Positions 1 to 64,000 of a DNA stretch of 64,000 nucleotides are shown piece by piece; position 1 is the stretch's first letter, and each line of letters begins with the position of its first letter. Origin of the DNA: Clostridium ljungdahlii (lineage in GTDB: Bacteria; Bacillota; Clostridia; Clostridiales; Clostridiaceae); the NCBI RefSeq assembly GCF_001636845.1, contig NZ_LITT01000035.1, forward strand, positions 248,001 through 312,000, written 5' to 3'. The position numbers and the translations under genes were made by a program. A model generated the notes under the pieces. It saw only the letters and a list, made by a program, of their open reading frames with translations. It had not been told where the DNA came from and made no database searches.

Positions 1-40
1 ACCATAGATACCTTCCTTTCAGATTTATATATTAGCGTAT

Positions 41-63
41 AAAAATAAGCCCTACGGGCTATT
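41..63 (-). terminator. short terminator hairpin
   Basis: AGCCC (48-52) pairs with GGGCT (56-60) around a three-base loop. On the minus strand it is followed by TTATTTTTAT, so it would end transcripts coming from the methionine aminopeptidase gene or a gene just before it. Seen directly; function inferred. Confidence 0.45.
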
Positions 64-127
64 ATGTCAATCTATATATGTCATTTACCATATATAGCAA
101 ATCATAACATAATTCATAATACGAAAT

Positions 128-247
128 AATCAATTCACAATGAACGATGATTTTCTGTTGTCACAAAAATTTAATATTCATGCTACCTAGTTTTTAAATT
201 TTTTATAACATTAGCGGAGAAAAGCCTGCCAAAATTGTGAATTGATT
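128..247. repeat. 14-bp inverted repeat flanking a gene-free stretch
   Basis: AATCAATTCACAAT at 128-141 is the exact reverse complement of ATTGTGAATTGATT at 234-247. A third copy of the same 14-mer lies at 16540-16553, at the 3' end of the DUF3786 gene. The stretch between the repeats holds no convincing gene. It could be a small degenerate mobile element; the evidence is only the repeat itself. Confidence 0.35.
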
Positions 248-341
248 TGGATTTCATTATTTTCTAATTATTGAAAATATATAGCCGTGAATAATGTCAT
301 CTATTTCTGATACTTATCCGCGGCTGCTGAATTTCTGCCTT

Positions 342-1097
342 TTAAATATTGTCTTGATCAGTTAAAATAACGGGTCCATTTTTCGTTATAGCAATAGTAT
401 GCTCATACTGTGCTGAAAGACTTCCATCTGCAGTACGTGCTGTCCAATCATTACTATCTACTACAGCTGAGTAAGTACCTATATCTATCATAGGTTCTAT
501 AGTAATTACCATACCCTCTCTAAGTTTAAGTCCTCTTCCCGGTTTACCATAATGAGGTACACATACATCATCATGCATTACTTTTCCTATACCATGTCCT
601 GTATAATCTCTTACTACTGAATATCCTAATGGCTCTGCATAGCTTTGTATTTCATGTCCTATATCGCCTATTCTATTTCCAACAACAGCTTTCTTTATAC
701 CTCTGTAAAGACATTCTTTTGTAACCTTCATAAGATCCCCGGCTTCTTTAGATATATTTCCTACTGCATAAGACCACGCAGAATCAGCCAACCATCCATT
801 TAAATTTACAACCATGTCTATAGTTACAATATCCCCTTCTTTTAAAGGTTTGTTGTTTGGAAATCCATGACAGATCTCATCATTTACTGAGGCACAAGTA
901 GCATATGGAAAACCCATATAACCTTTTTGCTCAGGTGTTGCCCCATTTTCTTTTAAATATTTCTCCGTAAAAGCATCTATTTCCATAGTAGTTATACCCG
1001 GCTTAATCATTTTTCTAATTTCTTTATGACACGATGCTAGTATCTTCCCTGCTGCAGCCATATATCCTATTTCTTTTTCAGTTTTTATATCTATCAA
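342..1097 (-). CDS. map: methionine aminopeptidase, type I
   Basis: Removes the initiator methionine from nascent proteins in the cytoplasm using two bound metal ions. All expected residues are visible in a 251-residue protein: His77 (substrate side), metal ligands Asp94, Asp105, His168, Glu201 and Glu232, in the motifs NDEICHGFPN, LADSAW, TGHGIGK, TIEPM and QYEHT. I chose a TTG start at 1097 because AGAGGCG lies six bases before it and this gives the usual family length. The upstream ATG at 1127 has no ribosome site. In many Firmicutes map sits in the ribosomal cluster; here it stands alone beside a membrane protein gene, so it may be a second copy. No lineage-specific N-terminal SEC-C extension is present. 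Confidence 0.95.
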   Translation of the reverse strand: MIDIKTEKEIGYMAAAGKILASCHKEIRKMIKPGITTMEIDAFTEKYLKENGATPEQKGYMGFPYATCASVNDEICHGFPNNKPLKEGDIVTIDMVVNLNGWLADSAWSYAVGNISKEAGDLMKVTKECLYRGIKKAVVGNRIGDIGHEIQSYAEPLGYSVVRDYTGHGIGKVMHDDVCVPHYGKPGRGLKLREGMVITIEPMIDIGTYSAVVDSNDWTARTADGSLSAQYEHTIAITKNGPVILTDQDNI

Positions 1098-1251
1098 ATT
1101 TCTCGCCTCTATCTTAAAATTTATCATATAATTATTTTAACATATTGATCCATAAAAAACTTATACCGATTATTAATTATTATATACTACAGTTTGCATA
1201 TTTTCTACAGTTTTGAACTATAAACCTTCAAAATACTTTACAGCCTGATTA

Positions 1252-2145
1252 TCAAACTATTTTTTTGTTCTCAACTCCGCTGTATAATTTAAATCCCTGT
1301 CCTAAAACTTCATGGGTATCACTTATTATTATAAATGAGTCTTTATCGATATTTTTTATGAAAGTTTTAAATCTGTTCAATTCTGATTGATCCATAACCA
1401 CCATTAAAACTGTACGTTTTTCTTCAGTATAACCACCAAAGCCAGACAGCACGGTAACACCTCTGTTTAAATCCTCTAATACAGCTTTTTTAATTAGCTG
1501 TGATCTATCAGAAACTACAAAAGCAACCTTTGATCCACTAAACCCTAATTGTACCAAATCAATAGCCTTACTAGTTATAAATATGGATATAATCGCATAA
1601 AGTGCTTTTTCTCCACCAAATACAAACCCAGCACAAATAATTACAGAACCATCTATTAATCCCTGAGAATTTCCAATGCTCAATGCCGTATACTTGTTGA
1701 TAATACTAGCTATTATTGAAGTTCCTCCTGTAGATCCATCGCTTTTAAAAACTAGTCCAAGTCCTATACCTGATAATAATCCTCCATATATAGAACCTAA
1801 AAGTGGATTTAATGTAACAGCATGAACATTGGTGGTAAAAAGTATACATAAAGGTAAAACTAAAGAACCAAATACAGTTCTTAACGCAAATTTTTTTCCT
1901 AAAAAAGCTAATCCTACAAAAATCAGTGGAATATTAGCACACCATTGGGTAATGGCAGGCTCTACACCAAATACGTGCTGTACTAATATGGATATTCCAA
2001 CCGTACCACCAGAAGCTATTTCATTTGGCTTTAAAAACAGATTAAATCCAAAGGCTGTTATTATGCATCCTAAAGTCATTTGTAAATACTGTTTTATATA
2101 TTGATACATAGTACTTTTATTGGTCCAAACATTATCCTTTGTCAT
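1252..2145 (-). CDS. YitT family membrane protein (DUF161/DUF2179)
   Basis: A membrane protein of about 297 residues with five to six hydrophobic segments in the first 200 residues (the glycine-rich loop GSTGGTSIIA is typical), followed by a cytoplasmic C-terminal DUF2179-type domain of about 80 residues (near KAVLEDLNRGVTVLSGFGGY). The transported substrate of the family is not established. The ATG at 2145 is preferred over an upstream TTG at 2151 because AAAGGGG is seven bases before the ATG and only two before the TTG. A structured repeat copy (2161-2345) forms the sequence directly upstream and lies in the same orientation, ending about 15 bases before the ribosome site. Confidence 0.85.
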   Translation of the reverse strand: MTKDNVWTNKSTMYQYIKQYLQMTLGCIITAFGFNLFLKPNEIASGGTVGISILVQHVFGVEPAITQWCANIPLIFVGLAFLGKKFALRTVFGSLVLPLCILFTTNVHAVTLNPLLGSIYGGLLSGIGLGLVFKSDGSTGGTSIIASIINKYTALSIGNSQGLIDGSVIICAGFVFGGEKALYAIISIFITSKAIDLVQLGFSGSKVAFVVSDRSQLIKKAVLEDLNRGVTVLSGFGGYTEEKRTVLMVVMDQSELNRFKTFIKNIDKDSFIIISDTHEVLGQGFKLYSGVENKKIV

Positions 2146-2160
2146 TTCCAATCCCCTTTC

Positions 2161-2345
2161 TATAAACAGAGTTCTAAGTGCTTCAGCACTTACAAGGCGT
2201 TATCCTTTAGGAAAAATCATTATCCAGTGACGTAGCTGCCCGCAACGTACACTCGGAGAAAAGCAGATATCCCAAATCTTTGATTTGGTGATAGTCGCTT
2301 TCGCTGTGTGCGTGGGAGTATTAGAGCAGGTAGTCATCGGATAAA
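2161..2345 (-). repeat. dispersed structured repeat, copy 1
   Basis: Read on the minus strand this begins with TTATCCGATGACTACCTGC and closes its long imperfect hairpin with GGATAA. It then carries a second hairpin (GTAAGTGCTGAAGCACTTA) and ends with AGAACTCTGTTTATA. Copies 2 (13370-13505) and 3 (25163-25285) share these ends. Copies 1 and 3 also share an inner arm with CCAAATC-AAA-GATTTGG, which copy 2 lacks. The copies lie in different contexts, so a mobile or RNA-type repeat is more likely than a leader dedicated to one gene. No open reading frame is seen in it. Confidence 0.7.
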
Positions 2346-2406
2346 AATCATCTAAACTTTTAAAAGCCCTATAGTATAAAACTATAGGACTTTAGTAAAC
2401 ACTTTA

Positions 2407-2571
2407 TTATCTTCTGAATCCTCTGTTGTTCTGCTGTTTTCTTTTTCTTCTACAATCAGGACATCTCTGAGGTTCATTTTCAAAACCTTTTTCTTTATAA
2501 AATTCTTGTTCGCCTTCAGTGAATACGAATTCTTCTCCACAATCTTTGCAAACTATAGTTTTATCTGCCAT
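2407..2571 (-). CDS. small zinc-ribbon protein (zf-trcl type)
   Basis: A 54-residue protein with two CxxC pairs, CKDC (residues 8-11) and CPDC (near 38-41), spaced as in the 'probable zinc-ribbon' family PF13451, and a basic tail (RRKRKQQNNRGFRR). The four cysteines should bind one zinc ion. Role unknown; a nucleic-acid-associated function is suggested only by the basic tail. GGAGGTATGTTTAA precedes the ATG at 2571. It is short enough to be missed by length-filtered gene finding. Confidence 0.85.
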   Translation of the reverse strand: MADKTIVCKDCGEEFVFTEGEQEFYKEKGFENEPQRCPDCRRKRKQQNNRGFRR

Positions 2572-2734
2572 TTAAACATACCTCCTTTTCCAAAAATCAA
2601 GATCTAAAACGATTCACAAATATATTTCTAAAAGAGATATGTTGTTCATCCAATCAAATCTAAGCATCAGCTATTACTAATACTCATTCAGTGTATCATA
2701 CTAGTACTTAATTTGCAATATAATTGAACTCATT

Positions 2735-4492
2735 TTAATAAACTTCATCAATTATATAGCTGCTCCTATTCCTATTTCTTTTAGCCTGTTTTTTTAAAGT
2801 ACTCATATATTCACCAATTTCATCTACATCTTTAAATCTATCGAAATTTCCATACATTCCTCCAAATGCAATTGACGTAAGTGGAAAAATGTCTTTATTA
2901 CCTTTTCGATCAAAAGATTCTATGTAATTATTTTCTTTATCTTTTTCATTAAAAAAATTAAGTATTTTCAAATCAAATTCCTGGGTCATCTCTTCACATA
3001 ATTTATAACATTTAGCAGCAGTATCTTCTATTATGCACACAAAGTCATCTCCTCCTAAGTGTCCTATAAAGCTATTGTATGGAAAAGATTCCTTAATTTT
3101 ATTTTCTAAAAAAATTGAAGTAAATTTTAATACCTTATCTCCATTTTCAAAACCATAGGTATCATTATATACTTTAAAATTATTTAAATCAGCATAAAGA
3201 AGTAAAAAACTATTTTTATAGCCAATCATATCTTTAAGAGTTTTATTTATAATTGCATTACCCGGTAGTCCAGTCAAAGGATTGAGATTTTTTGCATAAT
3301 TTTTTTCAAATTCCACTGTATATTCAAGTAAGCATTTAACTGTTACAATTCCACAATATTTGTTATTCTTTGTAACTATGACATAATCATAAATCTTACC
3401 ATTTTCTCTTGTCATTGCAGTTTTTGATACTTCACTTATAGAATCATAATAGTCTACTATAAGAGGTGAACAATCCATAATTAAAGATATAGGTCTTTTT
3501 AAGAACACTGAGATTCCATATTTTGTAGCAAGCATAGAATCAAGATTGTGTTTCATAATTAAACCTGTTGGAAAATCTTCATTTACTATACATACTCCTG
3601 TAACACTTGATTGTTCAAAAAATTTTTTTATATTTTCACTTTTAGTTGATACCGAAAATGTTTTATTTTCTTGGGCAATATCTCCAATATAACTTTTTTC
3701 AAATTTAACTTTGTTATCAGATATTTTATTATAATCAATTATTTTTTCTCTTACATTTTGTGGAATATCTAAAAATGTTCCTGCTGGTCTTTGAAGAAAA
3801 TATCCCTGTCCAGCACAAACACCTATTTTAATTAAGGTTAAAAGTTCTTCTTTCGTTTCAATTCCTTCTGCAATAAGTTTCATATGAGTAGCTCTAGCTA
3901 AGCTTACAAATGTTTTCATAAGCTCCTGCTTAAATGAATCTTTATCTATATCTTTTACAAAAGATATATCAATTTTAACATAATTAGGTTTTGTTTCCAT
4001 TAAAGTTTTAAGGCCTGAATACCCTGCCCCTGTGTCATCAATTGCAATTTTATATCCCTGATCAGTATAATTTTCAAGGGCAGTTTTAAAACTTTTATAA
4101 TCTTCTATAGCAGTTTTCTCCGTGATTTCAAATATAATTGAGTCCGGAGACATATTGTGCTTCTTTAAAAATTCTTTTGTAAATCCGCTTTTAAATCTCT
4201 CATCTCTAAATATTTTAGGATCTACGTTTATAAACAGCAGCTTATTTTTATCAATTTCCTTTGCTTTTTCGATAGCCTTCACCCTGCACAAAGATTCAAG
4301 CTCCCATGTTTTATTATATTTTTCTGCAGTGGAAAAAAGCTTGCTTGGAAAATATAAAGGTGAGCCTTCAGGTCCGCGGCTAAGTGCTTCGTATCCTATA
4401 ATAAAACCATTTTTTAAAGAAATAATAGGTTGAAAAACAGTACTTATACTCTTTTCCTCTAATATTTTATCAAGTTCATTATCTATACTCAT
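2735..4492 (-). CDS. EAL-CBS-GGDEF c-di-GMP signalling protein
   Basis: A 585-residue cytoplasmic protein with no membrane segment. Order: EAL phosphodiesterase domain (about 10-245), a CBS-pair-like middle region (about 275-400), and a GGDEF domain (about 405-575). The EAL domain keeps the catalytic set: EALSRG (Glu35), the Asn of INVDP, FEITE, IDDTGAG, KIDISF, IAEGIET and GQGYFLQRP, so c-di-GMP hydrolysis is likely. The GGDEF signature reads GGDDF at 480-484 and there is no RxxD inhibitory site in front, so cyclase activity is doubtful and the domain may only bind GTP. The middle domain suggests nucleotide control. GGGGTG lies six bases before the ATG. Confidence 0.9.
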   Translation of the reverse strand: MSIDNELDKILEEKSISTVFQPIISLKNGFIIGYEALSRGPEGSPLYFPSKLFSTAEKYNKTWELESLCRVKAIEKAKEIDKNKLLFINVDPKIFRDERFKSGFTKEFLKKHNMSPDSIIFEITEKTAIEDYKSFKTALENYTDQGYKIAIDDTGAGYSGLKTLMETKPNYVKIDISFVKDIDKDSFKQELMKTFVSLARATHMKLIAEGIETKEELLTLIKIGVCAGQGYFLQRPAGTFLDIPQNVREKIIDYNKISDNKVKFEKSYIGDIAQENKTFSVSTKSENIKKFFEQSSVTGVCIVNEDFPTGLIMKHNLDSMLATKYGISVFLKRPISLIMDCSPLIVDYYDSISEVSKTAMTRENGKIYDYVIVTKNNKYCGIVTVKCLLEYTVEFEKNYAKNLNPLTGLPGNAIINKTLKDMIGYKNSFLLLYADLNNFKVYNDTYGFENGDKVLKFTSIFLENKIKESFPYNSFIGHLGGDDFVCIIEDTAAKCYKLCEEMTQEFDLKILNFFNEKDKENNYIESFDRKGNKDIFPLTSIAFGGMYGNFDRFKDVDEIGEYMSTLKKQAKRNRNRSSYIIDEVY

Positions 4493-4965
4493 TTATAGCA
4501 CCCCATTAATTTAATTTTAAAAAAAGTATACATTTTACAAGTTAAATATAAGTTAAATATTCTCTAATTATCAGTTAAAAATATTCGGACTCCAATTTTA
4601 TAAGTACCCTATTTTTCTTCCTTAACAGTAACACTTTTAGTTTGTATTACATATTTTACAGGCAATGTTTAATACAACATTGCTATATAATCAGCAAAGG
4701 TTATAATTACCTTAAATATATCAATTTGAAAGGAAGATAACGCTGGATAAAGAAAAATATCATTATGGAAGTATCAAAAAGCTTTGAAAAGATAATAAAA
4801 ATATACTGTTACTTTTATTATTTGTTGAAAATATGCTTATATATAATAATAATATATTAATATATTATTGTAAAAGTACAAGTATGAAAATTGAATATTT
4901 TTTCCTACAATGCAGAGAATAATCATAAATTATAAAATAACTTTTTAGGAAAGAGGTCTTTAATT
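4493..4965. other. intergenic region before the germination operon
   Basis: No gene is supported here. GCAATGTT (4662-4669) and AACATTGC (4676-4683) form a perfect eight-base inverted repeat that could be a small hairpin or an operator. The rest is very AT-rich and should contain the divergent promoters. I could not identify a sigma-G-type promoter with confidence. Confidence 0.4.
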
Positions 4966-6546
4966 GTGAAGAAGTTTTTTAATTCTAAAAACACTTCAGA
5001 TCCTATTTATGTACAAAAGTTATCTGATGATAGATATAATTTGCCATTAAATAAATCTCTTTCAAATAATTTAAACCTATTATACAAAGTATTTTCAAAT
5101 TGTGCTGATGTTGTTTATCATAAATTTGTTATAGATTCAATAGAAGAACGTCCATGCGTACTTATTTTTATAAATGGACTTTCGGATATAAGATCAATTA
5201 ACGAAAATGTACTACCTTCAATTATGAATATAAAAGAAATTTCTCAAGATAATTTAAGATCTAATGGTACTCTAGAAATAATTAGGAAACGTTTTCTTCA
5301 AACTGCAAAAGTAAGTGAACTAGGGACTATTGGTCAAGTTACAAATTCTCTTTTAAATGGAAATAGCATATTTTTACTAGATGGTGATGATAAAGCTTTA
5401 GAAATGAAAACGCCAGGATGGAAGGAAAAAAACGTATCAGAAACAAATGTTGAAAGGGTTATAAGGGGACCAAATGAAGGCTTTACACAAAATATTTCTA
5501 TAAATATCTCTCAACTTAGGAGAAAAATTAAATCTTCAGAACTAAAAGTTGAAGAATTTACAATGGGGAAACAAACACTAACAAAAATAAGCATCACCTA
5601 TTTACATGGAATAGTAGATAACAATATTGTTGAAGAGGTAAAAAAAAGACTTTCTAAAATAGATATTGATTCTGTTTTAGAAAGCGGCTATATAGAAGAG
5701 CTTATAGAAGACACTCATTTTACATTATTTCCACAAATTCAGCACAGTGAAAGGCCAGATAGAGTGGCTGCTGGCATTTTAGAAGGTAGGGTAGCACTCT
5801 TAGTAGACGGTACCCCCTGTGTTTTGATACTTCCTGCTACTTTAATTCAATTTTTACAAACCAGTGAAGATTATTATGAAAGATATACCACTACCATATT
5901 TGTACGCTTTATCAGATTAATTTTCTTCATAATTTCGATGCTGCTCCCTGGATGTTTTGTTGCAATTATTTTATATCACAAAGAAATGATACCTACACCT
6001 TTACTCGTTAGTATTATGGGAGCTGCCCATGGGGTACCTTTTCCTATTTTTATTGAAGCATTATTAATGGAAATAGTCTTTGAAGCACTTAGAGAAGCAG
6101 GTATCCGTCTTCCTTCACCAGCTAGTCAAACTGTAGGTATTGTCGGTGCACTTGTTATTGGAGACGCAGCCGTTAGAGCTGGCATTACTTCTCCTATTAT
6201 GGTTATCGTTATAGCCATTACAGCAACAGCTTCTTTTAGTATTCCATCTTATGATATGGGTTACGCCATTCGTGTTTTACGTTTTGCCATGCTGTGCTTA
6301 GGAGCATTTTTGGGGTTATATGGAATTTTATTAGGCATCATTATACTTTTAATTCACCTATCATCATTGAGTTCTTTTGGTATAAATTATCTCTCTCCAC
6401 TAGCACCTTTAAATTTAAAGGATTTGAAAGATGCTTTAATAAGATTTCCATGGCCTTATATGAAATGCAGACCTCATTATGCCAATTCTAATAACTTGCA
6501 GCGACAAAAAACTTTTTGTAAAAACAACAAAGACGAGAAAGGATAA
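4966..6546 (+). CDS. gerKA: spore germination receptor subunit A (GerA/GerKA family)
   Basis: A 526-residue inner-membrane protein of the spore, the A subunit of a GerA-type nutrient receptor. It has a soluble N-terminal half of about 300 residues (including the family stretch RRKIKSSELKVEEFTMGKQT) and a C-terminal half with about five or six membrane segments, including the conserved loop PFPIFIEALLMEIVFEALREAG (quoted in part: FPIFIEALLMEIVFEALREA) and the motif RLPSPASQTVGIVGALVIGD. The start is GTG, with AGGAAAGAGG a few bases upstream. It is first in a four-gene operon A-C-D-B, with six bases between it and the C gene. The nutrient recognised cannot be read from sequence. Confidence 0.93.
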   Translation: MKKFFNSKNTSDPIYVQKLSDDRYNLPLNKSLSNNLNLLYKVFSNCADVVYHKFVIDSIEERPCVLIFINGLSDIRSINENVLPSIMNIKEISQDNLRSNGTLEIIRKRFLQTAKVSELGTIGQVTNSLLNGNSIFLLDGDDKALEMKTPGWKEKNVSETNVERVIRGPNEGFTQNISINISQLRRKIKSSELKVEEFTMGKQTLTKISITYLHGIVDNNIVEEVKKRLSKIDIDSVLESGYIEELIEDTHFTLFPQIQHSERPDRVAAGILEGRVALLVDGTPCVLILPATLIQFLQTSEDYYERYTTTIFVRFIRLIFFIISMLLPGCFVAIILYHKEMIPTPLLVSIMGAAHGVPFPIFIEALLMEIVFEALREAGIRLPSPASQTVGIVGALVIGDAAVRAGITSPIMVIVIAITATASFSIPSYDMGYAIRVLRFAMLCLGAFLGLYGILLGIIILLIHLSSLSSFGINYLSPLAPLNLKDLKDALIRFPWPYMKCRPHYANSNNLQRQKTFCKNNKDEKG

Positions 6547-6552
6547 TAAAAT

Positions 6553-7746
6553 ATGAAGTATAAATCAATGCTATTTTATATTTTAATCTTTATATTTTCA
6601 ATTTCACTTTACGGCTGCAGCACAGATAAAAGTGAACTAAACGAAATTAGCCTTGTAGTAGGCATGGGTATTGATAAAATATCCAGTGATAACTCCTTTG
6701 TTGTAACATTAGAAATTATCAATCCAAACGGCACAAAAGACGACAATAATGCATTAAAAAAAGGAAATAATTCTATTATACAAACAAGCACGGGGAATTC
6801 TATTTTTGATGCAGTTCAAAACTTTTCAAAAAATAGTTCTACCCTGTTGGACTTTTCACATGCTAAAGTAATCATTTTATCAAAAGAATTATGTGAATCG
6901 GAATCAGGCGTTTCTGAAGCAATGGATTATTTAAATAGAAATCGTCAAATGCGAAGTACTAATTGGATACTTGTTTCAAATAAATCAGCTAAAGAAATCT
7001 TAAAAAGTAAAATTCCTAATGAAGGTGCTATTTCAAATGGCATAAACACTATGATGAGTTTATTTGAAAGGAACGGACCTATTGTACCCATGACCATAAA
7101 TAGCTTTATTATAGAATCAAAAAAAGAGTCAAATTCATCCTTTGCTCCTGTAATTGATATAGAAAAATCAAAAGATAGTACCGCTCCCAGAATTACAGTG
7201 GAGAAAATGGCTATTTTGAAAAACAACCGCTTAATAGCAATACTTACAAGTGAGGAATCTAAAAATCTTTTCTGGATGGCAGACTATACAAAAGGCCATA
7301 CAGATATATTTCCCCTTAAATCAGCTAAAAATAATACAAATATAACCACTAGGGTTTTTAAACAATCCACCCAAATAATTCCTCATTTAACTGAAGAAGG
7401 TTTTAATATGGAAATTCGATGTAAGGGCAGTGCCTTTATTGAGCAGGCAGGAAATATTGATATGAGCCCTGAAAATATATCTAGGTTTGAATATGATATT
7501 GAATCTGTACTAAAAGGTGAACTAAATAAATTGATAACAAAGTCACAGAAAAATCTAGATACAGATTTTGTTGGTTTTTCAACAAAAATATATAGTAACT
7601 ATCCAAAGGAATGGCTTAATATAAAAAAAGATTGGGATAAAATATTTCCAAATATAAAATATAAAATTAGTTTTGAAATTAAATTGACTAATATAGGAAT
7701 AATTAAAGATCCTGTTGTAAGAAATGAGGAGGAAACAAGTAAATGA
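6553..7746 (+). CDS. gerKC: spore germination receptor lipoprotein C (GerC/GerKC family)
   Basis: A 397-residue lipoprotein subunit of the germination receptor. The N-terminus carries a signal sequence ending in a lipobox (SLYGC, cysteine near residue 22), followed by the family opening DKSELNEISLVVGMGIDK. The rest is the extracytoplasmic Ger(x)C fold expected to sit on the outer face of the spore inner membrane beside the A and B subunits. Its stop overlaps the start of the next small gene by four bases, so translation is probably coupled. Confidence 0.93.
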   Translation: MKYKSMLFYILIFIFSISLYGCSTDKSELNEISLVVGMGIDKISSDNSFVVTLEIINPNGTKDDNNALKKGNNSIIQTSTGNSIFDAVQNFSKNSSTLLDFSHAKVIILSKELCESESGVSEAMDYLNRNRQMRSTNWILVSNKSAKEILKSKIPNEGAISNGINTMMSLFERNGPIVPMTINSFIIESKKESNSSFAPVIDIEKSKDSTAPRITVEKMAILKNNRLIAILTSEESKNLFWMADYTKGHTDIFPLKSAKNNTNITTRVFKQSTQIIPHLTEEGFNMEIRCKGSAFIEQAGNIDMSPENISRFEYDIESVLKGELNKLITKSQKNLDTDFVGFSTKIYSNYPKEWLNIKKDWDKIFPNIKYKISFEIKLTNIGIIKDPVVRNEEETSK

Positions 7747-7961
7747 CCGCAATTGTAATTATTTCAGCAATTCTAATAGTACTGCTTGAGGGAATATTTC
7801 TAATAAAAAAAAGTATGTGGAAAGAATTTCTATGTACTGCATTTTTGCTTATAATATCTTTGTTTTTTCAAATTGGTAAAGGTTTGGGCATTCCAGGTCC
7901 TATAGACTTAATAGAAAGCTTATTTAAACCTATTGGGGAAACATTTTTAAATAGATTATAA
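7743..7961 (+). CDS. small two-helix membrane protein, germination receptor D-type subunit
   Basis: A 72-residue protein with two hydrophobic segments (about 3-20 and 28-45) and a short tail, IPGPIDLIESLFKPIGETFL. It overlaps the end of the C-subunit gene (ATGA) and sits between the C and B genes. Small two-helix D subunits encoded inside ger operons are known from Bacillus species, where they modulate receptor response. Size, topology and position match, but this assignment is by context and not by a strong sequence motif. Confidence 0.7.
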   Translation: MTAIVIISAILIVLLEGIFLIKKSMWKEFLCTAFLLIISLFFQIGKGLGIPGPIDLIESLFKPIGETFLNRL

Positions 7962-7984
7962 ATTTCACATTGAGGTGAATAGAT

Positions 7985-9073
7985 ATGCGTGAAAAAGAAG
8001 TTATCACTACAAATCAATTTATATGGATGCTTTTTTGTATCATTACATCTTTCAGTGGATTACAAGTAATTAGACTGCTAATTTTTCAAGCAAGAAGGGA
8101 TGCCTGGCTGTCTGTAATTTTAGCCTGGATTTTAGATGTACTCCTGGCTGTTGTCTATGCTTACATGGGCATAAGATTTCCAGGTCAAAATATGGTACAA
8201 TACAGCGTAACTATTTTAGGGAAAAAACTAGGTAAGATTATAGGAATATTTTTTCCTATTTTCTTTTTACTGGTATCTGCTGTACTGCAAAAATCACTGA
8301 GTATAATTCTTAATATGGTATTTTTCCCCAAAACCCCCACAGAGCTAATTCTTATTTCAGCTTATCTTGTAATTGCATATGCTGTCTTAAAAGGAATAGA
8401 AGCAATAGGAAGAATATGCGAAATTTTGGGGCCCTTATTTTTATTTGCCCTTATTTTATTCTTTCTATTTGCCATACCGGATATACAACTAGATAGACTT
8501 AAACCACAGCTAGAAATGGGCTTATATCCAGCTTTAACAGGTACCCCTCTAATTTTATCCTTTATAGGAATATGTATTATTATGGGTATGTATATTCCCA
8601 TTTGCAATCATCCAGAAAACGGATTTATTGCAAAATTTACTGCAGTTAGTTTAGGTACTTTGGTCCTCGTGATGCTGGTTATAAGTGCAATAGGCATTTT
8701 TAGTTATCCACAAGCTAAAAACATGATAAATATCAGCCTTGAACTTACAAGATTTGTTCATTTAGGTCGGTTTTTTGAACGGGTGGAAGCTATCTGGCTT
8801 ATGATTGTCATCGGTGCAGCAATTACAGCATCTTCAGCTATGATATGGGCCTTTAGTGTTGGTATATCTCAAATTGTAGAACTAAATACATATAAACCTG
8901 TTGTATTTCCTGCTGTACTACTCTCTTTTGTTATTGGTATGACTTCCTTTAAGAACAGCTTGGAATTGGTGAGCTTCAGCTTTTATTCATACCCTTTTCT
9001 GTCTATATTTGTTGGAACAGGATTAGAAATATTTCTCTTCCTTGCAGCTTTAATCTTGAAGAAAAAGGGCTAA
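7985..9073 (+). CDS. gerKB: spore germination receptor subunit B (GerB/GerKB permease family)
   Basis: A 362-residue membrane protein with about ten hydrophobic segments, of the APC-superfamily Spore_permease family. The B subunit is the probable ligand-binding subunit of germinant receptors. The N-terminal stretch ITTNQFIWMLFCIITSFSGL and the helix ISLELTRFVHLGRFFERVEA are characteristic of the family. GAGGTGAATAGAT precedes the ATG. It is last in the operon; its stop is one base from the stop of a small convergent gene, so the two transcripts must overlap or end together. Confidence 0.93.
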   Translation: MREKEVITTNQFIWMLFCIITSFSGLQVIRLLIFQARRDAWLSVILAWILDVLLAVVYAYMGIRFPGQNMVQYSVTILGKKLGKIIGIFFPIFFLLVSAVLQKSLSIILNMVFFPKTPTELILISAYLVIAYAVLKGIEAIGRICEILGPLFLFALILFFLFAIPDIQLDRLKPQLEMGLYPALTGTPLILSFIGICIIMGMYIPICNHPENGFIAKFTAVSLGTLVLVMLVISAIGIFSYPQAKNMINISLELTRFVHLGRFFERVEAIWLMIVIGAAITASSAMIWAFSVGISQIVELNTYKPVVFPAVLLSFVIGMTSFKNSLELVSFSFYSYPFLSIFVGTGLEIFLFLAALILKKKG

Positions 9074-9074
9074 C

Positions 9075-9227
9075 TTAATCATCATCTTTATCTACTATAT
9101 TTTTTACTTTATTTTTATATTTGCTAAAGAGATACTTTTGAAAAAAATAAAAGATTAAAAAGCAGGTTAAAATTAAAGATACTCCTATAATAATGGAAAT
9201 TAAATTATTGACACCTATTCTATCCAT
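9075..9227 (-). CDS. small single-helix membrane protein
   Basis: A 50-residue protein starting MDRIGVNNLISI, with one hydrophobic helix (about 8-30) and a charged tail ending KNIVDKDDD. GGAGGCGTAAGT before the ATG at 9227 is a strong ribosome site, which is the main reason to call it real. It faces the germination operon tail to tail, with only one base between the stops. Function unknown; a link to the receptor genes is not shown by the sequence. Confidence 0.6.
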   Translation of the reverse strand: MDRIGVNNLISIIIGVSLILTCFLIFYFFQKYLFSKYKNKVKNIVDKDDD

Positions 9228-9282
9228 ACTTACGCCTCCCCTCTTACAATATAATTCCCAATATTGTAGATTTCATTAATCT

Positions 9283-9568
9283 TATAAAGTTTCAACTATA
9301 AACCCTCATATAGGTATACTAACTTAAAAATCAACTTATACGTAGGAGTATTTTTACAATAATGAAGCTCTTTTAAATATTTTGTATATAAGACTTAGGA
9401 AAAAATTTTTGAAAAATCTAGAACTTTTGAATTGTTTGAGGCACGAGTTTTCAAAAGTTCTCAGTATTTTTTCAAAATTTTTTACTTAGTCTTATCAAAA
9501 TATTTAACGAGCTGAATGTTGTAAAAAATATCCGGAGTATAAGTGATTTTTCGTTTAGAAACTCTATA
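9283..9568. repeat. long hairpin repeat element, copy A (MITE-like)
   Basis: A 286-bp near-palindrome. The outer arms TATAAAGTTTC (9283-) and GAAACTCTATA (-9568) are complementary, as are AAAAATCAACTTATAC and GTATAAGTGATTTTT further in. The centre is CTTTTGAA-TTGTTTGAGGCACGAG-TTTTCAAAAG. Copy B at 16275-16532 has the same plan and much the same sequence. It ends two bases from the pabC stop codon, so it probably ends transcription there. No coding capacity; mobilisation would need a transposase elsewhere. Confidence 0.75.
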
Positions 9569-9569
9569 T

Positions 9570-10334
9570 TTAATGTTTCTTTAATTGTGCTTCATAAACC
9601 TTTTTTATTTTCTCAATAATACTACATTCATTAAAACTTCTATCGTAAATATTAGAGACCTTCATTACTCCCATAATGCTGTTAGTTAAAAAAGCACTGT
9701 CTGCGGACATTAAATCTTCCTTTCTGAATTCACCTTCAGTAACATCAAAGTTATCTATTATAAACTTTCTTACTGTACCCTCAAGTAATCCACACTTTTT
9801 AGATGGAGTATATATTTTTTCATTCTTTGTAAAAAACACATTAGATACACTTCCCTCTGATAATTTATCCTCTGTATTAAAAAACAGCACCTCATTATAT
9901 CCCTCATCAATACATTTTTCATGTTCCAATATATTTTCTAAATAATTTAAAGATTTTAAGTATGTAAGCCGAGAAAATTCATTTCTCCTAACAGAACTTA
10001 TTTTAACATTAAAACCTCTTTTATACTGTTCCTCAGTATAATTGTTTTTTCTAGTATTAAACAACGTATTTTTCTCTGTAACTACTAACTTCAACACACA
10101 ATTATTACACTGAAGCTTGTTAACAGCATCCATAACTTCATTTTCAGTAATTTCTTTATCTATTCCTATAATAGAAAGACCTTTATTTATTCTATATAAA
10201 TGATCTTCAAGAAAAAGCGGTTCATTGTTTACGAGCATAGTTTCAAAAAGTCCTCTTCCAAAATAAAAGCCGCTGTCTAAGAAAACTTTATCATCTTCTA
10301 CCATATTACCATTTAAGAGCATCATAACTGCCAT
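9570..10334 (-). CDS. pabC: aminodeoxychorismate lyase (class IV aminotransferase)
   Basis: A 254-residue PLP enzyme that releases pyruvate from 4-amino-4-deoxychorismate to give p-aminobenzoate for folate synthesis. Family landmarks: DSGFYFGRGLFETM near the N-terminus, the likely PLP lysine in YLKSLNYLENIL, and EGSVSNVFF, which matches the phosphate-binding region. It is the last gene of pabA-pabB-pabC, 15 bases after pabB. D-amino acid or branched-chain aminotransferases share this fold, but the operon decides the assignment. AAAGGGGTGA lies close to the first ATG, so the start could instead be one of the two ATGs three codons in. Confidence 0.9.
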   Translation of the reverse strand: MAVMMLLNGNMVEDDKVFLDSGFYFGRGLFETMLVNNEPLFLEDHLYRINKGLSIIGIDKEITENEVMDAVNKLQCNNCVLKLVVTEKNTLFNTRKNNYTEEQYKRGFNVKISSVRRNEFSRLTYLKSLNYLENILEHEKCIDEGYNEVLFFNTEDKLSEGSVSNVFFTKNEKIYTPSKKCGLLEGTVRKFIIDNFDVTEGEFRKEDLMSADSAFLTNSIMGVMKVSNIYDRSFNECSIIEKIKKVYEAQLKKH

Positions 10335-10349
10335 TCACCCCTTTACAAC

Positions 10350-11699
10350 TTACAACACTTTCATCAAAGCTCTAGCCTTATCAAGTGTTTCATCATATTC
10401 CGCTTCATCATCAGATTCCCAGGTAATTCCTCCACCAACACCTAAATAAGCTTTTCCATTTTTCATAAGTATAGTTCTAATAACTATATTTAAATCTACA
10501 TTGCCATCAAAACCTAAATATCCTATGCATCCTGTATAAATATTTCTTCTAGTAGGTTCTAATTTCTCAATTACCTCCATAGACCTAACTTTAGGTGCAC
10601 CAGTTATAGAACCACCTGGAAAACATGCTTTTATACAATCTACTGCTGTATACTTATCTTTTAATTTTCCTACAATAGTTGATACCAAGTGAAATACTGT
10701 ACTATATTCCTCTAATTTAAAAAGTTCTATTACCTTTACAGAATAAGGCTTACATACCTTGCTTAAATCATTTCTCTCCAAATCCACAATCATTAATAAC
10801 TCAGATCTATCTTTTTCACTATCTATAAGTTCTTGTCTGTTTTTTAAATCTTCTTCTTCATTTTTACCTCTAGGTCTTGTCCCTTTAATGGGCCTTGTTT
10901 GAACAAGGTTATTTCTTATTTCTAAAAATCTCTCCGGTGAAGAAGATATTATACTAAAATCTTCAACGTTCATTAATGCAGCAAATGGTGCTGGATTTAT
11001 ATGCCTTAAATCTTTATATACTTCATAAGGATCTTTTTTTGTTTCGCAGCAGAATCTTTGAGTCAGATTGGTAATATAAATATCCCCATTTCTTATAAAC
11101 TGTCTGACCTTTTCTACAGTTTCTATATATTCCTCCCTGCCAAAGTTTGATACAAATTTTGTATCACTATCATTTACTTTTCTATATTTAATTTTATGTC
11201 CTTTGGATATTTTACCTTTTATTTCATTAATGCTGTCTTTTTCTGACTTTAATATACCTAAAGAAGTAATATAGGTCTTCTTTTTTAAGTTATCTACTAT
11301 TACTGCATTATCATAGAAATAAAAATAGCAGTCAGGTATTTTTATTTCTTCTATAGTCATAACAGGAAGCTCTTCTATAGTTCTCCCTATATCATAAGAG
11401 AAATATCCCATAGCCCCAGCTATATATGGAAACTCTGTATTATTTTCAATTTTGTACTTTGCAATAAGTTTTTTTAGTTCGTCAAAAGGATCACCATTAA
11501 GTTCTTTTTTATTTATAGTACAAATATTATCTTCATATTTAAAAGTAGTAAAAGGGTTTAATCCTATAAAAGAGTATCTGCCTAAATCTTCAGCACCCAT
11601 GCCGCTATCTAAAATGGTAACTGTTCTATCTTCTTTAAACAATGAGTAAATATCAAAAGCATCTAATTCTGTTTTTATTTCTTCAATGAAGAACTTCAT
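10350..11699 (-). CDS. pabB: aminodeoxychorismate synthase component I
   Basis: A 449-residue chorismate-binding enzyme. With PabA it makes 4-amino-4-deoxychorismate from chorismate and glutamine. The C-terminal catalytic region has the signature motifs PIKGTRPRG and [10 protein letters not shown] plus [10 protein letters not shown], and the N-terminal region begins with the usual anthranilate synthase-like domain. The PIKGT lysine favours PabB over TrpE, where the position is usually alanine. It overlaps pabA by 17 bases, so the two are likely translated together. AAGGGGG precedes the ATG. Confidence 0.93.
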
Positions 11700-12288
11700 A
11701 CAATTCCCCCTTACTAAACATTCTTGCTTCTTCTATAAAATTCTTAAGCATTTCATGTCCACATTCTGTGAGTTCTGCCTCGGGATGAAATTGTACTCCT
11801 TCAACAAGATACTTTTCATGCCTAACGCCCATTATAACCCCATCTGAAGTTTCACAGGTTATATTAAGACACTTAGGAAGTGTTTCCTTTTCTATTACCA
11901 ACGAATGATATCTTGTAACCTCTACAGGATTTTTGATTTCTTTAAATACTCCTATATTTTTATGATGAACTTTAAATATTTTACCATGTACAGGTTCCTT
12001 ACCCTTTATTATATTACCACCAAAAGCATACCCGATACATTGATGTCCAAGGCATATACCTAAAATAGGAATTTTACCACTAAATTTTTTAATTATATCC
12101 ACGCAAATACCCGATTGCTCAGGGGATTTAGGTCCTGGAGAAATTATAATTCCTTCGGGATGTATTTTTTCCACATCTTTCAATGTTAATTTATCATTTC
12201 TACAAACCTTAACCTCTTCATTCAGTTCTTCCAAATATCTTACTAGATTATATACAAATGAATCATAGTTATCAATCATAAGAAACAT
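11683..12288 (-). CDS. pabA: aminodeoxychorismate/anthranilate synthase glutaminase subunit
   Basis: A 201-residue class I glutamine amidotransferase that supplies ammonia to PabB. The triad is visible: Cys79 in GICLGHQ, His168 and Glu170 in VQFHPEAE; PGPKSPEQSG is the PabA/TrpG oxyanion region. First gene of the pab operon, with AAGGAG nine bases before the ATG. No trp genes are nearby, so the folate role is favoured, though such subunits can serve both pathways. Its first 24 codons are copied at 17325-17403 as a fragment. Confidence 0.93.
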   Translation of the reverse strand: MFLMIDNYDSFVYNLVRYLEELNEEVKVCRNDKLTLKDVEKIHPEGIIISPGPKSPEQSGICVDIIKKFSGKIPILGICLGHQCIGYAFGGNIIKGKEPVHGKIFKVHHKNIGVFKEIKNPVEVTRYHSLVIEKETLPKCLNITCETSDGVIMGVRHEKYLVEGVQFHPEAELTECGHEMLKNFIEEARMFSKGELYEVLH

Positions 12289-12475
12289 GAATTCTCACTC
12301 CTTGGCATTAAATTATATTGGTTTTAACCTTATCCATTTACATTTCAATATAATCATTCTTGCAATTTTAACTAATTTTGCCATAGTTCTTTTGGTTAGT
12401 TTAATAGGTCATCAGCAGTTCTAATCAATTACCTCCCTTATAAAATATTTTTATTATATTTAAAAATAAAAAAGA

Positions 12476-12642
12476 CATACAGTGTATTTAATTTATCCAA
12501 TGTTATCATCCGCAAACAACTCGCCTGCTTTACAAAAGTTGCAAGTTTTATGCTGTGTATAAAGAACTCTTTGGCCTTAATCCATTAGAGCTCTTATGTA
12601 CATAGGTTTGCTAAACCCTGGATAAGTTTTATACACTATATG
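12476..12642. repeat. 167-bp MITE-like element with terminal inverted repeats
   Basis: The left end (12476-12499) and the reverse complement of the right end (12619-12642) agree at 20 of 24 positions; both outer ends read CATA and both inner ends TTATCCA. An inner hairpin AGAACTC / GAGCTCT is also present. There is no coding capacity. The TTATCC/GGATAA ends resemble those of the structured repeat family at 2161, 13370 and 25163, so a distant relation is possible. Confidence 0.5.
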
Positions 12643-12725
12643 CCTTTATTTTTAAATTCCATTATTAACAAAAGATACTAATTAAAATCTTAAATTTCTA
12701 TAAATAATTATATCATATCTCAATA

Positions 12726-12829
12726 ACTCATATCAATATTATTCATTGCCTCAACAGCTACACTTGCACCCAATTCATATTTATTTGTTAAAGCTTCATC
12801 CGATAATTTTTCATTTAATAAGTTTCTCT
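12726..12829 (-). pseudogene. coding-like remnant, family unknown
   Basis: On the minus strand a frame reads NLLNEKLSDEALTNKYELGA and continues to VEAMNNIDMSY before a stop. It has a normal amino-acid make-up but is preceded directly by TAG and has no start or ribosome site. I do not recognise the family. Best read as the C-terminal scrap of a lost gene. Confidence 0.3.
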
Positions 12830-12932
12830 AAGTATAATAATTTGATAAGTAATTAATTTTATTTTATGCATAATTTTCTCTGAATATAAGGCTGTATAAT
12901 TGGTTATCACTATATAATAGAGGTGATTATAT

Positions 12933-13100
12933 ATGACAAACATAAAAAATAATAAAACCCCTCATATTAAATTTAAACATTCTAATGATAAATTTAATAT
13001 GGAAGCTGCAAGAGAATTAGGAATTGATTTTCCTAATTTTAATCAAACAACCTCAAAAATTATATATGCTTATGAGCTGGGATTAAATGATAGGCTCTAA
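12933..13100 (+). CDS. small conserved-looking protein, possibly spore-related
   Basis: A 55-residue protein beginning MTNIKNNKTPHIKFKHSNDK, with AGAGGTGA seven to eight bases before the ATG. The segment NMEAARELGIDF recalls the K/N-x-E-x-A-x-ELG motif of alpha/beta-type small acid-soluble spore proteins. The second SASP motif with its conserved glycines is missing, so this is only a hint. A hairpin terminator follows at 13128-13157, which supports a separate transcript. Confidence 0.5.
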   Translation: MTNIKNNKTPHIKFKHSNDKFNMEAARELGIDFPNFNQTTSKIIYAYELGLNDRL

Positions 13101-13127
13101 TCCTATCTGCGCTGAAAAAATCAAAAT

Positions 13128-13157
13128 AAAAGGATGGCGATATTTGTCCATCCTTTT
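13128..13157 (+). terminator. terminator after the 55-residue protein
   Basis: AAAAGGATGG (13128-13137) pairs with CCATCCTTTT (13148-13157) around a ten-base loop, and the 3' arm ends in T residues. It lies 28 bases after the stop at 13100. Confidence 0.6.
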
Positions 13158-13369
13158 ACTCTTATCTTTGAGGGGATATCAATTATATCAATTATGTACT
13201 ACACTTTATTGTTTTCATTTTCGCTAAGGCTATTTTCCTTAGGACACTTATAATTATATTAGTTATTTGTTACAATTTAATGTCCTATAAATAAAATAAC
13301 TATTTATTTTTTGAACACTATGTAAACAATATAAGAACACTTGATAATATTATCCAGTTACTTCTTTTA

Positions 13370-13505
13370 TTTATCCGATCGCTACCATTGCTAACACCCC
13401 ATCTTCTATCAAAGTGGGGGATAAGCACTGCTACGCGCCTGGATAACGATTTCTAAGCATCATGTTGAGTCAAAACTCAACATGATGCCAAGAACTCTGT
13501 TTATA
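13370..13505 (+). repeat. dispersed structured repeat, copy 2
   Basis: Shortest and cleanest copy. TTATCC (13371-) pairs with GGATAA (13441-), with inner pairs GCT/AGC and CCCCA/TGGGG. It is followed by TTCTAAG, a strong second hairpin CATCATGTTGAGT / ACTCAACATGATG, then AGAACTCTGTTTATA. The terminal arm differs from copies 1 and 3 while the ends are kept, which points to selection on RNA or DNA structure. No gene lies close downstream on this strand. Confidence 0.7.
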
Positions 13506-13628
13506 GTATAATAATTTGAATTTCGTACATTCTATTATTATAAGGATATCAATGTATTAAAGCTACTAAATGTTTACGTTTTAGATAAACCAGAATATTC
13601 TTTCTTCAATACGTTGATAATTACCTTT

Positions 13629-13655
13629 ATGCTGGGGATGACGAATCCCCAGCAT
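13629..13655. other. perfect 10-bp hairpin
   Basis: ATGCTGGGGA (13629-13638) and TCCCCAGCAT (13646-13655) form a strong stem with a seven-base loop. There is no T run on either side, so it is unlikely to be a classic terminator. Its role is unknown. Confidence 0.4.
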
Positions 13656-13758
13656 TTAAGTTATTTATAGTTAGCTTTTTATAGTAATATTATTTTCTTT
13701 CATCTAAAACTTCTTTTAAAGCATTAGTTCCATTTACTGCTGAATTTCTTTTCCATGT

Positions 13759-13795
13759 AAAAATAAGCATCCTAAATAACGGACGCTTATTTTTA
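13759..13795 (-). terminator. terminator of the diguanylate cyclase gene
   Basis: On the minus strand AAATAAGCGTCC pairs with GGATGCTTATTT (one mismatch) and is followed by TTTTTA. It begins about ten bases after the stop codon at 13806. Confidence 0.7.
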
Positions 13796-13805
13796 TATAA
13801 TCTGC

Positions 13806-14993
13806 CTATGCACTAACAACCTTGTTACGACATTTTTTAGCTTCATATAAAGCTTCATCTGCATTCTTAATAAATTGTTCAATAGATAACATATCAGACG
13901 GAATAACAGTACAAATTCCTAAACTAATGGTAATATAATTGGAAATAGAAGAATACCTATGTGGAATAGCTAACTGCTCAACCTTTTTTCTCAATTGTTC
14001 TGCAAATTCCAGCACACTTTCTTTTTTCATATAGGTAAGCACAACAGCAAATTCCTCTCCTCCATATCTGGCAACAATATCTGAGGAACGCCTCGCAGAA
14101 GATGAAAGTACCCTTGAAACTTGCCTTAAGCAATCATCTCCAGCTTGATGACCATAACTATCATTAAATGCCTTAAAAAAATCAATATCTATCATAATTA
14201 ATGACAGTGGTATAAAATAGCGTTTGCATCTATCCCATTCTGCTTCTATTGTTTTATCAAATACAAAACGGTTGAAGATACCTGTTAAACTATCAATCTG
14301 AGAAAGTTTTTCTAATTTTTGATTCACCCGTTCTAATTCATCATTTTTTTTCTGTATTATTTTTCTATTGTTAAAATCATCTACTTGATTTTTATATCTC
14401 ATACACAATATCATCCAGGATATTATTAAAAAAGTAGTACTATTAATACAGTTTGCCCACAATATATCACTGGATTTCTGAAAATATGGCAGGAGAAAAA
14501 GAAATGGTAAATGGACAATCAAATACATAAGCAATAATGTAATTGGTTTAAAAATCGGAGTTACAGCAACTGCTATAATTGATATGGCATATACAATAAT
14601 CTGCCCAGAAGACAACTGATCTAATAAAGATATACCTGCACACCAAAACAGTATCATGATTGTAAAAGATACTCCAACAACATTAATGCTTGTTCCATGT
14701 TTAGAAATGTTATTTTCTAATTTAACAAATATAATTAAATATACGATCATCGTCAAAATTAGTAATATATCCATAGCTGCATAATACATGTGGGTTTTTG
14801 GGGGAAAAGTATTTTCCCTTATAGTAAACAAAATTACAAGCTCTACAACTTCTATAACAATGAAAGTTACTGCTGTAATTTTTCCCCTGGTTAAATTAAT
14901 CTCATTAATATTTACAGCAAATTCTTCTTTGTACTTGTCCAATACTGATGTCAATATAAAACTTCTTATCAATCTGAATATTTTAAAAAACAT
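13806..14993 (-). CDS. membrane diguanylate cyclase
   Basis: A 395-residue protein that should make c-di-GMP from two GTP. The N-terminal half has about six hydrophobic helices (roughly 30-200), then a short coiled region (KKNDELERVNQKLEKLSQ), then a GGDEF domain opening with DSLTGIFNR. The active-site motif is GGEEF. The product-inhibition I-site RSSD sits five residues before it, so feedback control is likely intact. I chose the ATG at 14993, which has AAAGGTG seven bases upstream; a TTG at 15044 would add 17 residues but lacks a ribosome site. A terminator follows at 13759-13795. Confidence 0.9.
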   Translation of the reverse strand: MFFKIFRLIRSFILTSVLDKYKEEFAVNINEINLTRGKITAVTFIVIEVVELVILFTIRENTFPPKTHMYYAAMDILLILTMIVYLIIFVKLENNISKHGTSINVVGVSFTIMILFWCAGISLLDQLSSGQIIVYAISIIAVAVTPIFKPITLLLMYLIVHLPFLFLLPYFQKSSDILWANCINSTTFLIISWMILCMRYKNQVDDFNNRKIIQKKNDELERVNQKLEKLSQIDSLTGIFNRFVFDKTIEAEWDRCKRYFIPLSLIMIDIDFFKAFNDSYGHQAGDDCLRQVSRVLSSSARRSSDIVARYGGEEFAVVLTYMKKESVLEFAEQLRKKVEQLAIPHRYSSISNYITISLGICTVIPSDMLSIEQFIKNADEALYEAKKCRNKVVSA

Positions 14994-15218
14994 CTTTTTC
15001 ACCTTTATTTGAAAAATTTTTATATCATAGATTACTTTTATCAATTAGAGTATAAATAAATTATATCATCATTTATAAGAATTTTCTCCTACTATTTATT
15101 CTTCTTTTATCCATACTTATCAATGTTAACATCATATTCACTTATTTGTAATAAAGATGTCACAGAGCAGTGAGATTATATGATAAATCAAAGAAATATC
15201 TATAGGAGGTAATTAAAA

Positions 15219-16166
15219 ATGTTAAAAAGAAACCTTAAAATAATATCCGCTTTAGCCCTTGTGGTATCAATTGGTACAGGGTTTACTACAGTTAATGCAG
15301 CTTCACTTTCTAACAAGACAGGAAAATCAGTATACTGTTCTAGTAAAAATTTCAAAACAAAAAATAATGAAAATTTCTTAAAAACTAAACTTGATCCTCT
15401 AGTAACTGCAGGTACCATCACTCAAGATCAAGAAACTGCCGCATTAAATCTTCTAACTCCTTCTAAAACTGATAAAAAATCAAATACTCAAAATTTATTA
15501 AAGTCTAAGCTTGATACTCTAGTAACTGCAGGTACTATTACTCAGGATCAAGAAACTGCTGTATTAAATCTTTTCACTTCTTCCTCAACTGATACAGGAA
15601 ATAAAAATACTAAAAATTCATTAAAGTCTAAACTTGATTCCTTAGTAACTGCAGGTACTATTACTCAGGATCAGGAAACTGCTATTAAGAATTTATTTAC
15701 TTCTAATAAGGGCACTCAAGCTAAAAAAGAAAAGTCTACAGGCTCGTTGAAGACTACTCTTGATTCCTTGGTAACTGCAGGTACTATCACTCAAGATCAA
15801 GAAACTGCTATATTAAATAGCAGCAGTCAAGAGAAATCTGAAAGAAAAGCTGAAATGGATAAAATCAAAAATATGACTCAAACTGAACGTAAAGCTTATT
15901 TTCAAAGTAAAAAGACTTTAGGAAAAACTAACTTCTTAGACTCTCTAGTAACTTCAGGCACTATTACCAAAGATCAAGAAACTGCTATAAAAAATTTACT
16001 TACTTCTAATAAAAATGCGAATGTTCAAGCTAAAAAAGAAAAATTTACGAATTTGTTAAAGACTAAATTTGATACTCTTGTAACTTCAGGCACCATTACT
16101 CAGGATCAAGAAACTGCAATGATAAATGCTTTAACAGTTTCTACTAGTAAAAGCACAAAAAATTAG
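15219..16166 (+). CDS. secreted protein with six internal repeats
   Basis: A 315-residue protein with a Sec signal peptide (KRNLKIISALALVVSIGTG, cleavage likely after VNA near residue 28). The mature part is six copies of a unit whose core reads LVTAGTITQDQETA, separated by 25-50 variable Lys/Ser/Asn-rich residues. Copies 5 and 6 read LVTSGTIT. Each unit looks like two short helices with a Gly-Thr turn. Similar single units occur in DUF2680/YckD-type secreted proteins, which is my closest family guess. No sortase signal, SLH domain or membrane anchor is visible, so it is probably released or wall-bound by charge. A strong TAGGAGGT ribosome site precedes it and a strong terminator follows. Confidence 0.85.
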   Translation: MLKRNLKIISALALVVSIGTGFTTVNAASLSNKTGKSVYCSSKNFKTKNNENFLKTKLDPLVTAGTITQDQETAALNLLTPSKTDKKSNTQNLLKSKLDTLVTAGTITQDQETAVLNLFTSSSTDTGNKNTKNSLKSKLDSLVTAGTITQDQETAIKNLFTSNKGTQAKKEKSTGSLKTTLDSLVTAGTITQDQETAILNSSSQEKSERKAEMDKIKNMTQTERKAYFQSKKTLGKTNFLDSLVTSGTITKDQETAIKNLLTSNKNANVQAKKEKFTNLLKTKFDTLVTSGTITQDQETAMINALTVSTSKSTKN

Positions 16167-16175
16167 AAATAGTTT

Positions 16176-16218
16176 TAATAACAAATGCGATCATTTTATA
16201 TGGTCGCATTTGTTATTA
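16176..16218 (+). terminator. terminator of the repeat-protein gene
   Basis: TAATAACAAATGCGA (16176-16190) is complementary to TCGCATTTGTTATTA (16204-16218), a 15-bp stem followed by AATTTTTT. It lies just after the stop at 16166. Confidence 0.85.
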
Positions 16219-16274
16219 AATTTTTTATATAATTCAGCTAAGGAAGAAGAAATAAGAAATAATTGTGAAGCCTA

Positions 16275-16532
16275 TATAGTGATTCTAACTTAAAAATCAA
16301 CTTATGCGTAGAAATATTTTACAATAAGCAAGTACATTTAAATATTTTGTATATAAGTCTTAGTAGAAAATTTGTAAAAAAACTTAGGACTTTTGAATTG
16401 TCTGAGGTACGAGTTTTCAAAAGTCCTTAGGTTTTTGTAAATTTTCTGCTTAGACTTATCAAAATATTTAACGTACTTGTGGTTGTAAAAATATTCGGAG
16501 CATAAGTTGATTTTTCATCTAGAAACTCTATA
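16275..16532. repeat. long hairpin repeat element, copy B (MITE-like)
   Basis: A 258-bp near-palindrome matching copy A at 9283-9568 in plan and sequence. Shared parts are TTAAAAATCAACTTATGCGTA on the left (20-base core TAAAAATCAACTTATGCGTA), the central CTTTTGAATTGTCTGAGGTA region, and GAGCATAAGTTGATTTTTC on the right. It ends five bases from the stop codon of the DUF3786 gene at 16537, a position like that of copy A beside pabC. Confidence 0.75.
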
Positions 16533-16536
16533 ACTG

Positions 16537-17184
16537 CTAATTGTGAATTGATTTGGCAGCTCTAATTATTTCATCAGCTGCTTCGGAGCATAATCCGGCT
16601 AAATCTTCTACATGCAGCTCTTTAACTGCAGAACAATCGTAAAGAATAGTGGCATCTGCTGGAAACTCATCATCTGCTGTCCATAGACCAAATACCATAG
16701 GCACATTAGGTAATATATTAATCTTTATCCCCACATCTCCAACATCAAATTTTTTTCCACCTAGCTTAATACCGGCTTCTAAGAAAAGATCTCCCTTATG
16801 CCCAAAAAATTCAACTAATCTATTTATACCTAGATCTGCAAATCCCTGATAAGCATGGCCAACTCCCTCCAATTCTCTAAGAGGCACCCATTTATTTGTT
16901 AAGCTGCTGTTAGTAGCCCTGTATAGATAACTAAGCATAAGCATTTTTAGCATAAGCATTGTATTTACATCTACAGATGGATCTTTATCTTTATTATTCT
17001 TTAATACAATATTCCCCTCTGGATAAGAAATTAAGTATTCTTTGTTAAAACATACTAATGTAAATTGTTTTTTTTCAGAATCATAATAAGCCCTACTTCT
17101 TTTAGCCACCTCTTCTGGATCATATTTAACAAATTCCTTACACATATTTTCATAACAAATCTCATAATTATTTTCTTTATTCAT
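16537..17184 (-). CDS. DUF3786 family protein
   Basis: A 215-residue soluble protein. The family is recognisable from GHKGDLFLEAGIKLGGKKFD, the following GDVGIKINILPNVPM stretch, and FPADATILYDCSA. DUF3786 proteins occur mainly in anaerobes, often acetogens and sulfate reducers; their biochemical role is not established. The ATG at 17184 is preferred because AGGGGTGAG lies a few bases upstream; an earlier in-frame start at 17205 has none. It appears to be a single-gene unit, ended by hairpin element copy B. Confidence 0.8.
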   Translation of the reverse strand: MNKENNYEICYENMCKEFVKYDPEEVAKRSRAYYDSEKKQFTLVCFNKEYLISYPEGNIVLKNNKDKDPSVDVNTMLMLKMLMLSYLYRATNSSLTNKWVPLRELEGVGHAYQGFADLGINRLVEFFGHKGDLFLEAGIKLGGKKFDVGDVGIKINILPNVPMVFGLWTADDEFPADATILYDCSAVKELHVEDLAGLCSEAADEIIRAAKSIHN

Positions 17185-17324
17185 ACTCTCACCCCTTAAA
17201 TACATAATAACATATTATTGTGGTATTATAAATCATATAAACTTACAGGTAAAAACTGCCGAAAAAAGTAATGAAATTACGGCTATTCCAGAGCTTTTAA
17301 AATTACTACATATTAATAGATGCA

Positions 17325-17428
17325 TTTTAACCTCTTCATTCAGTTCTTCTAAATATCTTACCAGGTTATATACAAATGAATCATAGTTATCAATCATAAG
17401 AAAATTGAAATCTTAAATTTCTATAACT
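17325..17428 (-). pseudogene. fragment copy of the pabA 5' end
   Basis: On the minus strand this encodes MIDNYDSFVYNLVRYLEELN followed by EEVK, the same as PabA residues 4-27, with only a few base changes from 12207-12286. After that the frame diverges and stops near 17230. Upstream, AATCTTAAATTTCTATAA at 17411-17428 also recurs near the pab locus (about 12687-12704). So the fragment is like a copy of the pabA start joined to DNA about 400 bp further upstream, without the MITE that lies between them at the intact locus. Confidence 0.75.
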
Positions 17429-17571
17429 TATAAGTAAGTATACATAAAATGATTTACATGCCCAGCAGATCCTCTAAATTGATTTCATGTCACTTGATAT
17501 CTTAAGTTCAATACCACTTTTCTTTTCCTTCATCATCAGATCTATCAGATATACTATTTGTGCTCCAGCTT

Positions 17572-18201
17572 CTACTGGGGGGTACCATTTCTATATATAT
17601 TGGAAATCACAGTTCTTTGAGATTCAGGTTTTTTAGTACTCGATCTATAAGCCATATAACTGCTCATACTTTCACCTGTTGCAAGTCCAGGTCTTTCACC
17701 TATGAGAATAATAGTAACTTTTGCATTTAATGCTTCACTTATTTTATCCATAGTAGCTACCCTAGCATATTTTACAAATATAGGAGTGCCTATTTTATAT
17801 CCTTTTGCTTTGAGTCCATCAATTATTATACAGTATATGTCTTCTAAATTAACTGTAATAGCCGGTGAACTCAATCCATCTCCAGCTATTATCTGAACAT
17901 CTGGATTCTTTATACAGTTCTTCTTTATATACTCTATAGTTTCTCCAGAAAATCTTCTTCCAAGGTCAGGTCTTTGTATATATTGTTCTTTATCTTTTAC
18001 CATAGTTTGAGCCTTTAAAAAATTAAGCTTATCTATAATGCTTTCATCTACATATGACCAAACTGCGTCCATTGCTACTGCGTGATCTGCCCTCAATTTT
18101 AAAAAAGTTTCAGTTTTATACCTACTTCCCGCCCTACCCACACAAATTCTTGCATTTGTTGATTTTTTCATACGCTTATATATTTCATAATTGCTATCCA
18201 C
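17572..18201 (-). CDS. eutC: ethanolamine ammonia-lyase small subunit, frameshifted near the end
   Basis: Small subunit of the adenosylcobalamin-dependent enzyme that splits ethanolamine into acetaldehyde and ammonia. Family motifs are clear: ARICVGRAGSRYKTET, LRADHAVAMDAV, RPDLGRRFSGET, DGLSSPAITVN and GERPGLATGESMS. The frame stops at ISNIYRNGTPQ. If one C is added to the run of six C (six G on the plus strand, 17578-17583), the next frame reads PPVEAGAQIVYLIDLMMKEK and goes on to KSGIELK, the normal EutC tail, stopping at 17474; full length would be 242 residues. A one-base deletion, phase variation or sequencing error all fit. It lies 12 bases after eutB. N-terminal extension of the enterobacterial protein is absent. 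Confidence 0.9.
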   Translation of the reverse strand: MDSNYEIYKRMKKSTNARICVGRAGSRYKTETFLKLRADHAVAMDAVWSYVDESIIDKLNFLKAQTMVKDKEQYIQRPDLGRRFSGETIEYIKKNCIKNPDVQIIAGDGLSSPAITVNLEDIYCIIIDGLKAKGYKIGTPIFVKYARVATMDKISEALNAKVTIILIGERPGLATGESMSSYMAYRSSTKKPESQRTVISNIYRNGTPQ

Positions 18202-18213
18202 AATTTCACCTCA

Positions 18214-19584
18214 CTAAACCATTGATTTTTTTAAAAACATTGAAGCATCCCCTGCTATATCTGTAAGCTTTCCATCTTGTAAGATACCAAGTTGTTCCAA
18301 TCTTCTTTCAAATTCTTTAATGGGAGTTTTTCCTGTAATTTCTCTAAGGGTTGCAATATCATGATAACTTGTGGATTGGTACATAAGCATTACATCATCA
18401 GCACAGGGAATCCCCATAAAGTAAGCACAATTAGCATTTGTTAAAAGCATCGCCAAATTGTCCATATCATTTTGATCTGCTTTCATATGATTTGTGTAAC
18501 ATACATCAACTCCCATAGGTAAACCTGTAAGTTTACCCATAAAGTGATCTTCAAGTCCTGCTCTTATAACCTGGCTTCCATCATACAAATATTCGGGGCC
18601 TATAAATCCTACCACTGTATTTACTAAAAATGGATTATATCTTTTGGCAAAACCATAGCACCTTGCTTCCATGGTAAGTTGATCCGCACCATTGTTTCCA
18701 TCTGAGGAAAGTTCTGAACCCTGTCCCGTTTCAAAATACATAAAATTTGTTCCCTTTGAATACTTATTTTCTCTCATTAGCAAATAGGCTTCATCCATAA
18801 GGGCAGTATTTATGCCAAAACTCCTGTTAGATATTTCTGAGCCTGCTATACTTTGAAACATCAAATCCATAGGTGCTCCCCTCTTTAAAACTTCCATCTG
18901 AGTGGTTACATGGGAGAGTACACAATTTTGAGTTGGAATATCCCATTCAGAAGTAAACTCTTTAAACTTACCCAAAATTCTATATACACTATCTATGCTG
19001 TCATTTACAGGATTCAATCCAATTACGGCATCACCTATACCATAACTCAACCCTTCCATAACTGATGCCATTATCCCCTCTATATCATCAGTTGGATGGT
19101 TTGGTTGAAGTCTTGAGGAAAGAGTTCCTCTTTCTCCAATTTTAGTATTACAGTATGCAGTATTACAAATTTTCTGTGCGGCATATATAAGATCCATATT
19201 GCTCATAAGTTTTGTCACTCCGGAAATCATTTCGGCAGTTAGCCCATCTCTTATTGATTTTATATCCTTCTCTTTAGCACTTAATATAAACTCTCTAAGT
19301 TCTCCCACTGTCATATGCTTTATTTTATTATAGGCAAACTTATCTATGGAATCTTGTATAATTCTTGTTACCTCATCTTTTTCATAGGGAACAACGGGAT
19401 TATTTCTAAGATCTTCTAAAGTTATATCTGCCAATACAATTTTTGCCGCAATTCTCTCTGCAGTACTGTAGGCAGCTATTCCTGCAAGGTCATCCCCAGA
19501 TTTTTTTTCATTGGCCTTAGCCAGTAAATCTTTTATATTCTTAAATTTGTACACTTTATTAAATAAAATAGTCTTTAAATTCAT
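18214..19584 (-). CDS. eutB: ethanolamine ammonia-lyase large subunit
   Basis: The 456-residue catalytic barrel subunit that binds ethanolamine and, with EutC, adenosylcobalamin. Active-site residues known from the enterobacterial enzyme are in place: Arg158 and Gln160 in SSRLQPNHPTDD and Glu285 in YFETGQGSELSSDG. The long block GFIGPEYLYDGSQVIRAGLE is almost invariant in the family. Start at 19584 chosen because TAGGTGA lies five bases upstream. Between the permease gene (24-base gap) and eutC (12 bases), so one transcript is likely. Confidence 0.97.
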   Translation of the reverse strand: MNLKTILFNKVYKFKNIKDLLAKANEKKSGDDLAGIAAYSTAERIAAKIVLADITLEDLRNNPVVPYEKDEVTRIIQDSIDKFAYNKIKHMTVGELREFILSAKEKDIKSIRDGLTAEMISGVTKLMSNMDLIYAAQKICNTAYCNTKIGERGTLSSRLQPNHPTDDIEGIMASVMEGLSYGIGDAVIGLNPVNDSIDSVYRILGKFKEFTSEWDIPTQNCVLSHVTTQMEVLKRGAPMDLMFQSIAGSEISNRSFGINTALMDEAYLLMRENKYSKGTNFMYFETGQGSELSSDGNNGADQLTMEARCYGFAKRYNPFLVNTVVGFIGPEYLYDGSQVIRAGLEDHFMGKLTGLPMGVDVCYTNHMKADQNDMDNLAMLLTNANCAYFMGIPCADDVMLMYQSTSYHDIATLREITGKTPIKEFERRLEQLGILQDGKLTDIAGDASMFLKKSMV

Positions 19585-19608
19585 AAAAATCACCTATCTT
19601 AAACATAT

Positions 19609-20943
19609 TTAAATTGCCCTATCCTGTTCTGTAATTTTTTGTGATACCTCCTTTGCCAGTGATGCTTTAGTAAATCTTGAATATACAAAATAATATACAA
19701 TAGCTAGTACATAAGCACCTATTACAAAAGATATAGTTGATATATTTGAATATCCAACAGTTACAAGTAAAATTACATCAAGTACAAGAGATATTATAGG
19801 AAGTGTAATTGGAACTTTATATGGTCTTTCTAAATCAGGTTCTTTTTTTCTTAAAATTAATAGTGCAACCATACTTACTGCATGCAGTGCAATAGCTCCA
19901 AAACTTGAAATTACTATAATTACTGAAGTACTATTTAAAAGTACAAATATCATTCCTATAAGACTTGGTATAACTGTTGCGGCTACAGGTGAGGCTTTCG
20001 AATTCACTTTTGATAAAAATTTAGGTAGATATCTTGATCTAGACATTGCAAATATCTGCCTCGAATATCCAATTATTATTCCATGGAGGCTGGCTACAAG
20101 TCCAAATAATCCTATAAAACTCATTAATTTGGAAAATGCATTTCCTTTTCCATATATTACATCAAGTGCATCAGGAAGAGGTGAATCAGTTGAGCCAAGC
20201 GCCTTAGCATCCATTACTCCTGCAGTGCATATAAAGGTAACAAGTGCTAGCACGACAAGTGTAAGTATTGCAAGTATAAAACTTTTAGGTACATCTTTTT
20301 TGGGATTTTTACATTCTTCTGCAGACATTGCTCCACCTTCTGCAGCTAAATAGAACCATATAGCAAATGGGATGGCATTAAATATTCCCCCAACACCTCC
20401 TCTGAAAGCATTCTGTCCTACTATCCTTGTAATATCAACATGGGTAAAACTAGCACCTACAAATATTACAATTCCTACAATGGCAACAATAGTAACTATG
20501 GTTTCAATTATTGCTGCAGTTTTAACTCCACCACAATTTATAATTACAAAAATTCCATAGGATACAAGAGCCGCCACAGTTATTGGTACAGCGGGTATTA
20601 TAAAATGAACATAGGCACCAATAGATATAGCTATAGCTGGTGTAGCAAATAAAAATTCAACTATAGAAGAAAATCCTGCCAAAAACCCTCCAAATCTCCC
20701 CATAGCCCTAGTTGCATATTCCGCAGATCCTCCTGCATCAGGTATTGCAGTAGCAAGTTCTGCATAACTGAACATAAAAGCAGTATAAAAAAGAGTTACA
20801 ATTACTATTGCTATTATAAATCCTAACGGTCCTACAAATGCCAGTGCATTATTCCATCCAAAATACATGCCTGATATAACCATACCAACTATAATAGCCC
20901 AAAGTTGAAATGGTGATAATGTCTTTTTTAATTTACTTTGCAT
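19609..20943 (-). CDS. ethanolamine permease, APC family
   Basis: A 444-residue membrane protein with about twelve hydrophobic segments, of the amino acid/polyamine/organocation superfamily. The N-terminal motif SGMYFGWNNAL and the helix FSYAELATAIPDAGGSAEYA resemble ethanolamine permeases of the Eat type and not the unrelated EutH channel. It should import ethanolamine for EutBC. Lying between eutA and eutB supports this. Substrate assignment rests on context and family resemblance. Confidence 0.88.
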   Translation of the reverse strand: MQSKLKKTLSPFQLWAIIVGMVISGMYFGWNNALAFVGPLGFIIAIVIVTLFYTAFMFSYAELATAIPDAGGSAEYATRAMGRFGGFLAGFSSIVEFLFATPAIAISIGAYVHFIIPAVPITVAALVSYGIFVIINCGGVKTAAIIETIVTIVAIVGIVIFVGASFTHVDITRIVGQNAFRGGVGGIFNAIPFAIWFYLAAEGGAMSAEECKNPKKDVPKSFILAILTLVVLALVTFICTAGVMDAKALGSTDSPLPDALDVIYGKGNAFSKLMSFIGLFGLVASLHGIIIGYSRQIFAMSRSRYLPKFLSKVNSKASPVAATVIPSLIGMIFVLLNSTSVIIVISSFGAIALHAVSMVALLILRKKEPDLERPYKVPITLPIISLVLDVILLVTVGYSNISTISFVIGAYVLAIVYYFVYSRFTKASLAKEVSQKITEQDRAI

Positions 20944-20984
20944 TAAAAACCCTCCTAAAACTATTCATAATTTTTATTAATAAA

Positions 20985-22394
20985 TTAATTGCTAAATATT
21001 AAAGTCTTTACAGCAACAGGTATAATTCCCCCTACAGGTTTTCCAATATCTATATAATCTCCATTATCAGTTGAGATTCCATCTATACATATTACTTTTC
21101 TAGAAAAATTACACTTTGTCTTTATTGTTTGTCCAAGTGCCTTTGCAAAATCATTTTCTACCACAATTATAATTGGGTAATATTTTATGGCCTCAAAACA
21201 TTTTATTATTCCACCAGCTATTACCTGTATTTGACTATAAGAAGGACTTATTGGTCCCTTAAAAGAAATAGCTACTATAGAATCATCATACATTTTAATT
21301 TTTTCTGAAACATATTCATAGATGCCATCCTGGTCTTCTAATAAATCATCTGTCATTTTTATAATAGGTATATTTTTTATTGGCAGTATCTCTTCATCAA
21401 AAATTATGGTACTTCCGCTTATTTTTATAGAATGACTTCCTGCACCTATTACTGTGGCCCTTATTTTTTCTCTTGACTCCAAAAATTTATATTTGCCTTT
21501 TTTTAAAACACTTCTTATATAAACTCCTAGAAGCGGACCTATATCTTTGTACTTTAAAGTATCCTTCAGTGTATTTACCTCATCACTATATACAAATTCC
21601 GCAACACCTCCTGAAAACATAAATATTTGTGCCATTAATTCTTTATTTTTATGCTGAATAAAAAGTTCTCTTTCTTCTGAAGATAAATTCATGTTACTCC
21701 CAATCTTAAGAATAATATCTGCAAACTTACTTACAAGTACAGTTAAATGACAAAGTTCAGGTTTACTTCCAATATTAATATTTAAATCTAAGCTTTCTAA
21801 TAACTTTTCTATCTTTTCAGATATATAAATTACATTACCTTCATCATCAAATTCTATTAATTTCCCCCCTATATGGAGGGCAAAGGAATCCACTATTTTT
21901 CCTTCATTAAAAACACATGCATTAGTTGTACCACCTCCTATATCAAAATTTACAACTTTTCCAGAAGTATTTTTAGATACCTGGTAAGCTCCAGACCCAT
22001 ATCCTGCAAGTATTGACTCCAAATCAGCCCCGGCAGTTGCTACTACAAAATCCCCTGCAAAATCTGAAAGAATATTTAAAACCTGCTGTGCATTTTCTTT
22101 TCTTGCAGTTTCTCCGGTTATTATTATTGCTCCGGTGGAAATGTGTTCTTTTTTAACATTGGCCCTATCATATTCCTCCTGTATTATGGATTTTAGTTTT
22201 TCTAAATTTATACTTTTTCTGGATACAAGTGGGGTAAGATGTATTTTGCCTTTATAAATTATTCTTTTATCTACAATTTTAACTTTTGGTACAAAAAAAG
22301 AACTTGCTGTATTTTGTATTGTAATTTCACTAAATATAACTTGTGTAGTGGTAGTGCCAATGTCAATTCCTACACTTAGTATTTTGTCATTCAC
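20985..22394 (-). CDS. eutA: ethanolamine ammonia-lyase reactivating factor
   Basis: A 469-residue Hsp70/actin-fold ATPase that exchanges damaged cobalamin in EutBC for fresh adenosylcobalamin. Phosphate-binding motifs are visible: VGIDIGTTTTQVIFSE at the N-terminus, NFDIGGGTTNACVF near residue 145 and AGSHSIKISG near 315. It is the first structural gene after the EutV-responsive leader, with AAAAGGAGGTGT before an in-frame ATG. In related operons EutA is placed first, as here. Confidence 0.93.
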   Translation of the reverse strand: MNDKILSVGIDIGTTTTQVIFSEITIQNTASSFFVPKVKIVDKRIIYKGKIHLTPLVSRKSINLEKLKSIIQEEYDRANVKKEHISTGAIIITGETARKENAQQVLNILSDFAGDFVVATAGADLESILAGYGSGAYQVSKNTSGKVVNFDIGGGTTNACVFNEGKIVDSFALHIGGKLIEFDDEGNVIYISEKIEKLLESLDLNINIGSKPELCHLTVLVSKFADIILKIGSNMNLSSEERELFIQHKNKELMAQIFMFSGGVAEFVYSDEVNTLKDTLKYKDIGPLLGVYIRSVLKKGKYKFLESREKIRATVIGAGSHSIKISGSTIIFDEEILPIKNIPIIKMTDDLLEDQDGIYEYVSEKIKMYDDSIVAISFKGPISPSYSQIQVIAGGIIKCFEAIKYYPIIIVVENDFAKALGQTIKTKCNFSRKVICIDGISTDNGDYIDIGKPVGGIIPVAVKTLIFSN

Positions 22395-22489
22395 TATTTT
22401 TGTACACCTCCTTTTAATGTATCTGAAAATAAATACTAAGCCAAAAGCAATAATGCTATTTTACATAAACCACGGAAAAATGATTTACA

Positions 22490-22529
22490 CTAAAAAAAAT
22501 AGCCTAAAATATCTAAAATATTTTAGGCT
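22490..22529 (-). terminator. regulated terminator before eutA
   Basis: On the minus strand AGCCTAAAATA pairs with TATTTTAGGCT (plus 22501-22529), followed by ATTTTTTTTAG. A strong intrinsic terminator between eutW and eutA that shares its first bases with the P2 hairpin. It should keep the eut genes off without EutV activation. Confidence 0.9.
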
Positions 22530-22604
22530 CCGTTGCCCTTCTAACTATTTATAAGTTTTTAAACAAAAATTATAAATTTTGTTTAAAATGCTCCATTGCA
22601 TTTC
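22490..22604 (-). promoter_or_regulatory. EutV (ANTAR) antiterminator leader: two hexaloop hairpins overlapping a terminator
   Basis: Read on the minus strand. P1 is AAATGC-AATGGA-GCATTT (22586-22603). P2 is GGC-AACGGA-GCC (22526-22537), extended by one G-T pair. Both hexaloops have A at position 1 and G at position 4, the rule known for ANTAR-protein targets. The 3' arm of P2 is the start of the terminator stem that follows, so P2 and the terminator are mutually exclusive. Phosphorylated EutV should stabilise P1-P2 and let transcription read into eutA. The regulator genes lie just upstream. Confidence 0.85.
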
Positions 22605-22720
22605 ATTTATAATTTATACACAGTTTATCATAATAATTTATCAATGTAAAGAGTATTTTTATAATAAATTAATAAAAATGCCTTTATTTATTTAACTGTT
22701 TTTCAATATACATTCTTATA

Positions 22721-24136
22721 CTAATTTTTGAAGCAAAAAACTACTTTTGTTCCACTTTCATTTGACTCAATATTTATATCTCCATTTAATTTATCTTTTA
22801 CTATACTTTTTACAATGTCTAGCCCCAAACTCTCATTTCTAATTAAATTCATATCAAATCCTTTTCCATTATCTATTACTGATATATTGGAGTACATAAT
22901 ACCTTTTTTTATAATTATCTCTATACCCCCCTCTTTTTTATCTACGAAAGCATGCTGAAGAGAATTTTGAAGCAATTCATTTAACACTATAGCTATAGAT
23001 GTAGCTTTATCCGAATTTACATAAAAACTATCTCCAATAAATTTTATATCTATCTGTTTATTGTATTGAATAAAATTTCTAATGGAATTATCTTTAATTT
23101 TAGATAGTATATTTTTTATATCCACATCATCAATTCCATTTTGGGCCAGTACCTCATGGGTTGTAGCTATACTAAGTATTCTACCTATGCTTTCTTTAAA
23201 TGCCTTTTTGGCTTCTTCGTTATTTATTCTTCTGGATTGCAGCCTTAAAATACTTGCTATAGTTTGAAGGTTATTTTTAACTCTATGGTGTATTTCCCTT
23301 ATTGCCACAGCTTTTAAAATAAGTTGTTTTTCTTTTTCTTTTATATCTGTTATGTCTTTAATTAACATAACAACACCGCATATGCTGTTATGTTTCCTAA
23401 GTACAGCATACTTTATCTGGAGTGAAAAATCTGCTATTGAAACTTCAGATAATATAGAGTTGTTCTCCTTCAATACTTTACAAAAACTAATTTTACTTAA
23501 AACAAGGTTATTAAATTTCATTCCTACTATCTTATCTTTATAACCAAGTTTTATATACATATCTTCTGCAATATGATTAGCATAAATAGAAACTCCATAA
23601 TCATTAAATATAATAATAGCATCATTAATCAGATTAAAATCTACAGTATTAGGCAGCTCTGGACTCCTTAAGTTCATAAGTGTCTGACTTAGCTGTTCTG
23701 TGGTTTCAGATAGTATTTCCATATTTCTATTTTTACTTAAATCTTCAGTTATATCTTTTTCCATTATAAGCACACCTATTACTTTATCCTCATTATTTTT
23801 AATAGGCACTGTATTTTGTTTTACTACTCTATTTTCCTGGGTAATGGCTTTTAAATCTGAAGTCCCCATTCCTATTTGAAGAGTTCTAAGTGCAGCTGGT
23901 TCATTTTCCATTAAAGCAAGTTCACCTACTACGGTTTCCCTATATAAAGATCTAGTATTTGAAGGCTTAGCTTCCGAAACTACAATGGCGATTCCTGATT
24001 CTCTAGTTAAACAATCAATAAAAATATCTGCTTTAACTAAATTGGATATGCTTTGAAGATAATTTTCCACGTTCTTTAAAATTTTTATATCTTCCTCCAG
24101 TAAATTTGTATATGTTCTACACAATTTTCTAAGCAT
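22721..24136 (-). CDS. eutW: ethanolamine sensor histidine kinase
   Basis: A 471-residue soluble kinase. Order: N-terminal H_kinase_N sensor region (about 1-135), PAS domain (about 165-265), HisKA_2 dimerisation/phosphoacceptor region with REIHHRVKNNLQTIASILRL (His283/284), and a HATPase domain with LNELLQNSLQHAF (N box) and DNGKGFD (G box). In related bacteria EutW senses ethanolamine and phosphorylates EutV. It starts one base after the eutV stop, so they are translated as a pair. No membrane segment is present, as expected for a cytoplasmic ligand. Confidence 0.92.
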   Translation of the reverse strand: MLRKLCRTYTNLLEEDIKILKNVENYLQSISNLVKADIFIDCLTRESGIAIVVSEAKPSNTRSLYRETVVGELALMENEPAALRTLQIGMGTSDLKAITQENRVVKQNTVPIKNNEDKVIGVLIMEKDITEDLSKNRNMEILSETTEQLSQTLMNLRSPELPNTVDFNLINDAIIIFNDYGVSIYANHIAEDMYIKLGYKDKIVGMKFNNLVLSKISFCKVLKENNSILSEVSIADFSLQIKYAVLRKHNSICGVVMLIKDITDIKEKEKQLILKAVAIREIHHRVKNNLQTIASILRLQSRRINNEEAKKAFKESIGRILSIATTHEVLAQNGIDDVDIKNILSKIKDNSIRNFIQYNKQIDIKFIGDSFYVNSDKATSIAIVLNELLQNSLQHAFVDKKEGGIEIIIKKGIMYSNISVIDNGKGFDMNLIRNESLGLDIVKSIVKDKLNGDINIESNESGTKVVFCFKN

Positions 24137-24137
24137 A

Positions 24138-24719
24138 TTAATCTACCTTTCTATATCCTCTCATTAAACTTATTGAAGTCTGTAAAATAGAACACTGCCT
24201 ATCCATGCTAAGCTTTCTTATTCTTTTATAGGCATCTTCTTCTTTTATAGAATACCTATCCATTAACATCTCTTTAGCCTTGTATATTACCTTCATATCT
24301 TCAATTTTTTGCTTTGCATCAGCTGCCTCATTTTTAATATTTTTTATTTCCTTACTTTTTGACATGGCAATTTCAATTTGTGGAATTAAATTTATTTCAT
24401 CTATTGGTTTTACAGCGTACCCTATAGCCCCTACTTCTTTTACCTTATCCAAAAATTCTTTTCCACTGTAAGCTGTAAGCATAACTATAGCATCTGCCAG
24501 GTTTTCATTTGTTATGATTTGGGCAGCCTGTATACCGTCCAGATTTGGCATTTTTATATCCATAATGACTAGATCTGGCCTATTTATCTTGCACAATTCA
24601 ACAGCTTCAAATCCATCAGAGGCTTTTCCAACCACATCATATCCAGAACATGTAAGTATTTCAGAAATATCCATTCTAGTAATGGGTTCATCTTCCGCAA
24701 GCACTATCTTACCTTGCAT
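24138..24719 (-). CDS. eutV: ANTAR-domain response regulator
   Basis: A 193-residue antitermination regulator. The receiver domain (1-120) has AEDEP, the phosphoacceptor Asp54 in VIMDIKMPN, and Lys in YAVKPIDE. A coiled segment is followed by a C-terminal ANTAR RNA-binding domain (about 130-190) with AKEMLMDRYSIKEEDAYKRI. The target is the hairpin pair at 22526-22603. The ATG at 24719 has GGAGG nine bases upstream; a GTG at 24728 is directly on the ribosome site. No similar hairpins are seen before eutV itself, so it is probably expressed at a basal level. Confidence 0.94.
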   Translation of the reverse strand: MQGKIVLAEDEPITRMDISEILTCSGYDVVGKASDGFEAVELCKINRPDLVIMDIKMPNLDGIQAAQIITNENLADAIVMLTAYSGKEFLDKVKEVGAIGYAVKPIDEINLIPQIEIAMSKSKEIKNIKNEAADAKQKIEDMKVIYKAKEMLMDRYSIKEEDAYKRIRKLSMDRQCSILQTSISLMRGYRKVD

Positions 24720-24819
24720 ATAATCCACCCTCCCTTTTAATTAAATTGGAAATCAAACTACCTATTAATTATCATTTTATCATAAAATAATAATTATTTT
24801 TCATAATTTAAAACCTATA

Positions 24820-25420
24820 TTATAATTCCTCATAATAAATATTTTTGATTTCCTCTAAAGTAAATTCTCTAGGATGATTTATTATACTTGGTTTTGAAAC
24901 TTTCATACAATTTTCTGACATCCACTCAACGTCTTTTTCTTTTACTCCAAGTTCCCCCAAAGTCACATTTAAGTTAATCTTTTCAAGAAAACTTCTTATG
25001 GCATCTGCACAATTTTTTGCACTACTACATCCTATTAACTTTGATATATCATCATATTTTTCTATATCACTTTTCCAGGATTTTTCAACAATAATTGGTG
25101 TAAGTGCTGCAAGACCTTTCCCATGAACAGCATCATATAAGTCACTTACTGGATGTTCCATACCATTTATCCGATGGCTACCAGCCATAATACCACCATC
25201 GCACACAGCCAAAGCGACTATCGCCAAATCAAAGATTTGGGATATCTGCTTGCACACTGCTAAAGCACTAAGAATCCTGTTGATAAGTTTCAGATGGAGG
25301 GAAAAAACTCCACTTGAAACCAAGATTAAACTCCTTTTTAGTATCTACAACAGCTTCTTCAAATCTTATAAGAACTGTATCAAGATCTTCATAAGATATT
25401 ATCGCTGAATGTAGGTGATC
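24820..25420 (-). pseudogene. iron-containing alcohol dehydrogenase, broken
   Basis: The C-terminal part is clear: HRINGMEHPVSDLYDAVHGK (the metal-binding HxxxH-type region) through to IINHPREFTLEEIKNIYYEEL at the stop (24820). Further upstream on the minus strand another frame reads DTVLIRFEEAVVDTKKEFNL and then hits a stop. Between them lies structured repeat copy 3 (25163-25285), which supplies most of the first 40 residues of the apparent open frame. The nucleotide-binding half is missing. The gene stands beside the eut cluster and may once have reduced its acetaldehyde, which is inference. Confidence 0.75.
25163..25285 (+). repeat. dispersed structured repeat, copy 3, inside a pseudogene
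   Basis: From TTTATCCGATGGCTACC through GCACACAGCCAAAGCGACTA and CCAAATCAAAGATTTGG to GCACTAAGAATCCTGTTGAT. The middle part matches copy 1 (2161-2345) at nearly every base over about 50 bp. The GGATAA arm and the second hairpin are missing, so this copy is truncated. It interrupts the alcohol dehydrogenase remnant. Confidence 0.65.
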
Positions 25421-25570
25421 CAAGAATCCATAGAGTAATTGCAACGACAGCTTTTACTAAATATCCTCTCTCATATACATAAGTTTCAAAAACTTAGAAA
25501 CATGTTTCTTTTACAACATTAGAACTTATTGATAATTTATTACTAATTAGTACATTTATTTATCAATTAA

Positions 25571-25645
25571 TCAATTATAGAAGTTAGATAAACTTTTTAA
25601 ACCTGTAGCGTAGGCAATCTCAAGAATTCTTATATCTCCTTGTCT
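25571..25645 (-). pseudogene. AraC-family regulator fragment
   Basis: A short minus-strand frame reads RQGDIRILEIAYATGLKSLS and then NFYN before a stop. ILEIAYATGFKSLSNFYR is the second helix-turn-helix of AraC-type regulators. Nothing else of the gene remains. Its neighbour is the alcohol dehydrogenase remnant, so both may derive from one lost locus. Confidence 0.6.
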
Positions 25646-25742
25646 TTGCCCTCACTAAAATACTAAATACACTTGCATTTATTTAAAATATATGATAATA
25701 TTTATTTATTAATAATTTGTATTGATAAAAGGAGATGTTAAA

Positions 25743-26153
25743 ATGGCATTTAATTGGAAAGAAGAATTTAATTTAAATATCGATGAAATAGATAAACAAC
25801 ATAAAAAGCTAATGGCAATAGGAAAAAAAGCCTATGATATTGCAATAATAGATGATGGATATGATAGATATGATGAAATAATGACAATACTTGATGAACT
25901 TTTAGAATATACAAAATATCATTTTGAGTATGAAGAAAATATGCTAAAAAAATATAATTATGATCATATTCATGATCAAGAAGAAGAACACGGATTTTAT
26001 ATATATAAAATAAATGAAGTTGCTTCTAGAGAGGATATAGATGATAATCAAAAAAAAGTAATATTAGAAATTATAGATTTTTTATCTGAATGGATTAGTA
26101 ACCATATTATGATAGCAGACAAAAAATATGCAGTATTTTTAAAAACTATTTAA
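25743..26153 (+). CDS. bacteriohemerythrin
   Basis: A 136-residue four-helix protein that binds O2 at a di-iron site. Ligands are visible in order: His in DEIDKQHKKL, His and Glu in YTKYHFEYEENML, His in HDQEEEHGFY and the C-terminal WISNHIMIADKKY. In anaerobes it may scavenge or sense oxygen. AAAGGAGATG precedes the ATG at 25743; the earlier TTG start at 25722 overlaps the ribosome site. Single-gene unit closed by a terminator at 26167-26216. Confidence 0.93.
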   Translation: MAFNWKEEFNLNIDEIDKQHKKLMAIGKKAYDIAIIDDGYDRYDEIMTILDELLEYTKYHFEYEENMLKKYNYDHIHDQEEEHGFYIYKINEVASREDIDDNQKKVILEIIDFLSEWISNHIMIADKKYAVFLKTI

Positions 26154-26166
26154 TCAAATGATTCTT

Positions 26167-26216
26167 AGACTCAGGTGGAGCTTGCTTATGATGAACACAT
26201 CTCTCCATCTGAGTCT
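26167..26216 (+). terminator. terminator between hemerythrin and the MFS gene
   Basis: AGACTCAGGTGGAG (26167-26180) pairs with CTCCATCTGAGTCT (26203-26216) with one mismatch. It sits between two convergent genes and can serve both strands. Confidence 0.65.
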
Positions 26217-26242
26217 TATTAATAAAAATCATACTAGTAATT

Positions 26243-27421
26243 TTAATTTCTATTATTCACACCTGTTAACTCTGGCTTTGATGTCTTTAGATTGAACAAT
26301 GATTGAACAATTGAGTAGGCCACAAGACATACAGCGCCAAATACAAATGGAAATCTCATAGATGATATATTAAAAGTATTCTTAACAAAAGCAAAGAAGA
26401 AGCTTGAAACAAAACCACCTATGCTCATAAATGCAAGAGCTATAGAAATTGCAAAAGGCTGTGCTGACTGAGGCACCGGCATACCAACATACATAATTAC
26501 AGCTGGCACCACAAGTCCAAATCCCATTCCAACAATAGTTGCTGCAACAGTAAACATAAAAACGCTATTACCATAGATCAAAATCACAAATCCTATAGCA
26601 TGGAGAACCGTTCCTATAACTATGGTGTACTTTGTAGCTGCATGATATATTTTCCCAAAAATCGCACCAGTGAACATTCCACCTATAGAGAACATAGTAA
26701 GTGCCATCGCTGCACTAGCCGGAGTTCCTAATTTATTGTCAACTATTAAAGATGACATACCCGTTAACATTGGGTAATTTATTAAAGTATAAACCAGGAA
26801 AATTATTGACCATACATATACCATACCAGGCATCTTTACTTTTTCATTCTTTGCCTTTTCTATCTTAGGAGGCTCAGGTAGCATGAAAATAACTATGATG
26901 AGAGATATAACAGCCAAAAGATAAGCTAAAAAGGTACTTCGCCAGTTAATAACACATAAAATTCCTCCAAGCAGCTGAAATACGATACCACCTATATTTT
27001 GAATAACACTATTGTAACCCATGAGATTTTCTATATCTTTTCCTTGAAAAAAGTTCATAATAAGTGCTGATGGAATTGGAGATATTAAACCTACCCCAGC
27101 TCCCAATATAGCCCTCATAATAAGAATTACGACAAAGCTATTTGCAAAATAAGGAACAGTACCACCAATGATAGTAAGAATTATTCCAATAATTGTAACG
27201 CTCTTAAATGTCATAATATTTCCAGCTAATTTTCCTCCTATCATTGAAAACGGAATCGTAGATAAACATGGTAATGTAGCTATAAGTACCACTACACTAA
27301 AATCTATTTTGGGGAAGGCCTGACCTATACTTGCAAGTGCAGGAGAAGTTGCTCCTTGTGCCATAACCAGAAATGAAAAAGAAAATATTGCAAATATAGT
27401 TGCTGATTTACCTTTACTCAT
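26243..27421 (-). CDS. MFS transporter
   Basis: A 392-residue major facilitator protein with about twelve membrane segments. The N-terminal region has ATSPALASIGQAFPKIDF and the first half has a motif-A-like loop near IGGKLAG. The substrate cannot be told from sequence. It follows the UroD-type methyltransferase gene on the same strand after about 107 bases, so it may import the methylated compound that enzyme handles. That is inference from context. Confidence 0.88.
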   Translation of the reverse strand: MSKGKSATIFAIFSFSFLVMAQGATSPALASIGQAFPKIDFSVVVLIATLPCLSTIPFSMIGGKLAGNIMTFKSVTIIGIILTIIGGTVPYFANSFVVILIMRAILGAGVGLISPIPSALIMNFFQGKDIENLMGYNSVIQNIGGIVFQLLGGILCVINWRSTFLAYLLAVISLIIVIFMLPEPPKIEKAKNEKVKMPGMVYVWSIIFLVYTLINYPMLTGMSSLIVDNKLGTPASAAMALTMFSIGGMFTGAIFGKIYHAATKYTIVIGTVLHAIGFVILIYGNSVFMFTVAATIVGMGFGLVVPAVIMYVGMPVPQSAQPFAISIALAFMSIGGFVSSFFFAFVKNTFNISSMRFPFVFGAVCLVAYSIVQSLFNLKTSKPELTGVNNRN

Positions 27422-27528
27422 AACTTTAAACTCCCTTCTTCGCCTTTGATTTTAAAAAACCTCCCATATAAATTTTTATACTTTAGAAATGAAAGTAATG
27501 CCAATCAATTGGAAGTTTCTTTGTATTA

Positions 27529-28680
27529 TTATTTATTTAATGGTTGTCCTAATGTTGCTAAAATAACAGCCTCTATGTTCTCACGTTTTGCATTAGGTGG
27601 AACACTACATCCTGAATTCATAATGAAACCAGTATCACCAAATATATCAATAATTTCCTTAGCATACTTATAGCATTCTTCAGGTGCTCCTACTGATGTA
27701 AGTGCTGGTGGAACGTTACCTGTAATGCACATTTTATCTCCAAGTATCTCTTTCATCTTTACATTGCTGGTTATATGATCAGGATCCCATACACATTGAG
27801 CTTTTGGAAATTCTCTAAAGTAAGGAAGGAATGTTTCCCAGTTACCATCCATATGGAACCAGGTCTTTACATTATTTGCCTGCATTGCAGGTACTACCTT
27901 CTGATAATATGTAAAATAGAATTTTTCAAAAACTTTTGGGGATATAAAATCACATCCTGAACGAGTTCCTCCTATAAATCCATACACTCCCGGTAAAGCT
28001 TTTATTGCCTTAACCGTATTTTCTACTTCTTCCTGTTCTATAATATCTAGAGCAGCTCTAACCTTATCTGGCATGCGGTACAGATCTCTAAAAAATTTTG
28101 GCAATTTACGTGCACCACTTAAAGTTTCAAAAGGTGGCATAGGTAACAATCCGCCAGCCATTCCAACACTTGTTTTTCCAAGAGCAGCTATTTTTTCATT
28201 TACCTTACCCATATATTGTGGATCTGGTTGAGGTAATTTTTCTGGATCAAAGCCAATTCTGTTAAAAAGCTCTTGTTTAAGTACTCCCCATCCTTTATTT
28301 ATAATTGTGTCGTAGTCTTCTTCTGTCATAGGTCCCTGCTCATCAATCTGCCAAAGTGCATCTTTAGCTATATCACGTCCTGGAACCTTCATTTTTGCAA
28401 ACCACATAGCTGCAAAATTCTGCTGCATGAAATCCATAGGTACTCCAGTTGCTGCAGGAACTGAATCCATTTCGTCAAGTATAGGCAATTGAGCAGCTTT
28501 TATAAGATTTTCCTCTACCAGTTCCTGCCTGTCCCACCAATCAGATATAGTCATTGTTGGATCTATAAATTTAAAATACATCTGCCCGGAAAGCATAATT
28601 GGAATTCTATCCGGTTTCCCCATGTTTAGTGCAGCTAACATTCTTTTATCACGTATTGCAGTCATCTCTTTTGGCGTCAT
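27529..28680 (-). CDS. UroD-family corrinoid methyltransferase
   Basis: A 383-residue protein of the uroporphyrinogen decarboxylase/MtaA fold. True HemE lacks the features seen here: a zinc-site-like HMDGNW, ITGNVPPAL and NSGCSVPPNAKREN near the C-terminus. In MtaA/MtbA the first motif is HxC; here the cysteine position is Asp, so the zinc would be held differently. Such proteins in acetogens transfer methyl groups between substrates or tetrahydrofolate and corrinoid proteins. No corrinoid protein gene is in the window. GGGGGTGA precedes the ATG. Confidence 0.8.
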   Translation of the reverse strand: MTPKEMTAIRDKRMLAALNMGKPDRIPIMLSGQMYFKFIDPTMTISDWWDRQELVEENLIKAAQLPILDEMDSVPAATGVPMDFMQQNFAAMWFAKMKVPGRDIAKDALWQIDEQGPMTEEDYDTIINKGWGVLKQELFNRIGFDPEKLPQPDPQYMGKVNEKIAALGKTSVGMAGGLLPMPPFETLSGARKLPKFFRDLYRMPDKVRAALDIIEQEEVENTVKAIKALPGVYGFIGGTRSGCDFISPKVFEKFYFTYYQKVVPAMQANNVKTWFHMDGNWETFLPYFREFPKAQCVWDPDHITSNVKMKEILGDKMCITGNVPPALTSVGAPEECYKYAKEIIDIFGDTGFIMNSGCSVPPNAKRENIEAVILATLGQPLNK

Positions 28681-28774
28681 GTTATTTCACCCCCATAATT
28701 TTTTTGAAATAAACTTGAAAGTTTTAAATCTTCTGTATATATATAGTATAATATTTATACGTTTACATTTCACC

Positions 28775-28787
28775 CTACATGATGTAG
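28775..28787. promoter_or_regulatory. possible operator upstream of the methyltransferase gene
   Basis: CTACATGATGTAG is a perfect 13-bp palindrome about 90 bases upstream of the methyltransferase start, in an AT-rich region with several possible -10 boxes. No regulator gene is next to it. Function is a guess. Confidence 0.25.
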
Positions 28788-28871
28788 AAATTTATGATAA
28801 TATTTTATACATTTATGTAAGGTAAAATTTTTGTATGCTAATAAATAGAAATTAAATATTCATTTATTACT

Positions 28872-29831
28872 TTACACTTCTAATTTTTTATATGTTTTAA
28901 ATTTTTCTAAATTATTTTCATTTAAAATAATTATTCTTGCTCCTTTAGCAAATCCTTTTTTTCCATAAGAGTTGTATCCTGTCTTACGCCCGTATCCTAA
29001 AGTAATACCATTTAAATCTCCTATATAATCGTTAGTATGATCATGCCCTACAAATACTCCTTTCACATCCCCCATTTCAATAAGTGCAGAAAACAATCCA
29101 CTATCAACAGCCTGTGGAGATTCTTTTTCATTTCTTTCCCCTATGGCTTTTCCACTTTGCCATACCTTATATTGCTGCTGTAGTGGAATATGAAAAAACA
29201 TAAATGATGGAATTATCTTGCCAAATTGTTTTTTTAGATCAGTAGATAATTTTTTATACCAATCTATTTGTTGTTTTCTTATATACCCATACCCTTTTAT
29301 GTCATAGCTGCCTGAATCAAGCATGTAAATGTTAAATATAGGCTTATCATTTTTAGAGTTCTTGATGATGAGGTTATAATCTCCTGCTCTACCAATTACA
29401 CTTGAAAAATTTTGACTAAGATTATACTTGTACGACATATACATTTTCATCTGATTTTTTCTATTTACCATACATAATTCATCATCATGATTACCTAAAA
29501 CTACTGCCCAGGGTATTTTTCTATCTTTCATTGGTTTTGCAATATTTTCAATTGCCTTTTTAACTTCTTCTTTTAGTTTACAAAACCTACCATCTATAAT
29601 ATCTCCAGTTAGCACAACAAGATCTGGATGTTCAGTGTCTAACACATTTTCCATAAGTCTTATAGTTCTTTTATTTTTCAAAGAATACTCATGCAAATCT
29701 GTAAATTGAACAATTTTAAATTCCCCATTTTGATTGAATTTTAAATTAATTTTCTGTGAAATTACTTTATACTTTCTTTTAAAAATACCATTAAAAAAAG
29801 TTAGTATTGATTTTAATACATTATCTATCAT
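28872..29831 (-). CDS. calcineurin-like metallophosphoesterase
   Basis: A 319-residue phosphoesterase. The dinuclear metal motifs are in order: FTDLHEY (as DxH), LTGDIIDG (GD), LGNHDDE (GNHD), FFHIPL and GHDHTND (GHxH-type). A hydrophobic or basic N-terminal segment (about 1-25) may tie it to the membrane, as in YkuE-like enzymes. The substrate is unknown. GGGGGTAC precedes the ATG. It is a single-gene unit. Confidence 0.88.
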   Translation of the reverse strand: MIDNVLKSILTFFNGIFKRKYKVISQKINLKFNQNGEFKIVQFTDLHEYSLKNKRTIRLMENVLDTEHPDLVVLTGDIIDGRFCKLKEEVKKAIENIAKPMKDRKIPWAVVLGNHDDELCMVNRKNQMKMYMSYKYNLSQNFSSVIGRAGDYNLIIKNSKNDKPIFNIYMLDSGSYDIKGYGYIRKQQIDWYKKLSTDLKKQFGKIIPSFMFFHIPLQQQYKVWQSGKAIGERNEKESPQAVDSGLFSALIEMGDVKGVFVGHDHTNDYIGDLNGITLGYGRKTGYNSYGKKGFAKGARIIILNENNLEKFKTYKKLEV

Positions 29832-29867
29832 TTTGTACCCCCATAATTAAATTTCTAGACAAAAATA

Positions 29868-29902
29868 AAAGGAAGCCTTTCTGCAGATAAAGCACTTCCT
29901 TT
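29868..29902 (-). terminator. terminator after the DUF6440 gene
   Basis: AAAGGAAG (29868-29875) pairs with CTTCCTTT (29895-29902). On the minus strand it is followed by TATTTTTG. A second longer hairpin, GATAGTTCAAATT / AATTTGGACTATC, lies at 29968-30002 between the gene and this terminator. Confidence 0.5.
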
Positions 29903-30024
29903 GTTAATATATATAATCCACCTTATATTTTAAAATTATGCCAGGAATGTTTATTTTATTACCTATGAGATAGTCCAAATTTAAATTGAATTTGAACTAT
30001 CTGCTAATGGACAAATTAAAAATG

Positions 30025-30213
30025 TTATTCATTATTCTCTTTAATAATTGGCTTTCCATCTTTATCAACCAACAACGTTAATCCCCCTGCATATCCATCA
30101 TAACTAAATAAATATTCAACACCTGTTTCTTTATCTACTATCACCTTATATCCAGATGTAGTACCCTCCTTAAAAATTACCTCAAATCTTTTATTAGACT
30201 TTTCCCCAAACAT
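30025..30213 (-). CDS. DUF6440 family small protein
   Basis: A 62-residue protein with the family pattern RFEVIFKEGTTSGYKVIVDK, TGVEYLF and YAGGLTLLVDKDGKP. This all-beta small domain is common in Clostridia and has no assigned function. TAAGGGAGG lies before the ATG. The gene stands alone between two hairpins. Confidence 0.8.
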   Translation of the reverse strand: MFGEKSNKRFEVIFKEGTTSGYKVIVDKETGVEYLFSYDGYAGGLTLLVDKDGKPIIKENNE

Positions 30214-30586
30214 TCTTTACTTCCTCCCTTAATTAACTTTGTTTCACACTAGCCTACTATCATGAATTACTTTTTAATCTTCTATATTTTACAAACAAAA
30301 AGAGTTTTCCAAACAATAAACATTAAAAAGCACCTTCTTTCAAGATTGCAGAAATTTACCGCTGCTCATTAATCTATAAGTAAATTATATCATTTTATAC
30401 AATATCTCTCTATTACTTTTTATGACAGTTATCCACACTTCTCATCGATAGTCTGCATCTCCATTACCATAATACCTTTCCTTTTTAATTGCTACTTTAA
30501 ATAGGAATAGTATATAACATTACTACAAATAATATTAAAAAGAAATTTTATGAAGTAATATCAAAAAATATAGGTGAGGTGTTAGT
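30214..30586. other. gene-free stretch
   Basis: About 370 AT-rich bases between two divergent small genes. One minus-strand frame near 30440-30480 ends in KKERYYGNGDADYR but has no start or ribosome site, and I would not call it. No hairpin or promoter stands out. Confidence 0.3.
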
Positions 30587-30817
30587 ATGAGTGATAAATC
30601 TAAAGTTATAAAGGTAAAGAAAAATCCTCAGGGAGATATAACTGATGTAATGCTTGAAAATGGAAATGTATATTCAATAGATGAAGCAATAATGATGGTA
30701 AAGGATGGCTTAATAGACGGCATAAACATTGGAAAAGCCAAAAATGGTAGAGAATATTTAAGAAGCAATCCTAATGGGGATGAAAATGATAACCTAGACA
30801 ATAAACCAATTTTTTAA
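30587..30817 (+). CDS. DUF3892 family small protein
   Basis: A 76-residue protein matching DUF3892: KVIKVKKNPQGDITDVMLEN, YSIDEAIMMVKDGLIDG and the end-of-domain GREYLRSNPN. It is a small alpha/beta domain with no assigned role. The acidic tail NGDENDNLDN is likely disordered. GGTGAGGTG precedes the ATG. Confidence 0.8.
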   Translation: MSDKSKVIKVKKNPQGDITDVMLENGNVYSIDEAIMMVKDGLIDGINIGKAKNGREYLRSNPNGDENDNLDNKPIF

Positions 30818-30883
30818 CCTTTAAGTAAAAACGTGTTAAACTTTTTATCTACACCTAAATGAAAGAATATCGAAATAAGAGTA

Positions 30884-30923
30884 AAGTGCCTGTTATACTA
30901 ATTTCTTAGTGCAATAGGCACTT
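30884..30923 (+). terminator. weak terminator after the DUF3892 gene
   Basis: AAGTGCC (30884-30890) pairs with GGCACTT (30917-30923), extended by a mismatched inner stem. The T run is poor. Confidence 0.4.
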
Positions 30924-31024
30924 CATAATTATATAAAATTCGACGTTTAATATTACGAGCGGATTCTTCTTTATAATGAATGATGTTATAATATAATGTA
31001 TAATAATTCTATCATAGAGAGGAC

Positions 31025-31447
31025 GTGTCAAGCTTGTATATAAATGAAACAAAGGTCGTTGTTAGATATGCAGAAACTGATAAAATGGGTATAGTCCATC
31101 ATTCCAATTATTATATATACTTTGAAGAAGCTAGAACAGAGTTTATAAAAAAGATTGGTATAAGTTATTCACAAATGGAGAAAGACGGTATAATGTTTCC
31201 TCTAGTTGAAAGTAACTGCAGATACATACAGGGTGCAAAATATGAAGATAAACTAATGATAAAAACTTGGATTAAAGAATTAACACCAGTTAAAGCGGAA
31301 TTTAACTATTCAATTATTAGAGAAAATGACCAAAAGGAAATTGCAAAAGGAAGCACATTACACACTTTTGTTGATAATAATTTTAAGATAATTAATTTAA
31401 AGAAAAAGCATACGGAACTATTTGAAAAATTACAGTCACTAATATGA
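31025..31447 (+). CDS. acyl-CoA thioesterase, YbgC/4HBT family
   Basis: A 140-residue hotdog-fold thioesterase. The active-site region reads YAETDKMGIVHHSNYYIYFE, with the Asp of ETDKMG the expected catalytic residue, and FEEART following. It hydrolyses small acyl-CoA esters; the natural substrate is unknown. GTG at 31025 is very close to AGAGAGGA, while TTG at 31034 has that site 11 bases upstream, so the true start is one of these. Confidence 0.88.
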   Translation: MSSLYINETKVVVRYAETDKMGIVHHSNYYIYFEEARTEFIKKIGISYSQMEKDGIMFPLVESNCRYIQGAKYEDKLMIKTWIKELTPVKAEFNYSIIRENDQKEIAKGSTLHTFVDNNFKIINLKKKHTELFEKLQSLI

Positions 31448-31475
31448 TAAAAAAGCAATTGGCTTCTATGAGAGA

Positions 31476-31612
31476 TCAATTAATAAAAACAAGAATGGAC
31501 ATTTCCACGAATGTGGAAGCATCAATGGTCATTGATCCCGGCAAAGGCTGTGAAATAACTGCAATATCCAGCATTTCGTTTTCATCAATCCAGTGAGGTG
31601 TATCAACTTTAT
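31476..31612 (-). pseudogene. chromate transporter (CHR family) fragment
   Basis: A minus-strand frame reads TPHWIDENEMLDIAVISQPL and then PGSMTIDASTFVEM. This matches the conserved W-I/T-x-x-E-F-L-D-x-x-A-I-S-x-x-x-P-G-P-I-A-I-N-x-A-T-F-V-G block of chromate transporters. No start, no membrane helices and no other part of the gene remain. Confidence 0.6.
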
Positions 31613-31700
31613 ATTTTCATCATATTCTAGACTTGTGGCTGCACTATGAAGGTGTTAAAATTTATATACGTAGCAGTATAATTTTATCAGTAAAAAGGAT

Positions 31701-33410
31701 GTGTTTAAGATTTTTAATAATAAGAATATAGAAAAATATTCATCAGCAGTTACCCTATCAGATATGGAGATTTTCATATTTCCCGAACTTCTATATAGTC
31801 TCTTGCTAGCAAACATAATGTCTCCAATTATATGGGAGTGGAAGAAGGATGAGTGGTTTAAGGATATTGACAAATTAAATCCATATAGGAAGATATTAAG
31901 ACTTAAGCAGTATATAATGGATAATTATGATTTTAATCTGGATATTGATACATGGGGAATTACAACTAAGGAGAAGGAAATAGCACGTTTTGAACCCTTT
32001 ATGAATGTTGAAACAATAAGCAGAAGTAATGCCTTGTTTGGTTATGAAGGAGACAAATATTATTTTAGTATGGATATTAGACGGCATTTTGGTCTTGATA
32101 AATATAACTCTAATATGATTCCTTATTGGAAGACTGAAACCGTGGAAGCAATGAATGCATTCAAATACAAAAAAAACTATGAAAAAGGTGCAGGTGAATG
32201 TGTGTCCTTATCTACTCTTTATGCCGCTGCACTGTTTATAATATGTAAAATACCACTTAAAGACATATACCTGCTTGCAACACCACTTCATTCACAAAAT
32301 TTTATAGATGTAAAGGGTGGAATAGTAACAAATAATAGAAGGATTGTTACTAAAAATATGTGGTTTAACGGTACTGAACTTACAGTAAAAGCTCAAAGAG
32401 CAATACGAAACGAACAAATTACAATTATCTCTCATAGCACAGGTTTTGTCCATGTGGTATATCCCGAAGCAACCATAGATCATGGGGTATATACGGACTT
32501 TGAAAAAAAGCTCAAGAAATTCCTTGTACATGATATAGATTATGAGATATTATGCAATTTTCTTAGGCAGGAGAGCCATCTTCAGAAATTCTTTCAGATT
32601 AAGCATGAGTATCACGGCGGTCACAGATATATTCCCGCTGAAAAGGCCTATGCTTATGAACATACTAGTTCTTTTAAGATCAATAAGAGTACGAGGGACA
32701 AACTGCTGTCTGAGATTGATGAGTATGAATTTTCTCAGGAACCCATACAAAACAGGATATGCCTTAATAACTTTGATGAATTTTTTAAAAAACACAAGGT
32801 AGATTTTAATGATGAGAAGGATATTATCAGTGTAATGGATCAACTTAACTGCCCTAATATGCCGCTAAAGGAGATTTTAACTTCATTATATGAATTTTGC
32901 AATATAGACCCAAGGCTTCCTGGAAAGAATAAAAATTTTATTAAGTCAGAACCAATACAATTATCGCCGGAAATGAACAGAGAGGATATTGTTAACTATT
33001 TAGAGTCTATTAGGGACAAAAACGTTTCTGCAGATCTTGCTTTTTACGCATTAAGAGATTTTTCCAGAACTGAATGGGATCCTTTTATCAAGGCAGCCTT
33101 AGAGCGAAATCCTGTTTCAATTAATATGTATCAAAACTTAAGTGAAGATGAAGTTGTAAATATATTGGAGAGTATGCCTAGCGTATCCATATATAATGGC
33201 TCCCGGATGGCTCAACCGGATGAAGTATGCAACTACCAAAGGGGAGATGGTTTTGAAAAAGCTATATGTTTAGCTAATATATTAAAGTATAGAAATAATT
33301 CTCGAAGTATACGTATTAGGGTCCTAAATGATCATGTTGAAATTAATCTTAATAACAGAATTATTAATTGGCCGTCAAATAAAGGCTTAAATGGCACCAT
33401 AAAACTTTAA
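31701..33410 (+). CDS. large protein with a transglutaminase-like Cys-His-Asp core
   Basis: A 569-residue protein I do not recognise as a named family. Residues 160-205 read GAGECVSLSTLYAAALFIIC and then TPLHSQNFID. Cys167 on a helix start, His197 and Asp203 have the order and spacing of a transglutaminase-like or papain-like triad. The C-terminal 200 residues are helical, with no membrane segment or signal peptide. The GTG start has AAAGGA only one base away, so the true start may differ. A strong terminator follows at 33451-33492. Peptidase, amidase or a structural role are all possible. Confidence 0.6.
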   Translation: MFKIFNNKNIEKYSSAVTLSDMEIFIFPELLYSLLLANIMSPIIWEWKKDEWFKDIDKLNPYRKILRLKQYIMDNYDFNLDIDTWGITTKEKEIARFEPFMNVETISRSNALFGYEGDKYYFSMDIRRHFGLDKYNSNMIPYWKTETVEAMNAFKYKKNYEKGAGECVSLSTLYAAALFIICKIPLKDIYLLATPLHSQNFIDVKGGIVTNNRRIVTKNMWFNGTELTVKAQRAIRNEQITIISHSTGFVHVVYPEATIDHGVYTDFEKKLKKFLVHDIDYEILCNFLRQESHLQKFFQIKHEYHGGHRYIPAEKAYAYEHTSSFKINKSTRDKLLSEIDEYEFSQEPIQNRICLNNFDEFFKKHKVDFNDEKDIISVMDQLNCPNMPLKEILTSLYEFCNIDPRLPGKNKNFIKSEPIQLSPEMNREDIVNYLESIRDKNVSADLAFYALRDFSRTEWDPFIKAALERNPVSINMYQNLSEDEVVNILESMPSVSIYNGSRMAQPDEVCNYQRGDGFEKAICLANILKYRNNSRSIRIRVLNDHVEINLNNRIINWPSNKGLNGTIKL

Positions 33411-33450
33411 AGTTTGTTTCTATTTATTAAAGTGATATTCATATAAAAAT

Positions 33451-33492
33451 AATGGGTATAGATTTGGTTTTTTACACAAATCTATACCCATT
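33451..33492. terminator. strong bidirectional terminator
   Basis: AATGGGTATAGATTTG (33451-33466) is fully complementary to CAAATCTATACCCATT (33477-33492). It lies between the 569-residue protein gene and the convergent coiled-coil membrane protein gene. Confidence 0.8.
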
Positions 33493-33560
33493 CCCTATTT
33501 GAATAATTATATCTTCTTTGCAAGTTTTCAGCAATCTTGCTCTATTTAATCTATTTTGTT

Positions 33561-34415
33561 TTAGCTGTTGAATCTCTTTTCTATTTGATTTTGCAGCATA
33601 CTTTTTTCATTATAATATTTCTCTTCCATTTCATTTAATATATACTTTTTAACCCAAACATTATTAGCAAATACTGTTGCCACCCCTAAATAATAATATT
33701 GAAGACCTTTATTCCCACCAATATCATTGAGATATTGGTTATATTGCTCGAAACAATACTTAAATTTTAAATTTTTATCTTTATTAGTTTTTATTATCTC
33801 CCTTATTGAATTAATCCAATATATTGTACAAATAATAATTTTCTTATCTGTATTATTTTTACTATATTTTAAGAAGTTTTTCAATGTTTTAATATAACTA
33901 TCATTATCTTCACTATCTAAACTATTAGCTTCATTATCTATTAAGCTAGTCATTGTTGATTCCAAATCTCTTAATTTATGATTAATTTTGGAATCCATTC
34001 CGTCTAAATTCTTATTTAATTCTTCTATTTTAAATTTCATATCATTAATCTGATTCAGTCTGTTCGCTGCTACATTTATTTCTTGTGATACATCTGCAAG
34101 ATTATCAAATGCATCCTCAAATTTACTCTTTGTCTCTCTCGATACGTCTACAAGATTATCAGATATATTTACAAGTTTGTTCTTTGTATTATTAGATTTC
34201 TGCTCTCCATTTATTGTCACTATTATAGCAATTATTGATAATATTATTGATGATATTGCCACTGCAAAAGACACTTCATCTACAAATTTAATATTCCAAT
34301 AACACGACGTTGTTATAAAAATTGCTATAACTACTATACTAATGATTATAATGTATATTATATGTAATTTTAATTTTTCATGATCTACTATGCAGCTTAT
34401 ATCTTCTTGTTTCAT
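33561..34415 (-). CDS. membrane protein with coiled-coil
   Basis: A 284-residue protein with two hydrophobic helices near the N-terminus (about 15-35 and 48-68), then a long coiled-coil (about 85-165) with repeats such as NISDNLVDVSRETKSKFEDA and NLADVSQEIN, then a helical soluble C-terminal domain. Topology resembles a double-pass anchor with a cytoplasmic rod. No family recognised. GAGGTG lies six bases before the ATG at 34415. It is a single-gene unit transcribed away from the chemoreceptor gene. Confidence 0.65.
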   Translation of the reverse strand: MKQEDISCIVDHEKLKLHIIYIIIISIVVIAIFITTSCYWNIKFVDEVSFAVAISSIILSIIAIIVTINGEQKSNNTKNKLVNISDNLVDVSRETKSKFEDAFDNLADVSQEINVAANRLNQINDMKFKIEELNKNLDGMDSKINHKLRDLESTMTSLIDNEANSLDSEDNDSYIKTLKNFLKYSKNNTDKKIIICTIYWINSIREIIKTNKDKNLKFKYCFEQYNQYLNDIGGNKGLQYYYLGVATVFANNVWVKKYILNEMEEKYYNEKSMLQNQIEKRFNS

Positions 34416-34708
34416 ATTAATCACCTCATTACATAATATTCTTAAAAATATAATTAATTCCTTTTTTTAAACTTTTCTAAAATTTATTATTTTTATTTCA
34501 AATTTTGATTAACACAATAATTTAATTTAATTTAACTTTATGTTAATATTTTATAATTTAATCAAAGGATAATAAATATTTTTGTCGAATATACATACTA
34601 TTCACACTAATTATTATCTTTGGAGTTGTACTTAATATATTCAACATTTTGAGGCAAATTTTCTTTATGTTCGGCAAATTTCAGTCAAATTTTAAGGAGG
34701 TATAAATT

Positions 34709-36421
34709 ATGCAGTGGTTTAAAAATTTAAAGATGATACAAAAATTAATATCTTCATTTGTTCTAGTGGCCTTATTTATTGGTGTAGTTGGATTTATTGG
34801 ATTGCATAATATGAAAATCATATATTCTAATGCTAATTCTATGCATGATTATAATCTTAAGTCGATAGAAAGCTTAATGACTGTGAAACAAAATTTTGCA
34901 GATATTCGATCAGATTTATTAAAAATTGTTTATCAACAAAATTTAGGTGATAAAAATAACTTAAAAAAAGAAATTAATGATTTAAGTACTAAAAATGACT
35001 CAATTATAGATAATTATGAGAAGACATTATTGTCTAAGAATGAAGATTCAATTTTTTCACAGTTAAAAAAGGATAGGAATACATATAAAGAGGCATTTAA
35101 TATTATATTAAAATTTATTGATGAAAATAATTATAAAGACGCACAAGAAAATTTTTCTGATATCACTAAGGCAAGAACGAAAATTTATAGTGATATGGAT
35201 AAATTAATAGCAGTAAATTCTAATGAAGCGGATAATGCAGATAACCAAAATCAAATTACATATACATCATCTTTGGTTATTACCAATATAATAATTATAG
35301 TAGGGTTTGCTGTTGGAGTTATTATTGGTTTATTTATAGCATTTATGATTTCAAAAGAAATTACTAAAGTTTTAGATTTAGCAAAAGCTTTGGGAGATGG
35401 AGATTTAACTAAATCTATAGAAGTGGATAGCAAAGATGAAATAGGAAACTTAGGAAAAGCTTTAAATAAAGCTTGTGAGAATATGAAAGAATTAATAAGT
35501 TCAATAATGAATAGTGCTGGAGATATAAGTTCTTCCAGTGAAGAGCTATCTGCAACTACTGAGGAAATTACATCTATGATGGAAGCCGCAAATGAATCCA
35601 CTCAACAAATAGCGCAAGGTGCACAAGAATTAAGTTCAACAACAGAAGGAGTAAACGCTTCTATGCAGGAGATTTCTACTTCAACTAATGAATTATTAGA
35701 TAAATCAATAAGTACCCAAAATTCTTCAAACGAAATAAGTAAACGTGCAGTTGAAATAAAAGATAAAGCGGCTAAAAATATAAAGGATGGAAATGCAATA
35801 TATAAAGAAAAACACGATAATATTATAAAATCTATTGAGGACGGCAAAGTTGTTGAACAAGTTAAAATTATGGCTGATTCCATTGGAAGTATAGCGGAAC
35901 AAACAAATCTCCTTGCACTAAATGCTGCAATAGAAGCTGCAAGAGCTGGGGAACAAGGAAAGGGTTTTGCTGTAGTTGCAGATGAAGTAAGAGATTTGGC
36001 AGAACAATCTTCTCAAGCTGTAGTAAGTATACAAAGCATGGTTTCTCAAGTAAAAGATGCTTTTGATTCTTTATCGAAAAGTGGACAAGATATCTTAGAT
36101 TATATATCAAATAATGTAAATTCTAATTATAAACTTCTTATGAATACAGGCATACAATATGAAAAAGATGCTACATTTATAAAAAATATGGCTGAGGAAA
36201 TTTCAGCTTCATCAAAACGAATGGATAATGCTATAAGTACTATAAGTGGCTCAGTTGAAAATATATCAGCAACTTCAGAAGAATCAGCAGCTAGTTCAGA
36301 AGAGATAATGAGCAGTATAAATGAGATAACAAAGGCTGTAAATGAGGTCTCTGAATCTGCTCAAAGTCAAGCTGAACTTGCACAAAAACTTAATGAAATG
36401 GTTCATAAATTTAAAGTATAA
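34709..36421 (+). CDS. methyl-accepting chemotaxis protein
   Basis: A 570-residue chemoreceptor. First membrane helix about 13-31, a four-helix-bundle ligand domain (about 35-185), a second membrane helix (about 190-212), HAMP domain, and a signalling domain whose hairpin tip reads [20 protein letters not shown] followed by [20 protein letters not shown]. The C-terminus lacks a CheR-binding pentapeptide. Ligand unknown. AAGGAGG before the ATG. A terminator follows. No che genes are next to it. Confidence 0.93.
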
Positions 36422-36433
36422 ATTTTAATTTAT

Positions 36434-36468
36434 AAATGGGATATCTCAAATTTAAGATATCCCATTTT
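36434..36468. terminator. terminator between chemoreceptor and nitroreductase
   Basis: AAATGGGATATCT (36434-) is complementary to AGATATCCCATTT (-36467), a 13-bp stem with an eight-base loop and T residues after it. Both flanking genes converge on it. Confidence 0.8.
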
Positions 36469-36512
36469 ATAATCACAATTTTGAATATGCTGTATAAAAT
36501 GCAAGTAAATTT

Positions 36513-37112
36513 TTAAAGTCTATATTCAATAATGCTATCTGGCGTCTTTCTCGGTCTTGGATTTGGTTTTTCATCAGGATATCCAAGTGCAATAGCCCCA
36601 ACTAGCTGTGTTTTTGCACCAATATAATTTACCAGTTCATCATATGCAAAACATGTATTTGCAATCCATAATGTACCTACTCCTAAATCTTCTGCCTGTA
36701 ACAACATATTTTCAATAGCTGCACCTATAGAAAGTGTATCTACAATTTCTGTAAATCGTTCATCCGCCGTAGTAATATTTTTAAATGGTGATTTACCATT
36801 TGTATTAAAAACCATAATGATAATTGGAGCTTCTTTCATAATTCGTAAAGTATTCTTTGCATCTGGTATTCCATCTTTTGAATTAGGCAATAATGCTTCT
36901 TCATTTAATTCACGCTGGATTCCAGCGTCCATTTTTGATAGAAGTTCTTTCTTTTTAATTCCTCCAAGCACAATGAACCTCCAGGGCTGTCTATTTTTCC
37001 CCGATGGTGCAGCTCTTCCAGCATCCAATATTTTATTAATAATATCTATTGGTATTTCTTTAGGTTTATACTTTCGTATACTCCTTCTATTGTAAATTGC
37101 TTCTATGCTCAT
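36513..37112 (-). CDS. nitroreductase family protein
   Basis: A 199-residue flavoprotein. FMN-binding landmarks are YNRRSIRKYKPKEIP at the start, AGRAAPSGKNRQPWRFIVL, and near the C-terminus GVGTLWIANTCFAYDELV and ALGYPDEKPNPRPRK. It should reduce nitro or other substrates with NAD(P)H; the physiological substrate is unknown. GAGGTG lies before the ATG. Upstream in the same direction is a 34-residue coding-like remnant ending INTNDVIDSSVIAGEMLPK with a short tail, whose stop overlaps the start region. Confidence 0.9.
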   Translation of the reverse strand: MSIEAIYNRRSIRKYKPKEIPIDIINKILDAGRAAPSGKNRQPWRFIVLGGIKKKELLSKMDAGIQRELNEEALLPNSKDGIPDAKNTLRIMKEAPIIIMVFNTNGKSPFKNITTADERFTEIVDTLSIGAAIENMLLQAEDLGVGTLWIANTCFAYDELVNYIGAKTQLVGAIALGYPDEKPNPRPRKTPDSIIEYRL

Positions 37113-37118
37113 TCATTT

Positions 37119-37218
37119 CACCTCATTAAATTTAGTTTTACAAATCAATATACATTTGGGCAACATTTCTCCTGCAATTACAGAACTGTCAATTACATCA
37201 TTTGTGTTTATATATTTT
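37119..37218 (-). pseudogene. coding-like remnant upstream of the nitroreductase
   Basis: A minus-strand frame reads YINTNDVIDSSVIAGEMLPK and then CILICKTKFNEVK, ending at the nitroreductase ribosome-site region. There is no start codon after the preceding stop. Family not recognised. It could be the C-terminal end of a deleted gene that was cotranscribed with the nitroreductase. Confidence 0.3.
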
Positions 37219-37405
37219 TATGATAGTTGTGTTATTAGTCAATAAAAAAGGCCTGACAATATCGTCAAAGCATTGGTACTGATGTACCTATTGAGATTTA
37301 AACTCCCTGACTCTGGATTTTCGGGAAACATATTTTGATAATTTTAAATCCCCTATTCAGCATATATGAGATATCTTAAAAAACTGCACAAGTACAAAGG
37401 TACAT

Positions 37406-37501
37406 ATGTGCGAAATGTTTATAGTGGTTTTTGCTGCTCTATCGTTTTTGATAGATTTGATAAATTTAATTATCGTACTTATAGATAAAATAAAAAGGTA
37501 G
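37406..37501 (+). CDS. candidate type I toxin: 31-residue hydrophobic peptide
   Basis: MCEMFIVVFAALSFLIDLIN followed by LIIVLIDKIKR. One hydrophobic helix with a basic end, as in holin-like (Hol-Tox), Fst and BsrG-type toxins that damage the membrane. AAAGG lies five bases before the ATG. The stop codon is inside the 5' arm of a hairpin (37492-37533), and a second terminator (37580-37606) follows. This compact layout is typical of toxin genes with an overlapping antisense RNA. The antitoxin itself is not proven. Confidence 0.55.
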   Translation: MCEMFIVVFAALSFLIDLINLIIVLIDKIKR

Positions 37502-37606
37502 CCTACCTCCGCAATTGGTATGGCTACTTTTTTATAATCTCAGCTTTACTAGTTGCCTGAGTAACTAGTATTATATACTACAGGGCGTTAGCAGCACCCT
37601 GTTTTT
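37492..37606. ncRNA. possible antisense RNA/3' UTR with three hairpins
   Basis: Hairpin 1: AAAAAGGTAGCC / GGCTACTTTTTT (37492-37533), symmetrical enough to end transcripts on both strands. Hairpin 2: ACTAGTT / AACTAGT (about 37549-37570). Hairpin 3: ACAGGG / CCCTGT with TTTTTATT after it (37580-37606). On the minus strand TATAAT lies near 37571-37576 and could start an RNA that ends at hairpin 1, antisense to the toxin 3' end. Strand and existence of the RNA are inferred. Confidence 0.35.
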
Positions 37607-37697
37607 ATTATGTCTATTGTTAAGTTAATTATACAATACATGCTGCTAAAGTCAATATAGAATGTTACAGATAAAGTTAATTTAATGCTATATATAA

Positions 37698-37799
37698 CTA
37701 ATATCAGATATAAAAATTGAAAAAATAATAGATAGACCAGCTATACTATTTAAGGATGTACCTGAAGATACGCCCCATATTGACATAGTACCTACTTAG
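37698..37799 (+). pseudogene. coding-like remnant with a SUFU-like motif
   Basis: A frame bounded by stops reads LISDIKIEKIIDRPAILFKD and then VPEDTPHIDIVPT. HIDI-x-V-x-P-T resembles the start of suppressor-of-fused-like immunity domains, but only this piece is left and no start codon is present. Low confidence. Confidence 0.25.
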
Positions 37800-37879
37800 A
37801 AAGTAACATGTATAATGTAAGTATTGCGAGATGATAAAGAAGACAGAAACAACGGATAAAATATAAGGGGGAAACTATT

Positions 37880-39187
37880 ATGCTATTTGATTTTGTAGCA
37901 ATAGATTTTGAGACAGCAAATAATAATTTCAACAGTGCCTGTTCACTTGGAATTGCTGCTGTAAAAAATAATGAAATATGTAAAAAAGATTACTTTTTAA
38001 TTCATCCACCAACTCTTGATTTTAATAAAAAGAATATATCTATAAATGGAATAACTCCTAAGGACATAGAGAATTCACCTATTTTTCCTGATATATGGAA
38101 CGATATACATACTTATTTTGATGATAATATAATAATTGCTCACAATGCCGCATTCGATATGTCAGTACTAAAAAATTGTTTATCAGAATATGGTATTTCT
38201 ATGCCTGATTTCAACTATATCTGCAGTATACCTATATCCACAAAACTATGTAGGGGGAAAGGAATTGGTAAGTCCTTAGAAGATCGTGCCAAATATTTTG
38301 GAGTAGATTTAGGACATCATCATAATTCTTTAGATGATGCTGTAGCATGTGCCAACTTAGTAATTGAATGCATAAAACGTGCTCATAAAAAAAGCCTTGA
38401 ATCTTTTTGTCATACATATACTAGCCTTCCAATAAAAACTTTTAAAGATCTAAATCCTCAAAAAGGTTTTATTAAGAACACTAAAAATAGTTTCACTAAT
38501 AACAAATTCAATACAGTTAAAATATCTGAAATTAAACCTGATAATAACAATATTATTGATACATCCAATCCATTTTATAATAAAAATGTAGTCTTCACAG
38601 GTGAACTTGAAAGCTTAGGTAGAAAAGAAGCTATGCAAAAAATAGTTAACTTAGGTGGCACATTAAAAAGTGGGGTATCTAAAAAGACAGATTACTTAAT
38701 AGTTGGGACTCAGGATAAATCTCTTGTAGGTGAAGATGGGATAAGTTCCAAAGAAGAAAAAGCAGCTGAATTGAATGAAAACGGATCTTCTATAAAAATT
38801 TTAAACGAATCTGAATTTCTAGAATTGATCAAAACTCCCAATAAGGAAAATAGTTTTGATGATTCCAATGAAGTTGTTGATTTAAATTCAACTATTATTT
38901 TTAACACTTTAGATGATAAGATAAACAAGTTAAGAGAATGGAAACTTTTAAGTCGTACAGCAGCTGATTTAAAAGACATATATTATAAAAATAAAAATGA
39001 AACTTATAAATGTGACATCATAGGATACACAACTAAGAAAACAAATTTAAATTGTTTAAGTGAATTTTATGAAACCATAGTAATAAAAGTTAATGATAAA
39101 ATTATAAGAATAGCTCCAGCATATTTATTAGATATGCAGAAAAAGGATTTTTTTCTTTCTTATAACAGTGTACAACCTATAGGTTAA
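37880..39187 (+). CDS. DEDDh 3'-5' exonuclease with BRCT domain
   Basis: A 435-residue protein. The N-terminal exonuclease domain (about 1-165) belongs to the DnaQ/PolC epsilon type: FVAIDFETAN (Asp9, Glu11), IIAHNAAFDMSVL and a late HHNSLDDA with the catalytic His and Asp. A middle linker is followed by a BRCT domain (about 232-325) like that of NAD-dependent ligase: KNVVFTGELESLGRKEAMQK and KKTDYLIVGTQDKSL. The last 90 residues are unassigned. Likely nucleic-acid repair or processing. AAGGGGGAAA before the ATG. 20 bases separate it from the cysteine-tail gene. Confidence 0.88.
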   Translation: MLFDFVAIDFETANNNFNSACSLGIAAVKNNEICKKDYFLIHPPTLDFNKKNISINGITPKDIENSPIFPDIWNDIHTYFDDNIIIAHNAAFDMSVLKNCLSEYGISMPDFNYICSIPISTKLCRGKGIGKSLEDRAKYFGVDLGHHHNSLDDAVACANLVIECIKRAHKKSLESFCHTYTSLPIKTFKDLNPQKGFIKNTKNSFTNNKFNTVKISEIKPDNNNIIDTSNPFYNKNVVFTGELESLGRKEAMQKIVNLGGTLKSGVSKKTDYLIVGTQDKSLVGEDGISSKEEKAAELNENGSSIKILNESEFLELIKTPNKENSFDDSNEVVDLNSTIIFNTLDDKINKLREWKLLSRTAADLKDIYYKNKNETYKCDIIGYTTKKTNLNCLSEFYETIVIKVNDKIIRIAPAYLLDMQKKDFFLSYNSVQPIG

Positions 39188-39207
39188 ATAAATAATTATA
39201 AAGGTAA

Positions 39208-40152
39208 GTGATTAAAGTGATACACTATTTAAAGAGTATACCTGGGCCTCAATTTCTTGTACTATTTTTTAAATATGTTTTATGCGTTATTCTTTTTACT
39301 AGAATGTCTCTATTTTTTACTAGAATTAGATTAAGACATAGATATCATGAAGAGATACTTCAAGAAGATTTAATAACACCAATAGAATTAATAGTACTAA
39401 AAGATAACAATGTATGCAACGAAATTATTGAGTTCTATCTTTATAAGCTATGGAAAGACAAATATCTTTCATTAGAAGGTGAGAAAATTAATTCTTATTT
39501 AAAAACAAATAAAGATAGTAAAATCTCCTTCTTGGTTCCAGATGAAATAGAACTGGAGATTTTAAAACATTATGATAATGGAGATACCCCAGATAGTATC
39601 ATGCATTCAGAAATTTTGCTTGAAAAAGTTGAAAATCTCATTAAAAAAACTAGAAAAAAACTAGAGAATAAAAAATGTGTTAATAACAATTCATTCAATG
39701 GTAATGAAAAAATTATATGTACAGTAGGCTTCCTAGCTTTAACAATCCCAGTTATAATCAAACTTTGTCTAGGCATTATTAACGGAAAACCTATTTTGGG
39801 ATTAGTAGTTCTTTATATATTGATGTTATTTATTTACTCCTTAATTAATAGAGTCAGAAATAAACCATTAATAATAGATGAAATGGAATCAAAATATCCA
39901 AAGGTTTCTTCGTCAAACGCATCAGATGAAGAATTAGACTATTATATGTGTCTATATGGACCAACTTCATTGATAAATTATCCTGAAACAATTCTATTTA
40001 GCTCTATAATAGCAAATCAAAATCATTATTCTTCTATTGATGATTCTTCTTCAAATAATACTTCAAGAGGAGGATGCTCATCTTGCAGCAGTTGTTCTTC
40101 CTGCAGTAGCTGTAGTAGTTGTTCATCATGCGGTGGATGTGGTGGAGATTAA
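39208..40152 (+). CDS. membrane protein with a (Ser-Ser-Cys)n tail, TIGR04222-like; candidate modified-peptide precursor
   Basis: A 314-residue protein. The start (IPGPQFLVLFFKYVL) and three hydrophobic segments (about 15-36, 172-193, 197-216) resemble the TIGR04222 domain, whose members often end in low-complexity Gly/Cys tails. Here the tail is eight cysteines at exact three-residue spacing, positions 290 to 311: GGC, then six SSC, then GGC, and a final GGD. Codons for Ser and Cys alternate between synonyms, so the repeat is not a recent slippage product. The next gene, one base on, is a radical SAM/SPASM enzyme. Thioether or other crosslinking of the tail is inferred. The GTG start is uncertain; a second GTG lies nine bases on. 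Confidence 0.75.
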   Translation: MIKVIHYLKSIPGPQFLVLFFKYVLCVILFTRMSLFFTRIRLRHRYHEEILQEDLITPIELIVLKDNNVCNEIIEFYLYKLWKDKYLSLEGEKINSYLKTNKDSKISFLVPDEIELEILKHYDNGDTPDSIMHSEILLEKVENLIKKTRKKLENKKCVNNNSFNGNEKIICTVGFLALTIPVIIKLCLGIINGKPILGLVVLYILMLFIYSLINRVRNKPLIIDEMESKYPKVSSSNASDEELDYYMCLYGPTSLINYPETILFSSIIANQNHYSSIDDSSSNNTSRGGCSSCSSCSSCSSCSSCSSCGGCGGD

Positions 40153-40153
40153 T

Positions 40154-41191
40154 ATGTTTTGTGTACCAACCAGCCGATTAACCTTGCAATGTCATATAAC
40201 AGCAAAATGTAATCAAAGGTGCAAACACTGTTATCAAGAGTGCTATGCAGGAAAAGAGCTTTCATTTAATGAAATCCTTAATATTTTGGAACAATATAAA
40301 GACCTATTAAGACTTTATTCAAAAAGTAAAAATAAAGATTTTATTAGAGGACATATAAATATAACAGGAGGAGAACCTTTCACTAGGAAAGACTTTCTTC
40401 AGATATTGAACGTATTTAGTAAAAATAAAAAGTATTTCTCTTTTGGAATACTTACTAATGGCAGTTATATTACAGATGACATAGCTAAAAAATTGAAAAG
40501 TTTGAATATAGCTCATACACAAGTAAGTATTGATGGAAACAGAGAAACTCACGATGCTTTAAGAGGCAAAGGAAATTTCGATAGAACTTGGAATGCTGTT
40601 AAAATACTCAGAAAGCATAATATAAGAACTTTAGTATCATTTACGGCACACAAAGGTAATTATAAAGAATTTCCTGTAGTTGCCAGGTATGCACGAAAAT
40701 ATAAGGCTTCAAAATTATGGACAGATAGACTTGTTCCTATAGGAAATGGACAGGATATGTCGGACATGTTATTTACTTCTAAAGAGGCCTTAGAATATTT
40801 CTCTATAATAGTTAATGAAAAGAAGAAAACTCTTAGAAATAAACTAACTGGTCTTGAAATTTATTCTAATCGAGCTTTGCAATTTCTAAAAAGTGGAGAA
40901 ATGCCTTATGGATGCAGTGCAGGAGACTCATTAATTACTATTCTTGAAAATGGTGATGTACTTCCCTGCAGACGAATGCCTATACCATGTGGGAATGCTC
41001 TTAAAACTTCTCTAAAGGATATTTATTTTAATAATAATGTATTCAAAGACTTAAGAAATAAAAACATTCCTGATAAATGTTTTAAATGTGCATACTCAGA
41101 AAAATGCAGGGGAGGACTAAAATGTTTATCTTATGCACTGTATAAGGATTATAAACAAGCAGATAACTGCTGCCCTATTATTTATAAATAA
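40154..41191 (+). CDS. radical SAM protein with SPASM domain
   Basis: A 345-residue enzyme. The [4Fe-4S]/SAM motif is CNQRCKHC (Cys19, 23, 26), followed by NITGGEPFTRKDF and QVSIDGNRETHDALRG, typical barrel motifs. The C-terminal SPASM region carries CSAGDSLITILENGDVLPCR, a GNAL step, and DKCFKCAYSEKCRGGLKC, which should bind auxiliary clusters. SPASM enzymes commonly modify ribosomal peptides. I place the start at 40154 because GGTGGAG, inside the last codons of the upstream gene, lies six bases before this ATG. The two genes are separated by one base and so are probably translated together. Confidence 0.9.
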   Translation: MFCVPTSRLTLQCHITAKCNQRCKHCYQECYAGKELSFNEILNILEQYKDLLRLYSKSKNKDFIRGHINITGGEPFTRKDFLQILNVFSKNKKYFSFGILTNGSYITDDIAKKLKSLNIAHTQVSIDGNRETHDALRGKGNFDRTWNAVKILRKHNIRTLVSFTAHKGNYKEFPVVARYARKYKASKLWTDRLVPIGNGQDMSDMLFTSKEALEYFSIIVNEKKKTLRNKLTGLEIYSNRALQFLKSGEMPYGCSAGDSLITILENGDVLPCRRMPIPCGNALKTSLKDIYFNNNVFKDLRNKNIPDKCFKCAYSEKCRGGLKCLSYALYKDYKQADNCCPIIYK

Positions 41192-41409
41192 AACCTTCTG
41201 TATAAGCTCATACAAAAATAAGTATCCTTATTTATTTTCTGATAACCAATGCTTCTTTCATGCAAATATTTTTTTAGATCTGTACCCTTTTCTATTTCTA
41301 TACTAAATGCATCTTTTATATAGTTTGAAGCGGTAAAACTTTCAATTGATGGATAGCTCAGCAGGAGTAACCCCTGCCTGTCATATTCATCATTGCTTTT
41401 CCAATTCAT
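41182..41409 (-). pseudogene. fragment of the partner gene of an AAA ATPase operon
   Basis: A frame of 75 residues reads GLLLLSYPSIESFTASNYIK and then YLHERSIGYQKINKDTYF before diverging. The LLxSYPSIESF pattern is one I associate with proteins encoded next to AAA_21-type ATPases in phage-defence-like operons. It is incomplete at both ends and follows the ATPase remnant by a few bases. Confidence 0.45.
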
Positions 41410-41433
41410 TTGTTGTTACCAGCAAAAACTATT

Positions 41434-41840
41434 TTACTCATTTTCGTATACCGGCTTTCCGCCAAAAACTCCGCTCGTATACATTTTTTCTATGTTCTGT
41501 GCTTCTCTTGGTCTTTCATCAGAAAACCTATTTATAAGACTTCCATCGTTTCCTCTAAATTCATCTATAATTAACATACCTTCACTTTTTATAACGTGGG
41601 AAAATGCAGGCAGCATATTTAAAAGATTTTTATTGCCTAATGACTCCATCACAAATGGAATTAGTTCTCCAATATCATCTCTTTTAAAGAAAATGCTTTT
41701 GTTTCCTTCTGTATTTATAGAAATTAAGCTTCCCGTACTTTCCTTTGAATACTCTATTAATTGGCTGAAATTATATTTTTTAAAGAAACTATTAGAAACT
41801 AATGTTCTGTATGTTTATGAAATATTTTATTTTGAGTGGT
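41434..41840 (-). pseudogene. AAA family ATPase, C-terminal remnant with internal deletion
   Basis: The minus-strand frame reads TYRTLVSNSFFKKYNFSQLI, later GELIPFVMESLGNKNLLNML, the Walker B GMLIIDEF, and ends RFSDERPREAQNIEKMYTSG plus VFGGKPVYE. The ending is typical of AAA_21/Abi-type ATPases. The stretch normally between the Walker B and the NRFSDE end (sensor and H-loop) is missing, and the Walker A half is gone. Not functional. Confidence 0.65.
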
Positions 41841-41861
41841 TATTGATACAGCAAATAAGAT

Positions 41862-41893
41862 AAAAAGGAAGTGCTTATCCAAGCTTCCTTTTT
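41862..41893. terminator. hairpin terminator
   Basis: AAAAAGGAAG (41862-41871) pairs with CTTCCTTTTT (41884-41893). It overlaps the end of the truncated XRE gene and could end transcription on either strand. Confidence 0.55.
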
Positions 41894-41979
41894 AGAAAAC
41901 TTTTTTGAATATTCTGTACAATTTTATTTTTTTCTCTCAAATCTCTTATTCTCTTTCCAATAATTTCAGATGTTAACAT
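41875..41979 (-). pseudogene. XRE-type helix-turn-helix regulator, truncated
   Basis: A good ribosome site (GGGAGGATTGATT) precedes an ATG at 41979. The 34-residue product starts MLTSEIIGKRIRDLREKNKI, the first helix of an XRE repressor, then changes to NIQKSFLKRKLG and stops. The recognition helix is missing, so it cannot bind DNA in the usual way. It fits a regulator of the lost ATPase operon. Confidence 0.55.
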
Positions 41980-42051
41980 AATCAATCCTCCCATTATGCA
42001 CAATTAGATTATAATTATATATATAATATAATTTTATATTTATTAGGCAAT

Positions 42052-42095
42052 AAAAAATAAGTATTTCTTGAATACTTCAAGGAGTACTTATTTTT
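42052..42095. terminator. bidirectional terminator
   Basis: AAAAAATAAGTA (42052-42063) pairs with TACTTATTTTT (42085-42095). T runs appear on both strands. Confidence 0.6.
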
Positions 42096-42236
42096 ACTTT
42101 CATAGATTACAAAAATTCATCTGCAATTCGTAATATACAATTTATGCATTAAATATTCAAAGTTTTCAGTACTCAAAGTATATGATATAATTTAAAACGT
42201 AATAAGAAAAATTGTATAGGTACCTCTTCTTTATTT

Positions 42237-42470
42237 GTGGGTGGATTATGGTTAATAATGTCTGCGTATGAAGAAGAGGTGATGCAGTTTATGTCAGAAG
42301 GATACTTATTGTTATTCTTTAGTTTGTTTTCAATAACTGCTATTGTTATAGTAGCATTATCTAACAAAAATTCAGATATAAAAATTGAAAATAAAATTAC
42401 TTTAAGACCTGATGAAATATCATCTGATACTAAAGTAAACATAAATAATTCCAAAAAAAATAATAGATAG
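42237..42470 (+). CDS. small membrane protein, possible second type I toxin
   Basis: The longest frame is 77 residues, but GAAGAGGTGATG suggests a start at one of the ATGs near 42258-42291. The product then reads MSEGYLLLFFSLFSITAIVI with a charged tail (NKNSDIKIENK). One hydrophobic helix plus charged tail resembles Hol-Tox-type peptides, and its stop lies inside a terminator stem (42458-42496), as with the 37.4 kb candidate. The tail is longer than usual for toxins, so this is less sure. Confidence 0.4.
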   Translation: MGGLWLIMSAYEEEVMQFMSEGYLLLFFSLFSITAIVIVALSNKNSDIKIENKITLRPDEISSDTKVNINNSKKNNR

Positions 42471-42496
42471 CCTTTTCCGAGACCTATCTATTATTT
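42458..42496. terminator. terminator overlapping the small membrane protein stop
   Basis: AAATAATAGATAG (42458-42470) is complementary to CTATCTATTATTT (42484-42496). The stem begins within the last codons of the small protein gene. Confidence 0.7.
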
Positions 42497-42865
42497 AACC
42501 ATTATACAATTTTACTAAGCAGACTAAGTTCATAATCCACCCTCTTATTACTAATATTATAACACAAGTATATAGATATTATAACGTAAATATTTTAATT
42601 CTAAGGTACTTAATAGTATAAACCATATCTAAATACAAAATTTTCAATTAGTAAACTAATCCACCGTCAACATAAGTAAATTCCTTAAAAAATCTAAAAA
42701 GCTACGTTTCGTGCAGAAAACGTACTAAGGTATATATCTGATCTAGTTAATAATATATGTATCATACATACAAACTAAATTTACTAATTTTTCATAAGTA
42801 TGAAATTTATATTTATGAAAAATTGAACACAGATAACGACTAAAAAAATTAATCACATGAAAGAA
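42497..42865. other. gene-free stretch
   Basis: AT-rich, many stops in all frames, no ribosome sites in a useful position and no clear hairpin. I see nothing supportable here. Confidence 0.4.
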
Positions 42866-43013
42866 ATTTGAAAAGGGTGTTCCAATAAAAACAATTCAAA
42901 TTCTCCTGGGACACAGTGATATTTTTACTACATCAGATATATATGTTCATGTAATGCCGGAACAAAAAATTAAAGCCATAGATAAAATAAATAGTCTCTT
43001 TAATGTGGAATAA
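42866..43013 (+). pseudogene. tyrosine recombinase (integrase) C-terminal fragment
   Basis: The frame EKGVPIKTIQILLGHSDIFT then TSDIYVHVMPEQKIK and AIDKINSLFNVE stop is the end of a phage-type integrase. It contains the LLGHSD box (active-site His) and the Y of SDIYVHV, the catalytic tyrosine. The N-terminal part and the Arg-containing box are missing. It lies 84 bases from the 3' end of a tRNA-Arg gene, where integrative elements usually insert, so this is likely the scar of a lost element. Confidence 0.75.
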
Positions 43014-43096
43014 TATATCTATTGAAAACTTGGGGGACAATTATCTAAATTAGGGCAAAATAAAAAACACTAGAATGTAGTGTTATCAATACTTTG

Positions 43097-43173
43097 TGGT
43101 GCACCCAGGGAGATTCGAACTCCCGGCCTCTGGATTCGAAGTCCATCACTCTATCCAGCTGAGCTATGGGTGC
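43097..43173 (-). tRNA. tRNA-Arg (TCG)
   Basis: 77 bases with encoded CCA. The anticodon loop CTTCGAA sits on a TGGA/TCCA stem, giving TCG for CGA codons. Last gene of the cluster in the direction of transcription. An integrase remnant lies just beyond its 3' end. Confidence 0.96.
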
Positions 43174-43201
43174 TCATACTATTTAATTATAAATATGAAA
43201 A

Positions 43202-43275
43202 TGGAGCGGGTGAAGAGAATCGAACTCTCATAACTAGCTTGGAAGGCTAGCACTCTACCATTGAGTTACACCCGC
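43202..43275 (-). tRNA. tRNA-Gly (TCC), copy 1
   Basis: 74 bases with encoded CCA. Loop CTTCCAA gives anticodon TCC. The sequence is the same as the copies at 43552 and 44257. Confidence 0.96.
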
Positions 43276-43294
43276 ATATCTTTATTAAATTAAA

Positions 43295-43370
43295 TGGTCG
43301 GGGTGACAGGGATTGAACCTGCGACCTCATGGTCCCAAACCACGCGCGCTCCCATCTGCGCCACACCCCG
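43295..43370 (-). tRNA. tRNA-Pro (TGG), copy 1
   Basis: 76 bases with encoded CCA. Loop TTTGGGA gives anticodon TGG. An identical copy lies at 44409. Confidence 0.96.
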
Positions 43371-43387
43371 TTATTAAATTGAACTTA

Positions 43388-43463
43388 TGGTGCGTCATCG
43401 GGGGCTCGAACCCCGGACAACCTGATTAAGAGTCAGATGCTCTACCAACTGAGCTAATAACGC
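43388..43463 (-). tRNA. tRNA-Lys (CTT), copy 1
   Basis: 76 bases with encoded CCA. Loop CTCTTAA gives anticodon CTT. The acceptor stem GCGTTAT/ATGACGC differs by a few bases from the copy at 44096, which has GCGCCAT. Confidence 0.95.
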
Positions 43464-43469
43464 TAATCA

Positions 43470-43546
43470 TGGTGCGTCTTAAGGGATTCGAACCCCCGGC
43501 ACACGGCTTAGAAGGCCGTTGCTCTATCCAACTGAGCTAAAGACGC
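43470..43546 (-). tRNA. tRNA-Arg (TCT), copy 1
   Basis: 77 bases with encoded CCA. Loop CTTCTAA gives anticodon TCT, reading AGA, the main Arg codon of AT-rich genomes. Same as the copy at 44175. Confidence 0.96.
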
Positions 43547-43551
43547 ATATT

Positions 43552-43625
43552 TGGAGCGGGTGAAGAGAATCGAACTCTCATAACTAGCTTGGAAGGCTAG
43601 CACTCTACCATTGAGTTACACCCGC
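43552..43625 (-). tRNA. tRNA-Gly (TCC), copy 2
   Basis: 74 bases with encoded CCA, anticodon TCC. Only five bases separate it from the neighbouring tRNA-Arg (TCT). Confidence 0.96.
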
Positions 43626-43633
43626 AATTTATT

Positions 43634-43708
43634 TGGAGCGGAAGACGAGATTCGAACTCGCGACGTTCACCTTGGCAAGGTGACGCTCTACCACTGAGCC
43701 ACTCCCGC
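43634..43708 (-). tRNA. tRNA-Gly (GCC)
   Basis: 75 bases with encoded CCA. Loop TTGCCAA gives anticodon GCC for GGC/GGT. Confidence 0.96.
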
Positions 43709-43739
43709 ATATATAAAAGTTGTACTTATTATTACAAAT

Positions 43740-43823
43740 GGTGCAGGTGAAGGGAGTCGAACCCCCACGCCGTAAAGCGCTAGATCCTAAGTCTAGTGCG
43801 TCTGCCAATTCCGCCACACCTGC
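43740..43823 (-). tRNA. tRNA-Leu (TAG)
   Basis: 84 bases with encoded CCA and a long variable arm, as expected for class II tRNAs. Loop CTTAGGA gives anticodon TAG for CTN codons. Confidence 0.96.
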
Positions 43824-43853
43824 ATAGACTAATGTAATAATTTAAAATTAAAA

Positions 43854-43929
43854 TGGTGGCTTACCGGGGAATCGAACCCCGGACAACATGATTAAAAGTC
43901 ATGTGCTCTACCAACTGAGCTAGTAAACC
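43854..43929 (-). tRNA. tRNA-Lys (TTT)
   Basis: 76 bases with encoded CCA. Loop CTTTTAA gives anticodon TTT for AAA/AAG. Confidence 0.96.
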
Positions 43930-43933
43930 ATTT

Positions 43934-44008
43934 TGGCTGGGATGGCAGGATTTGAACCTACGAATGATGGAGTCAAAGTCCATTGCCTTACCACTTGGCT
44001 ACACCCCA
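43934..44008 (-). tRNA. tRNA-Gln (TTG)
   Basis: 75 bases with encoded CCA. Loop CTTTGAC gives anticodon TTG. The acceptor stem starts with T (TGGGGTG/CATCCCA), usual for bacterial tRNA-Gln. GatCAB encoded at 51-54 kb probably makes Gln-tRNA by amidating Glu on this tRNA. Confidence 0.95.
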
Positions 44009-44012
44009 ACAG

Positions 44013-44089
44013 TGGGGTGAACGATGGGGCTCGAACCCACGACAACCAGAACCACAATCTGGCGCTCTACCAACTGAACTACGTTCACC
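44013..44089 (-). tRNA. tRNA-His (GTG)
   Basis: Loop TTGTGGT gives anticodon GTG. The extra 5' G (position -1, at 44089) is encoded and pairs with discriminator C73, the identity mark of tRNA-His. CCA is encoded. Confidence 0.96.
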
Positions 44090-44095
44090 ACATCT

Positions 44096-44171
44096 TGGTG
44101 CGCCATCGGGGACTCGAACCCCGGGCAACCTGATTAAGAGTCAGATGCTCTACCAACTGAGCTAATGGCGC
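44096..44171 (-). tRNA. tRNA-Lys (CTT), copy 2
   Basis: 76 bases with encoded CCA, anticodon CTT. The acceptor stem is GCGCCAT/ATGGCGC, more stable than in copy 1. Confidence 0.95.
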
Positions 44172-44174
44172 TTA

Positions 44175-44251
44175 TGGTGCGTCTTAAGGGATTCGAACCC
44201 CCGGCACACGGCTTAGAAGGCCGTTGCTCTATCCAACTGAGCTAAAGACGC
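44175..44251 (-). tRNA. tRNA-Arg (TCT), copy 2
   Basis: 77 bases with encoded CCA, anticodon TCT, same as the gene at 43470. Confidence 0.96.
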
Positions 44252-44256
44252 ACGCT

Positions 44257-44330
44257 TGGAGCGGGTGAAGAGAATCGAACTCTCATAACTAGCTTGGAAG
44301 GCTAGCACTCTACCATTGAGTTACACCCGC
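44257..44330 (-). tRNA. tRNA-Gly (TCC), copy 3
   Basis: 74 bases with encoded CCA, anticodon TCC. Five bases from tRNA-Arg (TCT), the same spacing as at 43546/43552, which marks a block duplication. Confidence 0.96.
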
Positions 44331-44408
44331 ATAATCTTTCATGTCAAATAAAAAGAATTCACTACTTTATCTCTTCCTTACATTTAACTAAGCTCTATCT
44401 TAATTAAA

Positions 44409-44484
44409 TGGTCGGGGTGACAGGGATTGAACCTGCGACCTCATGGTCCCAAACCACGCGCGCTCCCATCTGCGCCACACCCCG
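44409..44484 (-). tRNA. tRNA-Pro (TGG), copy 2
   Basis: 76 bases with encoded CCA, anticodon TGG. First gene of the cluster, about 62 bases after the predicted -10 box. Confidence 0.96.
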
Positions 44485-44545
44485 TTATTAAGAAATCATC
44501 TTGTTTATCTTGAAATCTTTTTTGTAACTCCTGACAACATCAATT

Positions 44546-44574
44546 ATTTTACACGATATATTCTAATTCGTCAA
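44546..44574 (-). promoter_or_regulatory. sigma-A promoter of the tRNA cluster
   Basis: On the minus strand TTGACG (44574-44569), a 17-base spacer, and TAAAAT (44551-44546). This is close to the consensus and lies directly upstream of the first tRNA gene. Confidence 0.75.
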
Positions 44575-44603
44575 TACCCTATTTTACTTTTTTTTATTTT
44601 TGT

Positions 44604-45074
44604 TTATAATTCTATGATATCTGGTCTTATAATTTTATCATTTATGCTTATGATAGCAGCGCTTTTCCGCCCATTTCTAGGCAAAGACGGACTTCCTGGA
44701 TTAACAAAGTATATACCATCCTCATAGGCTATTTCAGATACATGAGTATGCCCAAATAGGACTATATCTGCCTCTTCCTCTAAAGCCCTATATCTTAACC
44801 TAGATAAATCGTATTTAACGTCATACCTATGCCCATGAGTTATTAAAAACTTTTTACCTTCTATGATTTCTATCCTTTCAGGAGGGACATCTACAGTAAA
44901 GTCACAATTTCCCCTTACGTTTATAATATTACCATGATAAAATTTCTCCATCTCTTTTACATCTTCTACATTATCTCCAAGATGAATAATCAAATCCATA
45001 TGATTTAACACCTGCATAACTTTTTTTACCATTTGCTTGTATCTATGTGTATCACTTACTACTCCTATTTGCAA
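44604..45074 (-). CDS. YfcE/MJ0936-type phosphodiesterase
   Basis: A 156-residue metallophosphoesterase. Motifs in order: VVSDTHR (DxH), LGDNVED (GD), RGNCDF (GNC in place of GNH, usual for this subfamily), THGHRY and FGHTH. Start is TTG, with GGAGG seven bases upstream. It begins three bases after the stop of the XTP pyrophosphatase gene. The chain rph-rdgB-yfcE is common in Clostridia. Confidence 0.93.
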   Translation of the reverse strand: MQIGVVSDTHRYKQMVKKVMQVLNHMDLIIHLGDNVEDVKEMEKFYHGNIINVRGNCDFTVDVPPERIEIIEGKKFLITHGHRYDVKYDLSRLRYRALEEEADIVLFGHTHVSEIAYEDGIYFVNPGSPSLPRNGRKSAAIISINDKIIRPDIIEL

Positions 45075-45077
45075 ATT

Positions 45078-45686
45078 CTAAACCTCCTCCATAATGTCCC
45101 TCATTTGCTCCTCCAATTTTTTAAGTGCATTAGCTCTATGGCTTATAGAGTTTTTTATTTCATAGGGCAGTTCTCCAAAGGTTTTATGATATTCGGCCAC
45201 ATAAAATAGTGGGTCATAGCCAAATTTATTATTTCCTCTCTCTTCATCACATATTATGCCCTTTACTTCGCCTTCAACTTTAAATGTCCTTTTTGAATCC
45301 ACTATAAGTACCAGTGCGCATACAAACTTAGCTTCTCTATCTTGTGGTTTCATACCTTCTAAAAGCTTTAACAGCTTTTCATTGTTTTTTTTGTCATTTC
45401 CATGTTCCCCTGCAAACCTTGCAGAGTGCACTCCCGGTGCCCCATCTAGCCCTTTAACCATTAACCCTGAATCATCTGCAAGAACCATACACTTATCCTG
45501 AAGCATATGGTATATAGTACTGGCCTTTTTATAGGCATTTTCTGAAAATGTTTCTCCATCCTCTAAGATATCCACATTTAAATTCATATCTTTCATAGAC
45601 AAAATTTCTATAGGATATTTGGAAAGCATTTGCTTAATTTCTCTTATTTTATTACAATTATTGCTTGCCACTACTAGTTTTTTCAT
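45078..45686 (-). CDS. rdgB: XTP/dITP pyrophosphatase (RdgB/HAM1)
   Basis: A 202-residue house-cleaning enzyme that hydrolyses non-canonical purine nucleotides such as dITP and XTP to monophosphates. Motifs: [17 protein letters not shown] at the start, [20 protein letters not shown] with [13 protein letters not shown] and ISHRANAL near the end. I chose the ATG at 45686 because GGAGG lies six bases before it; a preceding ATG at 45689 is nearer the site. It overlaps the rph stop by one base. Confidence 0.95.
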
Positions 45687-46432
45687 CATTTTCCTCCTGT
45701 ACCTATCCATAGGGAATCCATTTTTAAACTCTCTTTTTGGGCGTGAATCATATTCTTTATCCCTTTTTCACCTAAATGTAAAAGTTCCTGCAGATCATCT
45801 TTTGTAAATGGGCTTTGTTCTCCCGTACCCTGTATTTCAACAAACTCTCCTGAATCCGTCATTACTATGTTCATATCCACTTGAGCTCTTGAATCTTCTA
45901 AATAGCATAAATCAAGCATTCTCACATTATTTACTATTCCCACACTTATAGCACTGACAAAATCTCTTATAGGATAAACTGTAAAAGGGGTACGTTTATG
46001 AAGTTTATTTACAGCATCTACTAGTGCTACAAAAGCTCCTGATATAGAAGCAGTTCTAGTTCCTCCATCTGCTTGGATTACATCACAGTCAATCCATATA
46101 GTTTTTTCTCCCATAGCTTTCAAGTCCACTACAGATCTAAGTGCTCTTCCTATTATTCTTTGTATTTCCATTGTCCTTCCATCAATTTTTCCTTTGGTTA
46201 TATCTCTAATTTTTCTAACTTGAGTAGCCCTAGGCAGCATATTGTATTCACAGGTAATCCATCCTTCTCCTTTTCCTTTTAGGAAAGGAGGTACCCTATC
46301 TTCTATAGAAGCAGTACATATTACCTTTGTATCTCCTGTTTCTATAAGTACTGATCCTTCTGCATATTTTGTATAATCTCTTGCTATTTTAATAGGTCTA
46401 ATCTGATCATATTTTCTACCATCAATTCTCAT
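45686..46432 (-). CDS. rph: ribonuclease PH
   Basis: A 248-residue phosphorolytic 3' exoribonuclease that trims tRNA 3' ends. Motifs: RAPDQ-like opening [35 protein letters not shown]-type [40 protein letters not shown] (catalytic Asp), and [17 protein letters not shown]. Having it next to rdgB, and 1.2 kb from a tRNA cluster, is functionally sensible. GGAGGTAAAGT precedes the ATG. Confidence 0.97.
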
Positions 46433-46476
46433 ACTTTACCTCCAAAATCAAAACTATATTAATAATTATACATCAA

Positions 46477-47466
46477 TTATTTCAACTTTTCCTCTAGTAC
46501 AAATAACTCATCTCTTTTAGGCGGTACAACCTCTTTTTCAAATTCATCACAAACTAATATTCCCTTTTCCCTGGTAATTTTGCCTATAATATATGCATTA
46601 ATATTTTGGCTTTTTAAAAGCTTAACGAGTTTATTTCCATCCTTTGTAGTAATGAGCATACTCCCTGAAGATATAAACCTTAAAGGGTCAACTGCATACT
46701 TATTACATATCTTTTCTGTTATTTTAGTAATTGGCATCTTATTTTTATATACTTTAAATCCCACTTTACTTGCCTTAGCAACTTCCCAAAGTGCTCCTAG
46801 TACTCCACCTTCAGTTATGTCGTGCATAGAATTTACTCCTGATTTTGCTGATAAAATTCCTTCTTTTACCACACTTATATATTTTATATAACCTTTTGCC
46901 TCTTTTATTTCCTCAGGGGTAAGTATATTCTTTAATTTATCCTCGTAGTCATTTACTACAATACTAGTTCCTTCCAGGCACAGATGTTTTGTTACCAGTA
47001 TATCGTCACCTTCTCTTGCACCAGAAGTAGCTACAGCTTCTCCACTTTTTCCTTTTCCTATTACAGTACAGGATATTACCATTTTATTTACAGCTCTTGT
47101 TATTTCCGTATGCCCGCCTAAAATTTCCACATTTATCTTTTCCGTTTCCTCACTGATTTCTTCCATAATTCTTCTTATATCTTCTAAAGAACTACTTTCT
47201 GGAGCTAAAATCGTAACTAAAATTCCAACAGGCTCGACTCCACAAGATGCTATATCATTACAATTTATATGAACTGCAAGCTTTCCACTGTTCACACTAG
47301 CCCCTGTAATAGGATCTGTAGACATAACACACTCCATATCACCAAAATTAACTACACTGCAGTCCTCTCCTATACCGCTTCTTATTCTCACATCTTCTCG
47401 TACTACTTTCCTATTTTCATCTATTATAGTTTTTAAATCTTCCCAATTTAATTTTCCAGCTTTCAT
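46477..47466 (-). CDS. AIR synthase-related protein (HypE-like fold)
   Basis: A 329-residue two-domain ATP-binding protein of the PurM/HypE/SelD/ThiL superfamily. The N-terminal part has GIGEDCSVVNFGD and MSTDPITGA, with HINCNDIASCGVEPVGILVT as the signature; the C-terminal part has MHDITEGGVLGALWEVAKAS. It lacks the C-terminal PRIC motif of HypE, so it does not act in NiFe hydrogenase cyanide synthesis. Substrate unknown. It lies 44 bases before rph and may be the first gene of that operon. Confidence 0.85.
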   Translation of the reverse strand: MKAGKLNWEDLKTIIDENRKVVREDVRIRSGIGEDCSVVNFGDMECVMSTDPITGASVNSGKLAVHINCNDIASCGVEPVGILVTILAPESSSLEDIRRIMEEISEETEKINVEILGGHTEITRAVNKMVISCTVIGKGKSGEAVATSGAREGDDILVTKHLCLEGTSIVVNDYEDKLKNILTPEEIKEAKGYIKYISVVKEGILSAKSGVNSMHDITEGGVLGALWEVAKASKVGFKVYKNKMPITKITEKICNKYAVDPLRFISSGSMLITTKDGNKLVKLLKSQNINAYIIGKITREKGILVCDEFEKEVVPPKRDELFVLEEKLK

Positions 47467-47542
47467 AAAAATTCCTTCTTTCTAAAAATAAACAAGCACT
47501 ATTTTACATCTCACCTCATATTATATATATAAGGATTAATTT

Positions 47543-48964
47543 ATGGTAGGTGTAAATATTTTGAAATATATAGGACCTTTTTTGAGAATTAATAAGGTAA
47601 ACCCGGCTAACATCAAAAATCAACTGTTTTATTTATCAAAAGAATCTTTAAAGGAAATTGTACTGCACTCAGAATGCGGAGTTTCCACTCCAGTTAAAGA
47701 ACTTGATATAAAAAACATACCCAACTTTGATATTAACACATTTAAAGGTGTTTCTCCACTTATATGCATTTATAGGAAAGCAAACCCTATTCTCATAAAT
47801 ATGGACAATAAGCTATGTTGGAACCAAGATAAATTTAAAAAAGAAATAAACATAGATAGCAATACACTTATGACTCTATGTTTACTAGAACTTTCTGATT
47901 ACTATAATTTATTTAACAACATAGATAAAAAAAATTATAATTTAGGGAAACTGTATGAATCCCTTTGTAAAAATCAATTAAAATTTTATGCTCTGCATTT
48001 TAGAAATAATGAAGGTGTATTTACAGATAAAAAACTAGAAGACGGTTCCCTTATAGAAGACTTAGAATTTGTAGATAAAAATAAAAAGTTTAAATTTTCA
48101 TCTCAGGCACTTCTGATGGCTGCCTACTACAAATGCAGCACTTTACTTGAAGGAGAAGAAAGGGAGGACTTTAAAAATTTTTCTTTTGACATTTTAAATA
48201 TGCTTATAAAATTGAAAGAAGACTTGTATGATTTATCTTTTGAAGAACTTACAAGATTATGCTTTGGTCTTAATATATTCTACAGTTATTCCAAAGACTT
48301 GACCTGTAAAGATCTAATACTCGACATATCAGAGCTCATATTTGAAAAATTTTATTCTGACAGCACCTTAACTGAGTCTTTAAGAGAAACAGATGTAGAA
48401 AATGATTCATTGAATTATATAAATTATATGCTCATATATAAGTATACAAATATTATAAAGTCTAAGGACAATGCTGACTTTATATTTAAAAGACTTTTAA
48501 AGTTGTATGATGCAGAGAAAGGATTATTTATTAAAAATACTTCCAAAAAAAACATTGAATTTACATGTTTAGAAGTCGTCCTGTATCTTACAGTCCTTCT
48601 CATAGATGTTGATGTATATAAGGATAAAGACAAAAACAGTTTAATAGTACTGGACATATTTAAGCGTCAGCTTATAGACTCAGGTATGATTTTAAGTTGG
48701 CCTGATGCCCCTGATTTAAGTAGTGCAGAAAGGTACGAAAACTTTTCTCTTAAATCTGAAGATTTAATAGAAGAGCAAAATTTTAAAACAGATTCAATTC
48801 CATCACCTGAATCATGTGAAATAGCACCTGTTTTTACCAAATATGTAACTTACAGCAGAAAAAAGGAAAGTTTTAAATCTGTAAAAACTTCCTTTGACGC
48901 CTATAAAAATATGTCTATATTTTTTCTTGTAATACATCTTTTAAGTCCTAAAATAGCACAATAG
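47543..48964 (+). CDS. uncharacterised clostridial protein
   Basis: A 473-residue soluble, mainly helical protein that I do not recognise. No signal peptide or long hydrophobic helix. A block near residues 90-250 (NTLMTLCLLELSDYYNLFNN; FKFSSQALLMAAYYKCSTLL; LSFEELTRLCFGLNIFYSYS) has helical pairs that recall alpha/alpha-toroid or TPR-like folds, but no catalytic motif is visible. AAGGATTAATTT gives an eight-base-spaced ribosome site. Divergent from the AIR synthase-like gene, sharing a short promoter region. Confidence 0.7.
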   Translation: MVGVNILKYIGPFLRINKVNPANIKNQLFYLSKESLKEIVLHSECGVSTPVKELDIKNIPNFDINTFKGVSPLICIYRKANPILINMDNKLCWNQDKFKKEINIDSNTLMTLCLLELSDYYNLFNNIDKKNYNLGKLYESLCKNQLKFYALHFRNNEGVFTDKKLEDGSLIEDLEFVDKNKKFKFSSQALLMAAYYKCSTLLEGEEREDFKNFSFDILNMLIKLKEDLYDLSFEELTRLCFGLNIFYSYSKDLTCKDLILDISELIFEKFYSDSTLTESLRETDVENDSLNYINYMLIYKYTNIIKSKDNADFIFKRLLKLYDAEKGLFIKNTSKKNIEFTCLEVVLYLTVLLIDVDVYKDKDKNSLIVLDIFKRQLIDSGMILSWPDAPDLSSAERYENFSLKSEDLIEEQNFKTDSIPSPESCEIAPVFTKYVTYSRKKESFKSVKTSFDAYKNMSIFFLVIHLLSPKIAQ

Positions 48965-49094
48965 TAGTACAGCAGTGCTAAAAATTTTTGAAAATATTTT
49001 TTAATATTTAGGACATAATAATATAACTACAGTACAAGCACTTCACAATTTAATTTTAAACCTAAGTCTGCTTCTATAAGGAAGGTGATACCTA

Positions 49095-49271
49095 ATGATG
49101 GATATTAATTGCTCGGAAAGCTGCATACATGAAAAAAACGGGAAATGCACCCTAGATCAAATTAACGCTATTACAAACCTTTCATCTTTAGAAACAAACT
49201 GTATATACTTTACTCCAAAAGGACAATTAAAAAGCACTTCGAACCAATTTACAAATTTCAATTCTAATTAA
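49095..49271 (+). CDS. small cysteine-containing clostridial protein
   Basis: A 58-residue protein, MMDINCSESCIHEKNGKCTL followed by DQI and later TNCIYFTPKG. The pattern C-x3-C-x7-C-x17-C is shared by a small clostridial family often mislabelled in databases as an acyl-carrier-protein dehydratase. The four cysteines could bind a metal. AAGGTG lies seven bases before the ATG and a strong terminator follows directly. Confidence 0.7.
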   Translation: MMDINCSESCIHEKNGKCTLDQINAITNLSSLETNCIYFTPKGQLKSTSNQFTNFNSN

Positions 49272-49274
49272 CGA

Positions 49275-49301
49275 AAGGGTCTCATATTTATGAGACCTTT
49301 T
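49275..49301 (+). terminator. terminator of the small Cys protein gene
   Basis: AGGGTCTCATA pairs with TATGAGACC-T (one G-T pair), loop of few bases, followed by TTTT. It begins four bases after the stop. Confidence 0.8.
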
Positions 49302-49329
49302 CAAGCCTTGCAAAAAACTATATACTCTA

Positions 49330-50946
49330 TCAATGAACATCTAAATAAGCTTTATCTAACTTTATATTTCCCAACTTATTAGTATAAATACCCTGTACAT
49401 AGTTTTTTTCACTTATAATTACATCATTGAAATATAGAGGAATAATTGGCATGTCTTCCATCAACATATTTTCCATTTCCTTAAGTATTTCTATTCTTTT
49501 AGTTCCATCTTTCTCAAATTCCGCATTCATAAATTTATTGTCAAATTGCACATTTCTATATCCATATAAATTATATTGGGATGCAGGCCTCCATATATCC
49601 AAAAATGACAGTGGATAATCATAGTATCCCTCGTATTTTATCTCTGCCATATCATAGTCACCTTTTTTTAACTTCTCATTGAATTTAGAAGACTCATATC
49701 CTTCACACTCCACATCTATTCCCACAGCTTTTTTTATACTTTCACCTATGCTTTCACATACTTTTTTGTTTTCAACTGTGTCCAAATATATGAGTTTTAA
49801 TGAAGTTTCTCCATAACTAGAACTTACACCTTTCATCATATCAGAAGCCTTTTTTATATCTTCATTGCCTTGAAAAAATACCTTATTTATATATTTGCCA
49901 TTCAGTCCATCCCCTGTATATTGGGGTATATAAGAATATGCCTCCAAAGCAGTGCTATTTAATATATTTTTAACTATATTATTTCTATTAATAGAAGCAG
50001 CTACTGCCTTCCTAAAATTATTGTCATTTACAATACCACTCCTTTTTAAATTAAAAGCTATGCCTTCCCCTTGAAGTAAAGGTGAAACTTTATATTTTGC
50101 CTTACCTTCTATAGTTTTTAATTCTCCTAAAGGAGGATCTGTGAACACATTTATTGTAGAACTTTGAAATGCAGCAAGTGCACTTTCTCTAGTTTTTAAG
50201 GAACTCAATGTTATGCTATTACTTTTCACCTGTGCCTTGTTCCAGTAATGAGAATTCTTCTTTAATGTAATTTCCCCGCTGTCAGATATATTGTTTATAC
50301 AAAAACTTCCTGAATACATTATTGATCTATAGTCCTTTTTCCAATCTATGAGTTTAGAATCAATATTTCTAAGTGCATATATAGGCTGAGAGAGTATATT
50401 CAAAAAATAATTACAGGGATAATTTAATCTTATATTGAGCGTTTTATTATTCAAAGCAGTTACAGCCACATTTTTAAAATCACACTTGCCTTTTCTATAA
50501 TCTTCTACTCCAAATATACAATTTAGCTGATCTGAAAATATGTTATTTGTGTTTTTATTTAAAATATCAGAAAAAAAGTTCACAAAGTCATCTGCAGTAA
50601 TATCAGAACCATCACTCCACTTTCCGTCCTTTCTTATTTTAAAAGTATAATTAGTTCCATCTTGACTTATATCCCAACTTTCGGCAAGTGCAGGAACTAT
50701 TTTGCCATTTTCATCACAATTCACAAGTCCTTCAAACGTGTTTGCAAGTATATCCTTTTCCCTTAAATTATTGGAATCAAGCATTATAAGATCTTCAGGT
50801 AACTTACCCAAATTATATGTCACATTATTCTTATAATTACTACTTTCAGTTTGCTCAACTTTCTTTTGCAAAGATCCTCCAATTAAAGTTATAGAAACTA
50901 TGGAAATTATGAGCATACCTAATATTATATAAATAAATTTCTTCAT
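49330..50946 (-). CDS. extracellular solute-binding protein, family 5 (peptide-binding type), membrane-anchored
   Basis: A 538-residue SBP_bac_5 protein. Family landmarks: ANTFEGLVNCDENGKIVPAL, AESWDISQDGTNYTFKIRKD and GKWSDGSDITADDFV. Unlike most Gram-positive relatives it has no lipobox cysteine: the N-terminal helix (about 4-26) ends ITLIGGSLQKK. It is therefore either anchored by this helix or released. No permease or ATPase genes are next to it, so it is an orphan. The ligand is probably a peptide. GGAGATATAT precedes the ATG. Confidence 0.88.
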   Translation of the reverse strand: MKKFIYIILGMLIISIVSITLIGGSLQKKVEQTESSNYKNNVTYNLGKLPEDLIMLDSNNLREKDILANTFEGLVNCDENGKIVPALAESWDISQDGTNYTFKIRKDGKWSDGSDITADDFVNFFSDILNKNTNNIFSDQLNCIFGVEDYRKGKCDFKNVAVTALNNKTLNIRLNYPCNYFLNILSQPIYALRNIDSKLIDWKKDYRSIMYSGSFCINNISDSGEITLKKNSHYWNKAQVKSNSITLSSLKTRESALAAFQSSTINVFTDPPLGELKTIEGKAKYKVSPLLQGEGIAFNLKRSGIVNDNNFRKAVAASINRNNIVKNILNSTALEAYSYIPQYTGDGLNGKYINKVFFQGNEDIKKASDMMKGVSSSYGETSLKLIYLDTVENKKVCESIGESIKKAVGIDVECEGYESSKFNEKLKKGDYDMAEIKYEGYYDYPLSFLDIWRPASQYNLYGYRNVQFDNKFMNAEFEKDGTKRIEILKEMENMLMEDMPIIPLYFNDVIISEKNYVQGIYTNKLGNIKLDKAYLDVH

Positions 50947-51091
50947 ATATATCTCCTCATTCCCACTTCATGGGATACTATTTAAATTATTGTCACTTAT
51001 TATAAAAATAAACAAATCAGGTTGTATTATTTTTAATCCATGTTTTTTATGATATAATGTTCACGTACATTTAGATATAAGGAGTGTAAAT

Positions 51092-51298
51092 ATGATACTT
51101 GCATTAGAAGTTTTAGGTATTTTAACTATGTGTACTATTATGTTTGTTTCAATTTGGGGATTTATAATTATGAAGCAAATGCTATCCCAATTAAAATATA
51201 GAAACTATTTAGTAGAAAAACTAACTCAATATATGTATTTTTTGACAAAAAAAGATGATGGCTCTTTAACTAAACCAGACAATAATAAAAAGGAATAA
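51092..51298 (+). CDS. small membrane protein
   Basis: A 68-residue protein with one long hydrophobic helix (about 2-30, LEVLGILTMCTIMFVSIWGF) and a charged, partly coiled tail. Function unknown. AAGGAGTGTAAAT precedes the ATG and a hairpin terminator overlaps its stop, so it has its own transcript. TATAAT lies about 40 bases upstream. Confidence 0.6.
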   Translation: MILALEVLGILTMCTIMFVSIWGFIIMKQMLSQLKYRNYLVEKLTQYMYFLTKKDDGSLTKPDNNKKE

Positions 51299-51329
51299 GA
51301 AAGCTTTAAAATAGTTTTCTATTCCTTTA
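51288..51329. terminator. terminator between the small membrane protein and gatB
   Basis: AAAGGAATAAGAAA pairs with TTTTCTATTCCTTT with one bulge and is followed by ATTTTA. Both convergent genes end here. Confidence 0.65.
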
Positions 51330-51335
51330 TTTTAG

Positions 51336-52766
51336 TTAATTTTTATTGAATTCTCTATTTACAAGATCATTTACAATCTTAGGATTTGCCTTTCCCTTAG
51401 TTTCTTTCATAACTAAGCCTATCATGAATTTAATAGCTCTTTTCTTACCATTTTTATAATCTTCTAATGGTTTAGGATTATCTTTCATAACCTTTTTTAT
51501 TATGTGCAGAATTTCATCTTCACTGCTGTTTTGTAAAAAATTCCTCTTCTCAATTATTTCTTCAGGTTTTGCACCATTTACAAACATTTCCTCTATTATT
51601 TCTTTACCTATATTATTAGAAATCATACCTGAATCTATAAACTTGATTAAACTTACTAGGTCTTCCGGCTTAAATTTAAGTTCATTTAATGATACCGATC
51701 TTTCATTCATAAGCCTTGATATATCTCCCATAATCCAGTTAAAAGCAGCTTTAGGATTTCGACTTAGCTTAGCAGTTTCCTCAAAGAAATCTGCTGCCCT
51801 CATATTTAAGATCAATACCTCAGCATCGTGTTTTGAGACATTGTACTCTTTAATAAATCTCTCCACTTTATCATATGGAAGTTCAGGTATAGTTTTTCTT
51901 ATTTTCTCTATCCATTCATTTGAAATATTTATAGCTGTTAAATCCCCTTCTGGAAAGTATCTATAATCTCTAGCTTGTTCTTTAGCTCTCATAACTTCAG
52001 TTTTATTCTTGGATTCATCCCATCTTCTGGTTTCTTGTACTATCTTTTCTCCAGATTCTGCAGCCTTTACTTGCCTTAAATATTCATACTCAAAAGCTTT
52101 TTCAAGAGCCTTAAAAGAATTCACATTCTTTATTTCCACTTTTACACCAAATTTTCTACTGCCTTTAGGTCTTATGGATATATTACCATCACATCTTAAA
52201 GAACCCTGTTCCATCTTACAATCTGAAACTCCTATGGATCTCAAAATATTTTTTAACTTCTGGAGATAACAGGTAGATTCCTCTGGGGTTCTTATATCTG
52301 GTTTGGACACTACTTCTATAAGAGGTACACCTGCTCTATTATAATTGATCAAGGTACCTGCCTTTGTATGGATCAATTTTGCTGCATCCTCTTCCATATG
52401 TATTCTTTCAATACCTATTTTCTTTTTTTCTCCCTTACTATTTTCTACCTCAATATATCCATCGCTGCATAGAGGGAATCTGTGTTGGGTTATTTGATAA
52501 TTTTTAGGGCAATCCGGATAAAAATAATTTTTTCTATCCATTCTGCTCTTTTTATTTATTGAGCAATTAAGGGCAATTCCCGATTTTATGGTATACTCTA
52601 TTACCTTTTTATTTATTCTAGGGAGCGCACCTGGAAGTGCAAGGCATATTGGACAAACGTGACTATTGGGTTCTCCTCCAAATTCAGTGCTGCATCCACA
52701 ATACATCTTAGTTTTTGTTGAAAGCTCTACATGAACTTCCAGACCAATTACCAATTCATATTCCAT
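51336..52766 (-). CDS. gatB: Asp-tRNA(Asn)/Glu-tRNA(Gln) amidotransferase subunit B
   Basis: The 476-residue kinase/tRNA-binding subunit. It activates Asp or Glu on mischarged tRNA with ATP before amidation. Landmarks: GLEVHVELSTKTKMYCGCS, FYPDCPKNYQITQ, RIHMEEDAAKL, and the C-terminal YqeY-like helical domain ending KANPKIVNDLVNREF. The zinc-site cysteines CGCS and CPICLALPG are kept. Last gene of gatC-gatA-gatB, five bases after gatA. Confidence 0.97.
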   Translation of the reverse strand: MEYELVIGLEVHVELSTKTKMYCGCSTEFGGEPNSHVCPICLALPGALPRINKKVIEYTIKSGIALNCSINKKSRMDRKNYFYPDCPKNYQITQHRFPLCSDGYIEVENSKGEKKKIGIERIHMEEDAAKLIHTKAGTLINYNRAGVPLIEVVSKPDIRTPEESTCYLQKLKNILRSIGVSDCKMEQGSLRCDGNISIRPKGSRKFGVKVEIKNVNSFKALEKAFEYEYLRQVKAAESGEKIVQETRRWDESKNKTEVMRAKEQARDYRYFPEGDLTAINISNEWIEKIRKTIPELPYDKVERFIKEYNVSKHDAEVLILNMRAADFFEETAKLSRNPKAAFNWIMGDISRLMNERSVSLNELKFKPEDLVSLIKFIDSGMISNNIGKEIIEEMFVNGAKPEEIIEKRNFLQNSSEDEILHIIKKVMKDNPKPLEDYKNGKKRAIKFMIGLVMKETKGKANPKIVNDLVNREFNKN

Positions 52767-52771
52767 AATTT

Positions 52772-54229
52772 TTACACCTCACTAATTTGTGGACTCATTT
52801 TATGCCAGTTAGTAGATTGTTCAAAACTATAAGCTATATTAAAGATTATATCTTCCCTATAATAATCTGTCATAATTTGAAATCCTACTGGAAGTCCATC
52901 TACCATACCACAAGGCACAGATATAGCTGGCATACCGGATACATTAGCAGGGAGCACATAAACATCCGAAAGATACATAGATAATGCATTCTTTTTCTTC
53001 TCGCCTATTTTAAATGCAGTAGTAGGTGAAGTAGGTGCTATAAGTGCATCAAATTCCTTCATAGCTTCCTCAAATTGGTTTTTTATAAGATTTCTAACTT
53101 TAAGTGCCTTTTCATAATACTCATCATAGTAACCTTTAGAAAGCATATATGTTCCTAGCATTATCCTTCTCTTAACTTCCATTCCCAATGCTTCACTTCT
53201 AGATTTAAAATATAAGTCCCTGTAGTCTTTAAAATTTTTTGATCTATATCCATATCTTATTCCATCAAACCTAGCTAAATTTGAAGAAACTTCAGCACTT
53301 GCAATTACATAATAAACTGCCATAGAGTACTTTACTAGTGGAATAGAACACTCTTTAACCTCAGCTCCATTTGCCTTTAGTACATCTACAGCTTCTTCTA
53401 TGGATTTTCTAATTCTATCATCTAGCCCATCCTCAAAATACTCTTTAGGTATACCTATCTTCATGCCTTTAATATCTTTAGTCAAACTTTTGCTGTAATC
53501 CGGTACTTTCATATCTACTGTAGTAAAGTCATTTTTATCAGGTCCTGCTATACACTGGGTTAAACATGCACAATCTTCTATATCTGCTGACATAAGACCT
53601 ATTTGGTCTAAAGTTGAAGCAAAAGCAACTGCTCCATACCTAGAAACTCTTCCGTAAGTTGGCTTTAAACCCACTACACCACACAAACATGCAGGCTGCC
53701 TTACAGAACCACCTGTATCTGTTCCAAGTGACATTACAGATTCACCAGCTGAAACTGAAACAGCTGATCCACCTGAAGATCCTCCTGGTACTCTGCTTAA
53801 ATCCCAGGGGTTCCTGGCTAACTTAAAAACACTTTTTTCATTTGAAGATCCCATGGCAAATTCGTCCATATTTGCTTTTCCAATTATTATTCCATCCTCA
53901 GCCTCTATTCTTTCTATTACACTAGCATCATAAGGAGATATGTATCCCTGAAGCATCTTTGAAGCACAAGAGTTTTGCATACCCTTAACACTTATATTGT
54001 CTTTTATAGAAATAGGTATTCCAAAAAGTCTACCCATTTTTTCACCATGTTTTATTTTTTTATCCAAATCCTTTGCTCTTTTAAGTGCTCCCTCTTTTTC
54101 TACATATAAATAGGCTCCTAGTGCAGCATCAAATTTATCTATTTTATTTAAATAGGATCTTACAATTTCTTCTACACTTATTTCTTTGTTTTTTAACATA
54201 TTTCTAATTTCATGTGCAGTCAGCTTCAT
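52772..54229 (-). CDS. gatA: Asp-tRNA(Asn)/Glu-tRNA(Gln) amidotransferase subunit A
   Basis: The 485-residue amidase-signature subunit that frees ammonia from glutamine or asparagine. The Ser-cisSer-Lys triad is visible: Lys76 in [11 protein letters not shown], Ser151 in [14 protein letters not shown] and Ser175 in [12 protein letters not shown]. An ammonia channel links it to GatB in the complex. CAGGAGGTGGTTTT precedes the ATG, 19 bases after gatC. Confidence 0.97.
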
Positions 54230-54248
54230 AAAACCACCTCCTGTAAAA

Positions 54249-54536
54249 TTATTCTATTACCTTTGGTACTACTATATATTCTTTAACATTTTGTGGTGAA
54301 TTATCCAGTACTTCTTTTATATCCATAGATTCTTCCACAATATCTTCTCTAAATTTATTTTCCATACAATATGGATTTATGGTTATATTCACCCCATCTG
54401 TATTTAGTTCATTTAAGTTTTCCATATATTTAAACATTCTATCTAGTTCCTCTATGACTTCTTTTTCTTCTTCTTCATTAAATTCCAGTTTAGCAAGCTG
54501 GGCTACATATTTCATTTCTTCTTTTTTCACTCTCAT
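54249..54536 (-). CDS. gatC: Asp-tRNA(Asn)/Glu-tRNA(Gln) amidotransferase subunit C
   Basis: A 95-residue subunit that wraps around GatA and GatB and stabilises them. Typical opening [20 protein letters not shown] and a proline-poor C-terminal tail [16 protein letters not shown] sits about eight bases before the ATG at 54536; the frame is open to 54554. The gene starts 14 bases after the stop of the class I amidotransferase gene, so all four are likely one operon. Confidence 0.93.
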
Positions 54537-54550
54537 TATGTTATCCCCTT

Positions 54551-55276
54551 TCACTTTTTTCTCGAAACAGACACTAGCTTTTTAAATATTCCAAGCATTT
54601 TGGTATTATTACCTGCAAGTCCTTCTGGATGCCATTGAACACCAAAAATGAAATTATCCTTTGTTTTTTCTATGGATTCTATTACACCATCTTTGGCTAC
54701 TGCACCTACTTTAAACCCTTTTGCTAAATTCTTTATACCCTGGTGATGAAAACTATTTACCATGGACTTTTCTCCAAGTATCGGATACAATATACTATCT
54801 TTTTTTACAAGTATGGTATGACCTGTAAAGCTTCTACTGGAATCTTGAGAATGTTTAATGTAAAATCCATCTTTATCGTCAAGATCTTGATATAAGGTTC
54901 CTCCAAAATATACATTTATTATTTGTAATCCTCTGCAAATGCCAAGTATCGGCTTTTTCAAGCTGCATGCTGCCTTAATAAGCTTAAAATTAAAATTATC
55001 CAGCTCATATGAAGTAAATCCCTGAGCCTTTCTAGGTTCTTCCCCATATAATATAGGATTCACATCATATCCACCAGAAATAATTATTCCATCAACTCTT
55101 TTTACTTGATCAAAAATATACTCTTCATTCTCAATCACAGGAAGTATTATCGGTGAGGCCCCAGCCAAAGCTACAGATGAAACATAATCGCTATTCGCAT
55201 ATGTCCTTTTCATACCAGGAACTGATCCACCTCCCATTTCTAATATATTGCCAGATATTCCGATAACTGTATTCAT
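54551..55276 (-). CDS. class I glutamine amidotransferase, gamma-glutamyl hydrolase type (peptidase C26)
   Basis: A 241-residue PuuD-like hydrolase. Triad: Cys114 in LGICRGLQIINVYFGG, His and Glu in FGVQWHPEGL. SGGYDVNPILYGEEP is typical of the family. Known members split gamma-glutamyl-GABA or related amides. Placed directly before gatCAB, it could raise the local glutamate pool or recycle a gamma-glutamyl amide; the link is by context only. AGGGAGGAAAAAGC precedes the ATG. A sigma-54-like promoter lies 50 bases upstream. Confidence 0.85.
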   Translation of the reverse strand: MNTVIGISGNILEMGGGSVPGMKRTYANSDYVSSVALAGASPIILPVIENEEYIFDQVKRVDGIIISGGYDVNPILYGEEPRKAQGFTSYELDNFNFKLIKAACSLKKPILGICRGLQIINVYFGGTLYQDLDDKDGFYIKHSQDSSRSFTGHTILVKKDSILYPILGEKSMVNSFHHQGIKNLAKGFKVGAVAKDGVIESIEKTKDNFIFGVQWHPEGLAGNNTKMLGIFKKLVSVSRKK

Positions 55277-55322
55277 GCTTTTTCCTCCCTGAAAGCTATT
55301 TGAAATTTAATATAATTTTTAT

Positions 55323-55339
55323 AAGCATTTTTTATACCA
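55323..55339 (-). promoter_or_regulatory. possible sigma-54 promoter
   Basis: On the minus strand TGGTATAAAAAATGCTT has GG and GC separated by exactly ten bases, the invariant part of -24/-12 elements (consensus TGGCAC-N5-TTGC). It lies about 47-63 bases before the amidotransferase start and directly after the sigma-54 activator genes on the same strand. The -24 box is imperfect (TGGTAT). Confidence 0.45.
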
Positions 55340-55411
55340 TACATTAAAGAAAAAAATATCCTGTGGACAGCTTATTTGCATAAGTTATTTATATTAAATA
55401 GGCTATTTAGG

Positions 55412-56518
55412 CTATGATTTCATCCTGTTTTCCATCCATTTTAAAAAATTGTTCCCTTTCGTTGTAATTTTGCTTCCATTTCTCCCTAAATTACATGATA
55501 TCAATGACAATTTGTTTAAAATGCTCATTATTCTTCTTATCTCAGCTTCACTTAGCCTTATATTATTTGCTTCTAAAATTTCCTTTATATTTTTTCTACC
55601 AATTCCTGATTTTAAAATTCCTTGCTCTTTAATAATTTTCAATATTGATACTGAATCAAAAATGCAATTTTTGCATTTGAGATATGCAGCTTCCTCATCA
55701 AAGTTTATATTATAGTCAACCAAATAGTAAGGCAAATCTCCAATATTTACTTCATTATCGTCATTCATAATTTTTATATAGGAAGCAACATTCTGAATTT
55801 CTCTTATATTACCCGGCCAAGAATAATTCATAAAGATTTCCATGACTTCATCAGATAATCTTATAGTCTTTTTTCTTCCCATAAAATATTTTATAAGAGA
55901 AATAATATCTTCTTTTCTTTCTCTTACAGGTGGTATGTTTATAGGTAGTACATTGATTCTATAAAATAAGTCTTCTCTAAATTGCCCTTCTTCTACCATT
56001 TGGAGCAAATTTTTATTTGTAGCTGCAATAACCCTAATATCAACATTTATAAGTCTATCAGAACCTATCCTCATTACCTGTCTTTCCTGCAATACTCTAA
56101 GCAGTCTGGCCTGCAGAGTTAAAGGCATATCACCTATTTCATCCAGAAATATAGTTCCCATATTAGCCTGTTCAAATAATCCGACTTTTCCTTCTTTGCG
56201 TGCCCCTGTGAACGCCCCACTTTCATATCCAAACAATTCACTTTCTAACAAGCTTTCAGGAACTGCAGCACAATTTATGGCAACAAAAGGCCAATTTTTT
56301 CTCAAAGATGCATTATGTATTGATTGAGCAAAAAGCTCCTTGCCAGTGCCGCTCTCACCTGTTATTAAAACTGTCAAATCCGATTTTGCAACTTTATTGC
56401 TTAATTTGATACATTCCTTTATACTGCTTGAATTTGTTTTTATAGAATTAAAATCATACCTTGCTATAAGTCCTTTATTTGTATATTTTACTGTTAGTTT
56501 TTTTGCAAGCTGCTCCAA
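55412..56518 (-). CDS. sigma-54-dependent activator, AAA+ and DNA-binding part (second half of a split gene)
   Basis: A 368-residue piece. AAA+ domain with Walker A GESGTGKE (54-61), the sigma-54 contact loop GAFTGA (101-106), Walker B FLDEIG, and the arginine-rich VPPVRERKEDI-type stretch. It is followed by an unusual C-terminal region ending in a winged or Fis-like helix-turn-helix (NIKEILEANNIRLSEAEIRR). Its frame is open upstream of the first usable TTG and reads KKGCYISINEVTYLEQLAKK, the end of the PAS domain whose start is in the next feature. One A missing from a run of seven at 56552-56558 explains the split. Confidence 0.9.
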   Translation of the reverse strand: MEQLAKKLTVKYTNKGLIARYDFNSIKTNSSSIKECIKLSNKVAKSDLTVLITGESGTGKELFAQSIHNASLRKNWPFVAINCAAVPESLLESELFGYESGAFTGARKEGKVGLFEQANMGTIFLDEIGDMPLTLQARLLRVLQERQVMRIGSDRLINVDIRVIAATNKNLLQMVEEGQFREDLFYRINVLPINIPPVRERKEDIISLIKYFMGRKKTIRLSDEVMEIFMNYSWPGNIREIQNVASYIKIMNDDNEVNIGDLPYYLVDYNINFDEEAAYLKCKNCIFDSVSILKIIKEQGILKSGIGRKNIKEILEANNIRLSEAEIRRIMSILNKLSLISCNLGRNGSKITTKGNNFLKWMENRMKS

Positions 56519-56532
56519 ATACGTAACTTCAT

Positions 56533-57444
56533 TTATACTGATATAGCATCCTTTTTTTCTCCATAGTAGACAACAATTTCTTTATTAACTACTATAAACT
56601 TGTCTCTATATTCTATAAGCTCATCTTTAACACTATTTTTAACAAGTAAGCATACCAAATTTTTATCCAAGACATCTTTAATATTTTTACATTTGATATT
56701 TTTTCTTATATTAAATAACTTTTCAAATGCATTATTGTAAAATGATATATTTCCGTCCAAATCCGTAAACATTATTCCTTCTTTGGACATATTAAGTACT
56801 GCATTCAGATCTTCATTTTTAATATAAAGCTCCTTATATTTATCTTTTATGCCGCTGTCTAAATTTACGATTTTTTCTGAATATTTAAATAATCTGGTAT
56901 CAATTACTCTATTTTTAAGTGTTAATTTATTAGAAATATTAATAAAAGTAGATATATCAATGTGTCGATTTCCTATATCTATAATTTTTTCAATATATTT
57001 TGGCACTCTGGAAACTTCACCAGGAGTTATTGCAAATTTTATGTTTTCATAATTTTGATTTTCGTCATAAGGTATGAGGGTAATATTATTTACACCTATC
57101 CTATATAATAAAGATATGGTTTCCAATGTGGCTGATTTTGCATTATTTACCACAAGAGCTTTAGTGCCTTGAGGAATATTAAATATTTTATAAACTTCAT
57201 TTTCTTTTATCGTTCTTTTAATGACTATTATATTTTTTTTATTTTTTACATATCTCTCTATTTCAATTGCTATTTCATCATTCATTATCAATATTACATC
57301 ATCATCTATCTTATCTGTACTTTTAAGCTCATTCAAATAATAATTATTTATTACAGCAAAACCCTTATATATCTCTTCTATATTGCTTTTCAAAAATACA
57401 GCCACTAAAGAATTGCTATTTGTAACAATTCCAATAGATTTCAA
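56533..57444 (-). CDS. sigma-54-dependent activator, sensor part (first half of a split gene)
   Basis: About 303 residues. The N-terminal 180 residues resemble the PrpR_N ligand domain (VVNNAKSATLETISLLYRIG; NITLIPYDENQNY), then a helix and a PAS domain (LNMSKEGIMFTDLDGNISFY) that breaks off at EKKDAISV. With one extra A the frame continues into the AAA+ half. Effectors of PrpR_N domains are often small organic acids or acyl-CoAs. The TTG at 57444 is the best start, with GGGGGTGA five to six bases upstream; the longer frame to 57498 begins within a terminator hairpin. Confidence 0.85.
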   Translation of the reverse strand: MKSIGIVTNSNSLVAVFLKSNIEEIYKGFAVINNYYLNELKSTDKIDDDVILIMNDEIAIEIERYVKNKKNIIVIKRTIKENEVYKIFNIPQGTKALVVNNAKSATLETISLLYRIGVNNITLIPYDENQNYENIKFAITPGEVSRVPKYIEKIIDIGNRHIDISTFINISNKLTLKNRVIDTRLFKYSEKIVNLDSGIKDKYKELYIKNEDLNAVLNMSKEGIMFTDLDGNISFYNNAFEKLFNIRKNIKCKNIKDVLDKNLVCLLVKNSVKDELIEYRDKFIVVNKEIVVYYGEKKDAISV

Positions 57445-57491
57445 TATATTCACCCCCAAGCTGTCGCCCATATTGGGCGTACCTAAAAAAT

Positions 57492-57517
57492 GAGACAATC
57501 TATCAAAAGATTGTCTC
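57492..57517 (-). terminator. terminator of the small membrane protein gene
   Basis: GAGACAATCT (57492-57501) pairs with AGATTGTCTC (57508-57517). On the minus strand it is followed by ATTTTTT. It separates the 89-residue membrane protein gene from the sigma-54 activator. Confidence 0.85.
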
Positions 57518-57524
57518 TATAGCC

Positions 57525-57794
57525 TTAATAAACTTTCATATACATAAAAAACATAGTTGCGCAAGCTATCAATACACATGTTATAGGGTATACTATATTC
57601 CTAAAGTTAGCTCTAGAAATTATCATATTTATAGCCCAAGCTACCATCGTAACAAATATGCTCCACTGCAGCGTGCAATAATCATTAAAGTACTTTACAT
57701 ATGTAAAATGATATGTAGTAAGGAGTGTTAATATCAATGCCAAGATAGTAAAAATAACTCCTATCCACCCTAATAAATTTATTGTCCTTTTCAT
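57525..57794 (-). CDS. small three-helix membrane protein
   Basis: An 89-residue protein with three hydrophobic segments (about 5-28, 44-60, 68-86), MKRTINLLGWIGVIFTILAL at the start. No family recognised. Terminated by the hairpin at 57492-57517, whose stem starts eight bases after the stop. GGAGGATAAAA is a good ribosome site. Confidence 0.65.
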   Translation of the reverse strand: MKRTINLLGWIGVIFTILALILTLLTTYHFTYVKYFNDYCTLQWSIFVTMVAWAINMIISRANFRNIVYPITCVLIACATMFFMYMKVY

Positions 57795-58087
57795 TTTTAT
57801 CCTCCACTATAGTGATCCCAAGAAAAATTTGGCAGCACATTACATAAACAAACTGCCCTTAACTTAGAATCTCTATATTATACAAATAGTTTAACTTTCA
57901 TATAAAATTAAACTATTCTTATAATAATCCTTTTTTACCTCTTTGTAAATATTTATACCATGCTTTCAAATTCATTTTTCTTTTATTATTTTAACTCCAA
58001 ATCTTAATAATTCTTCTATGCTCCTTATTATATTTCCCTGTTTAAAAAATTCTATTATTTTTTTACTTGTTAAATAAGCCAGCTAAT

Positions 58088-58288
58088 TCAATCATTTACG
58101 AATTCAAACAACTCTTCTACGGTTGTATTAAAAACCTTGGCTATATCCATTGCCATCTTTAAAGATGGATTATATCGACCATTTTCTAAATGCAAAATTG
58201 TTTCTCTTCTTACGCCAACAATTTCTGCTAATTCGCTCTGCTTAATTCCAGCATTTTCTCTATATTCTTTAATTTTAGTTTTTAGCAT
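58088..58288 (-). CDS. XRE-family transcriptional regulator
   Basis: A 66-residue Cro/CI-type regulator consisting of the helix-turn-helix only: IKEYRENAGIKQSELAEIVG and RRETILHLENGRYNPSLKMA. The frame is open to 58303, but ATG CTA at 58288 overlaps the stop of the membrane protein gene, a usual coupling for this pair. Such small regulators are often encoded with a multi-helix membrane protein and act on their own operon. Confidence 0.85.
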   Translation of the reverse strand: MLKTKIKEYRENAGIKQSELAEIVGVRRETILHLENGRYNPSLKMAMDIAKVFNTTVEELFEFVND

Positions 58289-58685
58289 AGTCATCCATCC
58301 CATATTTATTTAATTTGTAGAATATACTTAATCTAACAATAAAAGATATCACCATACTGACTGCTAACAAGCACCCTTCTATTTTAGCATTTGCATTCTG
58401 ATAAGCAGCATATAACATTATAGCAACAATGCAGATAACAAGTACTTTATATGCTATTCCATTTGCTTTTGATATGGCACTTTTTGCGAATTCATCTACA
58501 ACTTCCATTTTATTTTTTATATAATATCCCAGTACTACTAATGCAATTAAAACAGCATCTCCCACTAATGCTACCAAATTACTAGAACACGTATAAAATC
58601 TGATACAAATCATAATTAAAATGCATACATCTACTATAGTATTCCATAATATAACTGATTGAATTTTTACCTTTTTTTCATTCAT
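58275..58685 (-). CDS. four-helix membrane protein paired with an XRE regulator
   Basis: A 136-residue protein with four hydrophobic segments and short loops (ILWNTIVDVCILIMICIRFY; AIMLYAAYQNANAKIEGCLL). The TGGAGG site eight bases before 58685 decides the start. It overlaps the regulator gene by 14 bases. The function of this widespread pairing is not established; membrane-signal control of the regulator is one idea. Confidence 0.75.
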   Translation of the reverse strand: MNEKKVKIQSVILWNTIVDVCILIMICIRFYTCSSNLVALVGDAVLIALVVLGYYIKNKMEVVDEFAKSAISKANGIAYKVLVICIVAIMLYAAYQNANAKIEGCLLAVSMVISFIVRLSIFYKLNKYGMDDYAKN

Positions 58686-58800
58686 TTTATGTGCCTCCAT
58701 ATTATATATTTGTAACTTATGTTATAAATATATAACATGTGAATTCACTTGTCAATATAGAAGTTAATATATTCCTCAGTAAAATAATTTCTAATTATAC

Positions 58801-59349
58801 TTATTTGATTATGTCACTCACTCTTGTATTTTCTTGGATCAATTTTTGATATATCATTCTTACAAAACTCTCTTTTTTATCTGTATATGTAATCCTATCA
58901 TCCGGGTATTGCTTTGCTAAGGATATTTTCAAATCACTATACTCTTTAGCATACTCTTCATGCTCATTTAAGAAATCTCTGAATCGTGTCACAAAATAAA
59001 AATCAATATTGTTTGGTTCATAACAATGAACATGCCTTAATGAAATCTCCTCTTCACCTCTTAAAACAAAAAGATACCTATTCTTTTCTTTGTTTTGTGG
59101 ACCACAATAATCATAACCTGCCCTTTTCATTTCTTCTATGTTCATATCTTCAAATGATTTTAATACTATGGCAATATCAAGTATTGGCTTGGCGTAGATA
59201 CCATTAATTGAGGTGCTGCCTACATGCTGTATATCATTTACGTTGTCCCCGAAAATTTCTTTCAATTGTTTTTTTGCTTCTTCAAATTCCTCTTTCCATT
59301 CTTTACAATGAGGCAATAGTCTAACCTTATAACGCTCAACTCCTTGCAT
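58801..59349 (-). CDS. GrpB family protein (nucleotidyltransferase-like)
   Basis: A 182-residue protein of the GrpB/UPF0157 family. Signature: IFGDNVNDIQHVGSTSINGI, YAKPILDIAI and later RHVHCYEPNNIDFYFVTRFR. GSTS...KPILDI has the order of the nucleotidyltransferase active site. Target unknown. TAGGAGGTGCATGA before the ATG. It stands alone. Confidence 0.9.
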   Translation of the reverse strand: MQGVERYKVRLLPHCKEWKEEFEEAKKQLKEIFGDNVNDIQHVGSTSINGIYAKPILDIAIVLKSFEDMNIEEMKRAGYDYCGPQNKEKNRYLFVLRGEEEISLRHVHCYEPNNIDFYFVTRFRDFLNEHEEYAKEYSDLKISLAKQYPDDRITYTDKKESFVRMIYQKLIQENTRVSDIIK

Positions 59350-59463
59350 TCATGCACCTCCTAATGCCGTAGAATATGAATACTCTTCAGTTTGCATTTA
59401 CTTTTGTCACTCTAAAAAAGAAAATTGTGATTTGAGATAACCATAAAATTTGCTTATATGTCC

Positions 59464-59622
59464 TTAACCAGTTTCTTTGTCTTTACAAACAGTATCACCA
59501 TTTATAAAATAAGCGTTTTCTTTTAAACAATTATATATTTTTCTATAGAGTTGTACCTTTTGTTGTATAGTATAATGATGGAATGAATATGTGGAAAGTA
59601 CCAAATCAAAATAGTTTTCCAG
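59464..59622 (-). pseudogene. SAM-dependent methyltransferase fragment
   Basis: The minus-strand frame LENYFDLVLSTYSFHHYTIQ then QKVQLYRKIYNCLKENAYFI and NGDTV is the middle part of a class I methyltransferase (motif IV DLVLS-x-x-x-x-HH and the following helix). It stops soon after. The SAM-binding motif I is absent. Dead gene. Confidence 0.7.
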
Positions 59623-59757
59623 CTTTATCAAACACAGTATAACAGCTAAATTCGTAAGCTACTTTTTAATTTTGGTTTACCATTTTCTGCGTAATCAGTA
59701 GGTGCAGAAAATGTTGTGTCTGTATTTTATACTCATAAGATACATAAAACTCATATC

Positions 59758-64000
<4,243 letters not shown>

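Follow-up and report, generated by a model that had tools for sequence, protein, structure and literature searches.

Gene arrangement at the locus

The window, a stretch of 64,000 nucleotides from Clostridium ljungdahlii, carries two adjacent genes on its forward strand that are considered here. The upstream gene (39208..40152) encodes a membrane protein of 314 amino acids, whose body is TIGR04222/DUF2207-like as judged from its relatives. The frame has 314 codons from a GTG at 39208, and either this GTG or the one at 39217 may be the start codon. The downstream gene (40154..41191) encodes a radical SAM/SPASM enzyme of 345 amino acids, as judged from Pfam matches and an invariant set of Cys residues.

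The C-terminal 25 residues of the membrane protein, CSSCSSCSSCSSCSSCSSCGGCGGD (residues 290–314; 40075..40149), form the tail that we propose as the substrate of the enzyme, and such a tail is kept in relatives. Eight Cys occur at residues 290, 293 and so on to 311, all at i+3 spacing, in units of Ser-Ser-Cys or Gly-Gly-Cys, and GGD closes the tail. The translated frame thus agrees with an earlier reading made from the sequence alone (the sequence-only reading), which had described a 314-residue protein ending in eight such Cys. When the last 40 residues were shuffled 100,000 times, the longest i+3 Cys run was six (24 times), and a run of eight never arose.

The 12 Ser codons of the tail are divided between TCN (six) and AGY (six). 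In the last 24 codons, the window and its near relative G136 differ at seven synonymous positions and at no amino-acid-changing position. The mixed Ser codons and the silent drift speak against a fresh DNA repeat, a possibility that we rejected, and indicate that the window tail is kept by selection. The codon argument holds mainly for the window's own tail, as in several other carriers the tail Ser codons are all TCN or all AGY.

Assignment of the body was less direct. A TIGR04222-type membrane protein had been proposed; the relatives are of the TIGR04222/DUF2207 type, but the window protein itself gave no TIGR04222 match at E ≤ 10 (family cut-off 43). Four of the six aligned members match TIGR04222 weakly (best 5.9e-4), and the window protein scores 17.3 bits against DUF2207_C, under the Pfam cut-off of 33. 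Of the 62 matches in a fold search with the model of the membrane protein, the best had an E-value of 0.88, and E ≤ 0.001 was reached by none.

The enzyme frame opens with ATG one base past the TAA of the membrane protein, as the earlier reading had stated. Pfam matched Radical_SAM (5.6e-21) and SPASM (8.8e-9). The CX3CX2C motif is formed by Cys 19, 23 and 26, and seven SPASM Cys lie at 254, 272, 309, 312, 318, 324 and 340; all ten, together with the motif PCRRxPI, are invariant in the 23 close enzymes described below. The core of the modelled enzyme (pLDDT 85.8) begins at about residue 10 of 345, there is no N-terminal RRE, and a Pfam scan of the pair and its upstream neighbour gave no RRE family. 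The neighbours of the pair are an exonuclease/BRCT protein (by Pfam) and a tRNA array; others were judged from the frame list. In keeping with the sequence-only reading, the frame list and the Pfam scan of the three proteins gave no sign of a peptidase, exporter or RRE next to the pair. The array, just past the pair, comprises 15 tRNA genes on the minus strand (window 43097–44484).

The last tail codons, GGTGGAGAT (40141..40149, forward strand), are by eye a plausible ribosome site of the enzyme gene, in keeping with the sequence-only reading, which placed this site inside the last Gly codons. In all 18 direct pairs found (see below), the first conserved enzyme motif lies 11–41 nt past the tail stop. 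Because the Gly codons may serve the next gene in this way, the tail end (GGCGGD, GGGGAD) may be constrained twice, and its conservation may be partly due to the ribosome site. The CSS units of the tail are outside this constraint.

Close relatives of the enzyme

We searched for the enzyme in genomes of the family (146), order (225), class (391) and phylum (299); the samples overlap, and E-values are not strictly comparable between searches because the queries differ. Close enzymes were defined by E ≤ 1e-100, and the DNA around each of the 23 distinct enzymes was read. In 18 cases, the gene immediately upstream encodes a protein with a Cys-repeat tail; four enzymes lie in ordinary RiPP clusters, and one (G567) is placed otherwise. 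The pair for which the sequence-only reading had proposed a genome search therefore recurs. The 18 direct pairs span five families of the class, and their surroundings differ.

The tail proteins of these pairs have several kinds of body. Ten resemble the window protein. Three are DUF2207-like, with a signal-like segment and an ectodomain (G210, G191 and G198), and a full DUF2207 protein is the tail carrier in G524; G210 and G524, the two DUF2207-type carriers scanned, both passed the DUF2207 cut-off. TIGR04222 proteins carry the tail in G540 and G398, the body of the latter being split over two frames. The carriers of G335 and G472 have longer bodies with extra N-terminal helices and no Pfam or NCBIfam match.

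The close enzymes in RiPP clusters belong to two clusters (G198 and G188), where they lie beside short Cys-rich precursors, further radical SAM-like enzymes and an ABC exporter with a peptidase domain. TIGR01193 was over its cut-off for the G198 exporter, and the G188 exporter was assigned by eye. Each cluster (L055 4735–12547 in G198; L056 2821–10452 in G188) has two tandem enzymes of the window clade. Two near-identical precursors with Cys-rich core ends were present in the G198 cluster and one was seen in G188. The G567 enzyme is encoded three genes downstream of a protein whose C-terminal end has a GCGSSCSGC stretch and a run of Asn. At this locus (L083 2464–7213), two different radical SAM genes flank this protein of 123–129 amino acids and two others, one channel-like by eye and a third protein.

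No tail was found within about 1.5 kb on either side of five distant enzymes (G039, G642, a second copy in G398, G557 and G333; E 9.4e-66 to 1.4e-79), nor within the same distance of five weaker enzymes of the family-genome search. The distribution was patchy: enzymes at E ≤ 1e-100 were found in 14 of 225 order genomes and eight of 391 class genomes and, among the matches listed, in two of 13 genomes of the same genus. The phylum search gave matches in two of 299 genomes, namely the source genome itself and G642, which is without a tail. A search of the genome contigs with the enzyme gave one distant relative.

A tree of 30 enzymes (the 23 close enzymes and seven outgroups chosen by us) placed the 23 in one group with support of 97/94. 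The window enzyme was closer to the enzymes of the RiPP clusters and of G335, G472 and G567 (93/93) than to those of other pairs with similar bodies. The tail label was more clustered on the tree than in any of 500 shuffles, although near-copies contribute to such clustering. Genes for an ABC transporter 3' of the pair were considered as functional partners and rejected; they were present in five loci of genus g17 (L024–L027 and L041) but at none of the others that were read.

Conservation of the tail and the body

Within the like-bodied group, the body is 18–20% identical to that of the window protein, G136, the near relative, apart, and about half of the residues of the enzymes are identical. 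Bodies vary between carriers (TIGR04222-like, DUF2207 and longer forms), and the tail persists. The measured carriers have four to eight tail Cys, with gaps of 4–7 in places. The tail of G472 is composed of Cys and Gly plus one last Asp.

Strong matches to the body (E ≤ 1e-84) numbered 11 in 218 order genomes. Ten have the enzyme, and in the remaining one (G201, L041) the tail protein is intact and the adjacent radical SAM gene is decayed to a remnant. A Cys tail lacking a radical SAM gene had been named as the case that would speak against the proposal; it was thus encountered once, in the form of a remnant, and the other ten of 11 keep the enzyme. The G201 genome contains no other close enzyme (next best E 1.1e-34). 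Since G184, the sister of G201, has an open enzyme gene, we read the loss in G201 as recent.

As a control, we used DUF2207_C, which gave 75 match rows in 148 class genomes; 30 loci among the matches listed were read. Like the tail carriers, DUF2207 proteins have a low-complexity tail at the same place, but it was Gly-rich in 25 of the 30 loci and, unlike the window tail, had Cys repeats in none; in the frames read at the other five, a tail of this kind was missing. No radical SAM neighbour was detected at these 30 loci by a motif test on frames above 200 amino acids. The source genome itself has an ordinary DUF2207 protein of this kind (L126, contig C36), whose tail is Gly-rich and free of Cys. 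TIGR04222 was over its cut-off in two of 391 class genomes, G540 and G398, both of which have the pair; its weak matches (L092–L103) showed no Cys tails.

A further tail was seen in G410 (L135 4407–7462). The protein is similar to DUF2207 and TIGR04222, with both matches under the cut-off, and has ten tail Cys at i+4 in SACH units. The radical SAM enzyme encoded after it is of another type and is extended at the N-terminus; the arrangement appears to have arisen in parallel.

Predicted topology of the tail protein

The predicted layout of the window protein is an N-terminal transmembrane helix, a cytosolic winged-helix-like part, two more transmembrane helices and a disordered tail. In its model (pLDDT 71.7), the winged-helix-like part covers residues 58–100, and the last two helices cover 163–191 and 197–215. 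Lys and Arg were counted in the 15 residues on each side of the last hydrophobic segment of 19 tail proteins, including G201 and G410 and leaving out G398; the third segment was used for G540, its fourth being doubtful. The tail side had more of them in 17 of the 19 and the same number in two, although in short-looped proteins the preceding 15 residues overlap the previous segment. Wherever the second and third helices of a like-bodied protein were both called, the turn joining them has 0–2 charges. In the DUF2207 carriers, a signal-like first segment is followed by an ectodomain and this by a transmembrane segment, an order that would also leave the tail inside. These predictions place the tail in the cytosol.

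Relationship to characterised enzymes

By fold, the enzyme model came closest to SkfB, SuiB, PqqE, anSME, BlsE and TigE. By sequence profile, the best solved structures were SkfB, CteB (5wgg) and anSME, all three of which act on Cys peptides. In the anSME structures 4k36 and 4k37, the motif at the SPASM Cys is PCDFY; it is PCRR in all 23 close enzymes. The Asp of sulfatase maturases that follows this Cys, part of the GX4C motif, is the catalytic base. An identity as anaerobic sulfatase maturase was rejected, because Arg takes the place of this Asp in 23 of 23.

The entry 5wgg is listed merely as a radical SAM protein, and its name CteB was taken from the accessible part of PMC6231123. According to the same part of that source, the seven C-terminal Cys of AlbA serve two clusters, an open site at Aux I of CteB holds a substrate Cys, and function in this subfamily is hard to predict from similarity. 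The window enzyme has a set of seven SPASM Cys like that of AlbA, from which we infer that one auxiliary cluster may have an open site for substrate thiolates. SuiB and PqqE form carbon–carbon bonds, as the part of PMC8326336 available to us states.

Comparison with known systems

The best-scoring NCBIfam model for the window enzyme was TIGR04340 of the ACGX system, in which a Cys-repeat target likewise lies just upstream. Membership was rejected, as the window enzyme scored 155.4 bits and six relatives 132–162 against a cut-off of 400. The ACGX targets are short frames (79–110 codons at most) of ACG units in all five over-cut-off loci, whereas the proposed target here is a CSS/CGG repeat on a long membrane protein without ACGX repeats. 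These five loci (L140–L144, from five class genomes) have the short ACG-repeat frames upstream of the TIGR04340 enzymes.

Radical SAM and SPASM/twitch domains and Cys substrates are shared with the sactipeptide and ranthipeptide synthases SkfB, AlbA, CteB and PapB. The window pair differs from these in that no RRE, leader, peptidase or exporter was recognised and the substrate would be the tail of a membrane protein. The window enzyme was under the cut-off of each of the 25 families listed out of 79, PapB and SkfB included. The pair would work like a RiPP pair, yet it stays under the cut-offs of those named RiPP families that were tested and does not share their cluster features.

The MNIO-linked TIGR04222 proteins, as presented in the accessible part of PMC12452194, are alike in body type, in a low-complexity C-terminal tail of Ser, Gly and Cys that is a proposed enzyme substrate and in an adjacent enzyme gene. 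They differ in that the enzyme is an MNIO, here a radical SAM/SPASM enzyme, and in that their tails are placed in the periplasm there, whereas the tail is predicted to be cytosolic here. We scanned for MNIO (PF05114) in 21 genomes with a Cys-repeat tail, counting G567 (a Cys-rich tail), G410 (a different radical SAM gene) and G201 (a decayed one). None of the 21 had a match, compared with two of 14 control rings. An MNIO acting in trans was rejected on this result, and a radical SAM enzyme could fill the place of the MNIO.

Proposed function and alternatives

We consider it highly likely that the tail is the substrate of the radical SAM/SPASM enzyme. We also lean towards a substrate–enzyme pair in which the tail would be crosslinked by Cys thioethers and the product left on the membrane protein. 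In this mechanism, the membrane protein would be anchored by three transmembrane helices with its flexible Cys-repeat tail in the cytosol, and the enzyme would be translated from the ribosome site within the last tail codons. SAM would be cleaved at the CX3CX2C cluster and hydrogen atoms abstracted along the tail, while the open site of one auxiliary cluster in the seven-Cys SPASM domain may hold tail thiolates, as in CteB. The likeliest outcome would be a series of small thioethers formed intramolecularly by the Cys residues, a hypothesis to which we give even chances. The tail of G472 implies a common reaction that is independent of the Ser side chain, and the acceptor would then be either an alpha-carbon of the backbone or an adjacent Cys. 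Neither leader cleavage nor export would follow. The product would stay on the membrane protein, perhaps with a role in metal or redox handling.

The main rival to thioether formation is Cys oxidation. The tail Cys could be modified without a crosslink, by oxidation or desulfurisation (formylglycine, thioaldehyde or dehydroalanine) or into heterocycles, to give a metal-binding tail, much as MNIO acts on bufferins and possibly on TIGR04222 tails. The place of anSME among the closest solved structures agrees with this, but the replacement of its catalytic Asp by Arg does not, and sulfatase maturases convert a single residue of a set motif instead of working along a repeat. SbtM, the NCBIfam thio(seleno)oxazole maturase, was the best family for one relative (L030) among the seven proteins scanned and the second for two (L084 and L080). 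The accessible part of PMC12452194 argues that MNIO enzymes act on Cys tails in some TIGR04222 proteins, and the lack of MNIO in the tail genomes scanned leaves a place that a radical SAM enzyme could take. On balance we regard modification without crosslinks as unlikely, though as the strongest competitor.

An unmodified cytosolic tail that binds a metal or a cluster, with the enzyme performing another step of the same pathway, appears improbable. CXXCXXC repeats could bind metal as such, thiols stay reduced in the cytosol where the tail is predicted to lie, and G201 retains its tail despite the decayed enzyme gene. The enzyme, however, tracks the tail and not the body across several body types, and close relatives of it are found in RiPP clusters, beside small precursors rich in Cys. 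A gene order that is accidental and reflects translational coupling with no functional meaning could draw on the Gly-rich tail end doubling as a ribosome site; we give it hardly any weight, since direct pairing was found for 18 of the 23 close enzymes, in five families and different surroundings, and the tail label clusters on the tree beyond all 500 shuffles, near-copies contributing.

Those radical SAM enzymes that act on peptides are known chiefly as makers of secreted, leader-cleaved products. What is new in the preferred reading is a peptide-modifying radical SAM enzyme whose substrate is, very probably, a tail that the membrane protein keeps permanently. We did not find the tail/enzyme pair described in the open-access literature that we searched non-exhaustively. 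More tentatively, the pairs may represent a protein-tethered class of RiPP, in which clostridia graft Cys tails on TIGR04222 and DUF2207 proteins and a dedicated radical SAM enzyme crosslinks them at the cytosolic face without cleavage or export, as an anaerobic counterpart of what the oxygen-dependent MNIO is proposed to do to such tails elsewhere. If true, radical SAM peptide chemistry would take place on a permanent part of a membrane protein, part of two large uncharacterised families, TIGR04222 and DUF2207, would gain a function, and anaerobes would be predicted to use radical SAM enzymes where aerobes use MNIO enzymes. The two-gene pair is a defined system for testing, and the G472 tail would be a near-ideal minimal substrate for studying the chemistry.

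Elsewhere in the window, a frame of 315 amino acids (15219–16166) contains several near-identical repeats around LVTAGTITQDQETA.
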